Shown here in pieces: positions 1-64,000 of a DNA stretch of 64,000 bases. The notes below the pieces were generated by a model. That model worked only from the letters and a program-made list of their open reading frames with translations. It ran no database searches and was not told the origin of the DNA. How positions within the stretch are numbered: position 1 is the first letter of the stretch; each line of letters starts with the position of its first letter. A program made the position numbers and the translations under genes. The DNA comes from an uncultured Alphaproteobacteria bacterium (lineage in GTDB: Bacteria > Pseudomonadota > Alphaproteobacteria > Methylaequorales > Methylaequoraceae), in NCBI GenBank assembly GCA_902524895.1, contig CABZFH010000003.1:1-64000 (forward strand), written 5' to 3'.

Positions 1-1
1 A

Positions 2-844
2 GTTGAAGGAAAGATTAGTGCGATAAATTTTTCTAAAGGATCTGATGTAAGTGCCGGCGATATAATAGTATTAATTGATCCAGAGGATAAAATTGCTAAA
101 CAAAAGGAAATGGAAGCGCTCTTAGAGCAAAGAAAAAAAGAATATGAGGTTGCAGAAAAACTTTTTAAGGAAGGATTTAGGTCAGAAGTAAAACTGTCAG
201 AATCAAGAACTAATTTTGAAAAAGCTCTTGCATCTTTCGAAAAAAGTCAGGTAGCATTAAACAATACAAAAGTTATGATACCATTTGATAGTTTCTTAGA
301 AGACAGTTTTGTTGAACTTGGTGATTATGTCAAAAAGGGTGATAAGATTGTAAAAATTGTTGATCTTGATCCAATTTTCCTTTCAGCTTCTGCAAATGAA
401 AATGAAGTTATGAATTTAAAAATTAATCAAAGAGGTATTGCGATTCTAAATAATGGAGAAAAATTTAAAGGTCACATAAATTATATTTCCTCATCTGCTG
501 ATAACAATACTAGAAATTTTAAAATTCAACTTGAGATTAAAAATTCAAAAAAAAAAATACTTTCAGGATTATCAGGTGAGATACAAATAAATCTCTTACC
601 TACTAATGCCTTCTTTATTCCGTCATCAGTAGTAACTTTAAATCAAAGCGGTGATCTTGGAATAAAAATTATAGAAAATAATAAAGTAAAATTTTTTAAA
701 ATTGATATTATTAGTGATACAGGAAAAGGGTTTTGGATTAAAACTAATAATGTTGATGAGCTAATGTTAATAAGTCGTGGTCAAGAATTTGTAGTTGAAG
801 GTGAATCTGTAGATTATGAATTTCTGGTAAAAGATGTTAGATAG
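2..844 (+). CDS. RND efflux periplasmic adaptor (membrane fusion protein), 5' truncated
   Basis: The reading frame is open from base 2, so the gene is cut by the window edge; the ATG at 110 is internal. The visible 280 residues begin inside the lipoyl-like half-motif (SAINFSKGSDVSAGD), run through a coiled-coil hairpin (about residues 36-80), return to the second lipoyl half (SFVELGDYVKKGDKI) and then a beta-barrel. This is the HlyD/AcrA-type adaptor order. It links an inner-membrane RND pump to an outer-membrane channel in the periplasm. The stop codon overlaps the downstream permease by 11 bases, so the two are translationally coupled. No TolC-like gene is visible. Family is secure; substrate is unknown. 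Confidence 0.9.
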   Translation, partial: VEGKISAINFSKGSDVSAGDIIVLIDPEDKIAKQKEMEALLEQRKKEYEVAEKLFKEGFRSEVKLSESRTNFEKALASFEKSQVALNNTKVMIPFDSFLEDSFVELGDYVKKGDKIVKIVDLDPIFLSASANENEVMNLKINQRGIAILNNGEKFKGHINYISSSADNNTRNFKIQLEIKNSKKKILSGLSGEIQINLLPTNAFFIPSSVVTLNQSGDLGIKIIENNKVKFFKIDIISDTGKGFWIKTNNVDELMLISRGQEFVVEGESVDYEFLVKDVR

Positions 845-3800
845 AATACTTAATTCAAGTAAGGTTTTACTAACAATCCTTTTTTTTTCCATTTCATATG
901 GCATTTACTCATATAACACTTTACCAAGAGAAGCTGATCCGGACATAAGCTTACCACTCATTTATATTTCCATTACACATAAGGGAATCTCACCAGAAGA
1001 TTCTGAGAGATTGATAATAAAACCTCTTGAAAAAGAGTTAAAAATTATTGAAGGAGTTAAAAAAATGTCTTCTACATCATATTTAGGTGGAGGTAATATT
1101 GTACTCGAATTTGATGCTGGCTTTGAATCAGCAAAAGCTTTGGGAGATACAAGAATAAAGGTTGATCAGGCAAAAAATAAATTTCCATCGGAAACAGAAG
1201 AACCAAAGGTTATAGAAATTAACCTTTCCAGATTTCCAGTTTTAGCTGTAGCAATATCTGGAAATATTGAAAAAAGGGTTTTACTCAAAATAGCAAAAGA
1301 ATTAAAAAATGAAATTGAAAAAATTGAAGAAGTATTAAGTATAGAAGTGATTGGGGAAGACGAAAGACAAATTGAAGTTGTTGTTGATCCCAAAAATGTT
1401 AAAGCTTATGGACTTACTGCAAAAGAAGTTTTGTTATCATTAAAAAATAGTAATATTTTAATTCCCGCTGGTAAGCTGTCAGGAAAAACTGGAAGTTTTG
1501 ATGTGAAAGTCCCTAGTCTTCTAGAAAATTTAGAAGACATTTTAAGTCTTCCAATAAAATCTACCAATGATTCTGTGGTGACATTAGGTGAGGTTTCAAA
1601 AATTAGAGATACGTACAAAGAAACATTAGGAATAGCAAGAAATAACGGACAAAATGCGGTAATACTCGAAATATCAAAAAGGAGTGGAAAAAATATAATT
1701 CATACAATTGAAAAAATTAAAGAAAAGGTTTACAAAACTTCAAAATTTTTACCTCAAAAAGTTAAAATAGATTATTTTCAAGATGAATCAAAAGCAATAA
1801 ATACAATGCTTACTGATTTACAAAATAATATCATTCTTGCCGTAATATTAGTGTTAATAATTATAATTTATTGGATGGGATGGAAATCAGCCTTGCTTGT
1901 TAGTTTTGCAATTCCTGGATCATTTTTAATTTCTATGGTTTTTCTTTCATTCATAGGAATAACAATAAATATTGTTGTTTTATTTTCATTAATCCTTTCA
2001 GTTGGAATCTTAATAGATGGTGCAATAATAGTTGTGGAATACGCTAACAGGAGAGCTTCAGAAGGGTTATCATTTCAAAAAGTCTTTTTTATGTCTTCTA
2101 GAAAAATGTTTACTCCAGTTTTAGCATCTACATTAACAACTTTAGCTGCTTTTTTCCCATTGGTTTTTTGGCCAGGGGTTGCTGGAGAATTTATGTTTTA
2201 TTTACCTGTTACTTTATTAACAATTCTTTCTTCCTCACTGTTTATGGCTTTAATATTCATACCAGTGCTTGGAAATATTATAGGAGTAGATTCCCCTAGA
2301 GCCAAGGAGGAAAGAGAGAATCTTAAACTGCTTGAGTCAGGTGATCTTTCACAAATTTCTGGAATTCAAAAATTCTATTTAAAAACATTAGAATGGTGTC
2401 TTCAAAAACCATTTAAAATAGTTTTTTCTACTATCTTTCTGTTAATTTCCATTCAATTTATATACTTTAAATTTGGAAAAGGAATAGAGTTTTTTCCAGC
2501 AATAGAACCTGATTATGCCGAGGTAGTTGTTCACGCAAGAGGGAATCTTTCAATAAACGATAAAAATATTATTATGAAAGAAGTTGAAGAATTGATTCTC
2601 AGCAATACTGCTATAAAAAATAGTTACACAAAAGTTGGTGCATTGAAAAATAATAAAGAACAAGGAACTGATGACATAATAGGTTCTATAAATGTAGAAT
2701 TTATAGAATGGAAAAAAAGATCAGAAACAAATTTAATAATCCAAAGTTTAGAAGAAAAATTTTTAAAAATACCCGGTATTAATGTTGAAATTCTTGAGAA
2801 AAAGGATGGTCCGCCTAATGAAAAAGATATTGACATAGAGATTTCAAATGTCAGTAAAGAAATTTTATTGAATGACTCAAACTTTTTAATTAACTATCTA
2901 CAAAATATTGAATGGATTAAAAATCTTGATACTGGAATCAATGCACCCGGTATTGAATGGCAGTTGCAAATAGATAGAGCTAAAGCAGATAAATATGGTG
3001 TAGATATTAAACTAATCGGAGATACCATTCAAATGATGACCCATGGTTTAAAAATTACAGATTTTATGCCTGAAGATAGTGATGAAGAAGTGGATATTGT
3101 TGTTAAATTTAGTGAAAAATATAGAACATTAAATGAATTAGATAATATAGAAATTAATGGTAAAAATGGTCCGGTAGCACTTAGTCTTTTTGTAGAACGC
3201 AAACCAAAACTCAAAGTAGGAAGGATTAATAGGACTGATTCTATGAATTCAGTAAATATTATGTTTGATATAGAAGATAATTTAAATGTAAATAAAAAAG
3301 TTTCTGAGTTAACTAATTGGCTTGAAACAAATGAAAAATATGTCGGTTCAACAATAAAATTTAGAGGTCAGGAAGAAGATCAAGAAGAGGCAAAAAAATT
3401 TTTATTTAAAGCTTTTTTTATTGCAATATTCTTAATTCTGTTAATTTTAATTTCAACTTTTGAAAGTTTTTTCTTTTGTTTTATTATCTTAACCTCTGTA
3501 ATAATGTCAACTATTGGTGTAATGATAGGACTGATAATAACTAATCAAGCATTTGGTATAGTTATGTCAGGAATAGGTGTAATTGCTCTAGCTGGCATTG
3601 TAGTTAATAATAATATTGTTTTATTAGATACATACAAAAACTTGAAAAAAATTAATACTGACACTAAAGAAATAATTTTGAGAACTGGTGTCCAAAGACT
3701 TAGACCAATCCTACTCACCACCTTAACAACTTTTTTTGGACTTGTTCCGATGGCTTTCGGGCTAAATATTGATTTTTTATCTTTGGAAATAAATATTAAC

Positions 3801-3971
3801 AATCCAAGTTCTCAATGGTGGTTACAATTATCCAACGCAATTGTATTTGGGATAATATTTTCATTTATTTTAACTTTGATAATAACACCATGTCTGATTT
3901 TTATTTCAGAAAATTACAAGATTAATAAATTATTTAATTTTTCTTTTTTCAATAAGCGCAAGGGGTATTGA
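834..3971 (+). CDS. RND family efflux permease (AcrB/HAE-like)
   Basis: At 1045 residues it has the usual length of a proton-driven RND pump. TM1 lies near residues 10-28, followed by a large periplasmic porter domain, TM2-6 (about 330-480), TM7 near 535, a second porter domain and TM8-12 (about 865-1035). In TM4 the motif around residue 395 reads ILIDGAIIVVEY, so the second of the two proton-relay aspartates of AcrB (D407/D408) is Gly. In TM10 the motif IVVNNNIVLL has no lysine where AcrB has K940. It is co-expressed with the adaptor just upstream. Its 3' end overlaps the convergent pssA by 42 bases. Substrate cannot be told. Confidence 0.93.
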   Translation: MLDRILNSSKVLLTILFFSISYGIYSYNTLPREADPDISLPLIYISITHKGISPEDSERLIIKPLEKELKIIEGVKKMSSTSYLGGGNIVLEFDAGFESAKALGDTRIKVDQAKNKFPSETEEPKVIEINLSRFPVLAVAISGNIEKRVLLKIAKELKNEIEKIEEVLSIEVIGEDERQIEVVVDPKNVKAYGLTAKEVLLSLKNSNILIPAGKLSGKTGSFDVKVPSLLENLEDILSLPIKSTNDSVVTLGEVSKIRDTYKETLGIARNNGQNAVILEISKRSGKNIIHTIEKIKEKVYKTSKFLPQKVKIDYFQDESKAINTMLTDLQNNIILAVILVLIIIIYWMGWKSALLVSFAIPGSFLISMVFLSFIGITINIVVLFSLILSVGILIDGAIIVVEYANRRASEGLSFQKVFFMSSRKMFTPVLASTLTTLAAFFPLVFWPGVAGEFMFYLPVTLLTILSSSLFMALIFIPVLGNIIGVDSPRAKEERENLKLLESGDLSQISGIQKFYLKTLEWCLQKPFKIVFSTIFLLISIQFIYFKFGKGIEFFPAIEPDYAEVVVHARGNLSINDKNIIMKEVEELILSNTAIKNSYTKVGALKNNKEQGTDDIIGSINVEFIEWKKRSETNLIIQSLEEKFLKIPGINVEILEKKDGPPNEKDIDIEISNVSKEILLNDSNFLINYLQNIEWIKNLDTGINAPGIEWQLQIDRAKADKYGVDIKLIGDTIQMMTHGLKITDFMPEDSDEEVDIVVKFSEKYRTLNELDNIEINGKNGPVALSLFVERKPKLKVGRINRTDSMNSVNIMFDIEDNLNVNKKVSELTNWLETNEKYVGSTIKFRGQEEDQEEAKKFLFKAFFIAIFLILLILISTFESFFFCFIILTSVIMSTIGVMIGLIITNQAFGIVMSGIGVIALAGIVVNNNIVLLDTYKNLKKINTDTKEIILRTGVQRLRPILLTTLTTFFGLVPMAFGLNIDFLSLEININNPSSQWWLQLSNAIVFGIIFSFILTLIITPCLIFISENYKINKLFNFSFFNKRKGY

Positions 3972-4658
3972 ACAATAATAACCAGTTATGAATAAAATCA
4001 TGGCCAGCCAAAAATCTGTTAATAATAGAGACAAAAATCCAGCGAGAAAAATTGTAACAAGTGGAAAATTTTTTTTTTCAATCTTAATACCTTTCATTGA
4101 GTAGGTTGGTATGTTGGTTATCATCAAAATACTAGATAATAAAATTGTTATCACTGAAACAAATGGATTTAGACAAAAATCTAATTCAAATCTGAAATAA
4201 ATCATCATTGGCAATAAAACTAGTCCTGCTGCTGCTGGCGTAGAGATACCCTGAAAATATTTGATTTTAAAATTTTCTTTAGTATCACTATCACTATCCG
4301 ATGATGAGATATTAAACCTAGCAAGTCTTGAAGATGAACAAACTGCATAAAAAACTACAAATGCCCAACTATTTTCTATACTTCCTGACATTATCCAAAA
4401 GTAAACAATGAATGATGGCGCAATACCAAAACTTATAAAATCTGCTAAAGAATCGAGTTCTAATCCAAAATTGGAACTACTTTTTAACAGGCGAGCAATC
4501 TTTCCATCTAAATTATCAAGAAAAGAGGCTAACACTACTAAAAATACTGCAAATTCCCATTTTGATTCTGTTGCAAATTTAATAGATGTTAAGCCTAAAG
4601 TTAAAGAAAAAAAAGTAACTATATTTGGTATTAAAACTCTAATGGATAATTTTTTCAT
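3930..4658 (-). CDS. pssA: CDP-diacylglycerol--serine O-phosphatidyltransferase
   Basis: Transfers a phosphatidyl group from CDP-diacylglycerol to serine, giving phosphatidylserine at the inner membrane. The CDP-alcohol phosphotransferase signature is complete: D48, D51-G52, A55-R56, G65, D69 and D73. The 242 residues hold about eight membrane segments, matching the short type II (Bacillus-like) enzyme. The gene lies 43 bases downstream of psd on the same strand, so the two successive steps to phosphatidylethanolamine are encoded together. Its tail overlaps the RND permease gene, tail to tail, by 42 bases, a sign of strong genome compaction. Confidence 0.93.
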   Translation of the reverse strand: MKKLSIRVLIPNIVTFFSLTLGLTSIKFATESKWEFAVFLVVLASFLDNLDGKIARLLKSSSNFGLELDSLADFISFGIAPSFIVYFWIMSGSIENSWAFVVFYAVCSSSRLARFNISSSDSDSDTKENFKIKYFQGISTPAAAGLVLLPMMIYFRFELDFCLNPFVSVITILLSSILMITNIPTYSMKGIKIEKKNFPLVTIFLAGFLSLLLTDFWLAMILFITGYYCSIPLALIEKRKIK

Positions 4659-4701
4659 TTTAAAATTTTTTTAATAAAAATAAGAGAAAGCTTTGATTCT
4701 A

Positions 4702-5463
4702 TTAACTCTTAGTTGTTTTTACTGCTTTAGGTTTATTGAGTTTTACAGCTTGAGTCGCCAAGATTGTTTCTCCTCCAATAATAGTTTGTCCTTCTAAGAC
4801 ATTTAAGGAAAAATTCATTGGTAAATAAACATCAACTCTGCTTCCAAATCTAATTATACCAAACTTTTCTCCAGATTTAACCATTTGTCCTTCTGTCAAA
4901 TTACACTTGATTCTGCGTGCAATAAGACCAGCAATCTGAACAACGTAAATTATTAAACCATTCTCTAGGCGAATTTTTAAAACCATTCTTTCATTTTCTT
5001 TACTAGATTTATCTAAAGATGCATTAAAAAAAGCACCAGGGAAATACCTCATACTTAAAATTTTTCCAGAGTAAGGAATTCTGTTTACATGAACATTAAA
5101 AATATTCATAAAAATACTAATTCTCTTCATTTTTTCCTTTTTTTCTTTTTCATCAGGAGGAAAGTCATTTATCACAGGTAATACCTTCCCATCAGCAGGT
5201 GAAATAATCAAACCTTGTTTATCTGGAGTAACTCTATGAGGATCTCTAAAAAAATAAATGCACCAGATTGTTAAAATTATCCCTATCCAGCCAAAAAAAT
5301 CAGAAAAAGAGCCTATTATTAATGAGACTAATCCAAAGATAATAATAAATGGATAACCTGAGGAGTGAATTGGAACAAATAAAGTTTTTATAAACTCAAG
5401 TTCATTAAAACCATTTTTTAATTTAGCACCAAGAGAGTCAAAAAAATCTTTTTTATTTTTCAT
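4702..5463 (-). CDS. psd: Phosphatidylserine decarboxylase, small form
   Basis: Decarboxylates phosphatidylserine to phosphatidylethanolamine. A membrane anchor pair lies near residues 36-72. The self-cleavage site that creates the pyruvoyl cofactor is G207-S208 in RFGSRVDVYLP, the form used by the short Psd family in place of LGST. The processing Asp and His are visible as D91 (SPADGK) and H125 (NVHVNR). Length of 253 residues fits the short family. Start is ATG; it overlaps the end of the LysM gene by 11 bases, and pssA follows. Confidence 0.94.
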   Translation of the reverse strand: MKNKKDFFDSLGAKLKNGFNELEFIKTLFVPIHSSGYPFIIIFGLVSLIIGSFSDFFGWIGIILTIWCIYFFRDPHRVTPDKQGLIISPADGKVLPVINDFPPDEKEKKEKMKRISIFMNIFNVHVNRIPYSGKILSMRYFPGAFFNASLDKSSKENERMVLKIRLENGLIIYVVQIAGLIARRIKCNLTEGQMVKSGEKFGIIRFGSRVDVYLPMNFSLNVLEGQTIIGGETILATQAVKLNKPKAVKTTKS

Positions 5464-6415
5464 AATTAATTTTTTCAGTTATCAGAGGAATAGTAAATAC
5501 TTGACCAGGAAAAATTAGATCCGGATCAGAAATTTTCATTTCATTTCTTTTGTAAATTTCTGAATAAAATATACCACCACCCATTGTTCTTCTGGCAATT
5601 CTCCATAAACTGTTTCCGGGTTGTACAACAAGGTTATTATTATCTAAAAGTTGATTTAAATCATTAAGACTTTCATTAAAAATAGGTATATTAAATGAAA
5701 ATAACTTATTATTTAACCTAAAGTCTACTCTTAATTCTAATTTTCCAAGTGGAATTTTTTTTGTTGTAATAAAGTTCCAAAAACCTTTGTCATCAGATAA
5801 AGTTTTTCCAATTAGTTTGTTATCAATAAAAAATAATAAATTCTTATTTTCTTCTGATCTTCCAGAAAAAGTAATTTTACCTTCAGGACTATATTCAACA
5901 TAATCAACAGAAAAACCATCTTCTAATTTTTCTAGATTCATTAAATATGAGTTAGTTTTTCCGCTCAATGAAGATTTAAGAATTATAGGACTTTGTTTAC
6001 TATCCTTTTCAAGGAATACTATTATTGTCTGATCTGACCCTATCACTTCTCCACTTTCTTTTCTAAAATTTAAATGTAATCTCTTTATTCCGTGCTTTAA
6101 AGACACTCTACTCGACCAAACCCACTCTCCATTTATGTCAGACAACACTTGACCCAATTTTTCATTTCCATCAAAAATATTAACTAATCTATTAGGTTTT
6201 GATCTTCCAGCTATTACAGCATCTCCTTTTTGAGTAATTCTTACAATATCAAATGTTGGGGAGGTGTCTTCGAAAAGTATTTTTTCACTTTCTAAATTTT
6301 TCAATTCAGTTTGATTAATGTGCTCTAAACTATCTTTTTCTGGTGAGGGTATCAATAAATACAACCCAGCACTGGTGATTGTTAAAAATAAACTTATTAA
6401 AAAAAAATTTTTCAT
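5453..6415 (-). CDS. LysM-domain envelope protein
   Basis: The protein begins with a hydrophobic segment (about residues 4-22), most likely a signal anchor. The middle (about 55-250) holds two copies of a beta-rich segment of the kind VxxxGxxxxxGRS, each followed by an ISGEW/KGFW-like stretch, reminiscent of Ig-like repeats found in alphaproteobacterial LysM proteins. A LysM domain closes the protein (about 262-312), with the conserved features VQPGNSLWRIA and PDLIFPGQVFTIP. LysM binds peptidoglycan, so a cell-wall role is inferred. It is first in a likely operon with psd and pssA; no catalytic domain is visible. Confidence 0.8.
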   Translation of the reverse strand: MKNFFLISLFLTITSAGLYLLIPSPEKDSLEHINQTELKNLESEKILFEDTSPTFDIVRITQKGDAVIAGRSKPNRLVNIFDGNEKLGQVLSDINGEWVWSSRVSLKHGIKRLHLNFRKESGEVIGSDQTIIVFLEKDSKQSPIILKSSLSGKTNSYLMNLEKLEDGFSVDYVEYSPEGKITFSGRSEENKNLLFFIDNKLIGKTLSDDKGFWNFITTKKIPLGKLELRVDFRLNNKLFSFNIPIFNESLNDLNQLLDNNNLVVQPGNSLWRIARRTMGGGIFYSEIYKRNEMKISDPDLIFPGQVFTIPLITEKINYEK

Positions 6416-6484
6416 TATATAGGACTTTTATGTATTATAACGTAGTTTTCATTTTTTTTTAATTTTTTTTTTACATTCATAATT

Positions 6485-7027
6485 ATGAAAAATATTGGTG
6501 TTTTTTGCGGTTCCAAAAATGGTAAAAACAATGTTCATCAAACTCTTGTAGTTGATGTTGCCAGATGGATTGGAACCAAAAAATATAATTTGATTTTTGG
6601 AGGAGGTAGAACAGGATTAATGCACATATTATGTAAAGAATCAGCAAAATTTAAAATTAAAATTTATGGTATTATTCCCTACTATTTGGATTATATAGAT
6701 GAAAGTTCCAATCATGAAAATTTTATCACTGATAAAATAATAACTAAATCAATTGATGAACGTATGAACCAATTTTTAGCAAGATCCGACTTTTTTATTG
6801 CATTACCTGGTGGCATAGGTACTTTAAGTGAAGTGCTTGATATAATGGTTAAAAAAGAATTAAAAGAAAGTAAAAAAAAAATTTATTTAGTTAATGATAC
6901 TAAGTTTTGGGATCAATTTGCTAATTTATTAAATTCTTTTATAAATGAAAAATTCCTCAACAATTGTACTCTAACAGATGTTGTCGAAATTATATCGTTA
7001 AAAGAATTACAAAAAAAAATAAGATAA
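6485..7027 (+). CDS. LOG family protein (nucleoside 5'-monophosphate phosphoribohydrolase-like)
   Basis: The Rossmann-like LOG fold is shown by the N-terminal GVFCGSK, the GGGRTGLM motif and the catalytic signature LPGGIGTLSEVLD near residue 105-117. Characterised members release a free base from nucleoside 5'-monophosphates, including cytokinin precursors and AMP/purine nucleotides; the substrate here is unknown. It is 180 residues, normal for the family. It reads divergently from the LysM gene across a 69-base gap and is followed three bases later by icd. Confidence 0.88.
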   Translation: MKNIGVFCGSKNGKNNVHQTLVVDVARWIGTKKYNLIFGGGRTGLMHILCKESAKFKIKIYGIIPYYLDYIDESSNHENFITDKIITKSIDERMNQFLARSDFFIALPGGIGTLSEVLDIMVKKELKESKKKIYLVNDTKFWDQFANLLNSFINEKFLNNCTLTDVVEIISLKELQKKIR

Positions 7028-7030
7028 TAT

Positions 7031-8242
7031 ATGAAAAAAATATTTGTTAAAAACTGTATCGTTGAACTCCAAGGAGATGAAATGGCAAAAGTGGTATGGG
7101 AGTCTTTGAAAGAAAAATTGATTTTACCTTTTTTGGATTTACAAATTAAAAAATTTGATTTAGGAATGAAAAATAGAAACGCAACCAATGATAAAATAAC
7201 TGTTCAAGCGGCAGAGGCTATAATAAAAAATAATGTTGGTATCAAATGTGCTACCATAACCCCTGATGACAAAAGAGTAAAAGAATTTAATCTAAAATCT
7301 AAATTTCCTTCACCTAATGGTACAATTAGGAATATATTAAATGGAACAATTTTTAGAGAACCAATTCTTTGTAATAATATTCCTAAAATTGTAAAACATT
7401 GGAATAAACCAATAATTATAGCTAGACATGCATTTGGGGATATTTATAAATCAAAAGACTTAAGAATAAAGGATAAAGGTAAATTATTTATTGAGTTTAA
7501 ATCAAATGATGGAAAAAAATTAATCAAAGAAGAGATTTATGAATTTAAATCTGACGGAGTTGGAATGGCAATGTTTAATGTTGATAAATCAATTTATGAT
7601 TTTTCGGAAGCATGTTTCAATTTCTGTTTGGAGAGAAAAATATCACTTTTTTTTTCAACAAAAAATACAATTCTACAAAACTATGATGAAAGATTTAAAG
7701 AAATTTTTGATGAACTGTATAACTCTAAATTTAAAATAAGCTTTGAAAAAAATAATCTAACTTATCAGCATAGATTAATCGATGATATGGTAGCATGTAT
7801 GATGAAGTGGAGTGGTGGATATCTTTGGGCTTGTAAAAATTACGATGGTGATGTGATGTCTGATCTTCTAGCTCAGGGATTTGGTTCTCTGGGGTTAATG
7901 ACCTCTATTCTTCAAAGTCCTGACGGAAAAGTTATTGAAACTGAGGCTGCGCATGGAACAATTACAAGCCATTTTCGACAACACCAAAAAGGTTTAAAAA
8001 CCTCAACCAACCCGATAGCATCAATTTTTTCATGGACAAAAGGGCTATGGCATAGAGGTAGATTTGATAAAAATTTTGAACTTCAAAAATTTTGTGAAAC
8101 TTTAGAAAGAGTTTGTATTTCTACAATTGAGTCCGGAAAAATGACTAAGGATTTGGCATTATTGGTTGGTCCTGAACAAAACTGGCTAACTACTGAGGAG
8201 TTTTTGTTGTGCATCCAAAAGAAACTTAAATTAATGTTTTAG
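7031..8242 (+). CDS. icd: NADP-dependent isocitrate dehydrogenase, homodimeric type
   Basis: Oxidises isocitrate to 2-oxoglutarate and CO2 with NADPH production in the TCA cycle. It is the eukaryote-like dimeric class: residues CATITPDDKR and SPNGTIRNILNGTIFREP match the substrate loop, RHAFGD and VACMMKWSGG are typical, and ETEAAHGTITSHFR carries the NADP-binding His. The C-terminus GPEQNWLTTEEF is characteristic. At 403 residues it is full length. It sits three bases after the LOG gene and its stop overlaps convergent alaS by 12 bases. Confidence 0.95.
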   Translation: MKKIFVKNCIVELQGDEMAKVVWESLKEKLILPFLDLQIKKFDLGMKNRNATNDKITVQAAEAIIKNNVGIKCATITPDDKRVKEFNLKSKFPSPNGTIRNILNGTIFREPILCNNIPKIVKHWNKPIIIARHAFGDIYKSKDLRIKDKGKLFIEFKSNDGKKLIKEEIYEFKSDGVGMAMFNVDKSIYDFSEACFNFCLERKISLFFSTKNTILQNYDERFKEIFDELYNSKFKISFEKNNLTYQHRLIDDMVACMMKWSGGYLWACKNYDGDVMSDLLAQGFGSLGLMTSILQSPDGKVIETEAAHGTITSHFRQHQKGLKTSTNPIASIFSWTKGLWHRGRFDKNFELQKFCETLERVCISTIESGKMTKDLALLVGPEQNWLTTEEFLLCIQKKLKLMF

Positions 8243-10858
8243 TATGTTATTTAAGTAGTTATTCAATTCTTTTATTTTGCTTGGATCATTACCACCGCCT
8301 TGAGCTAAGTCGTTTCTTCCTCCACCTCCAGACCCTCCAAAAAAAATTGAAATTTCTTTTACCAACTGACTTGCAGTAATCTTTGAATGTAGGTCATGTG
8401 AAACCTTTACAACTATTGAAACTTTTTTTTCTTCAATTCTCAATAGAATAATTATCCCAGATTTAATTTCCTCACTAATTTTATCTGCATGATTTTTCAT
8501 TTCTCTTGAAGGAATCATTAATTCTTGAATGTACACTTTAAAGTTATTAATTTTTTTTAAATTTTTTGGATTATATTTTTCTATTTGGTTTTTAAACTTT
8601 TCTTTTTTTAAACTAGCATTTTCTGAAATTAAATTTTTAACTTTATTTATTAATTCTCCTTCTTTGCTTTTAAGAAGTACTGTAAGTTGGGAAAGCATTT
8701 CTGAATGTTCAGCATTTTTTATAATAGCTTCCTCTCCTGTTATAGCCTCAATTCTTCTAACACCAGATGAAACTGAGGATTCAGTTAAAATTTTTATCAA
8801 TCCTATTTCCCCGGTATTATTCACGTGTGTTCCACCACAAAGTTCTGATGACACGAAACTAAAATCTTTTTTAGTACTTTTAAAAGTCACAACTCTAACT
8901 TTTGACGGATATTTTTCACCAAACAAACCAATTGCACCCTCAGAGATAGCTTTTTTATATTCTTTAAATTTTATTGATACTTTTAAATTTTCTCTAATAA
9001 TATTATTCAAAAAATTTTCTATTAACATTAATTTTTTATTTTCAACAGGCTTATTGTGTGTAAAATCAAACCTTAATTTTCTTTCTGAAACTAGTGATCC
9101 TTTTTGTTTTACATGAGCACCTAATATCATTCTTAATACTTCATGAAGTAGATGCGTTGATGTATGATTACTTTGTATTTTTTTTCTTTTGCGCTGATTA
9201 ATCCCAATTTTAAAATTTTGTCCAACAACTAGATCCGAATCAAAATTTTTCGCAAAATGAAAAAAAATAGCATTTTGTTTTTGCGTATCAAAGATGTCGC
9301 AAATTTTTAAACTAGTTTTAGTATCAATCACCAATCCAGAATCACCTATTTGACCTCCTGCTTCAGCATAGAATGGTGTTTTTGAGAAAATTAGAATTGC
9401 ATCATTTAATCCTTTAGTATTTTGGTAGCTTTTGTTATCTTTAAAAATTTTCAAAAGTTTTGTAATTTCTTGAAAATTCTCATACCCTGAAAATTTTGTA
9501 TCACATTCTTTCAAATTAATTTTACTAAGGAAATCTTGATTAATTGTTGTCTGTTTTTTTCCAATCCAAGAAGCTTTAGACCTATTTTTCTGACCAAGCA
9601 TGAGCTTTTCAAATTCATTCATATTGATCTTTAAATTTTTCTCTCTTAAAATATTTTCAGTCATATCTACTGGAAACCCGTAAGTATCGTACAATTTAAA
9701 CGCTAGATTTGCAGAAAAATAATTACTTTTTAAGGTTGAAATTTCATCATTTAAAATTTTTAATCCTTCTTTCAGAGTTTCTGAAAATTTTTCTTCTTCA
9801 TATCTTAAGGTTTCTACAATAAACTTCTCTTCATTTTTTAAATATTGGTAAAAATTTTTGTATTGATCACAAACGCTATGAACTAATTTATTTAAAACCT
9901 TATCTTCTTTACCTAATATTTGTAGATGCCTTGAAGCTCTTCTTATGATCCTTCTTAGAACATAACCCCTCCCTTCATTAGAAGGTAAAACTCCTTCGCT
10001 AATTAAAAAAGTTATTGCTCTTATATGATCTATAATAACTCTGAAGGATATAATATTTTGATTGTTAGCCTGAATTCCCAGTAAATTTTCTAAATCATTT
10101 TTAAGAATTTTAAAAATATCAATGTCATAATTATTGGTTTTTCCATTAATTACTGCATTTATTCTCTCAAGACCCATCCCAGTATCAACACATTTGATTG
10201 GTAAGTTGAATAACTTATCTTCTTTTTTTTCGTGTTGCATAAAAACTAAATTCCAAATTTCAACAAATCGGTTGCCATCCTGATTTTTAGTTCCTGGTAA
10301 GCCACCAGAAATTTTGTCTCCATTGTCATAAAATATTTCACTGCATGGACCACAAGGGCCAACTTCACCCATTGACCAAAAATTATCATTGGATGCAATT
10401 TCAATTATTCTTGAAGATTCGAGGCCAGATATTTTTTTCCAAAAATTTAAGGACTCCTCGTCACCTTTATACACCGTTACTATTAATTTTTGAGAGCTTA
10501 AGGATAAAACTTTTGTCAGAAACTGCCACGCAAAATATATTGCTTGTTCTTTAAAATAACCTCCAAAAGAAAAATTACCCAACATTTCAAAAAAAGTATG
10601 GTGTCTAGGTGTATACCCTACGTTATCCAAATCATTATGTTTCCCCCCAGCTCTAAGACATTTTTGTGATGAAACAACGTTGGTACTCGATGCTTTTTCT
10701 AATCCAATAAACCAGTCTTTAAATTGTACCATTCCTGCATTTGTGAATAAAAGCGATTGATCATTTAAGGGTAGCAAAGAAGAGGATTCAAAAAAAACAT
10801 GTTCGTTATTTTCAAAATACTTTATGAATTCTTTTCTAATATCTCCAGAATTTCTCAT
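8231..10858 (-). CDS. alaS: Alanyl-tRNA synthetase
   Basis: Charges tRNA-Ala. All domains are present: class II catalytic core at the N-terminus (HNDLDNVGYTPRHHTFFEMLGNF region near 75-97), the editing domain with zinc ligands HTSTHLLH and CGGTHV, and the glycine-rich C-Ala end (GGSGGGGRNDLAQGGG). I place the start at the ATG at 10858 (MRNSGDIRKEF), which matches the family; an in-frame TTG two codons upstream is possible. That gives 875 residues, the normal length. It follows recA by 52 bases on the same strand, a common alphaproteobacterial arrangement. Confidence 0.96.
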   Translation of the reverse strand: MRNSGDIRKEFIKYFENNEHVFFESSSLLPLNDQSLLFTNAGMVQFKDWFIGLEKASSTNVVSSQKCLRAGGKHNDLDNVGYTPRHHTFFEMLGNFSFGGYFKEQAIYFAWQFLTKVLSLSSQKLIVTVYKGDEESLNFWKKISGLESSRIIEIASNDNFWSMGEVGPCGPCSEIFYDNGDKISGGLPGTKNQDGNRFVEIWNLVFMQHEKKEDKLFNLPIKCVDTGMGLERINAVINGKTNNYDIDIFKILKNDLENLLGIQANNQNIISFRVIIDHIRAITFLISEGVLPSNEGRGYVLRRIIRRASRHLQILGKEDKVLNKLVHSVCDQYKNFYQYLKNEEKFIVETLRYEEEKFSETLKEGLKILNDEISTLKSNYFSANLAFKLYDTYGFPVDMTENILREKNLKINMNEFEKLMLGQKNRSKASWIGKKQTTINQDFLSKINLKECDTKFSGYENFQEITKLLKIFKDNKSYQNTKGLNDAILIFSKTPFYAEAGGQIGDSGLVIDTKTSLKICDIFDTQKQNAIFFHFAKNFDSDLVVGQNFKIGINQRKRKKIQSNHTSTHLLHEVLRMILGAHVKQKGSLVSERKLRFDFTHNKPVENKKLMLIENFLNNIIRENLKVSIKFKEYKKAISEGAIGLFGEKYPSKVRVVTFKSTKKDFSFVSSELCGGTHVNNTGEIGLIKILTESSVSSGVRRIEAITGEEAIIKNAEHSEMLSQLTVLLKSKEGELINKVKNLISENASLKKEKFKNQIEKYNPKNLKKINNFKVYIQELMIPSREMKNHADKISEEIKSGIIILLRIEEKKVSIVVKVSHDLHSKITASQLVKEISIFFGGSGGGGRNDLAQGGGNDPSKIKELNNYLNNILKH

Positions 10859-10910
10859 CTTCAAACCTAATAAACTACAATAGTATTTAGATTTTTAAAA
10901 GTAAAAACGG

Positions 10911-11963
10911 TTAATCTTTAGCTAATTTTTTATTGTCATCTTGAGTAACTTCTTCCTGAGTTATCTCATCTTCTGAGAAATTTTTTTCGCTTTCATTTTT
11001 CCTTAGTTCATTTTCAATACTGTTAGCAACATCAGGATTATCTTTTAAAAAGATTTTTACATTTTCTCTGCCTTGACCAATTCTGTCATTATTGTATGAA
11101 TACCAAGCTCCTGCTTTATCAATAATATTATGTTTAACAGCTAGATCAACTATTTCTCCAGTTTTTGAAATACCTTCTCCATACATTATATCAAATTCTA
11201 CGGTTTTAAATGGTGGTGCTAATTTATTTTTAACCACTTTAACTTTTGTTTGATTACCTATGATCTGATCTCTATCTTTGATTGCTCCTATTCTTCTAAT
11301 ATCCAGTCTAATTGAAGCATAAAATTTTAATGCATTTCCACCTGTCGTTGTCTCGGGGTTACCAAACATAATTCCAATTTTTTGACGAATTTGATTTATA
11401 AAGATAACAAGTGTATTAGATTTAGCTATTGAACCAGTCAATTTTCTTAGCGCTTGACTCATAAGTCTTGCATGAAGACCCATATGAGAATCGCCCATAT
11501 CGCCTTCTATTTCAGCTCTAGGAACCAAAGCAGCCACAGAATCCACAACTAAAAGATCAATAGCACTTGAACTTACCAATGTATCGGCAATCTCGAGTGC
11601 TTGTTCGCCATTATCTGGTTGAGAAATCAACATATTATCAGTATCAACTCCTAACTTTTTAGCATAAACTGGATCTAATGCGTGTTCAGCATCTATGAAT
11701 GCACAAGTACCACCATTTTTTTGCGATTCAGCAAGTGCATGTAAAGCTAATGTTGTTTTTCCAGAACTTTCTGGACCATAAATCTCTACAATTCTTCCTT
11801 TTGGAAAACCTCCAATGCCTAGTTCTAAGTCTAAACTTAATGATCCAGTAGATATTGTTTCAATTTCGACTTTATCTTTTTGTCCAAGACGCATTACAGA
11901 GCCTTTTCCAAAACTTCTTTCAATTTGGCTAATGGTTGATTCTAATGATTTTAATTTATCCAT
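10911..11963 (-). CDS. recA: Recombinase A
   Basis: ATP-dependent strand-exchange protein of homologous recombination and SOS induction. The Walker A motif GPESSGKT is near residue 65, Walker [11 protein letters not shown] near 140, and loop L2 ([23 protein letters not shown]) is intact. It is 350 residues with an acidic, glutamate-rich tail, as usual. I see no clear LexA operator in the 63 bases upstream. Lies between dksA and alaS, all on the minus strand. Confidence 0.97.
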
Positions 11964-12026
11964 TTTTATTTGTTCTATAAATGTTCTTTATACAGTAACA
12001 TAAAATTTTTAAAATAAAAGCTAAAT

Positions 12027-12452
12027 TTAATACTCTTTTTCTTTGTAAACTTTTTCATTCTTTTCGTGATTTTCTTGAGCCTCAAGAGTTAAGGTAGCTA
12101 CAGGTCTAGCTTTTAGCCTTTCAATACTAATAGGCTCCATTGTTTCTTCGCAATATCCATATGTTCCATCTTCAATTTTTTTAAGTGCTTTATTAATTTT
12201 TGATAATAATTTTCTTGACCTATCCCTAGTTCTCAGCTCTAGAGTTCTATCTGACTCTAAGGAAGCTCGATCACTTAAATCAGGCTTATTACTTGGTTCT
12301 TCTTTAAGCTTTTGTAATGTTACACTAGATTCAGACATAATATCTTTTTTCCAATCTAGCAATTTATTCTTAAAATAAGCTAACTGTTTAGGGTTCATAA
12401 ATTTTTCACTAGAATTTGGCTCATAGCTTCCATTTAATTTTTTTCTTTTCAT
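12027..12452 (-). CDS. dksA: RNA polymerase-binding transcription factor DksA
   Basis: DksA enters the secondary channel of RNA polymerase and acts with ppGpp in the stringent response. The coiled-coil tip DRASLESDR and the C-terminal signature GTYGYCEETMEPISIERL...RPVATLTLEAQE are clear. Only one Cys remains of the four zinc ligands of E. coli DksA, as in many alphaproteobacterial homologues. I choose the ATG at 12452 (MKRKKLNGSYEP), giving 141 residues; the reading frame continues upstream to 12638, but that part is hydrophobic, unconserved and would overlap the divergent gmhB gene. Confidence 0.9.
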   Translation of the reverse strand: MKRKKLNGSYEPNSSEKFMNPKQLAYFKNKLLDWKKDIMSESSVTLQKLKEEPSNKPDLSDRASLESDRTLELRTRDRSRKLLSKINKALKKIEDGTYGYCEETMEPISIERLKARPVATLTLEAQENHEKNEKVYKEKEY

Positions 12453-12541
12453 ATAAAATCCAAAATTAACAATAAAAAAATTTTTATATTGCATATAATT
12501 ATATTTGAAGAAAAAATGAATCAAGTTAAATTTAAAAAATA

Positions 12542-13033
12542 ATGAAAAAAGCTGTTTTTTTTGATAGAGACGGAGTGCTAAATGTTGATAAAGGTTATCA
12601 GTTTGAAATTTCTTCTTTTGAATGGATACCCGGTGCAAAAAGAGCTATCAAACTATTAAATGATTTGGATTATTTAGTTATTGTTATAAGTAATCAATCC
12701 GGAGTATCCCGAGGTTATTATAATGAAAGTCATATTAAAAAACTCCACAAATGGATGAATTCAGAATTAAAAAAACAAAACGCATTAATAAATGATTTTT
12801 TTTATTCCACAGAAATGCCATCAGAGGAAATAAATCAAAAATCGCGAAGAAAACCTAGTCCTTTGATGGTTATTGAGGCAATAAAGAAATATTCAATAAA
12901 CAAAAAAAAAAGTTTTTTAATCGGTGACAAACAATCAGATGTCAAAACTGCTGAAAATGCAAATATTCGTGGTTATTTATTCAGAGAAGAAGATTTATTT
13001 GAAAGAGTAAAAGAAATTTTAAAAGAATTTTAA
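12542..13033 (+). CDS. HAD phosphatase, GmhB-like (heptose 1,7-bisphosphate 7-phosphatase)
   Basis: HAD-IIIA phosphatase with motif I FFDRDGVLNVDKGY (residues 6-19), motif II VISNQSG, motif III RRKPSPLM and motif IV LIGDKQSDVKTA. GmhB makes the heptose precursor of LPS; histidinol-phosphatases of the same family are an alternative. At 163 residues it is slightly short, and the segment between motifs II and III (FFYSTEMPSEEINQKSRRKP) lacks the Cys/His zinc loop of E. coli GmhB, which leaves the exact substrate open. Divergent from dksA. Confidence 0.75.
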   Translation: MKKAVFFDRDGVLNVDKGYQFEISSFEWIPGAKRAIKLLNDLDYLVIVISNQSGVSRGYYNESHIKKLHKWMNSELKKQNALINDFFYSTEMPSEEINQKSRRKPSPLMVIEAIKKYSINKKKSFLIGDKQSDVKTAENANIRGYLFREEDLFERVKEILKEF

Positions 13034-13137
13034 TCTTATTCTTTTCAAATAAAAAATAAGACATATATAACATATAATTACATTTTTTGTGATAAGATAT
13101 AAAACAATTAGCTAGATTAAGCATTAAACAGATTTAA

Positions 13138-14817
13138 ATGTTAGATAATTTTGAAAAAAAGAAAAAAAAATTTGTTCCTTATCCAAAAGGAAGAGAGATA
13201 AACAGCGAATCCGTTAATCAAGTTCAAGATTTGATCTCTAAGCTCCCACTAAGAAGAGATTTGTTGATAGAGTATTTTCATCTAATTCAAGACAAATATC
13301 GATGTATTAGAAAAAAACACTTGGCAGCACTTTCTTCGTTATTAAAAATTCCCTTTGCTGAAACTTTCGAAGTAGCAACTTTTTACGCTCATTTCGATGT
13401 TATTGATGATGAAGATGAGACACCACCGAAGATTACCGTTAGAGTATGCGACAGTTTAACTTGCGAACTTAAAGGAAGTCCTGAGCTAATTAGTAAACTA
13501 AAAAACAATACAAATAAAAATGATGTTAGAATTGTTCGTGCACCTTGTATGGGTTTATGTAACGTTGCGCCTGCTTGCGAAGTAGGACACAATCATGTAG
13601 TAAATGCTAGTGAAAGTAAAGTTATTCAAGCAATAGAAACTAACAATACTCATCCTTCTACAATCAATGGTGTATCATTTGAGGATTATTTAGAAAGTGA
13701 TGGATATAAATTATTAAAATCTTGCTACTCAGGAAATATAAATGTTGAAAAGATTATTGATGAACTTAATAATTCTGGTTTAAAGGGTATGGGAGGCGCT
13801 GGTTTTCCGTCTGGACAGAAATGGAAATTCGTAAGGATGGAATCTGGTCCAAGATTAATGACGATTAATGGTGATGAAGGTGAACCTGGTACTTTTAAAG
13901 ATAAATTATATCTAGAAACTGACATGCATAGATTTTTGGAAGGAATGCTTATAGCTGCATGGGCTGTTGAAGCTAGAGAAATTTACATTTACATGAGGGA
14001 TGAATATCCTGCAATAAGAATAAAATTACTTCAAGAAATTGAAAAGTTAATTTCAAACAACATTATCAAAAAAGACTATGTCCACGTTAGAAGAGGTGCT
14101 GGAGCATATATCTGCGGTGAAGAATCCGCAATGATTGAATCAATTGAAGGTAAAAGAGGAATGCCTAGACATAAACCCCCTTTTGTTTCGAAAGTTGGAC
14201 TTTTTGGGTTACCCACACTAAATCATAACATTGAGACCGTTTATTGGATCAGAGATATTATTGAAAAAGGTCACAAATGGTATGCAGATCAAGGAACAAG
14301 AGGATTCAAAGGGCCTCACAGTTTTTCAGTCTCAGGAAGGATCAAAAATCCTGGAGTTAAATTAGCTCCTGCAGGTACAACTATGAATGAGCTTCTAAAT
14401 GATTATTGTGGTGGGATGGAAGATGGACACAAATTCTTTGGATATTTACCAGGTGGAGCATCTGGGGGAATACTGCCTGCTTCAAAGGCTGATATACCTC
14501 TAGACTTTGGCACACTAGAAGAGTATGGATGTTTTATTGGTTCAGGAGCTGTTGTTGTGTTTTCTGATAAAGATGATATTACTAGTATAGTGTTAAATCT
14601 TCTTAAATTTTTTGAAGATGAAAGTTGTGGTCAGTGCACACCTTGTAGAGTAGGCACTGAAAAAGCTGTAAAATTGTTAGAAAAAGGTAACTGGGATAAA
14701 AATTTGCTTAATGAGTTAGTTGAAATTATGGGTGATGCATCTATTTGTGGTCTAGGTCAGGCAGCTGGCAACCCGATTAGAAGTGCTATTAATTTTTTTG
14801 GAAATCACTTAAAATGA
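13138..14817 (+). CDS. NAD-dependent formate dehydrogenase beta subunit, NuoE-NuoF fusion
   Basis: Diaphorase subunit that passes electrons from formate to NAD+. Residues 1-165 form a NuoE-like thioredoxin fold with 2Fe-2S ligands C104, C109, C137 and C141. Residues 195-559 are NuoF-like: glycine-rich NADH/FMN site GLKGMGGAGFPSGQKWKF, RRGAGAYICGEESAM, and 4Fe-4S ligands C497, C500, C503 and C537. In Rhodobacter and Cupriavidus Fds these are two proteins (FdsG and FdsB); here they are fused, as in the two-subunit FDH1 of Methylorubrum extorquens. Overlaps the alpha subunit gene by four bases (ATGA). Confidence 0.93.
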   Translation: MLDNFEKKKKKFVPYPKGREINSESVNQVQDLISKLPLRRDLLIEYFHLIQDKYRCIRKKHLAALSSLLKIPFAETFEVATFYAHFDVIDDEDETPPKITVRVCDSLTCELKGSPELISKLKNNTNKNDVRIVRAPCMGLCNVAPACEVGHNHVVNASESKVIQAIETNNTHPSTINGVSFEDYLESDGYKLLKSCYSGNINVEKIIDELNNSGLKGMGGAGFPSGQKWKFVRMESGPRLMTINGDEGEPGTFKDKLYLETDMHRFLEGMLIAAWAVEAREIYIYMRDEYPAIRIKLLQEIEKLISNNIIKKDYVHVRRGAGAYICGEESAMIESIEGKRGMPRHKPPFVSKVGLFGLPTLNHNIETVYWIRDIIEKGHKWYADQGTRGFKGPHSFSVSGRIKNPGVKLAPAGTTMNELLNDYCGGMEDGHKFFGYLPGGASGGILPASKADIPLDFGTLEEYGCFIGSGAVVVFSDKDDITSIVLNLLKFFEDESCGQCTPCRVGTEKAVKLLEKGNWDKNLLNELVEIMGDASICGLGQAAGNPIRSAINFFGNHLK

Positions 14818-17579
14818 AAAAAATTAACTTTTTCATCGATGGAAAAATTGTCGTAGCAGAACAAGGTGAATCCATCTGGAAGGTAGCAAAGAGGTATGGA
14901 AATACATTGCCTCATCTCTGCTATGCTGATAAATCTGGTTACAGAGCTGATGGAAATTGTAGAGCATGTATGGTTAGCATTGAGGGCGAAAGAGTGTTAG
15001 CTGCTTCTTGCCTTAGGGAACCTTCAGAGGGAATGAAGGTCTTTACTAAAGATGCAAGATCAAAAAAATCCAGACAAATGGTATTGGAACTTCTCGTTAC
15101 TGACCAACCTCAGATTGACCTTTCTCATGATCCTGAGTCTCATTTTTGGAAAATGGCAGAAAAAGTTGATGTTTCTAAAAGTAGATTCGACAAAAGAGAA
15201 GCAACAATGGTTCCGAATTCAGATAATTCAAATAAAGCCATGTCAGTTAATTTAGACGCTTGTATTCATTGCAATTTGTGCGTTAGGGCATGTAGAGAAG
15301 TTCAAGTTAATGATGTTATCGGAATGGGTGAGAGAGGTCATTCATCAAAAATTATTTTTGATTTTGATGATCCAATGGGAGATTCTACTTGTGTGAGTTG
15401 TGGAGAGTGTGTTCAAGCATGTCCAACTGGAGCATTGATGGAGTCATCTCTTTTGGATAAAAGTGGAAAAAATAAAGGAAAACATGACAGAGAGGTTGAT
15501 TCTCTTTGTCCTTACTGTGGAGTTGGTTGCCAACTGACCTTCAAAATCAAAGATGATAAAATAATTTCTGCTGACGGAAGAGACGGTCCTGCAAACAATA
15601 GTAGGCTATGCGTTAAGGGTAGATTTGGATTTGATTATATAAACAATCCTGAAAGATTAACTAAGCCACTAATAAGAAAAAAAAATGTTAAAAAAGACCC
15701 TAACGAGAGAGTTGACCCTTCAAACCCTTTTTCTCATTTTCGTGAAGCCAGTTGGGAAGAGGCACTTGACTTAGCTGGTAAAAGTTTACTTAAAATAAGA
15801 GATAATGTACCTGGAAATTCTTTAGCCGGTTTTGGTTGTGCTAAAGGATCAAATGAAGAAGCATATTTATTTCAGAAACTTGTTAGAACAGGCTTTAATA
15901 ATAATAATGTTGATCATTGCACAAGAATGTGTCACGCCTCTTCAGTTGCGGCTTTAATGGAAGCAATTGGAACAGGAGCTGTAACAGCCCCTGTGTCAGA
16001 AGTCAAAAACGCAGAAGTCGCCATTATTATTGGTGCGAGACCTTCTCAAAACCATCCCGTAGCAGCCACGTTTATTAAAAATGCTGTCAAAAAAGGATTA
16101 AAACTTATTATTATGGATCCAAGAAAGCAAGAATTATCAACTCTTGCAGAAAAACATCTTCAGTTTAAACCAGGTACAGACGTAGCACTTCTTAATGCTA
16201 TGCTTAACGTTATAATAGAAGAAGGCTTAGTTGATCGACAATATATCGAAAAACATACTGAAGGTTACCAACAGTTAATTTCTCACGTTAAAGATTTCAC
16301 ACCAGAAGAAATGTCGCCAATATGTGGAATTAGTGTTGACGAGATTAGAGAAACTGCGAGAATTTTTGCAAATGCAAAATCTGCAATGATTTTTTGGGGA
16401 ATGGGAATATCTCAGCACATTCACGGAACAGACAACTCAAGGTGCTTAATTTCGTTAGCCTTAACTACAGGAAATGTTGGAAGACCTGGAACAGGTCTTC
16501 ACCCTCTCAGAGGACAAAACAACGTTCAAGGTGCATCTGATGTAGGCCTAATACCAATGGTATTACCAGACTATCTTCCTATTACTGACAAAAAGAATGT
16601 TGAGTTTTTCGAAAATTATTGGGGAACTAAATTAAATCCCAATCCTGGTTTAACAGTGGTAGAAATTATGGAAGCTATTTATAAGCAGGAGATTAGAGGT
16701 TTGTATGTCATGGGAGAAAACCCAGCTATGTCAGATCCTAATGCTAACCATGCTAGAGAAGCTCTTTCAAAATTAGATACTTTAGTAGTTCAAGACATCT
16801 TTTTAACAGAAACCGCTTACTTAGCTGATATTGTACTTCCTGCCTCAGCTTTTCCTGAAAAGACAGGAACATTTACGAATACAGATAGAAGAGTACAATT
16901 AGCTAGAAAAGCAGTTAACCCACCTGGTGATGCAAAACAAGATTGGTGGATAATTCAAGAGTTGGCTAAACGGTTTGATCTTAACTGGAACTATAATGGT
17001 CCAGATGAAATATATGATGAACTAAGGAACTGTATGGAATCTATTAAAAATATTAGTTGGGAACGTTTGGTAAAAGAAGGTGCTGTAACTTATCCTTGCG
17101 ACGACGAAAATAAACCAGGAAATGAAGTTATTTTCGGAGAGGGATTTCCTACTAACAATAAAAAAGGAAGATTAGTTCCTGCGAACGTGATTTCGCCTGA
17201 CGAAGTTCCTGATAAGGAGTTTCCTTTTGTTCTTACTACAGGAAGACTCTTAGAGCACTGGCATACAGGATCAATGACAATGAGAGCATCTATACTTAAC
17301 TCAATTGAACCTGAACCATATGTACATATTTCAAAAAAAGATATGAAGAGAAATAACTTACAGCAGAATGATATTGTTCAGCTTTCAACAAGAAGAGGCA
17401 AAGTAGATGTAAAAGTTAGATTTGATAGAATGATACCTGAGGGTATGGTTTTCATGCCATTCTGTTTTGAGAACGCGCCAGTGAATGTTCTTACAAATCA
17501 GGCTTTAGATCCGGATGGCAAAATACCTGAACTAAAATATTGTGCCGCTAAAATAGACAAAATTCAAGCTGGAGCTTAG
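14814..17579 (+). CDS. Formate dehydrogenase alpha subunit (Mo/W-bis-PGD)
   Basis: Catalytic subunit oxidising formate to CO2 in the cytoplasm. Order: 2Fe-2S ferredoxin domain (C36, C49, C52, C66); a ferredoxin-like pair of 4Fe-4S sites (CIHCNLCVRAC and CVSCGECVQAC, about 143-205); then the molybdopterin oxidoreductase body starting with CPYCGVGC, with the probable metal-ligand Cys in DHCTRMCHASS near residue 370. It is a Cys, not selenocysteine, enzyme. The H-x3-C-x2-C-x5-C cluster that follows the 2Fe-2S domain in Cupriavidus-type FdsA is absent (the stretch reads SHDPESHFW). Length 921 residues. No FdsD gene follows. Confidence 0.93.
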   Translation: MKKINFFIDGKIVVAEQGESIWKVAKRYGNTLPHLCYADKSGYRADGNCRACMVSIEGERVLAASCLREPSEGMKVFTKDARSKKSRQMVLELLVTDQPQIDLSHDPESHFWKMAEKVDVSKSRFDKREATMVPNSDNSNKAMSVNLDACIHCNLCVRACREVQVNDVIGMGERGHSSKIIFDFDDPMGDSTCVSCGECVQACPTGALMESSLLDKSGKNKGKHDREVDSLCPYCGVGCQLTFKIKDDKIISADGRDGPANNSRLCVKGRFGFDYINNPERLTKPLIRKKNVKKDPNERVDPSNPFSHFREASWEEALDLAGKSLLKIRDNVPGNSLAGFGCAKGSNEEAYLFQKLVRTGFNNNNVDHCTRMCHASSVAALMEAIGTGAVTAPVSEVKNAEVAIIIGARPSQNHPVAATFIKNAVKKGLKLIIMDPRKQELSTLAEKHLQFKPGTDVALLNAMLNVIIEEGLVDRQYIEKHTEGYQQLISHVKDFTPEEMSPICGISVDEIRETARIFANAKSAMIFWGMGISQHIHGTDNSRCLISLALTTGNVGRPGTGLHPLRGQNNVQGASDVGLIPMVLPDYLPITDKKNVEFFENYWGTKLNPNPGLTVVEIMEAIYKQEIRGLYVMGENPAMSDPNANHAREALSKLDTLVVQDIFLTETAYLADIVLPASAFPEKTGTFTNTDRRVQLARKAVNPPGDAKQDWWIIQELAKRFDLNWNYNGPDEIYDELRNCMESIKNISWERLVKEGAVTYPCDDENKPGNEVIFGEGFPTNNKKGRLVPANVISPDEVPDKEFPFVLTTGRLLEHWHTGSMTMRASILNSIEPEPYVHISKKDMKRNNLQQNDIVQLSTRRGKVDVKVRFDRMIPEGMVFMPFCFENAPVNVLTNQALDPDGKIPELKYCAAKIDKIQAGA

Positions 17580-17580
17580 A

Positions 17581-19356
17581 TCAAGATTCCTCTAATTGCT
17601 TATTTGTCATATGATGTTTTTTATCAACAGGACCAATTAATAAATTTGCAACAAATGCTATCCCTAATAAACCTGCCATCGCAAACATAGTTGTGTTATA
17701 TAAAGTCGCAGAAGGGTCAACAGTTCCTTCTGGAACAATTTGCATTAAGTTCCCAATTGTTACAGTTTTCTGTTGAACAAGTTCTTGTATTTGATCAATT
17801 GAGGCTCCATAAAAATCTATGAACTTTTCAGGATCAACTTTTGAAGCTAGCTCATTTATTGATTTTTCAACTGAACCCTGTCTTAATTGAGTTATAGCCA
17901 AAGGACCCAAAACACCAGCTGTTGACCAAGCTGTTAATAACCTACCATGAATTCCGCCAACGTATTTTGTTCCAAAGATATCTGCTAAGTAAGCAGGAAT
18001 AGTTGCAAAACCTCCGCCATACATAGTAAAAATAATCATCGAAGCTGCATAAAACATTATTAAGTATGTAATTCCAGGGTTAATACTCATAGCTTTTGCA
18101 CTGTATGGAATTGAAAGATACAGTAGTATTCCTAATGAAAAAAATATAAAATAGGTTGCTTTTCTCCCAATAAAATCTGACATCGAAGCCCAAAATATTC
18201 TACCAATCATATTAAAAACACTAATCATCAAGACATATGTGCCCGCAAAACTAGCGGTAACTATTGATGGTAATGTCGAGCCAAATATTTCTATCATCAT
18301 AGTCTTTGCAACTCCTATTACACCAATTCCAGCAGTCACATTAAAACACAAAACAATCCACAAAAAATAAAACTGTGGTGTCTTAAGTGCTTGGTCAATA
18401 TGAACATGATTTTTTGTAATTAACCTTGTTTTAGCTGAATCTTTAGGAGGAGTCCAACCTTTAGGTGTCCAACCCTCTGCAGGCACTCTATATGAGAAAG
18501 CAGCAATTGTCATAATAAGAAAATAAATAATACCTAAAAACAGAAAGGTTTCTGCCGCTCCGCTTGAACCTGTACCAACGATATACACACCTGGATCTCC
18601 AGGTACAATCATTCTGGAAACTTCGTTTGCTGCAACCACAACAACTTCAACGAGGGAACCAGAAATCTCAGCAAATCTTCTTCCTCCCTCAGTAATCAAA
18701 TTTATGGTATCAGAAGTACCCAAATACTCAGGTGCTTTATAAAAAGTCTCTAATAGTTTGTCTATTGTAAATTTAGCAATCATTGCTCCTCCGCCAAATC
18801 CCATGATCGCCATACCAGTTGCCATCCCTCTCCTGTCTGGAAACCATCTAATTAGTGTTGAAACGGGCGAAACGTATCCCAGACCCAATCCTATTCCACC
18901 TAAAACTCCATACCCTAAATATAAAAGATATAAACCAATTTGTAGACTGATTTCCTCAGATGTTATAAACGGTAATGAGATATTAATATGAACACCAAGT
19001 TCTTGAAGATAAATCCCTAAAGCACCTATTAGAAAACCTCCACCCCAACAACATGCTGCAAAAAAACCTACCATTCTTGGACCCACCTCTTCTAACCATT
19101 TTCCAGCATATGCTGCGGCTAGACCCAATGATACGATAGCAACTGAAAAAATCCAAACTACTTGACTAAGTGTCCAATCATCTCCAGAAGAGGATACAAC
19201 TCCTAGAACTTTTATAAGGGCAGGATTAAACATACTCCAAGCATATACTGAACCAATGCATAAATGTATTGCAATGGAGGCTGGTGGGACAAGCCATCTA
19301 TTAAATCCTGATTTAGCGATAATATTTTTTTTATGTAATCTGTCTATAAAACTCAT
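17581..19356 (-). CDS. OFA-family MFS transporter (oxalate/formate carrier)
   Basis: Twelve or more membrane segments of the major facilitator fold; the N-terminal PPASIAIHLCIGSVYAWSMF and the loop WFPDRRGMATGMAIMGFGGGA are hallmarks of the oxalate:formate antiporter family. At 591 residues it is well above the roughly 420 of OxlT because of an extra soluble segment between TM6 and TM7 (about residues 200-265) and a long loop near the C-terminus. It is convergent with the formate dehydrogenase genes and followed closely by mobA and fdhD, so formate uptake is the natural inference; oxalate genes are not seen. Confidence 0.88.
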   Translation of the reverse strand: MSFIDRLHKKNIIAKSGFNRWLVPPASIAIHLCIGSVYAWSMFNPALIKVLGVVSSSGDDWTLSQVVWIFSVAIVSLGLAAAYAGKWLEEVGPRMVGFFAACCWGGGFLIGALGIYLQELGVHINISLPFITSEEISLQIGLYLLYLGYGVLGGIGLGLGYVSPVSTLIRWFPDRRGMATGMAIMGFGGGAMIAKFTIDKLLETFYKAPEYLGTSDTINLITEGGRRFAEISGSLVEVVVVAANEVSRMIVPGDPGVYIVGTGSSGAAETFLFLGIIYFLIMTIAAFSYRVPAEGWTPKGWTPPKDSAKTRLITKNHVHIDQALKTPQFYFLWIVLCFNVTAGIGVIGVAKTMMIEIFGSTLPSIVTASFAGTYVLMISVFNMIGRIFWASMSDFIGRKATYFIFFSLGILLYLSIPYSAKAMSINPGITYLIMFYAASMIIFTMYGGGFATIPAYLADIFGTKYVGGIHGRLLTAWSTAGVLGPLAITQLRQGSVEKSINELASKVDPEKFIDFYGASIDQIQELVQQKTVTIGNLMQIVPEGTVDPSATLYNTTMFAMAGLLGIAFVANLLIGPVDKKHHMTNKQLEES

Positions 19357-19994
19357 AATTTTTTGGCTCCTCTTTTGTTCAAAGTCTTTTGAATCTTTTC
19401 TGCATTTAATAGATCTAACTCATTATTTATATTAAAGAATGGATCATAATCAAAAATTGGGAAATTAACTACCTTGAATTTAAAATTTTTTGTAAACGCA
19501 TCAATTTTTAGTATTTTTTTTTTTAATGAATTTTCCAATTCTTTTATCAAATCTACACTCCACATTGCAAAAACAGGATGTATATTTTCACCACTCTTTG
19601 CAATAATTATTTTTTCATCATTATAGTTTTTAAGAAAAGTTTCTACAATATTGTCAGGGAAAAAAGGAGAATCAACAGGAAAAGTAAATAACCATTTTAC
19701 ATTTTTTTTTTTTCTTTGTAGCCATTCCAAACCGGTATAAATTCCGGCTAATGGTCCCAGGTTTCCTGTAAATAAATCCTTTAAAACAGGAAATTTTTCA
19801 TACTCCGTTTTTATACGAGATGAATTAGAATTTATTATTATTATATCAAGCTGATTAGCGACTTTTTTAATTTGTCTTTCCAAAAGAGTTTCGTTATCAA
19901 GTTCTTTTTGCGATTTATCAAATAAATTCATTCTTCTTGACTTTCCACCAGCCAAAATTAAACCTGCAAGAGATGATTTTTCAAACCTTTTCAA
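19353..19994 (-). CDS. mobA: Molybdenum cofactor guanylyltransferase
   Basis: Adds GMP to molybdopterin, making the guanine dinucleotide form used by formate dehydrogenase. The nucleotidyltransferase signature LAGGKSRRM is at residues 14-22 and the Mg-binding region FPVDSPFFP near 105. The only start that keeps the first beta strand is a TTG at 19994, which has a good Shine-Dalgarno (GGAGAG, seven bases ahead) inside the end of fdhD, so it overlaps fdhD by 14 bases. Its stop overlaps the OFA transporter start by four bases. Length 213 residues is normal. Confidence 0.9.
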   Translation of the reverse strand: MKRFEKSSLAGLILAGGKSRRMNLFDKSQKELDNETLLERQIKKVANQLDIIIINSNSSRIKTEYEKFPVLKDLFTGNLGPLAGIYTGLEWLQRKKKNVKWLFTFPVDSPFFPDNIVETFLKNYNDEKIIIAKSGENIHPVFAMWSVDLIKELENSLKKKILKIDAFTKNFKFKVVNFPIFDYDPFFNINNELDLLNAEKIQKTLNKRGAKKL

Positions 19995-20781
19995 TTCTTT
20001 GCTCTCCAGAAAGAACTGTAAACTTTTTACCTCTGGCCCTACCTATCAATGTTAGATTTGCTTTTTTAGCAAGATCAACGCCCCAAGCAGTAAAACCAGA
20101 TCTTGAAATTACAATGGGAATTTCCATCTGTACCGACTTTATAACCATTTCACTTGTTAATCTTCCAGTTGTATAAAAAATTTTGTCGTCTGGTTTTATG
20201 TTTTTTAAAAACATATAGCCTGCAATTTTATCAATAGCATTATGTCTTCCTACATCTTCCATGTATATTAATGGAGAATCTTCAAAACATAATACGCATC
20301 CATGTATAGCCCCAGCTTTCAAATATAAGCTAGGCGTTAAATTTATTTTTTTTGATAATTGATAAATCCATTCAATATTTATTTTTTTTTTATCATTTAA
20401 TTTCTTTTGTTCGAAACTTTCCATAATATCGCCGAAAGCTGTTCCTTGTGCACAACCTGAAGTGAGAGTTTTCTTTTTAAGCTTTTTCTCAAAATTTGTT
20501 TTTCTCTTAGTTCTGATCACAATTGTGTCAATATCTTCCTCATATTCTATAGATAAAATTTTATCATTTTTTAATAGCATATTTTGATTTAATAAATACC
20601 CAACAGCCAGATATTCTGGATAGTCATTGATTGTCATCATTGTAACAATCTCTTGGTTATTAAGATAAAGTGTTAATGGTTTTTCTTCAATAACATCAAT
20701 AGTTTGCTTTTTTAAATCTTGATCTAACCCATCAATTTTTCTTGTTAATCTTGAATCATCAATGTTTGGTTTTATATTCAT
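19981..20781 (-). CDS. fdhD: Formate dehydrogenase accessory sulfurtransferase FdhD
   Basis: Passes sulfur from a cysteine desulfurase to the Mo/W centre of formate dehydrogenase. Conserved features include the EYLAVGYLL segment, the VGRHNAIDKIAG motif and TGRLTSEMVIK. The flexible loop that in E. coli FdhD holds two cysteines (CxxC) reads TSGCAQGTAFGD here, with only the first Cys. This resembles the FdsC-like branch as I remember it, but I could not verify that by alignment. First gene of the fdhD-mobA-OFA block; divergent from moaA across 62 bases. Confidence 0.92.
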   Translation of the reverse strand: MNIKPNIDDSRLTRKIDGLDQDLKKQTIDVIEEKPLTLYLNNQEIVTMMTINDYPEYLAVGYLLNQNMLLKNDKILSIEYEEDIDTIVIRTKRKTNFEKKLKKKTLTSGCAQGTAFGDIMESFEQKKLNDKKKINIEWIYQLSKKINLTPSLYLKAGAIHGCVLCFEDSPLIYMEDVGRHNAIDKIAGYMFLKNIKPDDKIFYTTGRLTSEMVIKSVQMEIPIVISRSGFTAWGVDLAKKANLTLIGRARGKKFTVLSGEQRIEKV

Positions 20782-20843
20782 TTATTACTTTTATTTATTT
20801 TAATATATATAACTGTTATCATATTGCATATAATTTTTAAGAT

Positions 20844-21824
20844 ATGTTAGATTCTTTTGGAAGAAATATAGATTATTTGAGGTTTTCTGTCACTGATAGA
20901 TGTGATTTAAGGTGCAGGTATTGTATGCCAGAAAAGACATCTTTTTCTCAAAAAAAAGATATGCTTGATTTAAATCAATTAAAAAAATTAGCCGACGTTC
21001 TCATTAAAGTTGGAATTAAAAAAATTCGTATCACTGGAGGGGAGCCATTCGTAAGAAAAGATATAATAAGTTTTTTGGAATACCTATTTGTTTACAAAAA
21101 AAAACAATTATTAAATGAAATTACTTTAACCACAAATGGAACTTTGTTAGAAAAATATGCAGAAAAATTAAAACATAATGGCATCGAAAGATTAAACGTG
21201 TCTATTGATAGCTTAATTCCCGAGAAATATTCATTTATAACTAATGGAGGAATTTTAGATAATGTTTTAAAAGGAATTGACGAGGCCAAAAAATTTGGAA
21301 TCAGAATAAAAATAAATGTTGTGTTACTGAAGAACTTTAATGAAGATGAAATTATTTCACTAATAAATTGGTCAGCTAAAAATGGTTTTAATATATCCTT
21401 CATAGAAATTATGCCTTTAGGAGAAATTAAGTACTCACGCGATTCACAATATATTCCTGTATCTGTAGCAAAAAAAATTATAGAAAATCATTACCCATTG
21501 ATTAGTTGTGACTATTCAACAAATGGACCATCAAAATATTATAAAACTAAAGCGTTTTCATCATTAATAGGTTTTATAAGTCCAATAAGTAATCATTTCT
21601 GTGAATCATGTAATCGAATAAGAATTACAAGCAATGGCATATTATATAGTTGTCTAGGTCATGAAAGTGCTACAAATTTAAAAATTTCTTTAGAAAAAAA
21701 TAATATTGAGGAGGTAGAAAGAAAAATTAGAAATTCCATTAAAAAAAAACCTGAAAAACATTTTTTTAATATAAATGAAAAAGATCCAGCTGTTAAAAGA
21801 TTTATGAGCTTTACAGGTGGATAA
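20844..21824 (+). CDS. moaA: GTP 3',8-cyclase (molybdenum cofactor step 1)
   Basis: Radical SAM enzyme that starts molybdopterin synthesis from GTP. N-terminal cluster ligands are in CDLRCRYC (residues 17-24), the SAM-binding TGGEP follows, and the C-terminal second 4Fe-4S cluster is given by CESCNRIRITSNGILYSC. The double-glycine end (SFTGG), needed for activity in the family, is present. Length 326 residues. Its place beside fdhD and mobA ties it to formate dehydrogenase. A TATAAT-like box at 20829-20834 lies only about ten bases before the start, so the mRNA could be almost leaderless. Confidence 0.95.
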   Translation: MLDSFGRNIDYLRFSVTDRCDLRCRYCMPEKTSFSQKKDMLDLNQLKKLADVLIKVGIKKIRITGGEPFVRKDIISFLEYLFVYKKKQLLNEITLTTNGTLLEKYAEKLKHNGIERLNVSIDSLIPEKYSFITNGGILDNVLKGIDEAKKFGIRIKINVVLLKNFNEDEIISLINWSAKNGFNISFIEIMPLGEIKYSRDSQYIPVSVAKKIIENHYPLISCDYSTNGPSKYYKTKAFSSLIGFISPISNHFCESCNRIRITSNGILYSCLGHESATNLKISLEKNNIEEVERKIRNSIKKKPEKHFFNINEKDPAVKRFMSFTGG

Positions 21825-21825
21825 A

Positions 21826-22599
21826 ATGCAAGATAAAAATATTAAAATCGGACTGGTATGCTCTGGAAATGAAGTGGCAAAAAGATCTGCATTAATTCTA
21901 AAAAGTAAATATAAATTCGTTAGACCAACCCAAGCTGATGTTATAGTAGCTTTAGGGGGGGATGGAACTGTTCTAGAAACATTACACAAATTTTTAAAAC
22001 AAAAAATTCCAATTTATGGGATGAATAGAGGACATATTGGATTTTTAATGAACGAGTACTCAGAAAAAAACCTTCTTACCAGATTGAGAAAATCAAAATC
22101 AACCAAATTATACCCACTTAGAATCAAAAGCTTTTTAAACAATGGTTCTATAAAAGAAAGCATTGCATTCAATGATGTATCTCTCATCAGAAATACAAGA
22201 CAAATTGCAAAAATTTGCATAGAAATTAACAACACTAAAAAAATTGACCAATTATTGTGTGATGGTTGTTTAATTTCTACTCCGGCAGGCAGTAGTGCTT
22301 ACAATCTGTCACTAAGAGGACCTGTTTTTCCAGTTGAAGCTCAATTGTTGGCCTTAACACCAATTAGTCCATACAGGCCAAGAAGATGGAGAGGAGCATT
22401 GCTTCCAAATAATGTAAAAATTACGTTAACTGCTCTAGAAGAAAAAAAGCGACCTGTAAGAGCAGAAGCAGATTTTTTTGAAACAAATAATATTAAGAAA
22501 TTAGAAGTTGCATTAGATAAAAAACAATTCGTCAACTTATTATTTGATCAAGGACATGATTTGGAAGAGAGAATAATCAATGAACAATTTTTATATTAA
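21826..22599 (+). CDS. nadK: NAD kinase
   Basis: Phosphorylates NAD to NADP. The diagnostic GGDGT is present (VALGGDGTVLETL), followed by the NE/D-type and GSTAYNLS-like motif (TPAGSSAYNLSLRGP). I take the ATG at 21826, two bases after moaA and with AGGTGG upstream, in preference to an in-frame GTG at 21817; this gives 257 residues. It reads in one direction with moaA, argE, queA, tgt and queF with almost no gaps, so it is probably co-transcribed with them. Confidence 0.93.
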   Translation: MQDKNIKIGLVCSGNEVAKRSALILKSKYKFVRPTQADVIVALGGDGTVLETLHKFLKQKIPIYGMNRGHIGFLMNEYSEKNLLTRLRKSKSTKLYPLRIKSFLNNGSIKESIAFNDVSLIRNTRQIAKICIEINNTKKIDQLLCDGCLISTPAGSSAYNLSLRGPVFPVEAQLLALTPISPYRPRRWRGALLPNNVKITLTALEEKKRPVRAEADFFETNNIKKLEVALDKKQFVNLLFDQGHDLEERIINEQFLY

Positions 22600-23742
22600 A
22601 TGAATACCGAGCAAATTTTAAAAAAACTTATTTCATTTAAAAGTATTAGTGAGCAAGAAAATATGACTTTGCTAAATTACGTTTCCAATTACTTAGGAAA
22701 ATTTAATATTAGTGTTGAAATAATCAATCGCCATCAAAATAGAGCAAATCTTTATTGTAGAATTGGGCCTAATACAGCTGGAGGATTAATGTTGTCAGGA
22801 CATACAGATGTAGTTCCCGTAGCAAATCAAAAATGGAAAACAAATCCTTTTGAACTTCATAAGCAAGGAAAAAAGTATTTTGGGAGGGGCACAGCTGATA
22901 TGAAATCATTTGTTGCAATTGTGTTATCACTAGTTCCAAAAATTATTTCCATGAACCTTAAAAAACCAGTACATATAATGTTATCCTATGACGAAGAAAT
23001 AGGTTGTGTTGGCATTCAAAAAGCAGTTCCTTTTCTAAAATCAATGAAAAAAAAACCGAGCTACTGCATTGTTGGAGAACCAACAGAAATGCAGGTAATT
23101 ACTGAACACAAGGGAAAAAAAAATTTCATAGTTACATTCAACGGAATTGAATCACACTCATCTCAAATTGATAAAGGTGTAAATGCAATAAAATATGCAA
23201 ATAAATTTTTAACTTATTTAAGTTTAATAGAAAAAAAACTGAAGAAAAAATCTTTCCAAAATAAAAATTATAATCCACCATATTCCTCAATTAATGTTGG
23301 TTTAATTCATGGAGGTATAGCTTTAAATATAATACCATCATTATGTAAGCTTGAATTTGAGATTAGGGATCTCCCATCAAATAATATTTCAAAGATTATA
23401 AGGGAAATAAAAGAATATTTATTTTTAAATTTAGAAAGAGAAATGAAAAAAGAGAATAATAAATGCTCTATAAAATTTTCTATAACAAATAATTTTCCTC
23501 CATTAAAAACTCTAATAAATAATAAAATTGTAAATTTAGCTTTAAAAAATCTTAATACTAATATTACAGGTACAGTAAGCTTTGGCACAGAAGCAGGAGT
23601 TTTTAATAAAATACCAATTGAAACTATAGTATGTGGCCCTGGAAATATTGATCAAGCCCACAAACCTAATGAGTTTATATCAATAGAACAAATTAATAAA
23701 TGTGAAGTTTTTTTAAAAAACATAATCAAAACTATATGTTAA
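22600..23742 (+). CDS. argE: Acetylornithine deacetylase (M20 family)
   Basis: Zinc hydrolase that removes the acetyl group of N-acetylornithine in arginine synthesis. The M20 metal ligands are visible: SGHTDVVP (His, Asp), GRGTADMKSF (Asp), DEEIGCVG (catalytic and metal Glu), VGEPTEM and a C-terminal HKPNEFI. Length 380 residues and the HTDVVPV-type first motif favour ArgE; a related M20 peptidase such as DapE is less likely but possible. It directly abuts nadK and is followed by queA with one base between. Confidence 0.85.
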   Translation: MNTEQILKKLISFKSISEQENMTLLNYVSNYLGKFNISVEIINRHQNRANLYCRIGPNTAGGLMLSGHTDVVPVANQKWKTNPFELHKQGKKYFGRGTADMKSFVAIVLSLVPKIISMNLKKPVHIMLSYDEEIGCVGIQKAVPFLKSMKKKPSYCIVGEPTEMQVITEHKGKKNFIVTFNGIESHSSQIDKGVNAIKYANKFLTYLSLIEKKLKKKSFQNKNYNPPYSSINVGLIHGGIALNIIPSLCKLEFEIRDLPSNNISKIIREIKEYLFLNLEREMKKENNKCSIKFSITNNFPPLKTLINNKIVNLALKNLNTNITGTVSFGTEAGVFNKIPIETIVCGPGNIDQAHKPNEFISIEQINKCEVFLKNIIKTIC

Positions 23743-23743
23743 A

Positions 23744-24787
23744 ATGCTTACAAAAAAATTTCACTTTAAAGTTCCTGATAACTTAATAGCATTAAACCCT
23801 ATAATACCTAGGAATCATTCAAAATTAGTTGAAGTAAATAATAAATTTACAATTCGAAAATTCGATAACTTAATAGATTTACTGGAGTCGGGTGATTGTT
23901 TAATTATAAATGATACAAAAGTTATACCTGCTGAATTAGGTGGATTTTTAAAAACAAGTTTTGTAAAGATAACCTTAAATAAAAAAATTAGCGATACTAA
24001 AAACATGTGGCAAGTTTTTGCTAAACCACGAAGAAAACTAAAAGAAAATCTTTTTTTAAAATTTTCAGAAACTTTTGAGGCAAAAGTTCTTGATATTCTT
24101 AAAGATAAAAATGGAGGGGCAATATTAGATTTTAATTGTAGCGACGAAGTTTTTTTTAAGTTTCTGAAAAAAAATGCTAAATTGGCTCTTCCAAACTATA
24201 TTTCAAAAAGAAGAGCAGTTGAAATCAAGGATCATATTAATTATCAATCCATTTTTGCGGAAAGAAATGGAGCAGTTGCTGCACCAACAGCAAGTTTACA
24301 CTTTAGTCAAAAATTAATTATAAAATTAATTAAAAAGGGTGTCAAAATTATAAAAGTAACACTTCATGTTAATGGAGGTACGTTTATTCCAATAAATAAT
24401 AAAAACATAGATGATCATAATATGCACTTTGAATATGGTGTAATATCAAAGAAATCTGCATCATTAATAAACTTAGCACAAAAAAAAGGAAAAAAATGCA
24501 TTGCTGTTGGAACCACAGTTCTAAGGTTATTAGAATCTGCAAAAAATAAAGATGGAACAATTAATAGTTTTGAAGGTGAAACAAACATTTTTATTAAACC
24601 TGGATGGAAAGTAAATACTGTTGATGGTCTGATAACAAATTTTCATACTCCAAAGTCTACATTATTCGTTTTGATTTGCAGTTTAATAGGAATTAAAAGA
24701 GCAAAACAATTATACTCGTTTGCTGTGAAAGAAAAAATACGCTTTTATTCATATGGTGATGCTTGTTTAATATGGACGAAGTCATGA
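23744..24787 (+). CDS. queA: S-adenosylmethionine:tRNA ribosyltransferase-isomerase
   Basis: Moves the ribosyl part of SAM to preQ1 in tRNA, giving epoxyqueuosine. Family motifs: GDCLIINDTKVIPAEL, AAPTASLHFS, TLHVNGGTFIP and DGLITNFHTPKSTL. Several normally invariant positions differ (for example GAGTF to NGGTF and PARL to PAEL), in line with a fast-evolving AT-rich genome. Length 347 residues is normal. Its TGA stop overlaps the ATG of tgt. Confidence 0.94.
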   Translation: MLTKKFHFKVPDNLIALNPIIPRNHSKLVEVNNKFTIRKFDNLIDLLESGDCLIINDTKVIPAELGGFLKTSFVKITLNKKISDTKNMWQVFAKPRRKLKENLFLKFSETFEAKVLDILKDKNGGAILDFNCSDEVFFKFLKKNAKLALPNYISKRRAVEIKDHINYQSIFAERNGAVAAPTASLHFSQKLIIKLIKKGVKIIKVTLHVNGGTFIPINNKNIDDHNMHFEYGVISKKSASLINLAQKKGKKCIAVGTTVLRLLESAKNKDGTINSFEGETNIFIKPGWKVNTVDGLITNFHTPKSTLFVLICSLIGIKRAKQLYSFAVKEKIRFYSYGDACLIWTKS

Positions 24788-25905
24788 GTGAGGATTTTTT
24801 TAGTATACTGCATACATTCGGCAAAGCTAGAGTAGGTAAATTAAAAACCGCTCACGGTAAAATTGACACTCCAGTTTTTATGCCAGTTGGTACATTAGGT
24901 TCTGTAAAAGGAATTTTTCCAGATGAATTAAAAAAAGCTGGAGTTCAAATTATTTTAGGGAATACGTACCATCTGATGCAACGACCTGGTGAAAACTTGA
25001 TAAAAAAAATGGGAGGTTTACAGAAATTCATTAATTGGAATCTTCCAATATTGACTGACTCTGGAGGTTTTCAAATATGGTCTCTATCAAGACTTAGAAC
25101 AATAGATCAAGATGGAGTTACTTTTTCATCTCACATAGATGGAAAGAAAATAAGACTAACTCCTGAGTCCTCAATAATTATCCAAAATAAGTTAAATTCA
25201 AATATTACAATGGTACTTGATGAGTGTACAAATTTTCCCTCTACTTATGATGATGCAAATGAATCTCTGAAACTATCGGTAAAATGGGCTGAAAGATGCA
25301 AGAAACAATTTGTAAAAAGAAAAGGATATGGATTATTCTCAATTGTGCAAGGAGGTATGTTTCCTGATCTTAGAGAAAAATGCTCAGAACTACTCAAACT
25401 GATCAGTTTTGACGGATACGCAATAGGTGGATTATCTGTGGGAGAAAAACATAAAAAAATGATTGAAATTGTTGATCACACAACGAATTTCCTACCCGAA
25501 GATAAACCCAGGTATCTAATGGGTGTTGGAAGACCAATAGACATTATAAATGCAGTGGAAAAAGGAGTTGATATGTTTGATTGTGTCTTACCAACACGAT
25601 TTGGCAGGAATGGAAGAGCATTTACAACAAACGGAGAAATAAATTTAAAAAATTCAAAATTTGCTTATGATGATTCTCCACTTGATAAAAAATTAGATTG
25701 TTTTGTTTCAAGAAACTTTTCAAAAAGTTATATTCATCATTTAACAAAAAGCAATGAAATACTATCATCTATGATAATTAGTCTAAATAATATTGTTTTT
25801 TATCAAAATATGATGACAAATTTAAGAGAATCAATTAAGAATGGTAAGTTCAGAGAAGTAAAAAAAATTTATAAAATTTATCATGGTGAGTATGAAAGAA
25901 TTTAA
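24784..25905 (+). CDS. tgt: tRNA-guanine transglycosylase, zinc site degenerate
   Basis: Exchanges guanine for preQ1 at position 34 of GUN tRNAs. Catalytic features are intact: TDSGGFQ and the nucleophile region DMFDCVLPTRFGRNG. The zinc subdomain is not: where E. coli Tgt has C302, C304, C307 and H333, this protein has L304, C306, S309 and N335 at matching spacing (LDCFVSRNFSKSYIHHL). I use the ATG at 24784, overlapping the queA stop as ATGA, giving 373 residues; an upstream TTG at 24763 is less likely. Overlaps queF by 23 bases. Confidence 0.93.
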   Translation: MSEDFFSILHTFGKARVGKLKTAHGKIDTPVFMPVGTLGSVKGIFPDELKKAGVQIILGNTYHLMQRPGENLIKKMGGLQKFINWNLPILTDSGGFQIWSLSRLRTIDQDGVTFSSHIDGKKIRLTPESSIIIQNKLNSNITMVLDECTNFPSTYDDANESLKLSVKWAERCKKQFVKRKGYGLFSIVQGGMFPDLREKCSELLKLISFDGYAIGGLSVGEKHKKMIEIVDHTTNFLPEDKPRYLMGVGRPIDIINAVEKGVDMFDCVLPTRFGRNGRAFTTNGEINLKNSKFAYDDSPLDKKLDCFVSRNFSKSYIHHLTKSNEILSSMIISLNNIVFYQNMMTNLRESIKNGKFREVKKIYKIYHGEYERI

Positions 25906-26338
25906 ATCACTAGGAAATAAATCAGAAATTCCAAGAGATCCAGAAAAATTTAAACTTGAATCGATAATAAATCCTCATCAAAATAAGGAATATGTTATTA
26001 GACTTTCTTCACCAGAATTTACAAGTATTTGCCCAATTACTGGTCAACCAGATTTTGGAAATATTATAGTTGATTATATTCCAAATAAAAAAATCGTTGA
26101 AAGTAAATCATACAAACTTTTTCTTTTTTCCTTTAGAAATTTTGGTGGTTTTCATGAGGATTGTACAATAAAAATTGCAAATAAAATTATTAAATGTATT
26201 AGACCTAAATGGCTTCGTGTAGGAGGTTTTTGGAATCCACGAGGAGGGATTCCGATTGATATTTTCTTTCAAACTAATGAACCACCTAAAACCATATGGA
26301 TTAAAGAATATGATGTTATGCCATATAAAGGAAGATAA
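25883..26338 (+). CDS. queF: NADPH-dependent preQ0 reductase (7-cyano-7-deazaguanine reductase)
   Basis: Reduces the nitrile of preQ0 to the amine of preQ1. It is the short unimodular form (151 residues). The catalytic Cys and Asp are in FTSICPITGQPDFG, and the NADPH/substrate region ESKSYKLFLFSFRNFGGFHEDC is present with the key Glu. The start may be the ATG at 25883 or the one at 25892; both overlap the end of tgt. It is convergent with queD, only six bases apart. Confidence 0.94.
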   Translation: MVSMKEFKSLGNKSEIPRDPEKFKLESIINPHQNKEYVIRLSSPEFTSICPITGQPDFGNIIVDYIPNKKIVESKSYKLFLFSFRNFGGFHEDCTIKIANKIIKCIRPKWLRVGGFWNPRGGIPIDIFFQTNEPPKTIWIKEYDVMPYKGR

Positions 26339-26344
26339 GGATAA

Positions 26345-26701
26345 TTAGTTTCCTTCATAAATACAACCGCCAATTCGAGGTCTAATTATCTCAATTTTTT
26401 TTAATTGCTTTATATCTTTTATTAATTTTTTCCAAAACCACTTAGCAATATTTTCACTCGTTGGAAATTCTAAGTCATTAATTTCGTTTAGTAGATTATG
26501 ATCAATAATATTAATCAAAGGTAAAATTAATTTGTCTAAATCCTCAAAATTAAAAACCCAACCATTTTTTTTTTTAATATTTCCCTCAATATATATAACC
26601 ATTTCATAACTATGACCATGTATTTTACTGTATTTATGTTTTTTTGGGAAACCTGGCATAAAATGAGCAGTTTCAAAAAAGTATTTTTTATAAATTATCA
26701 T
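26345..26701 (-). CDS. queD: 6-carboxytetrahydropterin synthase homologue with altered active site
   Basis: PTPS-fold protein (118 residues) of the COG0720 family. The three zinc His are kept (H of FETAHFMP, and HGH), as are the catalytic DH pair (IIDHNLL) and PTSENIA. However the catalytic Cys of the C-x3-HGH motif is Tyr (HKYSKIHGH), and the pterin-anchoring Glu of the C-terminal ET motif appears to be Arg (IIRPRIGGCIYEG). Position between queF and queE makes QueD the natural assignment; whether it still makes carboxytetrahydropterin is open. Six bases after queE. Confidence 0.85.
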   Translation of the reverse strand: MIIYKKYFFETAHFMPGFPKKHKYSKIHGHSYEMVIYIEGNIKKKNGWVFNFEDLDKLILPLINIIDHNLLNEINDLEFPTSENIAKWFWKKLIKDIKQLKKIEIIRPRIGGCIYEGN

Positions 26702-26706
26702 TTTAA

Positions 26707-27342
26707 CTAGTTTACATTTAATGTTTTATGAATCTGAAAACTAGGAAACCATGGTTTGTGTGACCTACAATAGTCTATTGTTTTCATAATATTAACTTGT
26801 TTTTTCTTATTATCATCTAAAGGCTGTAGAAAGAAATACTTAAAGTTTAGCTTTTTTAAATAGTTTAAATTAAATTTTGATTGAGGATAAATAATCTTAA
26901 GTTCATCACCTTTTTTTACTTTCCACAAGTTTAAATTTTTAGGGCTTACACATATCCAATCAAAATTTATATTTATGTCAATGGTTCCATTGGTTTCTAA
27001 TGCCACAAAAAAACCCTTTTGTTTTAAACTTTGAACTAAACTGGAGTTAGTTTGAAGCATAGGTTCTCCTCCGGTAAGCACAATAAATTTCTGAATAGCT
27101 TTATATTTTTGATTCCAAACTTGTTCTACTTTTTCAATAATTTGGTTTAATGAATAGGTACCTCCATTTTGACCGTCGGTACCCACAAAATCAGTATCAC
27201 AAAAATTGCATATAGCATTTTGTTTATCTTTTAACTTCCCATTCCACAAATTACAGCCAGCAAATCTCAAGAAAACTGCAGGTCTTCCAGTATAAAAACC
27301 CTCACCTTGTATTGAACTGAATATTTCTTTTACTTTAAACAT
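26707..27342 (-). CDS. queE: 7-carboxy-7-deazaguanine synthase
   Basis: Radical SAM enzyme that contracts the pterin ring to 7-carboxy-7-deazaguanine. The N-terminus FSSIQGEGFYTGRPAVF and the LTGGEP motif are typical. The cluster motif is the extended form C-x14-C-x2-C (GC...AICNFCDTDF), as described for Burkholderia QueE, in place of C-x3-C-x2-C. Length 211 residues. Overlaps the end of queC by eight bases and precedes queD. Confidence 0.94.
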   Translation of the reverse strand: MFKVKEIFSSIQGEGFYTGRPAVFLRFAGCNLWNGKLKDKQNAICNFCDTDFVGTDGQNGGTYSLNQIIEKVEQVWNQKYKAIQKFIVLTGGEPMLQTNSSLVQSLKQKGFFVALETNGTIDININFDWICVSPKNLNLWKVKKGDELKIIYPQSKFNLNYLKKLNFKYFFLQPLDDNKKKQVNIMKTIDYCRSHKPWFPSFQIHKTLNVN

Positions 27343-28021
27343 TTTTTTTATATTTTGTTGGGTCTTTCATGTTAGCCTCAAAAAACCCATTCAATCTTAA
27401 TAAACAAGCATCACACTCTCCACAATTAATTTTATTTTTCGGATTGTAACAACTCATAGTATATTTGAAATCAACATTATTTTTTTCCCCGGTCTCTATT
27501 ATTTCTTTTTTATTCATTTTTAAAAGAGGTGCATGAATTTTTATCTTTTGACCAAGTACTGATTGTTTTGTTGCAATGTTTGCCATCTTTTCAAACATTG
27601 AAATAAATTCTGGTCTACAATCAGGATAACCTGAATAATCTATAATGTTTACTCCAATAAAAATATTACTACACTGAAGGTATTCTGAATAGCCTAGTGC
27701 ATAAGATAAAAAAATTGTATTTCTAGCTGGAACATATGTTACTGGTATATCATTTGGAATATTACTAGAATATCTATTATTTGGAATTTCAATATTATCG
27801 GTGAGAGCAGAACCACCAAAAAAATCAATTTTAAAAACCTTATAATATTTTACTTTTTGAAGAAAAACTTGTTTTTTTGCGTAAAAAAGTTCACTTTTAT
27901 GTCTTTGACCGTAATCAAAAGAAATACAATAGGGTATAAAACCATTTTTGATTGCTATGGAAAGTACGACTGATGAATCTAATCCGCCACTTAAAAGTAC
28001 TACTGCTTTTTCTTTTTTCAT
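27335..28021 (-). CDS. queC: 7-cyano-7-deazaguanine synthase
   Basis: ATP-dependent enzyme that turns 7-carboxy-7-deazaguanine and ammonia into preQ0. The PP-loop LLSGGLDSSV is at residues 9-18 and the zinc site is complete near the C-terminus (SCYNPKNKINCGECDACLLR, ligands C-x8-C-x2-C-x2-C). Length 228 residues. First of the minus-strand queC-queE-queD operon; divergent from queG across 42 bases with no clear preQ1 riboswitch. Confidence 0.95.
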   Translation of the reverse strand: MKKEKAVVLLSGGLDSSVVLSIAIKNGFIPYCISFDYGQRHKSELFYAKKQVFLQKVKYYKVFKIDFFGGSALTDNIEIPNNRYSSNIPNDIPVTYVPARNTIFLSYALGYSEYLQCSNIFIGVNIIDYSGYPDCRPEFISMFEKMANIATKQSVLGQKIKIHAPLLKMNKKEIIETGEKNNVDFKYTMSCYNPKNKINCGECDACLLRLNGFFEANMKDPTKYKKNV

Positions 28022-28063
28022 AATATAGTTTCAATTTTTATAAATAATATTTATTTAAATGAA

Positions 28064-29188
28064 ATGGACAATAAAAAAAAACTTATTATTAAAAAGGCTT
28101 ATGAATTAGGCTTTGAAGTTATTGGATTTACTAAACCAAAAATTGCATCAACTGATCAAAATAACCTAACGGAATTTTTGGAAAATAATCTATTTGGACA
28201 TATGAAATGGTTAGAAAGACATGCTAATAAAAAAAAAAAACCTCATAAATTATGGTCGCAAGTAAAAACTATTATTGTCCTAGGTTTAAATTATGCTCCT
28301 CAAGAAAATCCTTTAAATAAAAACTTATTTAAAAATAATGCAAACATAAGTGTTTATGCTTCAAATAAAGATTATCATAATGTAATTAAAAAAAAATTAT
28401 TATATTTTAAAGAATGGTTAAAATGTTTCCTAGATATCGATTCAAAATATTTTGTTGATTCTGCTCCAGTATTTGAAAAACCTCTAGCTCAAAGTTCAGG
28501 CTTGGGCTGGCAAGGAAAGCACACTAATTTAGTTTCAAAAAAGTTTGGTTCATGGTTATTCTTGTCTGAAATTTTCTTACCAATAAAGTTTGAATCTGAT
28601 AAAAGTGAAATTGATCATTGTGGTTCATGTGTCGATTGTCTTGATGTTTGCCCAACAAATGCTTTTATAGACTCTCATAAAATTGATGCTAGAAAGTGTA
28701 TTTCGTATCTCACTATAGAGCACAAAGGACCTTTTCCAATAAGTCTTAGAGATAAAATTGGAAATAAAATTTATGGGTGTGACGATTGTTTAGCTGTTTG
28801 TCCTTGGAATAAATTTAAAAACGTTACCATTCACAAAGAATTGATTGCAAAGACTAAAAATGAGAATTACAAAATTTTTGATTTGCTTAACCTAAAGGAA
28901 ACTCAATTTAAAGAAAAATTTAAAGAGTCGCCAATTTTAAGGATTGGATGGAAAAGATTTATGCGAAATGTTTTGATAGCAGCTGGTAATAGTAATAATA
29001 GAAGATTAATCTTTAAAATTAAAAAACTATTATTTAGCAAAGAAGCGCTTGTAAGAGGCACTGCAATTTGGTCTTTGGGAAAATTAATGAATAAAAAAGA
29101 AATAAGTTTTCTTAAAGAATCAAAGATATTAAGTTCAGAAAAAAATAAATATGTTTTATTTGAGTGGAAGTTATTTAAAACTTTATAA
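28064..29188 (+). CDS. queG: Epoxyqueuosine reductase (cobalamin-dependent)
   Basis: Last step of queuosine synthesis: reduces epoxyqueuosine in tRNA using cobalamin and two 4Fe-4S clusters. Cluster ligands: CGSCVDCLDVCPT and GCDDCLAVCPW; the RKCISYLTIEHKG stretch between them is the family signature. A HEAT-like tail (about 300-374) includes ALVRGTAIWSLGKL, which helps bind tRNA. Length 374 residues. It needs B12, so the cell must make or import cobalamin; no such genes are in the window. Overlaps the convergent hydrolase gene by 14 bases. Confidence 0.94.
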   Translation: MDNKKKLIIKKAYELGFEVIGFTKPKIASTDQNNLTEFLENNLFGHMKWLERHANKKKKPHKLWSQVKTIIVLGLNYAPQENPLNKNLFKNNANISVYASNKDYHNVIKKKLLYFKEWLKCFLDIDSKYFVDSAPVFEKPLAQSSGLGWQGKHTNLVSKKFGSWLFLSEIFLPIKFESDKSEIDHCGSCVDCLDVCPTNAFIDSHKIDARKCISYLTIEHKGPFPISLRDKIGNKIYGCDDCLAVCPWNKFKNVTIHKELIAKTKNENYKIFDLLNLKETQFKEKFKESPILRIGWKRFMRNVLIAAGNSNNRRLIFKIKKLLFSKEALVRGTAIWSLGKLMNKKEISFLKESKILSSEKNKYVLFEWKLFKTL

Positions 29189-30122
29189 TTTCTTTTAGCG
29201 CAGTGAAAAGATTACTCATTATCCCCTCATCAGACGAAGAGTGCCCAGCAGTATTAACAAATTTTATTTTTGAGTTTTTCCAACCTTCGGTTAATTTAAA
29301 TGCATTTACTGGCGGACAAATTAGGTCATATCTACCTTGAACAACATATCCAGGAATATTAGAAATCTTATTTACATTATTTAAAATATAATTATCTTCA
29401 ATAAAAAATTTATTTTTTATAAAATATGTTTCCATAAAAGGAGAATTTGGCATTCCTTCCCTATTTTTAATTAAATCAAGTTTTTCAAATTTATGACTAT
29501 CAGGATTTATTTGAGATAAAATTCTTTCATAATCGTGCCAAACCCAAGAATGTAAGTGAGAGTTTTCTATGTGTATTTTTTTAACATAAGAGTTAATTGG
29601 ATCAGTCTGATCATTAATATCTAAAAAATTTATAAATTCCTTAAATAGCTCCGGCGCGAAGTTTTTTGGTGCATCTACAAATGCCCACTGAATTTCACTC
29701 ATCATACCCAAAAATACTGATCTTAGAACAATACCCAAAACATTTTCAGGATGAGATATTGCGTAGCATAGTGCTAAAGTTGCACCCCATGATCCTCCGA
29801 CTACTAAAAATTTATCTATATTTAAAAAATCTCTAATTTTTTCAATATCATTAACTAAAGTCTGAGTATTATTTTTTTCAGTTGTTCTGTACGGTTTGCT
29901 TTTACCACAGCCTCTTTGATCATAAATTATTGATTTAAAAGTTTTTGGATCAAACAGCCCATGATGTTCACTCCTACAATGACCTCCGGGACCACCGTGG
30001 AGAAAAATTACAGGGATGCCATCTTTTTTTCCACTTATCTCCATATATATACTATTGCCATCGCCTACATCGAGGTTATACATTTCGGGAAGACTAGAAT
30101 GTGAAAAAAAATTATTTTTCAT
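29175..30122 (-). CDS. pip: Prolyl aminopeptidase-like alpha/beta hydrolase
   Basis: Serine hydrolase of the proline iminopeptidase (S33) family, cleaving N-terminal proline from peptides. The oxyanion motif HGGPGGHCRSEHHGLFD and DQRGCGKSKPY are typical; nucleophile Ser lies in GGSWGATLAL near residue 110; acid and His are in GRYDLICPP and AGHSSSD. At 315 residues it is the expected length. No signal peptide is seen, so it is cytoplasmic. Overlaps queG tail to tail. Confidence 0.88.
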   Translation of the reverse strand: MKNNFFSHSSLPEMYNLDVGDGNSIYMEISGKKDGIPVIFLHGGPGGHCRSEHHGLFDPKTFKSIIYDQRGCGKSKPYRTTEKNNTQTLVNDIEKIRDFLNIDKFLVVGGSWGATLALCYAISHPENVLGIVLRSVFLGMMSEIQWAFVDAPKNFAPELFKEFINFLDINDQTDPINSYVKKIHIENSHLHSWVWHDYERILSQINPDSHKFEKLDLIKNREGMPNSPFMETYFIKNKFFIEDNYILNNVNKISNIPGYVVQGRYDLICPPVNAFKLTEGWKNSKIKFVNTAGHSSSDEGIMSNLFTALKEIIKF

Positions 30123-30157
30123 TAGTTTTTAATTCTATAAAATATATATTAAGTGTT

Positions 30158-30607
30158 ATGAAGTTTGAAACCCTTAATGAACTTATTTTAGCTCTAATAC
30201 TTTGGATAACAACTTATACTAATTATCCTGAACCTCAAAATCAAATTATAATTCAATCTATTGATCAAAAAGAACTTAGTGAACTGGCCTGTGGTAGACC
30301 ATGTGAGATAATGGCTTACACTCCCATGAATGAAAAAAGTAAGATTTACCTCATAAAGGAGCTTGACCCGTTAAATGATGTATGTCATCAAGGTATTCTT
30401 CTTCACGAAATCATTCATGTCATACAAGAGGAAAACAATTTTGCTTCTAATTATGAAGATAAAACAAAAAAACATCTTAGAGAAATGAATGCTCTAGTAA
30501 ATCACAATATATTTTTAAGTCATCACGGAAAAAAGATTTTATATAGTAATGGATTTGCAGCAAAGTTTAAAAAAAATAAAAACACTATTAACGATTTATA
30601 TTGTTAA
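30158..30607 (+). CDS. Unknown protein with HExxH motif
   Basis: I do not recognise the family. The 149-residue product has a short hydrophobic stretch near the N-terminus (about 8-20) and a zinc-protease-like HEIIHVIQE motif near residue 88-96, preceded by a Cys-containing segment (LACGRPCEIMAYTP). The pattern suggests a small secreted or membrane-attached metallopeptidase or a degenerate one; a third zinc ligand is not evident. I use the ATG at 30158; an upstream GTG at 30101 would overlap the divergent hydrolase start. Convergent with the DsbA-like gene, one base apart. Confidence 0.6.
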   Translation: MKFETLNELILALILWITTYTNYPEPQNQIIIQSIDQKELSELACGRPCEIMAYTPMNEKSKIYLIKELDPLNDVCHQGILLHEIIHVIQEENNFASNYEDKTKKHLREMNALVNHNIFLSHHGKKILYSNGFAAKFKKNKNTINDLYC

Positions 30608-30608
30608 A

Positions 30609-31325
30609 TTATTTTTTCTTTAATAAGGATTTTAACATACCCTTGCCTACAAAACCTGATATTAGTTCATTTTCAATCACGTATGCTGGAGTCCCACTAA
30701 TACCAATTTTGTTAGCTATTTCTAAGTTTTGTTCTAATTTAAGATTTATATCTTCACTTTGAGATAAGACTTGTATTTTTTCAAAACTGATTTTTTTACG
30801 CTTAAAAAATGACTCAATACCCTTTTGATCAATTTTTTTTAGATTGAAAATATAGTCATGAAATTCTAAAAATAATGAATTATTTTTTTTACCAAGAGCC
30901 AAAGATAGCTTAGCGAGATATGTTGACTGCTTGGATAGAATAGGAAGGTTTTTGTAAATAACTTTAATATCTCTTTTTTGGTCTAATAAATCCATTATCT
31001 CTTTGTGAGCTCTTTTACAATAACCACAATTATAATCAAAGAATTCAACAATTATTTTTTCAGCGTTGGGGTTACCGTCAAATAAATTATAATCAGGTGA
31101 TTGAATTAAAGTAGTATTATTTTTCAAATACTCTTTTTGTCTGCTGAGTAATTCTATTTCCTTTTTTTTTTCAAAATCATTCAAGGACTTAATTATTATT
31201 TCAGGATTATTGAGAATAAAATCTTCTAAATCCTCAACGGTTAAATTTTTTGCTAACAAATTGTTGTTAAATATAAAAGAAAAAAAAATTACTGAATATA
31301 GTATATTTAGAAACATATTGAACAT
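30609..31325 (-). CDS. DsbA/Com1-like thiol-disulfide oxidoreductase
   Basis: Secreted thioredoxin-fold protein: signal peptide about residues 1-25 (ending LLAKN), an N-terminal helical dimerisation-type segment (DLEDFILNNPEIIIKSL) as in DsbG/ScsC/Com1 proteins, then the active site FDYNCGYCKRAH near 95-106 and the cis-proline loop GISGTPAYVI near 210. Length 238 residues. It likely forms or shuffles disulfides in periplasmic proteins; oxidase versus isomerase role cannot be told. No DsbB is nearby. Confidence 0.88.
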   Translation of the reverse strand: MFNMFLNILYSVIFFSFIFNNNLLAKNLTVEDLEDFILNNPEIIIKSLNDFEKKKEIELLSRQKEYLKNNTTLIQSPDYNLFDGNPNAEKIIVEFFDYNCGYCKRAHKEIMDLLDQKRDIKVIYKNLPILSKQSTYLAKLSLALGKKNNSLFLEFHDYIFNLKKIDQKGIESFFKRKKISFEKIQVLSQSEDINLKLEQNLEIANKIGISGTPAYVIENELISGFVGKGMLKSLLKKK

Positions 31326-31371
31326 TGATAAATTAATACTTTAATTCAAAAATGTAAATAGGATAATTTTG

Positions 31372-33174
31372 CTAAGTTACATCCTCTAACATTTTCAAAA
31401 AATCACTAGCAAATTGTTTTGAATCAAATAGTTTTTGTTTGTTAGGGTTTTTTCTTAATGACTTTTTGTAAAGATATAAATTTTTGTCATTACAAAATTT
31501 TTTTGCTTTAAAAATATAATCTTCAATATCATTTGCTATCCAATCATTACATTTTAGTACACTATTGATACTTTCTCCACATCTAAACATATGAGATTCA
31601 TTTTTCATTGTCAAAATAGGTATATTGAAAAAGGATGCTTCAAACGATGTAGTTCCACCGTTGTAAGGAAAAGTATCTAAATAAATGTCAATTTCATTAA
31701 ACGATTCTAAATATATCTTCCTATTTTTACATCGATTAAAGATAATTCTATTTTTTTCTATTCCTCTTTTCTCAAAAAAATTTTTTATTATCATTTCATC
31801 GTAAGGTGAATAATGCTTATTGTTAAATTGCAAATAACTTGTTTGACTAAACCTCATAATTTCGCACCATGAATTTAATAAAATTATATTAAGTTTTTCA
31901 GGTCTTTGAACACAGCCAAAAATTACATAATCTCTTTTTTGTGGTTGATCGACTAAATTTTTATTTAACTCTGATTTTGAATATACGCACCAGGAATTTG
32001 GTAAATTATAAATCTTCTCTGTAAAATTGTGCTGATCCTTGATTGGACTAGCAATTTCATCACCAATAATATAATCCATTTCCTTGAGTCCAGTTGATGC
32101 TAACCAGCCAGCCCATGAAGCCTGCAATCTACAAGGCTTGAATTTATACAATTCTATTCTATTTTTAGGAGCAAAACCTGATAAATCAATTAACATATCA
32201 TTTTTGTCATTAAAAATTTGCTGAGCAAGTTCTTCATTAGATTTTTTTCCTACCAATTTCCAATTTGTGAAATCAGATATTAAACTTGATATATGATCTT
32301 TATAAAAACTAGTTGAATAAATATTAATTGATAATTTTTTTGAAATTTCTGGTATAAAATCTTTTAAAAAATAACCTATTGGGTGTTGTCTAATATCAGG
32401 GGAAATAAATCCAATATTAAATTTTTTTTTTTGTAGTTTTGGGAAATTAAAAGAAGATATTTTTTTTTGATTTTTGGAATAAAAAGCTGTCAAATTTTTG
32501 TATCTTTGAAATTCTCCATTATAACAATAACCTCTTAAAACTGCCTGAAGGTATTCTGAGTTCAAAGGGTCTAAAATTAACATTTTTTTAAAATAAATTT
32601 CAGCAAAGAAATATCTCCTTACTTTTAAAAAAAACTTTCCTAAAGTTTCAAAAAGTAAAATCTTATCAACATTTAATTTCAACGCTTTTTTTAATAGTTT
32701 CAAAGCTTCGATATATTTATTATTTTTTACTAAAATTTTTGAAGCATTGATATAAGATGGAGCAAATCTGTGATTTATATTAATTGCCATCATGTAGTTT
32801 TTTAATGATTCATCATAATTAAAAATTTCCATATATAAATTGCCTAGGTTAAAGTAAGTAAGATGATTCTTTTCTAACTTTAATGACTTTTTAAAATAAT
32901 TTAAGGCTAATTTATAATCATATGTATTCTTAAGCGATATAGCTAAGTTATTGTAAATTATAGTAGAAAAAAAATTTTTTTTAATACATTTTTGACAAAA
33001 AACTATAGCCTTATCATATTTTCCAGAAAGAACTAAAACATTACTTTTCATATTCAGTAATTTGATATGATTTGGAAAAATTTCAATTAATTGAGATAAT
33101 TTATTTAGAGACAGACAAAAGTTTTTATTTAAAATGTCAGAGTTTATTTCCTCTATGATCTGTCTGTTTAACAA
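31372..33174 (-). CDS. TPR protein with SPINDLY-type (GT41) O-GlcNAc transferase domain
   Basis: About residues 1-235 form six or so TPR repeats (for example ALNYFKKSLKLEKNHLTYFNLG, A/G-x-P pattern). The C-terminal half (about 250-600) matches the two Rossmann lobes of O-GlcNAc transferase: FNIGFISPDIRQHPIGYFLK with the conserved His, LIDLSGFAPKNR, CRLQASWAGWLASTG and FPYNGGTTSFEASFFNIPILT. Such proteins glycosylate proteins on Ser/Thr in the cytoplasm, but the target and sugar are unknown here. Start is probably TTG at 33174, with AGAGG upstream. It lies just downstream of tRNA-Leu. Confidence 0.87.
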   Translation of the reverse strand: MLNRQIIEEINSDILNKNFCLSLNKLSQLIEIFPNHIKLLNMKSNVLVLSGKYDKAIVFCQKCIKKNFFSTIIYNNLAISLKNTYDYKLALNYFKKSLKLEKNHLTYFNLGNLYMEIFNYDESLKNYMMAININHRFAPSYINASKILVKNNKYIEALKLLKKALKLNVDKILLFETLGKFFLKVRRYFFAEIYFKKMLILDPLNSEYLQAVLRGYCYNGEFQRYKNLTAFYSKNQKKISSFNFPKLQKKKFNIGFISPDIRQHPIGYFLKDFIPEISKKLSINIYSTSFYKDHISSLISDFTNWKLVGKKSNEELAQQIFNDKNDMLIDLSGFAPKNRIELYKFKPCRLQASWAGWLASTGLKEMDYIIGDEIASPIKDQHNFTEKIYNLPNSWCVYSKSELNKNLVDQPQKRDYVIFGCVQRPEKLNIILLNSWCEIMRFSQTSYLQFNNKHYSPYDEMIIKNFFEKRGIEKNRIIFNRCKNRKIYLESFNEIDIYLDTFPYNGGTTSFEASFFNIPILTMKNESHMFRCGESINSVLKCNDWIANDIEDYIFKAKKFCNDKNLYLYKKSLRKNPNKQKLFDSKQFASDFLKMLEDVT

Positions 33175-33221
33175 CTTTAAAACCTCTCAGAGTCTTAATG
33201 CAAATTAAAGACCAGTTATTG

Positions 33222-33238
33222 CAAAAACTATGTTTTTG
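33222..33238 (-). terminator. Possible weak hairpin at the 3' end of tRNA-Leu
   Basis: A perfect inverted repeat, CAAAAAC-TAT-GTTTTTG, starts at the CCA end of the tRNA and ends in T residues on the minus strand. It could act as a weak terminator after the tRNA, or be chance in an AT-rich region. Confidence 0.3.
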
Positions 33239-33323
33239 GTGCGCTCGGTCGGACTTGAACCGACAAGGGACGAATCCCGCTGGATTTTAAGTCCAGTCTG
33301 TTTACCAATTTCAGCACGAGCGC
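33237..33323 (-). tRNA. tRNA-Leu (anticodon TAA)
   Basis: Read on the minus strand, the 87-base sequence folds as a class II tRNA: acceptor stem GCGCTCG/CGAGCGC with discriminator A and encoded CCA; anticodon stem CTGGA/TCCAG around loop CTTAAAA (anticodon TAA); an extended variable arm (GCGGGATTCGTCCCTT region); and T arm GTCGG-TTCAAGT-CCGAC. Leucine identity follows from the anticodon and the long variable arm. A TATAAT box lies 12 bases upstream. Confidence 0.96.
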
Positions 33324-33334
33324 TCAAAAAAATC

Positions 33335-33340
33335 ATTATA
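33335..33340 (-). promoter_or_regulatory. -10 box for tRNA-Leu
   Basis: On the minus strand the hexamer TATAAT lies 12 bases before the 5' end of the tRNA, a good place for a sigma-70 -10 element. No convincing -35 hexamer is found at 16-18 bases upstream. Confidence 0.4.
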
Positions 33341-33424
33341 AGATTTGACATTTTTGTAATGCTATAAAGAAAAAATCAAACTATAATTTCATTATTACAG
33401 AATCCCACGTTTTAATCAAATCTC

Positions 33425-33649
33425 TCAATCTTTATTAGTTGCAATAGTGATCAGCTCTTTAGATATTCTTTCAGCATTTGATTCCAACCATTCTTTTACT
33501 TCTTGTCTTATGATTTCACTTTCAATATCTTTTTTTGTTTTTCTAAAAGGTTTTTCGTTTTTGTTATCAAATTTGTCTTCTGGTTTATTGCTATCTAGAT
33601 TTAAAAAAGTTTTAACATCTTGAATAATTTTTTCATTCTTTTTTTTCAT
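33425..33649 (-). CDS. Small unknown protein, possible PopZ/DUF2497-like tail
   Basis: A 74-residue, highly charged protein. The first two thirds are Lys/Asn/Asp-rich and probably disordered; the end (IESEIIRQEVKEWLESNAERISKELI) is an amphipathic helix with a WLxxNAxRI pattern that faintly resembles the C-terminal oligomerisation region of alphaproteobacterial DUF2497/PopZ proteins. That resemblance is only by eye. It overlaps the stop of the upstream gene by one base, suggesting translational coupling. Confidence 0.5.
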   Translation of the reverse strand: MKKKNEKIIQDVKTFLNLDSNKPEDKFDNKNEKPFRKTKKDIESEIIRQEVKEWLESNAERISKELITIATNKD

Positions 33650-34113
33650 TAAATTGTTCTCTCCTTTGACTTGATTTTGTTATTGATTGATGTGAGAAGA
33701 GAATCAATGTTTACATCAATATCAATATTATCCGATTTTAAATTTAAATCTTTATTTTTAATCTTGGTTTCAATACCATTTCGGATCTCATTAAAAACTT
33801 GATTATTTCTCTGACTGCCGAAGTCAAGTATTTTTTTTCCTAAATTTATGCTTACAACATTAGCTATTTTGTTAGTATTTTTGATATAAAGTTCTTTACT
33901 AATAAGTTCTTGGAAATACAATTCTTTAAGAGCTTGTAATTTTTTTTCACTGTCCTCAAGAAAACAATATATTTTGTCATCGTAAGTATTAATTTTTTTA
34001 AAATTAAATATTTTTTTAGTTTTAGGTCTTTTTGAACTTAAAAAACCGAGGTAAAATATTAAAGCTATTATGTAAAATGCCATGGGAAAAATTTCATTTG
34101 AAATTGTAGTCAT
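33649..34113 (-). CDS. Unknown single-span membrane protein
   Basis: I do not recognise it. The 154-residue product has one membrane segment (about residues 9-27, FPMAFYIIALIFYLGFL) followed by a basic patch and a long helical, charged cytoplasmic part. Its ATG start is 50 bases from the divergent small gene at 34164, and its stop is coupled to the next small gene. The pair may act together at the membrane, but that is inference. Confidence 0.55.
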   Translation of the reverse strand: MTTISNEIFPMAFYIIALIFYLGFLSSKRPKTKKIFNFKKINTYDDKIYCFLEDSEKKLQALKELYFQELISKELYIKNTNKIANVVSINLGKKILDFGSQRNNQVFNEIRNGIETKIKNKDLNLKSDNIDIDVNIDSLLTSINNKIKSKERTI

Positions 34114-34163
34114 AACATTTTATACATTTAAAATGTAGAAAAATATATACAAAAAGAAAAATC

Positions 34164-34454
34164 ATGACAAAAAAAAGAGATTTAGAAATAGTTATTAAAT
34201 CAATACTTCGTCTAATTGATGAAGCTAAAAATTTGGAAAATAAAATTGCGGATTGTTCACCGCAAAAAAATTTAGAATTTACACCTCAAATAAATTCAAC
34301 AAAATCAGAGTTAAAATCCTATTCAGATTGGTCTGGAAAAAAATTTATAAATAGTAAAAATCAAACAAAAGAATATAAGTTAGATAAAAAAATAGAAAAT
34401 ACATTTAAGAACGAATTCAACAAATGGATTCAAGTAAATCAAAAAAATTCTTAG
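34164..34454 (+). CDS. Small unknown protein
   Basis: A 96-residue, lysine-rich, soluble protein without recognisable motifs; the first 30 residues (IVIKSILRLIDEAKNLENK) look like a coiled-coil helix. A clear ATG start with AAAGAAAAA upstream and a position between two divergent/convergent genes support it as real. It is convergent with the CinA-like gene, 20 bases apart. Confidence 0.45.
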   Translation: MTKKRDLEIVIKSILRLIDEAKNLENKIADCSPQKNLEFTPQINSTKSELKSYSDWSGKKFINSKNQTKEYKLDKKIENTFKNEFNKWIQVNQKNS

Positions 34455-34474
34455 TTAATAAACTTTTTAATTTA

Positions 34475-35221
34475 CTAAAAATATTTAGGGTTTCCACTAT
34501 TTAAAGATAAATATTGAAATATTTCATCACACACTTTTTTTAAAATAAAAGAATCGTCAGATCTTATAACTAACGAAACCCCAAAATTATTATTTTTAAA
34601 ATAGGGGTAACTTCCTATATCCACATTTTTATTTCCCATTTGAATTCTTTCAATAAAATCTCCAATCACCCCTTCTGGTAAAGTGGTAGAAATAGTTTTT
34701 TGAGGTTTAATATTTTTTTTAAACCTGTACTTTAAAAATTCAGTTAGCATAACTTCAAGTATTGACGGGACGCCTGGTAAAACATGAACATTTTCAATTA
34801 TATAACCGGGTGCTATGCTCACTGGATTATCAATTAACACAACATCCGCAGGTAGCAATGTCATCTTTAAACGGGCTTTTGTTAATTCATCACCTTCGTA
34901 ATGTGTGCTAAGCAATTCTTTTGCTGTTTTATTATAAATGAGTTTTCTTCCAAATGCTTTTGCCATTGAAGAGTTGGTGATATCATCATGAGTCGGACCA
35001 ATACCTCCTGAGGTAAAAACATAATCATATGCATAAGAAAACTCTCTTACCTTTCTTACTATTTCTTTTTTTTCATCTGATATAACAGAAATTTCTTTTA
35101 CATCAATTCCATAATTTGACAGTTCTTTACAAAAAAAATTGGAATTAGTATCAACAGTTTTTCCTGAAAGTATTTCATTTCCAATAATTAAAAGACCACA
35201 CCTTTTTCTACATAAATTCAT
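34475..35221 (-). CDS. CinA-type molybdopterin-binding domain protein
   Basis: MoCF-fold protein (248 residues) with LLIIGNEILSGKTVDTNS at the N-terminus and TSGGIGPTHDDITNSSMAKAFG near 70-90, the hallmark of CinA/competence-damage protein N-terminal domains. It lacks the C-terminal nicotinamide-nucleotide amidase domain, as usual for the short alphaproteobacterial form. Proposed activities in the family include ADP-ribose pyrophosphatase; true molybdopterin binding is not shown. Divergent from map. Confidence 0.85.
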   Translation of the reverse strand: MNLCRKRCGLLIIGNEILSGKTVDTNSNFFCKELSNYGIDVKEISVISDEKKEIVRKVREFSYAYDYVFTSGGIGPTHDDITNSSMAKAFGRKLIYNKTAKELLSTHYEGDELTKARLKMTLLPADVVLIDNPVSIAPGYIIENVHVLPGVPSILEVMLTEFLKYRFKKNIKPQKTISTTLPEGVIGDFIERIQMGNKNVDIGSYPYFKNNNFGVSLVIRSDDSFILKKVCDEIFQYLSLNSGNPKYF

Positions 35222-35279
35222 TTTAATTTTTAACTAAACATTTTTCTTTTTTTATTGTAAATTATTCACATTCTTAAAC

Positions 35280-35285
35280 TATACT
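35280..35285 (+). promoter_or_regulatory. Possible -10 box of map-purB operon
   Basis: TATACT at this position lies ten bases before the map start codon, with TTGTAA at 35255-35260 (19-base spacer) as a poor -35. If real, the transcript has almost no leader. Assigned by eye only. Confidence 0.25.
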
Positions 35286-35294
35286 TTTTTCTTA

Positions 35295-36092
35295 ATGATA
35301 AAAACGTTAAATAAAATAAAAATTCACAAAAAAGAATCGTTTGCAAAAATGAGAAATGCAGGAAAGCTTGCGGCAGAATGCTTAGATTTTGTGACTGATT
35401 TTATAAAACCGGGAATCAGCACAGAAGAAATTGATAAATTATGTCATGATTTTCAAATTGATGCTGGTGCAGTGCCAGCACCCCTAAATTATAAAGGCTT
35501 TCCAAAGTCTGTTTGCACTTCCGTTAATCATGTGGTTTGCCATGGAATACCTGGTAGAAAAATTCTTAAAGAAGGAGATATAATTAATATAGATGTAACA
35601 CCAAAATTGAATGGTTGGCATGGAGACACAAGCAGGATGTTTTATGTGGGAAAGGTTAATCTTAAAGCACAGAAATTAGTAGAAACAACCTACGAGGCTT
35701 TAATGAAAGGCATTGAAAAAGTTAGACCAGGTAATACTACTGGAGATATAGGTCATGCTATACAAAATTTTGCTGAGTCAAAGAGATATTCGATAGTAAG
35801 AGAATTTTGTGGTCACGGTCTTGGAGAAGTTTTTCACGATATGCCTAGTATTCTTCACTATGGAAAACCAGGAGAGGGAGAAGTGTTAGAAGAAGGAATG
35901 TTTTTTACAATTGAGCCAATGATAAATATTGGAGAATCAAAAGTCAAAGTTTTATCTGATGGCTGGACAGCTGTAACTTCCGATAAATCTTTATCTGCAC
36001 AATTCGAACATTCTGTAGGGGTTACAAAAACTGGTTATGAAATTTTTACAATGTCTCCAAAAAATTATAAATTTCCACCATACATAAAATGA
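35295..36092 (+). CDS. map: Methionine aminopeptidase type I
   Basis: Removes the initiator methionine from new proteins. The metal ligands are all seen: D in IINIDVTPKLNGWHGDTSRMF (two Asp), H in REFCGHGLGEVFHD, E in TIEPMINIG and E in AQFEHSVGV. Length 265 residues is normal. Its TGA stop overlaps the ATG of purB (ATGA), so the two are translationally coupled. Confidence 0.96.
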   Translation: MIKTLNKIKIHKKESFAKMRNAGKLAAECLDFVTDFIKPGISTEEIDKLCHDFQIDAGAVPAPLNYKGFPKSVCTSVNHVVCHGIPGRKILKEGDIINIDVTPKLNGWHGDTSRMFYVGKVNLKAQKLVETTYEALMKGIEKVRPGNTTGDIGHAIQNFAESKRYSIVREFCGHGLGEVFHDMPSILHYGKPGEGEVLEEGMFFTIEPMINIGESKVKVLSDGWTAVTSDKSLSAQFEHSVGVTKTGYEIFTMSPKNYKFPPYIK

Positions 36093-37390
36093 TCCCTAGA
36101 TACTCACGAGAACAATTAGTTAAAATTTGGACACCAAACAATAAATTTAAAATCTGGTTAAATATAGAGATTTTGGCCTGTGAAGCTCAATGTGAACTGG
36201 GAATCATACCAAAAAACTCATTAAAAATTATTAAAAAAAAAGCAGATTTTGAAGTTGAAAGAATCAATACTATTGAAAAAGAGGTAAAGCATGACGTAAT
36301 TGCTTTTTTGACAAATCTAGCCGAAAATGTGGGTATAGATTCAAGGTTCATTCATCAAGGTATGACTTCATCAGATGTTCTAGATACGTGTTTATCAGTT
36401 CAAATGAAGCAGTCATGTAAAATAATAATTTCAGAATTAAGAGAATTAATTGAAATTATAAGAGAAAAAGCGATTGAGCATAAAAATACAATTTGTATAG
36501 GTAGAAGTCATGGAATTTATGCCGAACCAACTACGTTTGGTATTAAGCTTTTAAAAGTATATGCAGAATTTAAAAGAAATCTTAAAAGACTTATTGAAGC
36601 TGAGAAAAATATTTCTGTATGTGCAATATCTGGTGCAGTTGGAACATTTGCCAACATAGATCCATTTGTAGAACAATATGTTGCAAAAAAATTAGGACTA
36701 AGACCGGAACCGATATCGACCCAAGTAATACCTAGAGATAGACATGCACACCTTTTTTCAATAATAGGGATTCTGGCTAGTTCAATTGAAAATATTTCTA
36801 TAGAAATTAGGCATCTTCAAAGGAGTGAGGTAAACGAAGTTCAAGAATTTTTTTTGAAGACTCAAAAAGGCTCCTCTGCTATGCCACATAAGAAAAATCC
36901 CATTTTAAGTGAAAATCTCACCGGTATATCAAGAATTATTAGAAGTTCAGTTGCCCCATTAATGGAAAATATTAGTCTCTGGCACGAAAGAGATATCTCG
37001 CATTCATCAGTTGAAAGAATTGTATGCCCTGATGCACTTATTCTCATTGATTTTTCTCTTAATAGATTAAAAGGAGTAATTAAAAACCTAGTTGTTAACA
37101 AAAAAAAAATGAAATTAAATTTAACGAATACAAATGGACTTTATAACTCACAAAGAGTTTTACTTGAATTGACAAAAAAGGGAATTTCAAGAGAAAAAGC
37201 TTATAGAATTGTTCAATCAGTAGCAATGAAATCTTGGGATAAAAATATTAATTTTCAAACATTGCTTCAAAGAGATAAAGAAGTTAAAAAATTTTTATCA
37301 AGGAATGATTTGGCAAAAATCTTTGATTTAAATTATTACTTAAAATATGTAAATTTTTTGTTCGATAGAGTTTTAAAAAATGGTCAATAA
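36089..37390 (+). CDS. purB: Adenylosuccinate lyase
   Basis: Cleaves SAICAR and adenylosuccinate in purine synthesis. The signature SSAMPHKKNPILSENL and the catalytic HQGMTSSDVLDT and SHGIYAEPTTFG motifs are present. Length 433 residues. It overlaps map upstream and purC downstream (11 bases), opening the purine cluster. Confidence 0.95.
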   Translation: MIPRYSREQLVKIWTPNNKFKIWLNIEILACEAQCELGIIPKNSLKIIKKKADFEVERINTIEKEVKHDVIAFLTNLAENVGIDSRFIHQGMTSSDVLDTCLSVQMKQSCKIIISELRELIEIIREKAIEHKNTICIGRSHGIYAEPTTFGIKLLKVYAEFKRNLKRLIEAEKNISVCAISGAVGTFANIDPFVEQYVAKKLGLRPEPISTQVIPRDRHAHLFSIIGILASSIENISIEIRHLQRSEVNEVQEFFLKTQKGSSAMPHKKNPILSENLTGISRIIRSSVAPLMENISLWHERDISHSSVERIVCPDALILIDFSLNRLKGVIKNLVVNKKKMKLNLTNTNGLYNSQRVLLELTKKGISREKAYRIVQSVAMKSWDKNINFQTLLQRDKEVKKFLSRNDLAKIFDLNYYLKYVNFLFDRVLKNGQ

Positions 37391-38123
37391 AAGTAAACTA
37401 TTTGAAGGCAAAGCTAAAATCATATTTGAAGGCAATCAACCAAATACACTGATACAACATTTTAAAGATGATGCAACTGCATTTAATAACAAAAAAAAGG
37501 GGAAAATACTTGGAAAGGGAAAAATAAATAATTTGATATCAGAGTTTTTAATGAAAAAGATATCAGAACTAAAAATTAAAACTCATTTTATAAAAAGAAT
37601 AAATATGCGTGAACAAATGATTCGTAAGCTTGATATAATTCCTTTGGAAGTTGTCATCAGAAATATTGCTACAGGGTCAATTGTAAAAAGATTAGGAGTT
37701 AATGAGGGTGAAAAATTTAAAGAACCAATTATCGAATTTTATTTGAAAAATGATCAACTTAATGACCCAATTGTTTCTCAAGAACACATTGAAGTATTTG
37801 AATGGGCTAGTCAAGATGAATTGAAAAAGATTATTTCTATTTCTAAAAAAATTAATAATTATTTATTAGATTTTTTCTTAATGAGAAATATTAAATTAAT
37901 AGATTTTAAACTTGAGTTTGGAAGATCATTTGAAAACAAAAAAGAAATAATGGTAGCTGACGAAATTAGTCCTGATAATTGTAGATTATGGGATTTAAAG
38001 ACTAATAAAAAACTTGATAAAGATAGGTTTAGACTAGATTTAGGTGATGTGGAAGAATCATATCAGGAAATAGCAAATAGACTAGGTATTTTATCTTCAA
38101 AAAAGACTAAAAGGGAATATTAA
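37380..38123 (+). CDS. purC: SAICAR synthetase
   Basis: Joins aspartate to CAIR. Motifs LFEGKAKIIFEG, IPLEVVIRNIATGSIVKRLG and IMVADEISPDNCRLWD are typical. At 247 residues it is the standard single-domain form. Runs directly into purS with no gap. Confidence 0.95.
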   Translation: MVNKSKLFEGKAKIIFEGNQPNTLIQHFKDDATAFNNKKKGKILGKGKINNLISEFLMKKISELKIKTHFIKRINMREQMIRKLDIIPLEVVIRNIATGSIVKRLGVNEGEKFKEPIIEFYLKNDQLNDPIVSQEHIEVFEWASQDELKKIISISKKINNYLLDFFLMRNIKLIDFKLEFGRSFENKKEIMVADEISPDNCRLWDLKTNKKLDKDRFRLDLGDVEESYQEIANRLGILSSKKTKREY

Positions 38124-38360
38124 ATGAAATTTAGAGTTTATGTGTCATTCAAAGAAGGAGTTTTAGATCCTGAGGCAGAAGCAATAAAAAAAACACTGGA
38201 TACTTGTGGTTTTACAGAGATTAGAAAATTATCTAGAGGTAAATTTTTTGATATTGATATTAAGGATAAATGTAAAAATAAAGAAGATATTGTTAAAAAA
38301 ATAAGTGATGAAGTTTTGTCTAATCCAATTATAGAAAATTTTAAAATTGAAAAATTATAA
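38124..38360 (+). CDS. purS: Phosphoribosylformylglycinamidine synthase subunit PurS
   Basis: Small bridging subunit (78 residues) that helps PurQ and PurL form the FGAM synthase complex. The start KFRVYVSFKEGVLDPEAEAIKKTL matches the family closely. It begins right after the purC stop and precedes purQ by three bases. Confidence 0.92.
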   Translation: MKFRVYVSFKEGVLDPEAEAIKKTLDTCGFTEIRKLSRGKFFDIDIKDKCKNKEDIVKKISDEVLSNPIIENFKIEKL

Positions 38361-38363
38361 GTT

Positions 38364-39050
38364 ATGGCTAAAAAACCATTAATTTCAATTATAATTTTTC
38401 CAGGGTCTAATTGTGATAGAGATTTAATAGTTGCGATCAAGAAAACTTTAAATGTTGAAACAAATATAATTTGGCATAATGAAAAAATAATTCCCAAAAG
38501 TGATATTATTTTCATTCCTGGCGGATTTTCTTACGGAGATTATTTAAGAGCTGGTATTTTAGCTACTAAATCACCTGCAATAAAAGAAGTAATACGATGG
38601 TCAAAAAAAGGAGTGAGAGTTATTGGAATATGTAATGGTTTTCAAATTTTGACAGAGTGTAAACTTTTACCGGGTACTTTAACAAAAAATATAAATCCAA
38701 GTTTTTTATGTAAAGATATTTACCTGAAACTAAATAAAAATAACAAACTAATAAAAAATATATCAAAAGAAAAATTAAAATTACCAATTGCACATTCTCA
38801 GGGGTGTTTTTATTGTGAAGAGGAACAATTAAAATTATTACAGGATAACAATCAAATTGCTTTTCAATATTGTGATGTTAATGGCAATATAAATAAAGAT
38901 AATAATCCTAATGGATCCTTGCTAAATATAGCTGGTGTGACAAATTTAAAACAAAATATATTAGGCATGATGCCACATCCTGAGCGCGCAATTGATCTTC
39001 AGGGTTTAAGTGATGGTAAATTTTTTTTCGAAGTTTTGAAACAATTATGA
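38364..39050 (+). CDS. purQ: FGAM synthase glutaminase subunit PurQ
   Basis: Class I glutamine amidotransferase that feeds ammonia to PurL. The nucleophile Cys is in [10 protein letters not shown] near residue 90 and the His/Glu pair in [10 protein letters not shown] near 208-213. Length 228 residues. Its stop overlaps the purL start as ATGA. Confidence 0.95.
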
Positions 39051-41230
39051 AAACTAAAATTACAGAAAATTTAATAAAAAGTCATAATCTTTCAAAAGAT
39101 GAATACAAATTGATATTAAAAATTCTAAAAAGAGAACCAAATCTTCTAGAATTGGGAATATTTTCAGTAATGTGGAGTGAACATTGTTCTTATAAATCAA
39201 CTAAAAAATGGCTTAAACAACTTCCAACAAAAGCAGAGTGGGTTATTTGTGGTCCGGGTGAAAATGCAGGAATAATCGATATTGGTGATAATGATGCAAT
39301 TGTTTTTAAAATGGAAAGTCATAATCATCCATCTTTTATTGAACCCTATCAAGGTGCAGCAACAGGTGTTGGTGGTATATTAAGGGATATTTTTACAATG
39401 GGTGCTCGCCCAATTGCGAATATAAATTCATTAAGATTTGGAGATCCTAAAAATTCAAAAACTAAGCATTTACTTAATGGTGTTGTTTCTGGTATTGGAG
39501 ATTATGGAAATTGTATAGGTGTTCCAACTGTTGGAGGGGAATGTTTTTTTCATAAATCGTATAATCATAATATTTTAGTAAATGCTATGACAGTTGGATT
39601 GGTTAAAAAAGAAAAAATTTTTTATTCTTCTGCTAAAGGAATTGGCTTCCCCATAATCTACGTTGGCGGAAAGACAGGCAGAGATGGAATTCATGGAGCT
39701 ACGATGGCATCTGCTGAGTTTGATGAAAAAAATAAAGATAAACGTCCACAAGTTCAAGTAGGTGATCCATTCAAAGAAAAGTTATTGTTAGAGGCTTGCT
39801 TAGAATTGATGAGCTCGGATGCAATTGTTGCAATTCAAGATATGGGAGCAGCTGGACTTACTTCTTCTTCATTCGAAATGGCATCAAAAGGAAATTGTGG
39901 TATCGAGTTAGAACTTGATAAAGTTCCTCAAAGAGAAACTAAGATGGAACCTTACGAAATAATGTTATCTGAAACTCAAGAAAGAATGTTAATGATAATC
40001 AACCCAAATTTTAAGGAAAAAACCGCAAAAGTTTTTAAAAAATGGGGTTTAGAATTTAGTGAAATTGGAAAAATTACAGATACAGGAATAATGAAAATTT
40101 ATTTTAAAGGTGAATTAAAAGCAACATTGCCTATAAAACCACTAGCTGATGCTGCACCTGAATATGACAGGCCGAGAACTAAAACTTTAAAGAAAAAGGA
40201 AAAAACTTTAAAAGATTTTAAAACAATAAATTTAAAACAAGCATTAATTAAAATAATGTCTAGCCCTAATCAATCCTCAAAAGAATGGGTTTTCAATCAA
40301 TACGATAGAAGTGTAATGGGGGATACCGTTGCAGATTCTCAAAAGTCTGATTCAGCAATTATTCGTATTCACAATACTAATAAAGCAGTGGCTATAACCT
40401 GTGATTGTAACCCGCTTTATTGTAATTCTGATCCTTATCGAGGAGCTCTACTCGCGGTAACTGAAACATGGAGAAATCTCTGTGCATCAGGAGCAATGCC
40501 AATGGCAATAACTGATAATTTAAATTTCGGTAATCCAGAAAAAAGAGAAATTATGTTCGAAATTGTTGAGTCTATAAAAGGAATTAGTGAAGCTTGTAAA
40601 AAACTAAAATATCCGGTTGTGTCAGGAAATGTTTCGCTCTATAACGAAACCGAAGGCAAATCTATTTATCCTACACCAGTTATTGGGGGTGTGGGTTTAA
40701 TTAAAAATTATAAAAATTTTGGGCGAATAAATCTTAAGAAAAATAAAACCATTTTTTTAATTGGGAAGACATACGGTCATATGAATCAGTCAGTTTATGA
40801 AAAAGAAATTATGGAAGTTGAAAGAGGCAAGCCACCAAAAGTCGACTTTAAAGAAGAAATAAAAAATGGTTTATTCATAAGAAAATTAATTGAGAAAAAT
40901 TTACTAGAAGGGTGTCATGACATTTCTGATGGAGGTTTGGTTGTGTGCTTATCTGAAATGGTAATTAATAGTAACATAGGTATGGAGATAAAAGTTCCAA
41001 AAACCTCACTCAGTTTTGAGGAATGGTTGTTTTCCGAAGACCAATCAAGATACGTGATTGTGCCTAAAAATAATGAAGAGATTGAATATCTTGCTTCAAT
41101 AGAAAATATTTCTATAAATAAATTAGGCAAGGCTGGAGGAAAAAAATTAATAATTAAAAATTGTCTTGAAATTGCAATAAAAGATCTTATTGATATTAAT
41201 AATAAATGGTTTTATGATTACTTGAGTTAA
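39047..41230 (+). CDS. purL: FGAM synthase subunit PurL
   Basis: ATP-dependent synthase subunit of the small (Bacillus-like) type, 727 residues. [16 protein letters not shown] near residue 44, the ATP-binding [23 protein letters not shown], and the second-half [17 protein letters not shown] are diagnostic. Works with PurS and PurQ encoded just upstream. bolA follows by two bases. Confidence 0.96.
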
Positions 41231-41232
41231 AT

Positions 41233-41463
41233 ATGGCAATGCCTAAAGAAGAATTGATCGAACTAATTAAGAAAAAAATTCCTGATGCTGAGTTCGATAT
41301 TGAAGATTTGAAAGGAGATGATAACCACTTTCATGCAATTATAAAATCTAAAGCTTTTAATGGTTTATCAAAAGTTGAACAACATAAACTAGTTTATCAG
41401 GCATTGGGCAGTCATATGGGTACAACGCTTCATGCATTAATGTTAACAACATTAAAAAAATAA
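41233..41463 (+). CDS. BolA family protein
   Basis: Short 76-residue BolA (IbaG-like), with the conserved HFHAIIKSKAFNGLSKVEQHKLVYQAL stretch shortened here to its key residues: the H of NHFHA and the H of VEQHK. BolA proteins pair with CGFS glutaredoxins to handle 2Fe-2S clusters; the partner gene lies 13 bases downstream, which makes the pairing plausible here. Confidence 0.93.
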   Translation: MAMPKEELIELIKKKIPDAEFDIEDLKGDDNHFHAIIKSKAFNGLSKVEQHKLVYQALGSHMGTTLHALMLTTLKK

Positions 41464-41476
41464 CAAAAGGAAAAAA

Positions 41477-41818
41477 ATGACAAAAATTATAAATGATAAA
41501 ATAAAAAAACTTATAAGTAGCGATGGTGTTGTCCTTTTTATGAAAGGTGATTCAGACTTTCCTCAGTGTGGATTTTCGGCTAATGTTGTTGGAATTTTAA
41601 ATTATTTTGGAATTAGTTTTAAAAGCTACAACGTTCTCGAGGATGACACACTTAGACAGGGGATCAAAGAATTTTCTAGTTGGCCAACTATTCCGCAAAT
41701 TTATATAAATGGCGAATTCATAGGAGGGAGCGATATATTAAAAGAATTAGTTGAAAGTGGAGAAATAGTTGAAATTCTTAATGAAAAAAAAATAGAATTT
41801 ACAATTCCTAAAAAATAA
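41477..41818 (+). CDS. grxD: Monothiol glutaredoxin, CGFS type
   Basis: 113 residues with the active site FPQCGFSA near residue 26-33 and the glutathione-binding WPTIPQIYINGEFIGGSDI. Grx4-type proteins bind a 2Fe-2S cluster with glutathione and pass it on, often with BolA. A good ribosome site (AAAGGAAA) precedes the ATG. It ends the purine-side operon, convergent with the glycosyltransferase gene. Confidence 0.95.
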   Translation: MTKIINDKIKKLISSDGVVLFMKGDSDFPQCGFSANVVGILNYFGISFKSYNVLEDDTLRQGIKEFSSWPTIPQIYINGEFIGGSDILKELVESGEIVEILNEKKIEFTIPKK

Positions 41819-41825
41819 TTTCCTT

Positions 41826-42575
41826 TTATTTAATCATATATTTAGATTTTATTGCTGATATTAGATTATATAGACCACATAAAATTGAAATCAAAAACCC
41901 AATTATTCCCTCCTTAAATCCTTTTCTCAAAAAATAACATTTGCAGAATCTTGAAAATATTTTTCTTATGGACAAATCTTTTTTTTTAAATCCTTTTCTT
42001 TGAACAATATCTAAGGCTCTTAAATCTGTATTCCTGTTAAATCTAATAAGTAAATCAGACGTGTTTTTTGACATAAAATGATCTATTGGAAGTTTAAGTG
42101 CTGGTCCTTTTTTACCTGATAAGTAATAATCTGGATGAACCCTCTGATTACCCCATTTTTTTGATCCTTTTTTAAATAGAGAAAATTTTCCATCCGGTGC
42201 AAGACAAGCCATCCAACCATTTTTTATAGGATAATTACCCACATAGTTAAGTAAATTAATATAATGAAAATCGTAATTTGATTCTTTTGTAACTTTAAGA
42301 ATTTCTTTAGCTAAACTTTTAGATACTATTTCATCGGCGTCCACTTCTAAAATCCATTTCATAGAACATTTACTGATACCAAAGTTTCTCCTATCTCCTT
42401 CAAATTCCCAATGTCCTTCAAAAACTGAGTGTGTAAATTTTGTAGATATTTCCTTTGAATTATCAATAGATCTGTCTAACACCACAACTATTTCGTCGGT
42501 AAAAATTAGGTTTGAAAGACATTTTTCTAGATTTTTTTCTTCATTTCTAGCTATTATAAGACAAGAAAGACTCAT
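41826..42575 (-). CDS. Family 2 glycosyltransferase, WaaE/KdtX-like
   Basis: The N-terminal SCLIIARNEEKNLEKCLSNL, DEIVVVLDRSIDNS and the DXD-like ILEVDADEIVS near residues 73-83 mark a GT-A fold of the lipopolysaccharide core family. The C-terminus has a hydrophobic helix (about 222-242) that may sit on the membrane. A role in LPS core synthesis is inferred from family, not from neighbours. Length 249 residues. Confidence 0.85.
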   Translation of the reverse strand: MSLSCLIIARNEEKNLEKCLSNLIFTDEIVVVLDRSIDNSKEISTKFTHSVFEGHWEFEGDRRNFGISKCSMKWILEVDADEIVSKSLAKEILKVTKESNYDFHYINLLNYVGNYPIKNGWMACLAPDGKFSLFKKGSKKWGNQRVHPDYYLSGKKGPALKLPIDHFMSKNTSDLLIRFNRNTDLRALDIVQRKGFKKKDLSIRKIFSRFCKCYFLRKGFKEGIIGFLISILCGLYNLISAIKSKYMIK

Positions 42576-42620
42576 GAAAATATGTTAAATTATTCTTAAT
42601 AGAAATTCAAATGGGTTTAA

Positions 42621-43238
42621 TTATCTCGAGTAATACTCAATAACTAAGTTTGGTTCCATAATTACTGGGTAAGGAATATCATTAAGCTTAGGACCTTTTA
42701 AAAATTTACCTTTCATTTTATCAAAATCAACAGAAATATATTCAGGGACATCTCTTTCAGTAGAGCTCATTGCTTCCAAAACAATTGGGATTTCTCTGCT
42801 TTTTTCTTTTACTTCAATTATGTCTTCGTCACTAACACTATATGAGGCTATTGTTACTTTTTTACCGTTAACGAGTATGTGTCCGTGACTAACAAACTGT
42901 CTTGCTGAAAAAATTGTAGGTACAAATTTCATTCTATATATAACTGAATCTAATCTTCTTTCTAGAAGCTCAACAAAATTTTGGCTTGTATCACCTTTTA
43001 TTCTAGTAGCCTTTACAAATAAATTTCTAAATTGTTTTTCTGTTATATAGCCGTAGTAACATTTAAGCTTTTGTTTTGCCATTAACTGGATACCATAGTC
43101 AGAGGGCTTTCTTCTTTTATTTTGACCATGAATTCCTGGAGGATATTCCCTTTTATTAAAAGGACTTTTAGGTCTTCCCCAAAGATTACACTTTAATCTT
43201 CTATCAACTTTATATTTTGCTTTTAAAATCCTAGTCAT
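42621..43238 (-). CDS. rpsD: Ribosomal protein S4
   Basis: Primary 16S rRNA-binding protein of the small subunit. The S4 N-terminal domain ([21 protein letters not shown]) and the S4 RNA-binding motif ([11 protein letters not shown]...[17 protein letters not shown]) are complete. Length 205 residues. It stands alone, outside any ribosomal protein operon, as usual in alphaproteobacteria. Confidence 0.97.
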
Positions 43239-43275
43239 GATTAGGAAATATACTTTTAAATAAATTTAAGTCAAA

Positions 43276-43995
43276 TTATTTGAAATTTTTTCTATCTAGA
43301 CTGTTGATAATCCCCAAAAGCATATCAACTTCATTTTTTGTTAAATTATTTCTGTTAAAGATATTCCTGATTTTATTTTTTATTATATCTTTTCTCTCTA
43401 AGGTTTTAAAAAAACCTTTTTTTTCTAATTTAGTTTCCAGTTGATTTATAAAAACTAAAAATTCTTTTTTTTTGGCTAATAAATTATTACCTTTTTTTAA
43501 AATACTTTTTTTATTTTCATAGTTTTTGGACCATTCATAACAGAAAAGAATGACAGAATGTGACAAATTCAAAGAAGAAAATTTATCATTTGCATTTATA
43601 TAAACCAGTCTATCTACTAAAGATAAATGCTGATTGTTTAAACCAGAATTTTCTGGTCCAAATACAATTCCGATCTTATTTTTTTGATCTAAAAGTTCCA
43701 TTTCCCTTATTAAACTAGATATATTTAAGGTTTTCTTTTTTATAGTTCTTTTTCTGGCTGAAAAAGCAAAAATAAAATTTAAATCCTTAATTGCATCTTC
43801 TAGAGTTTTAAATAATTTTGAATTTTCTATAACTTTAATGGCTCCCGCAGCCAAGGGTTTAATCTTCTCATGATCCAATGAAAATTTTGGAGAAACTAAT
43901 CGAACTTCTTTAAAATTAAAATTTAACATACTTCTTGCAACTGCACCAAAGTTTTCTGGTAACTGAGTGTTTACTAATATTATAATTGGCTTAAT
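43276..43995 (-). CDS. TrmJ/TrmH-family RNA methyltransferase with probable ATT start
   Basis: SPOUT-class methyltransferase acting on the ribose 2'-OH of tRNA or rRNA. SAM-binding motifs are GIVFGPENSGLNN (about residue 110) and SLNLSHSVILFCYEW. The family N-terminus, IKPIIILVNTQLPENFGAVARSM, is encoded in frame upstream of the first ATG (43929), but no ATG, GTG or TTG precedes it before a TGA at 44011-44013. The best start is ATT at 43995, overlapping the cimA stop (ATTAA). That gives 239 residues. Starting at ATG 43929 would remove the first strand and motif 1. Confidence 0.85.
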   Translation of the reverse strand: MKPIIILVNTQLPENFGAVARSMLNFNFKEVRLVSPKFSLDHEKIKPLAAGAIKVIENSKLFKTLEDAIKDLNFIFAFSARKRTIKKKTLNISSLIREMELLDQKNKIGIVFGPENSGLNNQHLSLVDRLVYINANDKFSSLNLSHSVILFCYEWSKNYENKKSILKKGNNLLAKKKEFLVFINQLETKLEKKGFFKTLERKDIIKNKIRNIFNRNNLTKNEVDMLLGIINSLDRKNFK

Positions 43996-45583
43996 AATGT
44001 GTGTTCTCTTTCATTTTTAATAAATGATAAGTTACACTATCATGCAAAGCAATAAACGAAGCATTAATTACATTGTTAGAAACACCAATCGTAGACCAAA
44101 TTTGTTTTTTGTTAGATGATTCAACTCTTACCCTAACTAATGCTTTAGTTCCATCTTGCGGCTTTAAAATTCTAACTTTGTAATCTATAAGATTTAATTT
44201 TTTTATTTGAGGATAAGGTTGAATTAATGCCTTTCTTAACGCATTATCAAGCGCGTGTATTGGTCCATCTCCCTCAGTAGCAAATAAAAATTCTTTTCCT
44301 TTAACAATAACTTTTATTCTAGCTTCGGAAACAGTCACAAAAACTCCTGAGGAATTTTTTCTTTTTTCATCTAAAACCTTAAAACTTTTGAGAGTATAAA
44401 AATCCTGAAAATTATTAAAATGTCTTCTTGCCAATAATTCGAAGCTTGCTTCAGCACCATCATATGCATAACCTAAAAATTCTTGTTCTTTTATCAGATT
44501 TATAAAAGTGCTGAGTTTTAGATCTTTTTTATTAAAATGAATATTTAATTTTTTAAGTTGGTCAGTAATCGTTGAAATTCCCGATTGATTTGAGACTACA
44601 AGTATTCTCTGGTTACCAACTTTTGATGGATCAATATGCTCATAACTTTTTGGATCCTTTTGAACGGCTGAAATATGTAATCCACCTTTGTGCGCAAAAG
44701 CTGATGAACCAACAAATGGAAGATTTCTATTCGAAGATCTGTTTAAAACTTCGTCAACAAATCTACTGACTTTAGTTAATTTATGTAAGTTTTTTTTAAA
44801 ATTAATATTGTATCCCATTTTTAAGTATAAATTTGATATGACATTTACTAAATTTGCATTACCACATCTTTCTCCCAAACCATTAAAAGTTCCTTGAACT
44901 TGATGAACATCATTCCTTGCTGATTCAATTGAATTTGCTGTCGCAGTATCTGTATCATTATGAAAATGAACACCTAAATTTTTACTTGGAATTATTTTTT
45001 TTACATCATCAAGAATTTCTTTTAATTCAAAGGGTAAAGTTCCACCATTAGTATCACATAATATTATCCATTTAGCACCAGCTTCAAAAGCTATTTTAAT
45101 TGTTTTTTTTGCATATTCGGGATTATTTTTGTAGCCGTCAAAAAAATGCTCAGCATCAAACATCACTTCATCTAATCTTTTTGAGGAATATCTTATTGAA
45201 TCATAAATGAGATCTAAATTTGCTTCCAGAGTAATTCTCAATGCTTTTTTTACATGAAAATCCCAAGTTTTTCCAACAATGCAACATGTTGATACACCTG
45301 AATTTAAAATAGAATTTAATCCTTTGTCTGCGCCAGCAGTCTTCCCAAATTTTTTTGTCATACCAAATGCTACTAATTTAGATTTTTTAAATTTTGGACA
45401 AGACTTAAAAAATTCATCATCGGTTGGGTTAGCTCCTGGCCAACCACCTTCAATATAATCAACACCGAAATCATCTAAAATTTTAGAAATTCTTACTTTA
45501 TCTTCAAAGCTTAACGCAACACCCCTAGTTTGTGCACCATCTCTTAATGTACTATCATAAATTTTTATTTTTTTTATTTTCAT
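43991..45583 (-). CDS. cimA: Citramalate synthase
   Basis: Condenses pyruvate with acetyl-CoA to citramalate, giving a threonine-independent route to isoleucine. The LeuA-like barrel begins YDSTLRDGAQTRGVALS; GVHFHNDTDTATANS holds the metal His pair; the C-terminal regulatory domain spans about 400-530. Length 530 residues and the GGWPGANPTDDEFF motif fit the CimA branch better than 2-isopropylmalate synthase. Overlaps gltX end by four bases. Confidence 0.9.
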   Translation of the reverse strand: MKIKKIKIYDSTLRDGAQTRGVALSFEDKVRISKILDDFGVDYIEGGWPGANPTDDEFFKSCPKFKKSKLVAFGMTKKFGKTAGADKGLNSILNSGVSTCCIVGKTWDFHVKKALRITLEANLDLIYDSIRYSSKRLDEVMFDAEHFFDGYKNNPEYAKKTIKIAFEAGAKWIILCDTNGGTLPFELKEILDDVKKIIPSKNLGVHFHNDTDTATANSIESARNDVHQVQGTFNGLGERCGNANLVNVISNLYLKMGYNINFKKNLHKLTKVSRFVDEVLNRSSNRNLPFVGSSAFAHKGGLHISAVQKDPKSYEHIDPSKVGNQRILVVSNQSGISTITDQLKKLNIHFNKKDLKLSTFINLIKEQEFLGYAYDGAEASFELLARRHFNNFQDFYTLKSFKVLDEKRKNSSGVFVTVSEARIKVIVKGKEFLFATEGDGPIHALDNALRKALIQPYPQIKKLNLIDYKVRILKPQDGTKALVRVRVESSNKKQIWSTIGVSNNVINASFIALHDSVTYHLLKMKENTHY

Positions 45584-46911
45584 TTTTTATTTTTTAAATC
45601 AAGACGACTAATTATTTCTTTTCTTTCTAGAAGTTGAATTATTAATTTCATTTCAGGACCATCATTTAAACCAGTAATCGCATTTCTGAGTAATAAAAAA
45701 ATTTTTTTACCTTTTTTAATTCCGCTTTTTTTGGATATCTTTTCCGTCCAAACACTCCATGTATTTTCTTCTATAATTTGTGGCAAACATTCTATGGCTA
45801 TCTGTATTACTTTTAAATCTTCGTCATTTATTTTTGAATCAAAGTTTTTGGAATAAATAATTTCAAACCAAACATCCAAATCATTTAAAGATTCTATATT
45901 AGATTTTATTGCATTCCAAAATTCTTTTGTAATATTTTTTTTTGTTACTTTTACTATTTCTGAATAACTAAGGTTTTTTAAATACTTAGAATTTAGTCTA
46001 ATTAATTCCTCAGGCAGATACTGAATTGAACTTTTTGAAAAATTTTTAAATTCAAATTCTTCAGATAGCTCTTTCAAACTTTTTATTTCTTCTAATGATA
46101 GTCCAGTACCCATTTTTGCTAAATAAGTATTTAAAGCATCTGAACTAATTTTTTTTAATTTTAAATCTTTTAACGAAAAATTATTTAGTCTTTTTGACAT
46201 ATTACTTCCTTTTGTACCTGTGATTAATGGAAAATGTCCAAAGTTTGGTATGTCAGCTCCTATATACTGAAATAATTTTATTTGCGCAGCTGTATTAGTT
46301 ATATGATCGTCTCCCCTTAATACTGTTGAAACATTTAAGTCAGCATCATCAACAACAGATGTTAAAGTAAATAACGGTGTATTATCCGAACGAAGTAATA
46401 CTGGATCGGATATAGATAGATTCTCAAATTTTATGCTTTTATGAATCAAATCATTCCATTCTATAATATTTTCATCTAATAATAATCGCCAGTGAGGTTT
46501 TCTCCCGTCTCTCACATATTCTTTAATTTGTTTTTTTGTTAGATTTAACGAGCTCCTATCATAAATTGGAGGTTTTCCAGATTTTAAAAGAAATTTTCTT
46601 TTTAAGTCCAATTCCTCAGATGTTTCATAACAAGCGTATAATTTCCCTGATTTTTTAAGTTTTTCAGAGATCTCATAGTACATTTTAATTCTTTTTGACT
46701 GAAAATAATAATTCTCAAAATTTATACCTAGCCAAGTTAAATCCTCTTTAATTGAGAATATATATTCTTCCTTCGATCTCTCTTTGTCAGTATCATCAAA
46801 TCTTAAGAAAAATTTAGTGTTTTGTTTTATTGAATATAAATAGTTTAAAAGAGCAATTCTTGCGTTACCAATATGTAAATTTCCTGTAGGACTAGGCGCA
46901 AATCTAAGCAT
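45580..46911 (-). CDS. gltX: Glutamyl-tRNA synthetase
   Basis: Class I synthetase. HIGH motif is HIGN in RFAPSPTGNLHIGNARIALL at the very start, and KMSKS is SNMSKRLNN near residue 240. Length 443 residues. Alphaproteobacteria often have two GltX proteins, one also charging tRNA-Gln; which type this is cannot be settled here. Three bases after nadE. Confidence 0.94.
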   Translation of the reverse strand: MLRFAPSPTGNLHIGNARIALLNYLYSIKQNTKFFLRFDDTDKERSKEEYIFSIKEDLTWLGINFENYYFQSKRIKMYYEISEKLKKSGKLYACYETSEELDLKRKFLLKSGKPPIYDRSSLNLTKKQIKEYVRDGRKPHWRLLLDENIIEWNDLIHKSIKFENLSISDPVLLRSDNTPLFTLTSVVDDADLNVSTVLRGDDHITNTAAQIKLFQYIGADIPNFGHFPLITGTKGSNMSKRLNNFSLKDLKLKKISSDALNTYLAKMGTGLSLEEIKSLKELSEEFEFKNFSKSSIQYLPEELIRLNSKYLKNLSYSEIVKVTKKNITKEFWNAIKSNIESLNDLDVWFEIIYSKNFDSKINDEDLKVIQIAIECLPQIIEENTWSVWTEKISKKSGIKKGKKIFLLLRNAITGLNDGPEMKLIIQLLERKEIISRLDLKNKK

Positions 46912-46913
46912 GA

Positions 46914-48557
46914 CTATTCATCGATTTTAAATCTGTTTACGATTGGGAATCTTCTATCACTATCAAAATTCATCTTAGATACTTTTGGCCCTATAACGCT
47001 TTGAAATCTTTTATATTCAGATCTCATTATCATTTTCCAAATTTTGATTATTAATTTTTTTTCAAAACCTTTTTTTATAATTTCACTTAGACTTAAATTT
47101 TCATCTATAATACAATACAAAATATTATCTAGAATATCATAAGACGGAAGAAAGTCGGTATCCTTTTGATTAAACTTTAGCTCCGCGGTTGGCTCCTTTG
47201 TAATGATATTTTTAGGTATAATATTTAAAAGCTTGCTTTTGCACAAAGAAGTAAGATTTTTATTTCGCCACTTAGAAAGTCTGTAAACATCTGACTTATA
47301 TAAGTCTTTTATAATTGAATAGCCTCCACACATATCACCATAAATCGTAGAATAACCTACTGCTAATTCTGATTTATTTCCTGTAGTAATCAAGATAGAA
47401 CCAAGTTTGTTAGACATAGCCATTAAAATAGATCCTCTAATTCTAGATTGAATATTTTCCTCGGTTACATCTTTGGTAAATTTTTTAAATGGTTCTTTTA
47501 GAGTCAAATTAAATTGTTTTCTTAAATATTCAATATTTATATGCTCCAACTTAATGTCGAGATTCTTACAAAGCATCTCCGAATCTTTCAAACTTTCTCT
47601 AGACGTAAACTTTGTGGGAAGAAATACGCCCATAACGTTTTTTTTTCCTAATGAATCACATGCTAACGATGCGCTTAAAGCGGAATCAATACCACCAGAT
47701 ATTCCCAATAATGCTTTAGAAAAACCAGATCCATTTATATAATCTCGAAAACTGATAACCAATGCATTGTAAAGGTTTTGATTCGTGTTATATTTTTTTG
47801 TTATTTTTTTATTTTTTTTATTAAAATCAAAGGTGAATGTATCATCGTATTCTTTAAAGAACGGTGCTTGAAAAATCAAATTACTTTCTTTATTAATACA
47901 AAATGATCCTCCGTCAAAAATAAGATCATCTTGACCACCCACCAAGTTAACATAAAGCATTGGTGAATTTAGAATTTTCACTCTATTCTTTACTAATTTT
48001 AACCTATCCATAAATTTATTTTTATCATAGGGTGATGCATTTATAACAATGTTAAAGTCTGCTTTATTTTTTTCTTTGCTTCTAACAAACTTTTCATTCC
48101 ATAAATCCTCGCATATAAAAATATTCAAATTTAAATTTTTAAATTTGATTTTTTTTTGAATTTTTTCTTCCTGCTTGAAATATCTTTTTTCGTCAAAAAC
48201 ACCATAATTTGGCAAAATACTTTTATTAATATTTCTTACGATTTTTCCATCTCTGATTACTAATACTGAATTATAAAGATGATTATTTTTTTGAATTATA
48301 GTTCCAAGTAAAAAAGTAGTATTTCTATGGATTGTTAAATCTATAATTTTATTTTTAAAATTATTTAATTTCAATATAAAATCTTTTCTATTAATTAAAT
48401 CTTTTGGTGGATAACCACATAATGCCAACTCACTTGTTATAAATAAGTCACATTTTTTCTTATTAGCTTTTATATAACCATCTTTCAATTTCAAAAAATT
48501 TTTTTCAAAATCGCCTACATCCGTTTTTTTTTGAAAAATTAAAATTTTTAGTTTCAA
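46914..48557 (-). CDS. nadE: Glutamine-dependent NAD+ synthetase
   Basis: Two-domain enzyme (547 residues). Residues 1-260 are a nitrilase-like glutaminase with the Glu (TSELALCGYPPKDL), Lys (INKSILPNYG) and Cys (IFICEDLWNE) triad; residues 270-547 hold the synthetase with PP-loop GISGGIDSALSA. It amidates deamido-NAD. Start is TTG at 48557 with AGGAAG upstream; it fits the family length better than any ATG. Confidence 0.94.
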   Translation of the reverse strand: MKLKILIFQKKTDVGDFEKNFLKLKDGYIKANKKKCDLFITSELALCGYPPKDLINRKDFILKLNNFKNKIIDLTIHRNTTFLLGTIIQKNNHLYNSVLVIRDGKIVRNINKSILPNYGVFDEKRYFKQEEKIQKKIKFKNLNLNIFICEDLWNEKFVRSKEKNKADFNIVINASPYDKNKFMDRLKLVKNRVKILNSPMLYVNLVGGQDDLIFDGGSFCINKESNLIFQAPFFKEYDDTFTFDFNKKNKKITKKYNTNQNLYNALVISFRDYINGSGFSKALLGISGGIDSALSASLACDSLGKKNVMGVFLPTKFTSRESLKDSEMLCKNLDIKLEHINIEYLRKQFNLTLKEPFKKFTKDVTEENIQSRIRGSILMAMSNKLGSILITTGNKSELAVGYSTIYGDMCGGYSIIKDLYKSDVYRLSKWRNKNLTSLCKSKLLNIIPKNIITKEPTAELKFNQKDTDFLPSYDILDNILYCIIDENLSLSEIIKKGFEKKLIIKIWKMIMRSEYKRFQSVIGPKVSKMNFDSDRRFPIVNRFKIDE

Positions 48558-48575
48558 TTATCTTCCTAATTTCTT

Positions 48576-49919
48576 TTATAATTCTTTTAAATATTCGGCA
48601 AGGAGAAACGCTAATTCAATAGATTGAGAAGCATTAAGTCTTGGATCGCAATGTGTATGATATCTAGCTCCAAGATCTTGATCTTTAATTTTTTGCATTC
48701 CTCCAAGGCACTCTGTAACATTTTTTCCTGTCATCTCAAGGTGTATACCACCTGCATATGATTTTTCAACTTTGTGAATATTAAAAAAAGATTTGACTTC
48801 TTTTAGAATGTTAAGAAAATTTCTTGTTTTGTAACCACTATTACTTTTCTCAATATTACCATGCATTGGATCACATGACCAAACCACGTTTTTTCCAGCA
48901 CTATTTATCTTTTTAAGAATAGGTGGAAAAAGCTTTTCAATCTTTTCACAACCCATCCGGACAATTAAAACTATTTTTCCTGCTTCATTTGTTGGGTTTA
49001 ATTTTTCTAGTAATCTTAATAATTCATTTACATCTGTTGATGGTCCAATTTTAATTCCTATTGGGTTGCTTATACCACTACAAAATTCTACATGTGCTCC
49101 ATCTATTTGTTTTGTTCTATCTCCAATCCATATTAGATGTGACGAAACATCATAGAAATAACCAGTAGTACTATCTACTCTAACAAAACAAGATTCATAA
49201 GGTAATAATAAAGCTTCATGTGAAATGAAAAAATTAGATTCTGCAAGCTGCTTTGAAGTTTCACTATTTACTCCACAAGCATTCATAAAACTTAAACTTT
49301 CAGAAATTCTATCAGCAATTTTTTTAAAAGCTGACCCTTGTGATGAATTTTTGACAAAATCTAAATTCCAGTTTTGAACATATGATAAGTCAGCATATCC
49401 TCCAGTAGCAAAAGCTCTAAGTAAATTTTGAGTTGATGCAGATTGGTTATATGCCTCTATCATTCTATCTGGATCTGGTTCTCTTGAATTTTCGTCAAAA
49501 TTTATTGAATTAATTATATCACCTAGATAACTAGGTAATTCTTCTCCATTTTTTTTCTCAGTTGGATTGGACCTTGGCTTTGCAAATTGGCCAGCTAGTC
49601 TACCAACCTTTACAACTGGGACATTGGCAGCAAAAGTTAAAACAATTGCCATTTGTAATATGACTCTAAAAGTGTCTCGTATATTATCTGGATGAAATTC
49701 AGAAAAACTTTCCGCGCAATCTCCCGCTTGCAGTAAAAAACCCTGACCTCCTACACACTTTGCAAGCTCTTTTTTCAAATCTCTTACTTCTCCAGCAAAA
49801 ACTAATGGGGGAAAAGATTTAAGCTTTTTTAAAACTTTACTCAATCTGTCTTTATTCTTATACACAGGTTGATGGAGTGCTTTTTTTTTCATCCAACTGT
49901 CTGGTTTCCAATCATTCAT
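48576..49919 (-). CDS. DAHP synthase, class II
   Basis: First step of the shikimate pathway: phosphoenolpyruvate plus erythrose 4-phosphate. It is the plant-like class II type, 447 residues, with FAGEVRDLKKELAKC, LQAGDCAESF (metal Cys), VGRLAGQFAKPRS and WSCDPMHGN. No ACT domain is seen. Spaced 70 bases from gor. Confidence 0.94.
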   Translation of the reverse strand: MNDWKPDSWMKKKALHQPVYKNKDRLSKVLKKLKSFPPLVFAGEVRDLKKELAKCVGGQGFLLQAGDCAESFSEFHPDNIRDTFRVILQMAIVLTFAANVPVVKVGRLAGQFAKPRSNPTEKKNGEELPSYLGDIINSINFDENSREPDPDRMIEAYNQSASTQNLLRAFATGGYADLSYVQNWNLDFVKNSSQGSAFKKIADRISESLSFMNACGVNSETSKQLAESNFFISHEALLLPYESCFVRVDSTTGYFYDVSSHLIWIGDRTKQIDGAHVEFCSGISNPIGIKIGPSTDVNELLRLLEKLNPTNEAGKIVLIVRMGCEKIEKLFPPILKKINSAGKNVVWSCDPMHGNIEKSNSGYKTRNFLNILKEVKSFFNIHKVEKSYAGGIHLEMTGKNVTECLGGMQKIKDQDLGARYHTHCDPRLNASQSIELAFLLAEYLKEL

Positions 49920-49989
49920 AATTATACTTTATATTTAAATAAGTTAATTTTTGCTTTCTTTTTTTTCTTATCACACTAATTGACTATTG

Positions 49990-51327
49990 TTAAATTGTCA
50001 CTATCTCTTCCGCACTAGAAGGATGAATACCAATTGTTTTTTCAAAATCACCCTTTTTAAGACCTTTAACAACAGCCACTGAAAAACCTTGAATAATCTC
50101 AGCGGCGTCATCGCCAATGTAATGCAAACCCAAAACTCTTTGACTTTTTTTTTCTACAACTAACTTTATAAAAACCTTATCTTCGAAATTACTTGTTGTA
50201 TATTTAAGCGGTTTGAATTGTGTTGTAAAGACCTCAATTTTTTTATACTTAGCTATTGCTTCAACTTCTGATAATCCTACAGTTGCCATGTTTGGATCAG
50301 AAAATATTGCAGTAGGAATATTTTTATAATTCAAAATTGATTTTTTTTTATTACCCAAATTACCTATTAAAACTTTTGCTTCGCTTATTGCGACTGGCGT
50401 CAGTTGGACCTTATCGATAACATCACCAATTGCAAAAATATTTTTAACTGATGTTTGGTAAAATTTATTTACTTTTATGGAATTATTAGAATTTAACTTT
50501 ATGTTTGTTTTATCAATACCTATACTACCAGTATTTGATTTTCTACCAGTAGCGAACATAACCGTATCAAAAGTATGTTGTTTATTCAAAAGATTTATGG
50601 AGAGATTACCTTTAAATTTTTCAATTTTTTCTATTTTACAATTTAGAAAGAAATCAATTCCTTTTTTCTTCATTTGATTTGTAAGAAAATCAGTACAATC
50701 TTTATCAAACCCTCTTAAAATTTCTTTACCTCTTAAACAAATTGCTGTTTTTACTCCAAGTCCATTGAATATAGATGCAAACTCAATTGCAATGTAACCT
50801 CCACCAATTATCAAAATTTTTTTTGGAAGCATCTTTAAGTCAAAAGCTTGATCAGAAGTTATTGCAAATTCATTACCTATTATATCTGGTATGTTTGGTT
50901 TACCTCCTACTGCTATTAAAAAATATTTTGACTTTATAAATGTATTATTACTTAGTTTAAGAGTTTTATCGTCAAGAAACATTGCCTTTGCATAATGGAT
51001 TTTAACACCTGAGCTTTTTAACAAATTTTCATATATATCATTCAATCTTCTTATTTCTTTTTTTTTTTGGGAAACTAATTTACGCCAATTAAAAGAAATA
51101 TTTTCTGCTTTCCACCCAAAAAATCGCATTAATTTTAATTCATTCTTAAAATGTGACGCATATGAATATAATTTTTTTGGTATACAACCTCTATTGACAC
51201 AAGTACCTCCAACACTCCAATTTTCAGCTAATCCAACTTTCAAACCTCTAGAAGCAGCTAATCTAGAAGCTCTAACGCCTCCAGAACCAGCCCCAATTAC
51301 AAATAAATCATATTCAAAATATTTCAT
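49990..51327 (-). CDS. gor: Glutathione reductase
   Basis: NADPH-dependent flavoprotein, 445 residues. The redox disulfide is in GGTCVNRGCIPKKLYSYAS (C42, C47 region), the NADPH fold GGGYIAIEFASIFNGLG is near 170, and the C-terminal catalytic His-Glu is in IGIHPSSAEEI. VNRGCIPKK with LYSYASHF is the glutathione reductase pattern, not dihydrolipoamide dehydrogenase. Fits with the glutaredoxin encoded nearby. Confidence 0.94.
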   Translation of the reverse strand: MKYFEYDLFVIGAGSGGVRASRLAASRGLKVGLAENWSVGGTCVNRGCIPKKLYSYASHFKNELKLMRFFGWKAENISFNWRKLVSQKKKEIRRLNDIYENLLKSSGVKIHYAKAMFLDDKTLKLSNNTFIKSKYFLIAVGGKPNIPDIIGNEFAITSDQAFDLKMLPKKILIIGGGYIAIEFASIFNGLGVKTAICLRGKEILRGFDKDCTDFLTNQMKKKGIDFFLNCKIEKIEKFKGNLSINLLNKQHTFDTVMFATGRKSNTGSIGIDKTNIKLNSNNSIKVNKFYQTSVKNIFAIGDVIDKVQLTPVAISEAKVLIGNLGNKKKSILNYKNIPTAIFSDPNMATVGLSEVEAIAKYKKIEVFTTQFKPLKYTTSNFEDKVFIKLVVEKKSQRVLGLHYIGDDAAEIIQGFSVAVVKGLKKGDFEKTIGIHPSSAEEIVTI

Positions 51328-51379
51328 AGTTTTTAAATTAAATAAATTTTTGTTATTTTAGATAGCCTCTAGAAATGAA

Positions 51380-52801
51380 TTAATTTTGATCCCATGAAAT
51401 ATATTTTTTTTCAAGAAATGCCTCTAAACCATCAGTTGATCCTTCTCTACCAATTCCTGATTCCTTAAATCCACCAAAAGGATTCAAATAGGTAGATATT
51501 TTTCCAGTATTAACACCAACCATTCCAAATTCTAATTTTTCAGAAATATTCCAAATTCTTTTTGAATTTTGAGAATAAAAATATGCTGCCAGCCCATATG
51601 ATGTGTCATTACACATTTTTATAAGAGATTCATCATTTTTAAAGAGTATAATTGGTACTAATGGTCCAAAATTCTCGTTATTAAATGCCATCATTTTTGA
51701 CGTAATATTACTTAAAACTGTTGGTTGAAAAAAAAGTTCTCCTACAGTACTTACTGATCCCCCACATAAAAGATTCGCTCCTTTCTTTAAAGCATCTTTA
51801 ATATGACTTTTTAGTTTTAAAATTGCTTTAGTATTTATTAAAGGGCCAATATCACTATTTTTCATACCATCACCAATTTTTAAACTCTCAATTTTATTAA
51901 TTAGTAAGTCTAAAAATTTTTTTTCTACAGATTCTTGAACAAATACTCTATTTGCTGATATGCAAGTTTGACCTGCATTTCGAAACTTAGAATCTATTAA
52001 GCCATTGACAGCATTTTCTAAATTTGAATCATCGAATACTACAAAAGGAGCATTACCACCTAATTCTAATGAGACACTTTTAACTGTATTTGAAGCATTT
52101 CTCATTAAAAGTTTACCTACAAGTGTAGAACCGGTAAATGTTATTTTTTTTACGAAAGGATGAGTTGATAAACTTTTTCCAATAATTTTAGGATTTCCAT
52201 TTACTACATTTAAAACACCTGGTGGAACTCCTGCCTTCAGAGCTAATTCAGCTAATTTAATTGATGTAATAGGAGTTAATTCAGAGGGTTTTAATACTAC
52301 TGTGCAACCACACGCCATAGCTGCAGATGTTTTTCTAGTCACCATTGCTAAAGGAAAGTTCCACGGTGTAATCGCTGAAACAACGCCAATAGGTTGTTTT
52401 ATTGTCATCATTTTTTTTTTTATATCAGGAGAATTAAAAATTTCTCCAGATACTCTTAGTGATTGTTCTGCAAACCATTCAATAAAACTTGCTCCATATT
52501 CTACTTCAGCCTCTGATTCTTTTAATGGTTTTCCAGACTCCAAAGTAATAATTTTAGAAATTTCTTTTTTATTTTTTTTAATTAATGAATACCATTTTTT
52601 TAATATGTCAGATCTGTACTTCGCAGTATTTCCAGACCAATTTGGAAATGCATTGTGAGCAGCCTCAATAGCTTTTTTAGCTCCCTGACTTCCAACATCA
52701 TATAAATACCCTATTATTTTCTGATTTGCTGGGTTTTCTATCTTTAGTTTCTTTGAACTCTTAACCCATTTTCCAGCAATAAGTGAATGATAATCTTGCA
52801 T
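51380..52801 (-). CDS. gabD: NAD(P)-dependent succinate-semialdehyde dehydrogenase-like
   Basis: Aldehyde dehydrogenase fold, 473 residues. Catalytic Glu is in SLELGGNAPF and Cys in FRNAGQTCISANR; the end FGGFKESGIGREG is typical. Closest by eye to GabD, which oxidises succinate semialdehyde; other aldehydes are possible. No gabT neighbours. A strong hairpin terminator lies just upstream of the start, so it likely has its own promoter. Confidence 0.85.
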   Translation of the reverse strand: MQDYHSLIAGKWVKSSKKLKIENPANQKIIGYLYDVGSQGAKKAIEAAHNAFPNWSGNTAKYRSDILKKWYSLIKKNKKEISKIITLESGKPLKESEAEVEYGASFIEWFAEQSLRVSGEIFNSPDIKKKMMTIKQPIGVVSAITPWNFPLAMVTRKTSAAMACGCTVVLKPSELTPITSIKLAELALKAGVPPGVLNVVNGNPKIIGKSLSTHPFVKKITFTGSTLVGKLLMRNASNTVKSVSLELGGNAPFVVFDDSNLENAVNGLIDSKFRNAGQTCISANRVFVQESVEKKFLDLLINKIESLKIGDGMKNSDIGPLINTKAILKLKSHIKDALKKGANLLCGGSVSTVGELFFQPTVLSNITSKMMAFNNENFGPLVPIILFKNDESLIKMCNDTSYGLAAYFYSQNSKRIWNISEKLEFGMVGVNTGKISTYLNPFGGFKESGIGREGSTDGLEAFLEKKYISWDQN

Positions 52802-52832
52802 TGCTAAGTGTAGTTGAGATTTAGAATAAAAT

Positions 52833-52860
52833 AAAAGGGATATTTAAAAATATCCCTTTT
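52833..52860 (-). terminator. Perfect hairpin terminator
   Basis: A 12-bp perfect stem (AAAAGGGATATT paired with AATATCCCTTTT) around the loop TAAA. On the minus strand it is followed by TTTTATTTTATT, so it should end the operon whose last gene is the FMN reductase. The flanking A and T runs make it usable from either strand. Confidence 0.75.
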
Positions 52861-52914
52861 ATAGTTAATGGAAAACAAGCTTGCATAATTAAGAACGACA
52901 TACATCTGAAATAT

Positions 52915-53439
52915 TTAACTAGGTAAATTTTTATAAAATTGTGATAATTTTTTGTTAAATTCATTTTCTGAAATAGACTGCTTTTTAGTTTGAATTATAC
53001 AATCTTCCATTACCTCTGATCCAAGGTATTTTAGTTGTAACCTTAAACCCTCTACAAAATTTTTTCCATTACCTCCAGAAGAACTACAAATCAGCATTTT
53101 TTTATTAATAAAAGCCTCTTTCCAATCAGTTGTAGCCCTACTAATCCATGCAATGGCATTTGTTAATATGGGTGATATTCCACCGTTATATTCTGGCGAG
53201 CACCAAACAATAGCTTTCGAACTAAGTAGAAAATCTTTAATTTTTCCTATGTCTTCTGGGAAATCTTCATTGTTTTTAAACTGCATTTCTAGTGTTGGTG
53301 TAAATAAAGGCAAAGAAAAGTCTTCCAAACATATAAGCTCTGCAACTGTGGGTGCTAAACCATCAAAAAAGTTCTTTATCTTTTTTGACATATCAAAATT
53401 ACTGTTTCTTGTAGAAGATATAATCAATATTTTTTCCAT
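52915..53439 (-). CDS. NAD(P)H-dependent FMN reductase
   Basis: Flavodoxin-like fold of the PF03358 family: ISSTRNSNFDMSKKI binds the FMN phosphate and WCSPEYNGGISPILTNAIAW is the diagnostic loop (PEYNG). Length 174 residues. Family members reduce FMN, azo dyes, quinones or chromate; physiological role here is open. Sits 15 bases after the DUF2237 gene and ends at the hairpin terminator. Confidence 0.88.
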   Translation of the reverse strand: MEKILIISSTRNSNFDMSKKIKNFFDGLAPTVAELICLEDFSLPLFTPTLEMQFKNNEDFPEDIGKIKDFLLSSKAIVWCSPEYNGGISPILTNAIAWISRATTDWKEAFINKKMLICSSSGGNGKNFVEGLRLQLKYLGSEVMEDCIIQTKKQSISENEFNKKLSQFYKNLPS

Positions 53440-53454
53440 AATTAGTAAAATAAA

Positions 53455-53841
53455 CTAGTTAATATCTAATGCAAACTTTTTTAATGTTTCGATATCAATT
53501 TTTTTTAATACCAATTTATTTGTGGCCTTTAAAAAAATCTTCGGAGCAACATTATTGTTGAGTGCTTCGATCCATCTATCAACGCATACACACCATTTAT
53601 CCCCTTGTTTTAAACCTGGAAAATTAAATTCTGGTTTAGGTGTTTTTAAATCGTTTCCTCGTTCAAATGAAAAATCCAGAAACTTTTGGTCAATCAGACA
53701 ACATACAAAATGCTGTCCAAAATCACTAACTGAGCCTGTACAAATTCCATTTCTTAAAAATCCAGTCAATGGTTTTTTGGAACAAATTTCTAATTTTAGT
53801 CCCATCACATTAGTATTTAAAAATCCTTGTTTATTTTTCAT
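53455..53841 (-). CDS. DUF2237 family protein
   Basis: 128 residues matching DUF2237: NVMGLKLEICSKKPLTGFLRNGIC at the start, FGQHFVCCLIDQKFLDFS, ERGNDLKTPKPEFNFPGL and GDKWCVCVDRWIEA. Several conserved Cys (CTGS, CCL, CVC) suggest metal binding, but function is unknown. Its start overlaps the end of the upstream Lys-rich gene by 11 bases. Confidence 0.9.
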   Translation of the reverse strand: MKNKQGFLNTNVMGLKLEICSKKPLTGFLRNGICTGSVSDFGQHFVCCLIDQKFLDFSFERGNDLKTPKPEFNFPGLKQGDKWCVCVDRWIEALNNNVAPKIFLKATNKLVLKKIDIETLKKFALDIN

Positions 53842-54415
53842 TAAAATTCTTTTTATTTCTTAATTTAGATCTTTTTACTTCAGATAATCCAAATGTCTCT
53901 TTAACAAAAAAAGTTTTGGTTTTCACTTCTTTGTCAGTTCTTATTATTTCATTTGATTTAATCATTTTTTTTTCTTTTAGAGTTTTTATCAACTGCGAAG
54001 GTATTTTATTAATATTGCCGGCAATAAAAAGTTTAGAATTAATTTCAAAATCTTTTAAAATTACAAAATTATCAGTCAAATTTGAATCATCAGACAAAAA
54101 GTTAATGATTGGGTTACCATTAACATCTCTGTTTTTTTCTGAAAAAAATTGGGTAGTATCCTTTGGCTTCTCCTTTTTTTTTTCAGAAACCTTATTTTTG
54201 TTTTTTATTTTTTTTGTAATCTTTTTTCTATTTAATGTTGATTTAAGAAAATCAATTCTAGCTGACAACTTACTTATTTTTAATGTTTCACTATCCAAAT
54301 CTCTAAACTTATCGTCATCTGAATCAATTGACCGTGTGGGTTTTTGTTCAATTTTTTTTTTGTAATAATTTTTTGCTTTGAACATATCTTGATGAAATTT
54401 TGAATCTTTTGTCAT
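53831..54415 (-). CDS. Unknown lysine-rich protein
   Basis: 194 residues, very rich in Lys, Asp and Asn, with a probable coiled coil near 45-75 (LSARIDFLKSTLNRKKI) and an ordered patch near 105-150 (FVILKDFEINSKLFIAGNI). No family recognised. Overlaps both neighbours (four bases with the GNAT gene upstream, 11 with DUF2237 downstream), which supports real translation as part of this operon. Confidence 0.5.
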   Translation of the reverse strand: MTKDSKFHQDMFKAKNYYKKKIEQKPTRSIDSDDDKFRDLDSETLKISKLSARIDFLKSTLNRKKITKKIKNKNKVSEKKKEKPKDTTQFFSEKNRDVNGNPIINFLSDDSNLTDNFVILKDFEINSKLFIAGNINKIPSQLIKTLKEKKMIKSNEIIRTDKEVKTKTFFVKETFGLSEVKRSKLRNKKNFNEK

Positions 54416-54885
54416 TTCTTTATTTTATAATATAAAACTTTATGTAAACCTATGTCTCTTATAGTAAATTTATCTCCAGTGACTGTAAAGCCATTCTTCT
54501 CATAAAATTTAATACTTTCTAGCCTAGAATTACACCATAAAATTTCATAATTCATAAATTCATAGATTTTTCTTTTTACTTCTTCTAATAAAATACTTCC
54601 GAATCCTTTTCTTTGATAAGCTAATTTTGTTGCCATACCTCTAATTTGTATTGTTTTTTTTTTAAAAAAATGTTTACAAGGATTTTCAATTAAAGAGAGA
54701 ATACTTATAATTTTGTCATCACTAGATAAACCATAATGTATAGTTTTTAAATGTTTATCAAGTTCATATCTTGCATAAGACTTAGAAAAATTTAAATATA
54801 ACACTTCCTCTCTTATCTCTCTAACATCTTCTAGATTTATGGTTGATATTTTATATTTTTTTTTTTCTTTTAGGGACTGGATCAT
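54412..54885 (-). CDS. GNAT family N-acetyltransferase
   Basis: 157 residues with the acetyl-CoA loop RGMATKLAYQRKGFGSILLEEV (Q/R-x2-G-x-G/A form) and the C-terminal SIKFYEKNGFTVTG. Early part (IREEVLYLN...HYGLSSDDKII) matches ElaA/YjcF-like acyltransferases. Substrate unknown. Start ATG at 54885 overlaps the end of yidD by 35 bases; no closer start is visible. Confidence 0.85.
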   Translation of the reverse strand: MIQSLKEKKKYKISTINLEDVREIREEVLYLNFSKSYARYELDKHLKTIHYGLSSDDKIISILSLIENPCKHFFKKKTIQIRGMATKLAYQRKGFGSILLEEVKRKIYEFMNYEILWCNSRLESIKFYEKNGFTVTGDKFTIRDIGLHKVLYYKIKK

Positions 54886-55102
54886 AACCTGATTTACAAA
54901 GTGGGTGACATCTAAAAATTCTTTTTAAACTTAAAAGGCTACCCTTTAAAAACCCAAAATCTTTTAAAGCCTGTATAGAATAATCAGAACAGCTAGGAAA
55001 AAAACGACAATTTACTCCAATGAACGGAGAAACAAATATTTTGTAAATTTTAATAAAAAAAATAATTAGACTCGTCAAAGTTTTATTTATTATCTTTTTC
55101 AA
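54851..55102 (-). CDS. yidD: Membrane protein insertion efficiency factor YidD
   Basis: Small amphipathic membrane-associated protein that helps YidC insert proteins. Signature: FVSPFIGVNCRFFPSCSDYS and the second Cys pair region FRCHPLCKSGYDPVP. I place the start at TTG 55102, because GGAGG stands five bases ahead; the earlier ATGs (55144, 55126) would push further into cysS. That gives 83 residues, the family length. Overlaps the cysS end by about 20 bases. Not in the usual rnpA-yidC neighbourhood. Confidence 0.85.
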   Translation of the reverse strand: MKKIINKTLTSLIIFFIKIYKIFVSPFIGVNCRFFPSCSDYSIQALKDFGFLKGSLLSLKRIFRCHPLCKSGYDPVPKRKKKI

Positions 55103-56492
55103 TTTTCCTCCATATAGTTCTATCATTTTGATCCTCAATTTCAATTCCCATTTTATTTAATTTTGAACGGATATCATCAGCTAAAGCAAAATTTTTATTA
55201 ATTCTTGCATTATTTCTCTTTTCAATTAGCTCTTCAATGTTATTTAGATTTTTTGAATTTTTATTACCAATTCCTAACCACTCTGATGGATTTTTTTTTA
55301 AAATTCCTAAAAAAACTGAAGAACTATAAATTGTTTTTTTTAAATTTTTACTTTTTATATTACTTTTACTTGATAAGTCATTAATGAGCTTATTTAAAAC
55401 GGCTAGTGCTTTTGGAGTATTAAGATCATCCAAAAGTGATTCTATTATATCATCAGAAATATCTTTAATATCATATTTATATTCATCGAAATTTTCGTCG
55501 TTCAAAAATATTCTGTAAAATCTATTAAGTGTTGCTTGTGATTGTTGTAATAAATTTTTGTTCCAATTTAAAGGTTGTCTATAGTGTGAGGAAATTAAAG
55601 ATAATCTTATCGTTTCGCTTGGATACTTTTTTAATAATTCATTAACTAACTGAATATTTCCTAATGATTTAGACATTTTTTCACCATTGAACAAGACAAA
55701 ACCATTATGAAACCAGTACCTAGCAAATAGTTTAGGATCTTTTTCATTATTTAACGAACATGACTGAGCTATTTCGTTTTCATGATGAGGAAATGTTAAA
55801 TCTATTCCCCCTGCATGAATATCAAAGGGTAACCCTAAACAAGATTCTGACATTGCTGAACATTCAAGGTGCCAGCCTGGTCTTCCATAGCCCCATGGTG
55901 AATTCCAACCTGGCTCATTTTGTTTACTTGGTTTCCATAAAACAAAATCTCCTGCGTACTTTTTATATGGTGCAACTTCAACCCTACTGCCTGAAATTTG
56001 TTCTTCTTTAGATCTTTTTGACAAACAACCGTAAGATGAAAATGAAGGAACATGAAATAAAACGTGATTATTGGATAGATACGCATTTTTATTTTTAATT
56101 AGTTTTTCAACTAAAATTATCATTTCTTCAATATACTCGGTTGCTCTTGGTTGAATATCAGGTTTATTGATTCCTAAGGAATGCATATCCTGATTATAAA
56201 TTTTTAAAAACTTGTTCGTTATTTTCTCAATCGGTACGTTTTGGGTTTTTGCCGCTAAAATTATTTTGTCGTCAATATCAGTTATATTAGAGGTATAAGT
56301 AACATTATCATAAATCAATCTTAATACTTTTATGAGAAGATCGCATACAATAGACATTCTAGCATTGCCAACATGAGCATAGTCATAAACTGTTGGGCCA
56401 CAGGCATAAACTCTTATATTATTTTTATCTATGGGAACAAAATCAATTTTCTTTCTATCAAGAGTATTAAATATTTTAAGTTCCATTGTCAT
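55083..56492 (-). CDS. cysS: Cysteinyl-tRNA synthetase
   Basis: Class I synthetase, 469 residues. Zinc ligands are complete: C of YACGPTVYDYAHVGNAR, C of GRPGWHLECSAMS, H and E of PHHENEIAQS. KMSKS is KMSKSLGN near residue 267. Start is either the ATG at 56492 or 56486. First gene of a compact minus-strand operon running to the FMN reductase; divergent from the ParA gene. Confidence 0.96.
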   Translation of the reverse strand: MTMELKIFNTLDRKKIDFVPIDKNNIRVYACGPTVYDYAHVGNARMSIVCDLLIKVLRLIYDNVTYTSNITDIDDKIILAAKTQNVPIEKITNKFLKIYNQDMHSLGINKPDIQPRATEYIEEMIILVEKLIKNKNAYLSNNHVLFHVPSFSSYGCLSKRSKEEQISGSRVEVAPYKKYAGDFVLWKPSKQNEPGWNSPWGYGRPGWHLECSAMSESCLGLPFDIHAGGIDLTFPHHENEIAQSCSLNNEKDPKLFARYWFHNGFVLFNGEKMSKSLGNIQLVNELLKKYPSETIRLSLISSHYRQPLNWNKNLLQQSQATLNRFYRIFLNDENFDEYKYDIKDISDDIIESLLDDLNTPKALAVLNKLINDLSSKSNIKSKNLKKTIYSSSVFLGILKKNPSEWLGIGNKNSKNLNNIEELIEKRNNARINKNFALADDIRSKLNKMGIEIEDQNDRTIWRKIEKDNK

Positions 56493-56597
56493 AAATTTTT
56501 CATATTTACTATATATTTTAATATAATTAATAAATATTAAATTTGGTCAATAAATTAAAATAATTATGATTCAACAAAATACTACATTTTTTAAATC

Positions 56598-57200
56598 ATG
56601 AAAGTCGTAAGTGTTATGAATACCAAGGGAGGTGTAGGAAAATCAACACTCGCTTCAAACCTAGTGGGCTTTGTCAAACAGATGGGGTTTGAAGTTGCAA
56701 TTTGTGATTTGGACAAACAAAATACTCTCACCTTCTGGCATAAAAAAAGTAAACTAAATTTGCTGGAACTCAAAATCGATGATTTAAATAAAATAAAAAA
56801 AACTAAAAATATAGATTATTTATTTATTGATACACCGGCGGCTATTAAAAAAAATCTAATTTACAAAATAACTGAAATCTCCAATTTCTGTATTATTCCA
56901 TTTACTGAAAGTATGATTGATATACGCACAACAAAAAAATTTTTAGGTGTACTTAAAAAATATAAAAAAAATAAAAAGCTCAAATTTTTTTTAGTTTTAA
57001 ATAAATTGAGATTTTCAAAAAATAATATTCTTAGAATAAAAGATATTGAGGATAAATTACTAAATAAAGTTCACGTAAATATTTTAAATACCAAAAACTT
57101 TGACAAAGAAATGGAAAAAGGATCAATAATTACAAAATCAAATTATTCAAAGACTTTTCATATTCGCGATCAATTGATTAACTTAATAAATAAGATCTAA
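56598..57200 (+). CDS. Orphan ParA-family ATPase
   Basis: 200-residue deviant Walker ATPase: MNTKGGVGKSTLASNL at residues 7-22, the switch DLDKQNTLTFW, and Walker B YLFIDTPAA. Its length is that of short ParA/MinD-like proteins without a DNA-binding N-terminus. No ParB, parS-like repeat or plasmid gene is seen nearby, so a role in chromosome or plasmid segregation is not supported; positioning of some other cell complex is as likely. Stands alone on the plus strand between minus-strand genes. Confidence 0.85.
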   Translation: MKVVSVMNTKGGVGKSTLASNLVGFVKQMGFEVAICDLDKQNTLTFWHKKSKLNLLELKIDDLNKIKKTKNIDYLFIDTPAAIKKNLIYKITEISNFCIIPFTESMIDIRTTKKFLGVLKKYKKNKKLKFFLVLNKLRFSKNNILRIKDIEDKLLNKVHVNILNTKNFDKEMEKGSIITKSNYSKTFHIRDQLINLINKI

Positions 57201-57204
57201 AAAC

Positions 57205-57708
57205 TTAATCTAAAATTTCTTTTATCTTACACTCAGTTTTTTCAACTTTAAGAGATTTTATTAATTCGTTATAGTGTGTTTTATTTTTTTCATTTTTAAT
57301 TTGTTCTAACTTTTTTAATTTAAGTTCTTTTCGAAATAAGTAATTAATTTCCACGTCACAGTTTACTATTTCTCCTTCTTCATATAAAACTTTTTTTACT
57401 AACTTCTGATCTTCAAACTCTTTATAGTATCCATCTAAGAAATTATTTTTCATGTTGAATGTTTTTGTTCTCACACCATTGTTAAATTTTTTGAAAATAC
57501 CATGTTCTTCTCCATCTAAATAATTTTTAATATTAGTTAATTTTTCGTTGTCATCAAATATATAGCAAGTTCCACTGAACTTAATAAAGGTATATTTCAA
57601 AAGAAAAAAACCATCTTGTTTTATCACATCGTCACAACTAAAAATTTTTTCTTTCGAGTAACTACTTATAAAGCTAAAGACAATATAAAAAAATAAAAGT
57701 AATCTCAT
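57205..57708 (-). CDS. Secreted YwqK/MORN-variant protein
   Basis: 167 residues with a signal peptide (about 1-18, ending SSYSKE). The middle holds MORN-variant repeats as in YwqK proteins: NYLDGEEHGIFKKFNNG, MKNNFLDGYYKEFEDQ. The tail is a charged helix. Such repeats are common in exported proteins of unknown role. Ends four bases from the convergent ParA gene. Confidence 0.6.
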   Translation of the reverse strand: MRLLLFFYIVFSFISSYSKEKIFSCDDVIKQDGFFLLKYTFIKFSGTCYIFDDNEKLTNIKNYLDGEEHGIFKKFNNGVRTKTFNMKNNFLDGYYKEFEDQKLVKKVLYEEGEIVNCDVEINYLFRKELKLKKLEQIKNEKNKTHYNELIKSLKVEKTECKIKEILD

Positions 57709-57800
57709 TTATGATTAAAAATATAAACTCATTGGTATAGTAATTATTTTAAACCAAAAAAATAGATTTTAAAAAAAAATTAAAAAAATGTCGTCTAATC

Positions 57801-57929
57801 TCAGTTTACTTTTTTATAACCCCATCTATTTTCAGCTAAATCTTTAAGATTATTGGTTTCTCTAGGTATTCTAATTAAAAAACTTTTTAATTTTATGATT
57901 TTTTTTGTTAACAACATATCTGACTCCAT
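57801..57929 (-). CDS. Possible 42-residue peptide
   Basis: An open frame from ATG 57929 to TGA 57801 encodes 42 residues: a basic helical first half (LLTKKIIKLKSFLIRIP) and a tail RETNNLKDLAENRWGYKKVN. No ribosome site is evident. The mixed composition (Trp, Gly, Glu, Asn) is less random than most short AT-rich frames, but homologues are needed to believe it. Confidence 0.3.
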   Translation of the reverse strand: MESDMLLTKKIIKLKSFLIRIPRETNNLKDLAENRWGYKKVN

Positions 57930-58049
57930 AGTAAAGATTAAAGATATGTACTTTTAACTCATGTACTATGAGTCACTTTGTAACCATGTGAATGGTTTTA
58001 TTATGATAATTAATTTTTTATATTTTACAATATTAAAAAATATTACAAA
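57930..58049. other. Non-coding stretch with two small hairpins
   Basis: Part of the only long gap in the window (57709-58171). It holds two adjacent inverted repeats: ACTCAT-GTACT-ATGAGT (57957-57973) and AACCAT-GTGA-ATGGTT (57982-57997), the second followed by TTATTATG on the plus strand. They may be terminator-like or part of a small RNA. Nothing else is seen. Confidence 0.3.
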
Positions 58050-58166
58050 TTATTCAGAGGAGAATATTTTATTTGTATTCATTCTTTCTATTTTTTTTGA
58101 ATAACTAGAAATCATGCCATAACAGATTAAAATTAAAATGAGTATCAATGGAAAAAATTTTTTCAT
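58050..58166 (-). CDS. Small membrane peptide (38 residues)
   Basis: An ATG at 58166, five bases after the metallophosphoesterase stop, opens a frame of 38 residues ending at TAA 58050. It begins MKKFFPLILILILICYGM, a basic start then a membrane span, followed by a short polar tail (SKKIERMNTNKIF). GAG lies seven bases ahead of the ATG. Placement and composition suggest a translated small membrane protein or a lipoprotein-like/secretion signal remnant coupled to the upstream gene. Confidence 0.5.
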   Translation of the reverse strand: MKKFFPLILILILICYGMISSYSKKIERMNTNKIFSSE

Positions 58167-58171
58167 TTTCT

Positions 58172-59218
58172 CTACTTAGGTGCTAAATTAATCTCTAACA
58201 TCTCATTACTTGATCCTAATCGCATTTTTGGACCCCAGCAACCCAACCCAGAAGAAACATATAAAGTAGATTCATACTTTTTATAAATCCCATAACAAAA
58301 ATTAAATTTTAATTTTACTAGTAAATTAAATGGAAAAATTTGACCGTTGTGTGTGTGACCCGCTAAAACTAAATCAACTTTATTTCTTATAAAACTCCAT
58401 ACTGAGGGTTTATGAACTAAAACTAAATTAAACAGATGCTCTCTTTTCAATTTTAAAGCAAGTTTTTTTTGTGATGAAACAGTCTGATTGTCGTTCAAAC
58501 CTATTATATTCAAATTTTTATATATTAAAGATGAATTATTCAAATACAAAACACCGTTTGTTTGTAAAACTTCTAATATTTCATTTGTATTATTTAAGTA
58601 ATATTCATGGTTTCCAGTTACAAAAAAAATTTTTTTTTTCAAGAGTTTAAATTTTTCTAAATATTTTAGTTTGAAAGAACTTGAATCAATTAAATCTCCT
58701 CCAATTAAAAGAAAATCATATTGAATTTTACTTAAAATTGAAATTACTTTATCCAAATACTCTTGCGAATTGGAACCCAAATGAAGATCACTTAGAAATA
58801 TTAATCTTAAATTATTCTTAATTTTATTGGAAGTTATTTTTATGTTTTTTTTTTTTATTACTTTTCCTTTAAAAATAGAATAAATAATTAAAAAAATATT
58901 TAAGCATAAAAAAACTAAAGAGACTATACTAGGATTCAATAAAGTAATATTTTTCATTAATATTGCGGTACTCGATATGAAAAAACTTATGAAACCGATT
59001 CCAATTCCATAATATATTATTTTTTTATTAAATAGATTCCTTCTTATTATTAATATCAAAAAAATGCTTACTAAAAAAAATAAAAAATTTTTTAAAGATA
59101 ATAAGTCAAAAGAATTCGTTGTAACTAAGTTGTAATAATTCAAATATGGAAAGAAAAATAATAAAAAGAATATTACTGTAGTCATAAAAAAATTGGTAAC
59201 TATTTTTAATTTCTGCAT
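58172..59218 (-). CDS. Membrane-anchored metallophosphoesterase (YkuE/YaeI-like)
   Basis: About residues 1-125 carry four membrane segments. The calcineurin-like phosphoesterase domain follows with all metal motifs: FLSDLHLGSN (D, H), LIGGDLID (D), VTGNHEYY (N, H), and AGHTHNGQIFP (H, H). YaeI-type homologues act on phosphodiester lipids such as UDP-diacylglucosamine, but the substrate here is unknown. Length 348 residues. It starts four bases after the photolyase-like gene and is followed by a 38-residue peptide gene. Confidence 0.88.
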   Translation of the reverse strand: MQKLKIVTNFFMTTVIFFLLFFFPYLNYYNLVTTNSFDLLSLKNFLFFLVSIFLILIIRRNLFNKKIIYYGIGIGFISFFISSTAILMKNITLLNPSIVSLVFLCLNIFLIIYSIFKGKVIKKKNIKITSNKIKNNLRLIFLSDLHLGSNSQEYLDKVISILSKIQYDFLLIGGDLIDSSSFKLKYLEKFKLLKKKIFFVTGNHEYYLNNTNEILEVLQTNGVLYLNNSSLIYKNLNIIGLNDNQTVSSQKKLALKLKREHLFNLVLVHKPSVWSFIRNKVDLVLAGHTHNGQIFPFNLLVKLKFNFCYGIYKKYESTLYVSSGLGCWGPKMRLGSSNEMLEINLAPK

Positions 59219-59222
59219 TGTA

Positions 59223-60374
59223 TTAACTTATTTGCAAACCTAGATTTTCGATTATCTGTGGTATGTTTTTTTTAAAATTAAAAAATCCTTTACGAGAAAA
59301 ACTCCAGCAATAAATATCTTCTTTTTTGTAAATATAATTTAAATTAATTTTATATTTTTTTTCACATTTTTTTAAATAATCATAATTTTCACCAACACAT
59401 GGATAAATAACGTCTAAATTATTTTCACTTATGATTGAAGAATCAAACTCTTTAAGTTTTATACACGTTTTACCATTAAATTCCCTACAGAAATCATCGA
59501 TGAGTTTTGATTTAAAGTTTAAAACATTTTCACTTAACTCTAAATTTCTAATTTTATTATCAAGTAATAAAATAATAATTTTTTCATATCTCTCAAAAAA
59601 ATCTTTCCTATCTAAAATATTTAGATCATTTTCAAATGAAATTAAAATATTACTCTTTTTTTTATGATTATATTTTGGTAACTCCTCTTCAATCTCATAG
59701 TTAACTTTTGGTATCAATGCTTTAGCTTGCTCATTTAGAATAATATTAGAAAATCTTCCACCCGTAAATTTCTCAATATTCCATGACTTAGCTACATAGT
59801 GTTTGCCAATTGTTTGTAAACCAGCAACCCATCTCCAGCTTAATGTGTTCGATGCTGCGTCACCATCATTTAAATATTTTAAAAATAGCTTAGCGCCTAA
59901 CTCCCATGGTAATTTTAGTGTAAATATCCAGATACTTGCGAACCACATTCGGGTATGATTGTGGAGATAGTTTTTATTTTTTAATTCTTCCATCCACTTA
60001 TTGAAACAATCTACGTTGGTCTTTCCACTGTAAGCATAAGAAAATCCTCTTGGCTCAATAATCTCATTCGTTGCATCAACATAGTCTTTCCAAACTTTCG
60101 GTCTTAATTCTAGCCAACCTTTCCAGTAGATTCTCCAAAAAACTTCGTGAACGAATTTTTCAACTTTTTCATATTTGAATTCTTTTAAAACTTCTTTCAA
60201 AATATAATATTCACTTATAATTCCATGTGAAATATACTTAGAAAGATGTGAGACACTATTTTTTTCTTTTTTACCAAAATCAAAGTTTCTCAACTGGCCA
60301 TACGAAGAAAGCTTATTATCAATAAATTCTCTTAGCTCTTTTTGTGATTGTAAATAATGTGTTGGATTATGCAT
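59223..60374 (-). CDS. Photolyase/cryptochrome-like flavoprotein with reversed domain order
   Basis: Residues 13-235 match the FAD-binding helical domain of photolyases/cryptochromes: HEVFWRIYWKGWLE, HNHTRMWFASIWIF (138-151), YLNDGDAASNTLSWRWVAG (167-185) and KFTGGRF. The usual N-terminal antenna domain is missing. Instead residues 240-380 form an alpha/beta region that resembles that domain: SNILISFENDLNILDRKDFF, IIILLLDN, and WSFSRKGFFNFKKNIPQI near its end. Total 383 residues. DNA repair or light signalling are both possible. Its end is four bases from the metallophosphoesterase start. Confidence 0.82.
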   Translation of the reverse strand: MHNPTHYLQSQKELREFIDNKLSSYGQLRNFDFGKKEKNSVSHLSKYISHGIISEYYILKEVLKEFKYEKVEKFVHEVFWRIYWKGWLELRPKVWKDYVDATNEIIEPRGFSYAYSGKTNVDCFNKWMEELKNKNYLHNHTRMWFASIWIFTLKLPWELGAKLFLKYLNDGDAASNTLSWRWVAGLQTIGKHYVAKSWNIEKFTGGRFSNIILNEQAKALIPKVNYEIEEELPKYNHKKKSNILISFENDLNILDRKDFFERYEKIIILLLDNKIRNLELSENVLNFKSKLIDDFCREFNGKTCIKLKEFDSSIISENNLDVIYPCVGENYDYLKKCEKKYKINLNYIYKKEDIYCWSFSRKGFFNFKKNIPQIIENLGLQIS

Positions 60375-60405
60375 ATCAAAATATTAATGGAAAACTTATT
60401 TATTT

Positions 60406-60870
60406 TTACTTGCCGATAAAATAATCATCTTCAAAATTTCCACTCTTGGTTTTTCCATCTACATATTTTAAAGTGCCTTTACCGTGTCTTTTTCCAAACT
60501 TCCAAAATCCTTCGTAAATGACTCCATCAGGATATATATATATTCCAAAACCGTGTTTCTCTCCATTTCTAAATTCTCCTTTGAAGTTTGAACCATGTTC
60601 CCAACAATTAAATTCACCCATGCCACTTTCTTGCCCATTTAAAAATTCACCTCTATATGTTGCACCATCTGAATAAGTAAATGTTCCTTTACCATTATAG
60701 AGACCATTTTTGAATTCGCCTACATAAGCTGTTCCGTTTTTAGCTACCGATCCAATACAATCAGTCCACATCATATGGTTTTCACCTTTACACTTTAAGT
60801 TTTTAGTATCTGCATTCAAAAGACCAAAAAAAAACAAAATTAAAAAGGGACTTAAAAATATATTAAACAT
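60406..60870 (-). CDS. Secreted MORN-repeat protein
   Basis: 154 residues from ATG 60870, beginning with a signal peptide (MFNIFLSPFLILFFFGLLNA). Four to five MORN repeats follow: YVGEFKNGLYNGKGTFTY, YRGEFLNGQESGMGEF, FKGEFRNGEKHGFGIYIY, YEGFWKFGKRHGKGTLKY. An earlier TTG at 60912 would spoil the signal peptide. MORN repeats often bind lipids or proteins; the role is unknown. Confidence 0.8.
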   Translation of the reverse strand: MFNIFLSPFLILFFFGLLNADTKNLKCKGENHMMWTDCIGSVAKNGTAYVGEFKNGLYNGKGTFTYSDGATYRGEFLNGQESGMGEFNCWEHGSNFKGEFRNGEKHGFGIYIYPDGVIYEGFWKFGKRHGKGTLKYVDGKTKSGNFEDDYFIGK

Positions 60871-60960
60871 AAGAACTTTTTTTAATATTTTATAAGAATA
60901 TATATAGTACAAGTTGTAAAGAAAAACATAATTTACAATAAATTATTATAATTTAATCTT

Positions 60961-61230
60961 TTACTTTAACCATTTTTCAATATGACATGAAAAATCTGGA
61001 AAATATTTTGAAATTTCTGATAATTCAAAAGTTCCTAGAATTGAGGTGTTATCTTCCCTTTCTAATAAAAATTTAAAACTAAACGTTAAAAGCTCTTCTT
61101 TAGTTTTAAGGTTCTTCGTTAGTTTTTTTAGAGTCTGATCAGATAATACAACAACATGTTCTGTAATCGTTTTTCTTTTCACAATCACCATAAATTCATT
61201 GTTATTAATTTTTTTAACGTTAATTAACAC
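60961..61230 (-). CDS. Conserved small protein of unknown function
   Basis: 89 residues from a GTG start. The pattern of a beta-rich start (VIVKRKTITEHVVVLSD) and the C-terminal half FSFKFLLEREDNTSILGTFELSEISKYFPDF matches a small conserved bacterial family I recall (FEFLLEREPNTSIL...YFPEY) but cannot name. No motif suggests catalysis. Confidence 0.65.
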   Translation of the reverse strand: MLINVKKINNNEFMVIVKRKTITEHVVVLSDQTLKKLTKNLKTKEELLTFSFKFLLEREDNTSILGTFELSEISKYFPDFSCHIEKWLK

Positions 61231-61270
61231 TATTCTTAAACTAGTTTTAGATTATCTCAGAAATACAATA

Positions 61271-61948
61271 TTATCTAATTTTTGATATTATCATCCATAA
61301 AAATCTTATTGATAAAAAGTTTCTAATAACTCCAATTACATAAGTTAAAGCTGCAGCGGTAAGAATACTTTTGCAAGCCTTATGATATTGAATTGGTATT
61401 TTTTGTTTAATAATAGGATAAGCTCTATTAAAACTAGCATCGAATTCTACATCCAATGTCAAAATTTGAATTATGATACTGATAGATAAAGAAAACGCTG
61501 CTACGATAAAACATAATTTCAAAAAAACTATTGAACCCGTTGACAATACAATAGGCAATGCAGAATATAGAACAATATTACCAATATTTAATATCCATGA
61601 TGTCTTTTTTACAATAATGTTTCTTCTTTCTAATGGTTTATAATTTTCTTTATGTTGAAGAGCATGTCCTATTTCATGGCAAATAATAGAGATTGCCGTC
61701 AAACTTTTTTTTGAAATTCTTTCCTCAAGAACTTTTACTTTTCTTTCTTTTAAATCATAATGATCGCCCACTAAAGTTTTTTCAATTTTAACGTTTAATA
61801 ATTTATTTTCCTCTAAAATCTGATTGCCAAATTCTAATCCGTTGAAAGGCATATTTATGAGTGTCTTATTATTTTTATTTAAAATATAATTAAGCCAAAC
61901 AACTGGAAAAATAAATAAAGAAAAAAAAACTAAAATTATAAATAACAC
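61271..61948 (-). CDS. YugP-type zinc metallopeptidase
   Basis: 225 residues with an N-terminal membrane segment, the zinc motif ICHEIGHALQHKENY near residue 88-102, two or three C-terminal membrane spans (about 125-165) and ILTLDVEFDASFNRA, whose Glu is the likely third ligand. This is the Zn_peptidase_2 family. Start is GTG at 61948. Role is probably membrane protein turnover, by analogy only. Confidence 0.87.
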   Translation of the reverse strand: MLFIILVFFSLFIFPVVWLNYILNKNNKTLINMPFNGLEFGNQILEENKLLNVKIEKTLVGDHYDLKERKVKVLEERISKKSLTAISIICHEIGHALQHKENYKPLERRNIIVKKTSWILNIGNIVLYSALPIVLSTGSIVFLKLCFIVAAFSLSISIIIQILTLDVEFDASFNRAYPIIKQKIPIQYHKACKSILTAAALTYVIGVIRNFLSIRFLWMIISKIR

Positions 61949-61975
61949 TGTTTTAACCTTCTATAATGTAAATAA

Positions 61976-62425
61976 TTATAACGTTTCATTCAAAACATAT
62001 TTTAAAATTTTTACAGCCTGATCTTGACTTTTTGCAACTGCAGATGCTGCAGCGTCAACTTCCTTTAGTGCATGCTGATTAGCTTCATCGTGAATTACTA
62101 TTATTGATTTATTTAGAGCCGAAGCATAGCCAGCATCAAAAGCTGCGTTCCACTGTCTATATTTATCCCCAAATTTAACTATTACAACATCACAATCTTT
62201 AATTGATTTTTTTGTTTTAATGGAATTAATCCTTGCACCTTTATTGTCTTTCCAAAATTGTTTTTCTTCATTTCCTAAGATTTCAACTCCACAATTATCT
62301 GAGGCGTCATGATTAGTAACAGGAGAAGAAAAATTTACTTCAAGATTTTCTTTTCTACATAATTCTTTAATTTCTTCTCTCCAATTAGAATGTATTTCTC
62401 CTGATAGATAAACATTTAACATCAT
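61976..62425 (-). CDS. YtoQ family protein
   Basis: 149 residues with the family features VYLSGEIHSNWREEI, FSSPVTNHDASDNCG, DVVIVKFGDKYRQWNAAFDAGYA and HALKEVDAAASAVA. The fold resembles nucleoside 2-deoxyribosyltransferases, which supports a nucleotide-related role but does not prove it. Lies 27 bases from the peptidase gene. Confidence 0.9.
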   Translation of the reverse strand: MMLNVYLSGEIHSNWREEIKELCRKENLEVNFSSPVTNHDASDNCGVEILGNEEKQFWKDNKGARINSIKTKKSIKDCDVVIVKFGDKYRQWNAAFDAGYASALNKSIIVIHDEANQHALKEVDAAASAVAKSQDQAVKILKYVLNETL

Positions 62426-62499
62426 TTAGACTCCTTTAAGTAAAATCATATCATAGTTACTTAAATAATTTTCATTTTAAAAAATTACAACGTCAAACT

Positions 62500-63693
62500 T
62501 TAAAAGTTTTCTTTCTTTAGGATTTTCATTCCTTCATTTAGTCCATCTAAGCTAAGAGGAACCATCCTATTCCTAAAAATATTTTTTACTAAAATAATGG
62601 ATTCTGTATAGTCCCAGTTTTCTTTTGGAATTGGATTAATCCATAGATGATAAGGCCACTTATTGACTATTCTTTCTAACCAAACTTTGCCAGATTCTTT
62701 ATTAAAATGTTCGATTCCTGCTCCTGGTATCATTATCTCATATGGACTCATAGAAGCATCTCCTAAAAAAATACACTTATATTCCCTTCCATATGTATTC
62801 AAAACTTCTTGAGTAGAATATTTTTTATTCCATCTTCTTGAATTTTCTTTCCAGACATGCTCATACAAGCAATTGTGAAAATAAAAGTATTCAAGGTTTT
62901 TAAAAGTATATTTTGCTGCTGAAAATAAACTCTCTATTTGCTTAACGTGAATGTCCATTGAGCCACCAACATCTAAAAACAGAAGTAAATTAATTGAATT
63001 TTCTTTTGTTTTTATTTTTTTTATTTCAATAATCCCATTCCGCGCGGTATAATTAATTGTCTCATCTAGATCTAATTCTTCGTTACTTCCAGTTCTTGAC
63101 CATTGTCGAAGTTTTTTTAAAACTATTTTAAAGCTTCTATTGTTTAGTTCTACTGAATTGTCAAAATCTTTAAAAATTCTTTTTTCCCAGATTTTTACTG
63201 CTTTATAATTTCTTCCATCTTTTTGACCAATTCTCATTCCTTCTGGATTAAATCCATAGGCACCAAAATGGGATGTGCCTGATGTTCCAATCCATTTATT
63301 CCCACCTGTATGTTTTTTTTTTTGTTCGTTAATCCTTTTTTGTAATTCTTTAATAAGTTTTTCAAAATCACCAAAAGCTTTGATCTTTTTAATTTCTTCG
63401 TTTGAAAAATGCCTTTGAAAAACTTTTTCCAACCAATAATTAGGTACTTTTAAAAACTCAATAATATTATCTAATTCTATAGTTTCTACTGAGTTAAAGT
63501 ATTTTTCGAATATTACGTCGAAAGTATCCAGAAATTTTTCATCTTTGACAAGAATTGTTTTTGCTAAAAAATAAAAATTATCAAAATTATATAAAATTGA
63601 ACTTGAATTAAGTGCACTTAAAAATGTTAAAAATTCATTTAGTGATACAGGAATTCTTGATTCTTTTAATTTTAGAAAAAAATTTAAAAACAC
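62500..63693 (-). CDS. CoxE-like VWA domain protein
   Basis: The COG3825 family: an N-terminal helical region beginning FLNFFLKLKESRIPVSLNEFL, a central GGNKWIGTSGTSHFGAYGFNP motif and a C-terminal von Willebrand A domain with a MIDAS-like DVGGSM. Start is set at GTG 63693, one base after the MoxR stop; the frame continues upstream to 63798 but that part is a shadow of the MoxR gene. 397 residues. Paired MoxR/VWA proteins act as metal-dependent chaperones. Confidence 0.87.
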   Translation of the reverse strand: MFLNFFLKLKESRIPVSLNEFLTFLSALNSSSILYNFDNFYFLAKTILVKDEKFLDTFDVIFEKYFNSVETIELDNIIEFLKVPNYWLEKVFQRHFSNEEIKKIKAFGDFEKLIKELQKRINEQKKKHTGGNKWIGTSGTSHFGAYGFNPEGMRIGQKDGRNYKAVKIWEKRIFKDFDNSVELNNRSFKIVLKKLRQWSRTGSNEELDLDETINYTARNGIIEIKKIKTKENSINLLLFLDVGGSMDIHVKQIESLFSAAKYTFKNLEYFYFHNCLYEHVWKENSRRWNKKYSTQEVLNTYGREYKCIFLGDASMSPYEIMIPGAGIEHFNKESGKVWLERIVNKWPYHLWINPIPKENWDYTESIILVKNIFRNRMVPLSLDGLNEGMKILKKENF

Positions 63694-63694
63694 C

Positions 63695-64000
63695 CTAACT
63701 TTCCCCACGAGAAAGAAAGGCAAGTTGTTCAAATAACTCAATATCTTGTTCATTTTTAATGAGAGCACCATAAAGTTTTGGTAATATATTTTTACCACTT
63801 TTTTTTATATCCTCTAAATTTAAATCATCAGCTAACAATAGTTTTATCCAGTCCAATGCCTCAGATGTTGAAGGTTTTTTCTTTAGACCAGGGGTTTCGC
63901 GTATTGTAAAAAAATTTTTTAAAGCAGAATCTAGTAATGATTTTTTAATATTAGGGTGATGTGCTTGAACAATTTTTTTTAATGTCTCAAAATCTGGAAA
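63695..64000 (-). CDS. MoxR-family AAA+ ATPase, C-terminal part (window edge)
   Basis: An open minus-strand frame runs from the window edge to TAG at 63695-63697 and encodes 102 residues: IRETPGLKKKPSTSEALDWIKLLL and LPKLYGALIKNEQDIELFEQLAFLSRGES. These are the C-terminal lid and tail of the MoxR ATPase that goes with COG3825 VWA proteins. The Walker motifs lie outside the window. Confidence 0.88.
   Translation of the reverse strand, partial: FPDFETLKKIVQAHHPNIKKSLLDSALKNFFTIRETPGLKKKPSTSEALDWIKLLLADDLNLEDIKKSGKNILPKLYGALIKNEQDIELFEQLAFLSRGES

What the first reader, a model, noticed from the sequence alone, without database searches (positions are those of the whole stretch)
59223..60374. 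Photolyase homologue with FAD domain first and antenna-like domain last
Photolyases and cryptochromes normally run alpha/beta antenna domain, then FAD domain. Here the FAD domain begins at residue 13 and an alpha/beta segment (240-380) follows. Its first strand pattern (ILISFENDLNILDRKDFF) looks like the start of an antenna domain and WSFSRKGFFNFKKNIP looks like its end, which suggests a domain swap or circular permutation. I do not know a described protein with this order.
Basis: partly seen in the sequence, partly recalled or inferred. Interest (0 to 1): 0.65.

Follow-up and report, generated by a model that had tools for sequence, protein, structure and literature searches.

The report
Short inverted-order photolyase (NewPHL/SPL type)
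This marine bacterial gene encodes a light-driven DNA-repair enzyme whose two domains run in the reverse of the usual order, which is unusual but already described (the NewPHL, SPL or Phr7 photolyases), so it is an ordinary member of a known class.

Summary
The 383-aa ORF at 59223-60374 (-) has a photolyase FAD domain at its N-terminus (PF03441, E 1.4e-14) and an alpha/beta domain at residues ~240-380. The model is confident (pLDDT 93). All 80 relatives fetched have the same N-terminal FAD domain; all but one partial locus also align over the C-terminal domain. The claim that no protein with this order is described is wrong: it is the NewPHL / short photolyase-like (SPL) / Phr7 class, reported as CPD photolyases acting on single-stranded DNA with "inverted domain topology". 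Prochlorococcus homologues (44-47% identical), the genus in which Phr7 was named, match it end to end.

The FAD and CPD-contact residues of E. coli photolyase are conserved (one Arg is His). The third Trp of the usual triad is missing, as reported for the NewPHL of Dinoroseobacter.

The C-terminal domain has no detectable sequence similarity to PF00875. Its predicted fold is HUP/Rossmann-like, and its highest listed TM-score is to PhrB (6-4) photolyase (0.52-0.55), so an antenna origin is possible but unproven. Deinococcus plasmids carry a related reversed-order protein whose C-terminal domain does resemble an antenna domain.

New member of a known kind; low interest.

The parts
59223..60374 (-). 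NewPHL/SPL/Phr7-type short photolyase gene, 383 aa
59766..60359 (-). N-terminal FAD/catalytic domain, residues 6-203 (all helical)
   Evidence: PF03441 at residues 74-193; PDB photolyases by phmmer and Foldseek; hhalign 99.9%; helices 6-203 in the model
59226..59669 (-). C-terminal alpha/beta domain (the 'Z-domain' in the Phr7 literature), residues 236-383
   Evidence: model strands 243-349; no Pfam match; Foldseek HUP-like and PhrB TMq 0.52-0.55
59829..59837 (-). W180 to W182 (E. coli W382 and W384), next to the flavin
   Evidence: invariant in 41 homologues
59946..59960 (-). N139-M143 motif NHTRM (E. coli N341-M345), FAD N5 site and lesion contacts
60132..60146 (-). E77 to R81 motif EVFWR (E. 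coli E274, W277, R278), CPD-contact residues

Best explanation
The gene encodes a NewPHL/SPL/Phr7-class photolyase: a flavoenzyme that most likely binds FAD in the N-terminal helical domain and, as FADH-, uses near-UV/blue light to split cyclobutane pyrimidine dimers, probably in single-stranded DNA. The C-terminal alpha/beta Z-domain takes the place of the shortened C-terminal part of the classical FAD domain and probably closes the flavin pocket; it is not shown to hold an antenna pigment. Shown here: architecture, conserved residues, fold, phylogenetic grouping. Inferred from characterised members: FAD binding, CPD repair, single-strand preference, pocket closure.
For: FAD domain identified by Pfam, PDB sequence search and Foldseek. 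Residues equivalent to E. coli E274, W277, N341, R344, M345, D372, D374, N378, W382, W384 and W359 are present and invariant in 41 homologues; the 'N395' equivalent asparagine is said to be conserved in NewPHL (PMC12083526). The third Trp of the triad (E. coli W306) falls in a gap, matching the 'mere Trp dyad' of D. shibae NewPHL (PMC8948257). End-to-end homologues at 44-47% identity in Prochlorococcus, where Phr7 is described as N-terminal FAD plus C-terminal Z-domain and equated with the single-strand CPD photolyase of D. shibae and M. mesophilicum (PMC9426592). Annotated plasmid homologues in Ruegeria and Rhizobiaceae, 31-34% identical over 95-99%. In the FAD-domain tree all reversed-order proteins fall on one side, apart from 26 classical photolyases (support 99/95).
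Against: No biochemistry. The characterised D. shibae and M. mesophilicum sequences could not be fetched for direct comparison, and the primary paper is not held. E. coli R342 is H140 here, though invariant within the class. No solved structure of a NewPHL turned up by sequence.
Confidence: 0.93

Rival explanations
1. The C-terminal domain is a diverged true antenna domain (PF00875 lineage) that was moved to the C-terminus, so the protein is a permuted classical photolyase that may still bind a light-harvesting pigment.
For: HUP/Rossmann-like fold; highest listed TM-scores are to PhrB photolyase (0.52-0.55). [quoted passage not shown] PMC9426592 calls the Z-domain an atypical short photolyase domain.
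Against: No significant sequence match of the Z-domain to PF00875, to the classical antenna profile (E 0.13) or to the Deinococcus C-terminal domain (E 0.42). Lower Foldseek E-values go to phosphopantetheine adenylyltransferases, so generic HUP similarity suffices. The Deinococcus branch is very long.
Confidence: 0.3
2. A light sensor (cryptochrome-like) rather than a repair enzyme.
For: Same superfamily; the genome also has two conventional PF00875+PF03441 proteins and a DPRP/PhrB-like protein, so repair may be covered.
Against: CPD-contact residues E77, W80, M143, W182 are invariant, and characterised class members repair CPDs (PMC9426592, PMC13274461).
Confidence: 0.05
3. Truncated or chimeric ORF, an assembly or mutation artefact.
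For: None beyond the unusual order and length.
Against: 79 other loci align across both domains; the 90% identical L001 has the same neighbours; pLDDT 93 across the protein.
Confidence: 0.01

Closest known systems
NewPHL (Emmerich et al. 2020, NAR 48:12845; D. shibae, M. mesophilicum) = SPL (Xu et al. 2021, MBE 38:4505)
   Same: Inverted domain order, short length, conserved N/FAD switch, Trp dyad instead of triad, alphaproteobacterial distribution.
   Different: No difference established; this one is from an uncultivated AT-rich marine alphaproteobacterium and its activity is untested.
Prochlorococcus Phr7 (PMC9426592)
   Same: N-terminal FAD domain plus C-terminal Z-domain, about 380 aa, 44-47% identical end to end, no FeS cysteine set.
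   Different: Host phylum only.
Phr6 or Phr4/Phr5 of Cyanobium and marine Synechococcus, and the Deinococcus plasmid proteins (L085, L129, L130, L131)
   Same: Reversed domain order, related FAD domain.
   Different: They carry a cysteine cluster and a recognisable photolyase (antenna) domain at the C-terminus; this protein has neither.
Class I CPD photolyase (E. coli PhrB, 1dnp)
   Same: FAD domain and most active-site residues.
   Different: Opposite domain order, no PF00875, shortened C-terminal part of the FAD domain, no W306 equivalent.

Membership tests
NewPHL / SPL / Phr7 | FAD domain N-terminal, C-terminal alpha/beta Z-domain | tested here: met
   definition from PMC9426592 and PMC13274461
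NewPHL / SPL / Phr7 | End-to-end homology to named members | tested here: met
   Prochlorococcus (Phr7) at 44-47% over residues ~8-374; the D. shibae and M. mesophilicum sequences themselves were not available
NewPHL / SPL / Phr7 | Trp dyad in place of the Trp triad | tested here: met
   W180 and W157 present, W306 equivalent in a gap; dyad reported for D. shibae (PMC8948257)
NewPHL / SPL / Phr7 | No FeS-cluster cysteines | tested here: met
   the six cysteines are scattered, none invariant
NewPHL / SPL / Phr7 | Light-dependent CPD repair on single-stranded DNA | not testable with these tools
   needs purified protein
Classical photolyase/cryptochrome (PF00875 + PF03441) | N-terminal PF00875 antenna domain before the FAD domain | tested here: not met
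   no PF00875 match in this protein or in 40 homologues at E up to 10; FAD domain starts near residue 6-13
Phr6 / reversed photolyase with antenna domain | C-terminal PF00875-type domain and FeS cysteines | tested here: not met

The most novel reading that the evidence does not exclude
The Z-domain of NewPHLs is a decayed antenna domain, and the class arose by permutation of a photolyase through a reversed-order form with a true antenna domain, like the one still found on Deinococcus plasmids and as Phr6 in Cyanobium. This would argue against NewPHLs being the ancestral form of the superfamily.
Probability: 0.25. Interest if true: 0.4.

Novelty: new member of a known kind. Interest (0 to 1): 0.13.

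Why it matters
Mostly a correct annotation: genes called 'FAD-binding domain-containing protein' across marine SAR11, SAR116, gammaproteobacteria and Prochlorococcus look like NewPHL/SPL repair enzymes. The wider question, whether the C-terminal Z-domain descends from the antenna domain, bears on where photolyases and cryptochromes came from.

Tried and rejected
Artefact or chimera: rejected, 79 two-domain homologues. PF00875 at the C-terminus: searched in 41 homologues at E up to 10, none; hhalign against classical antenna and Deinococcus C-terminal profiles not significant. PDB profile search with the C-terminal domain alone: only chance hits. The primary papers (gkaa1147, PMC7736829, PMC8476157) are not in the library, so their content is cited through later papers. 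Conserved gene neighbourhood as a clue: neighbours are kept only in the 90% identical relative L001 and partly in L025, so it adds nothing.

Full report
Observation. The ORF at 59223-60374 on the minus strand is intact and 383 aa long. Pfam FAD_binding_7 (PF03441) matches residues 74-193, profile positions 1-126 of 203. phmmer aligns residues 13-186 with photolyase 4u63 at 233-409, and residues 4-192 with E. coli photolyase at 201-394. The catalytic domain is therefore at the N-terminus, and about 190 residues follow it.

Structure. AlphaFold2 with 41 homologues gives mean pLDDT 93.1 and pTM 0.91: a helical domain at residues 6-203, a linker, and a five-strand alpha/beta domain at ~243-377. 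The full model matches photolyases over ~200-240 columns (E down to 5e-7). The C-terminal domain folded alone (residues 236-383, pLDDT 83) matches phosphopantetheine adenylyltransferases (best E 9e-4, TMq 0.41-0.47) and PhrB (6-4) photolyase (E 0.008-0.048, TMq 0.52-0.55, the highest TM-scores in the list). Both belong to the HUP group of Rossmann-like folds (own knowledge). The list does not give target positions; since PhrB's only alpha/beta domain is its N-terminal antenna domain (own knowledge), the match is inferred to be there.

Family. A scan of bacterial and archaeal genomes returned 80 relatives at 36-90% identity, from SAR11, SAR116, other alpha- and gammaproteobacteria and Prochlorococcus. 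All have the N-terminal FAD domain and all but the contig-cut L079 align over both domains. The N-terminal half is better conserved than the C-terminal one (50-63% against 16-51% identity, leaving out the near-identical L001). Annotated plasmid copies exist in Ruegeria sp. TM1040 and Rhizobiaceae.

Literature. [quoted passage not shown] 2020. PMC9426592 describes Prochlorococcus Phr7 as an N-terminal FAD domain plus a C-terminal Z-domain and equates it with the CPD photolyase of D. shibae and M. mesophilicum. The Prochlorococcus sequences found here (L056, L060-L065, L067, L068, L071) match end to end at 44-47%.

Residues. Mapped on E. coli photolyase through the printed alignment: E274=E77, W277=W80, R278=R81, N341=N139, R342=H140, R344=R142, M345=M143, W359=W157, D372=D170, D374=D172, N378=N176, W382=W180, W384=W182. 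All are invariant in 41 homologues. W306 has no counterpart, which leaves a Trp dyad as in D. shibae NewPHL (PMC8948257). There is no conserved cysteine set for an FeS cluster. The roles of these residues in FAD binding, CPD contact and electron transfer are from general knowledge of E. coli photolyase.

Phylogeny. A tree of FAD domains (72 rows) puts the 41 reversed-order proteins and the plasmid copies on one side, away from 26 classical photolyases (99/95), with this protein next to L001 and within the marine group that includes Prochlorococcus. The tree is midpoint-rooted and has two very long branches (PhrB-like fragment, Deinococcus), so it supports grouping, not ancestry.

Is the C-terminal domain an antenna domain? 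Not shown. No PF00875 match in any of 41 members. A positive contrast: the related Deinococcus plasmid proteins have the FAD domain first and a C-terminal domain that matches the classical antenna profile at 92%, E 6e-7, and PF00875 weakly, below its curated cut-off. These resemble Phr6 of Cyanobium (PMC9426592). They make an antenna origin of the Z-domain plausible; the Z-domain does not match them significantly either (E 0.42).

Mechanism. Most likely: FADH- in the N-terminal domain absorbs near-UV/blue light directly, transfers an electron to a CPD flipped into the pocket lined by E77, W80, M143 and W182, and gets it back after ring splitting; the Trp dyad serves photoreduction of oxidised flavin; the Z-domain replaces the missing C-terminal part of the classical FAD domain and shields the flavin. 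Architecture and residues are shown here; chemistry and single-strand preference are inferred from characterised class members.

Genome. The assembly also holds a class I-like photolyase and a DPRP/PhrB-like protein side by side (C2), and another PF00875+PF03441 protein (C6). The PF03441 and PF00875 searches therefore give four superfamily genes in all. Most Prochlorococcus HL strains likewise carry four, phr1-3 plus phr7 (PMC9426592).

Verdict. Observation confirmed; interpretation partly supported; new member of a known class; low interest.

Noticed in passing
L085:1926-3296, L129:301-1674, L130:292-1710: Deinococcus plasmid proteins with N-terminal FAD domain, a CxxC-type cysteine cluster and a C-terminal domain that matches the classical antenna profile (hhalign 92%, E 6e-7; PF00875 20 bits for L085): a reversed-order photolyase like cyanobacterial Phr6, outside cyanobacteria.
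   Followed up: partly
L131:196-969 and 966-1487: In Deinococcus sp. QL22 the FAD domain and the C-terminal domain are two ORFs overlapping by 4 bases, reminiscent of the phr4/phr5 split in marine Synechococcus.
   Followed up: no
G000:C2 about 37700-40310 (L082): Class I-like photolyase gene directly followed on the same strand by a DPRP/PhrB-like (possible 6-4) photolyase gene in the window's own genome.
   Followed up: partly
G000:C6 61340-62704 (L088:1423-2883): A third conventional PF00875+PF03441 protein of 486 aa that scores far below every NCBIfam photolyase/cryptochrome subclass cut-off; its subclass is unresolved.
   Followed up: no
L083:1477-4079 and L084:135-2676: In Ruegeria TM1040 and Peteryoungia the NewPHL gene sits beside an AarF/UbiB kinase-family gene, on different sides; a possible linkage in Roseobacter/Rhizobiaceae plasmids.
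   Followed up: no
60406-60912 (-): Small MORN-repeat protein with a hydrophobic N-terminus just upstream of the photolyase gene; conserved only in close relatives.
   Followed up: no
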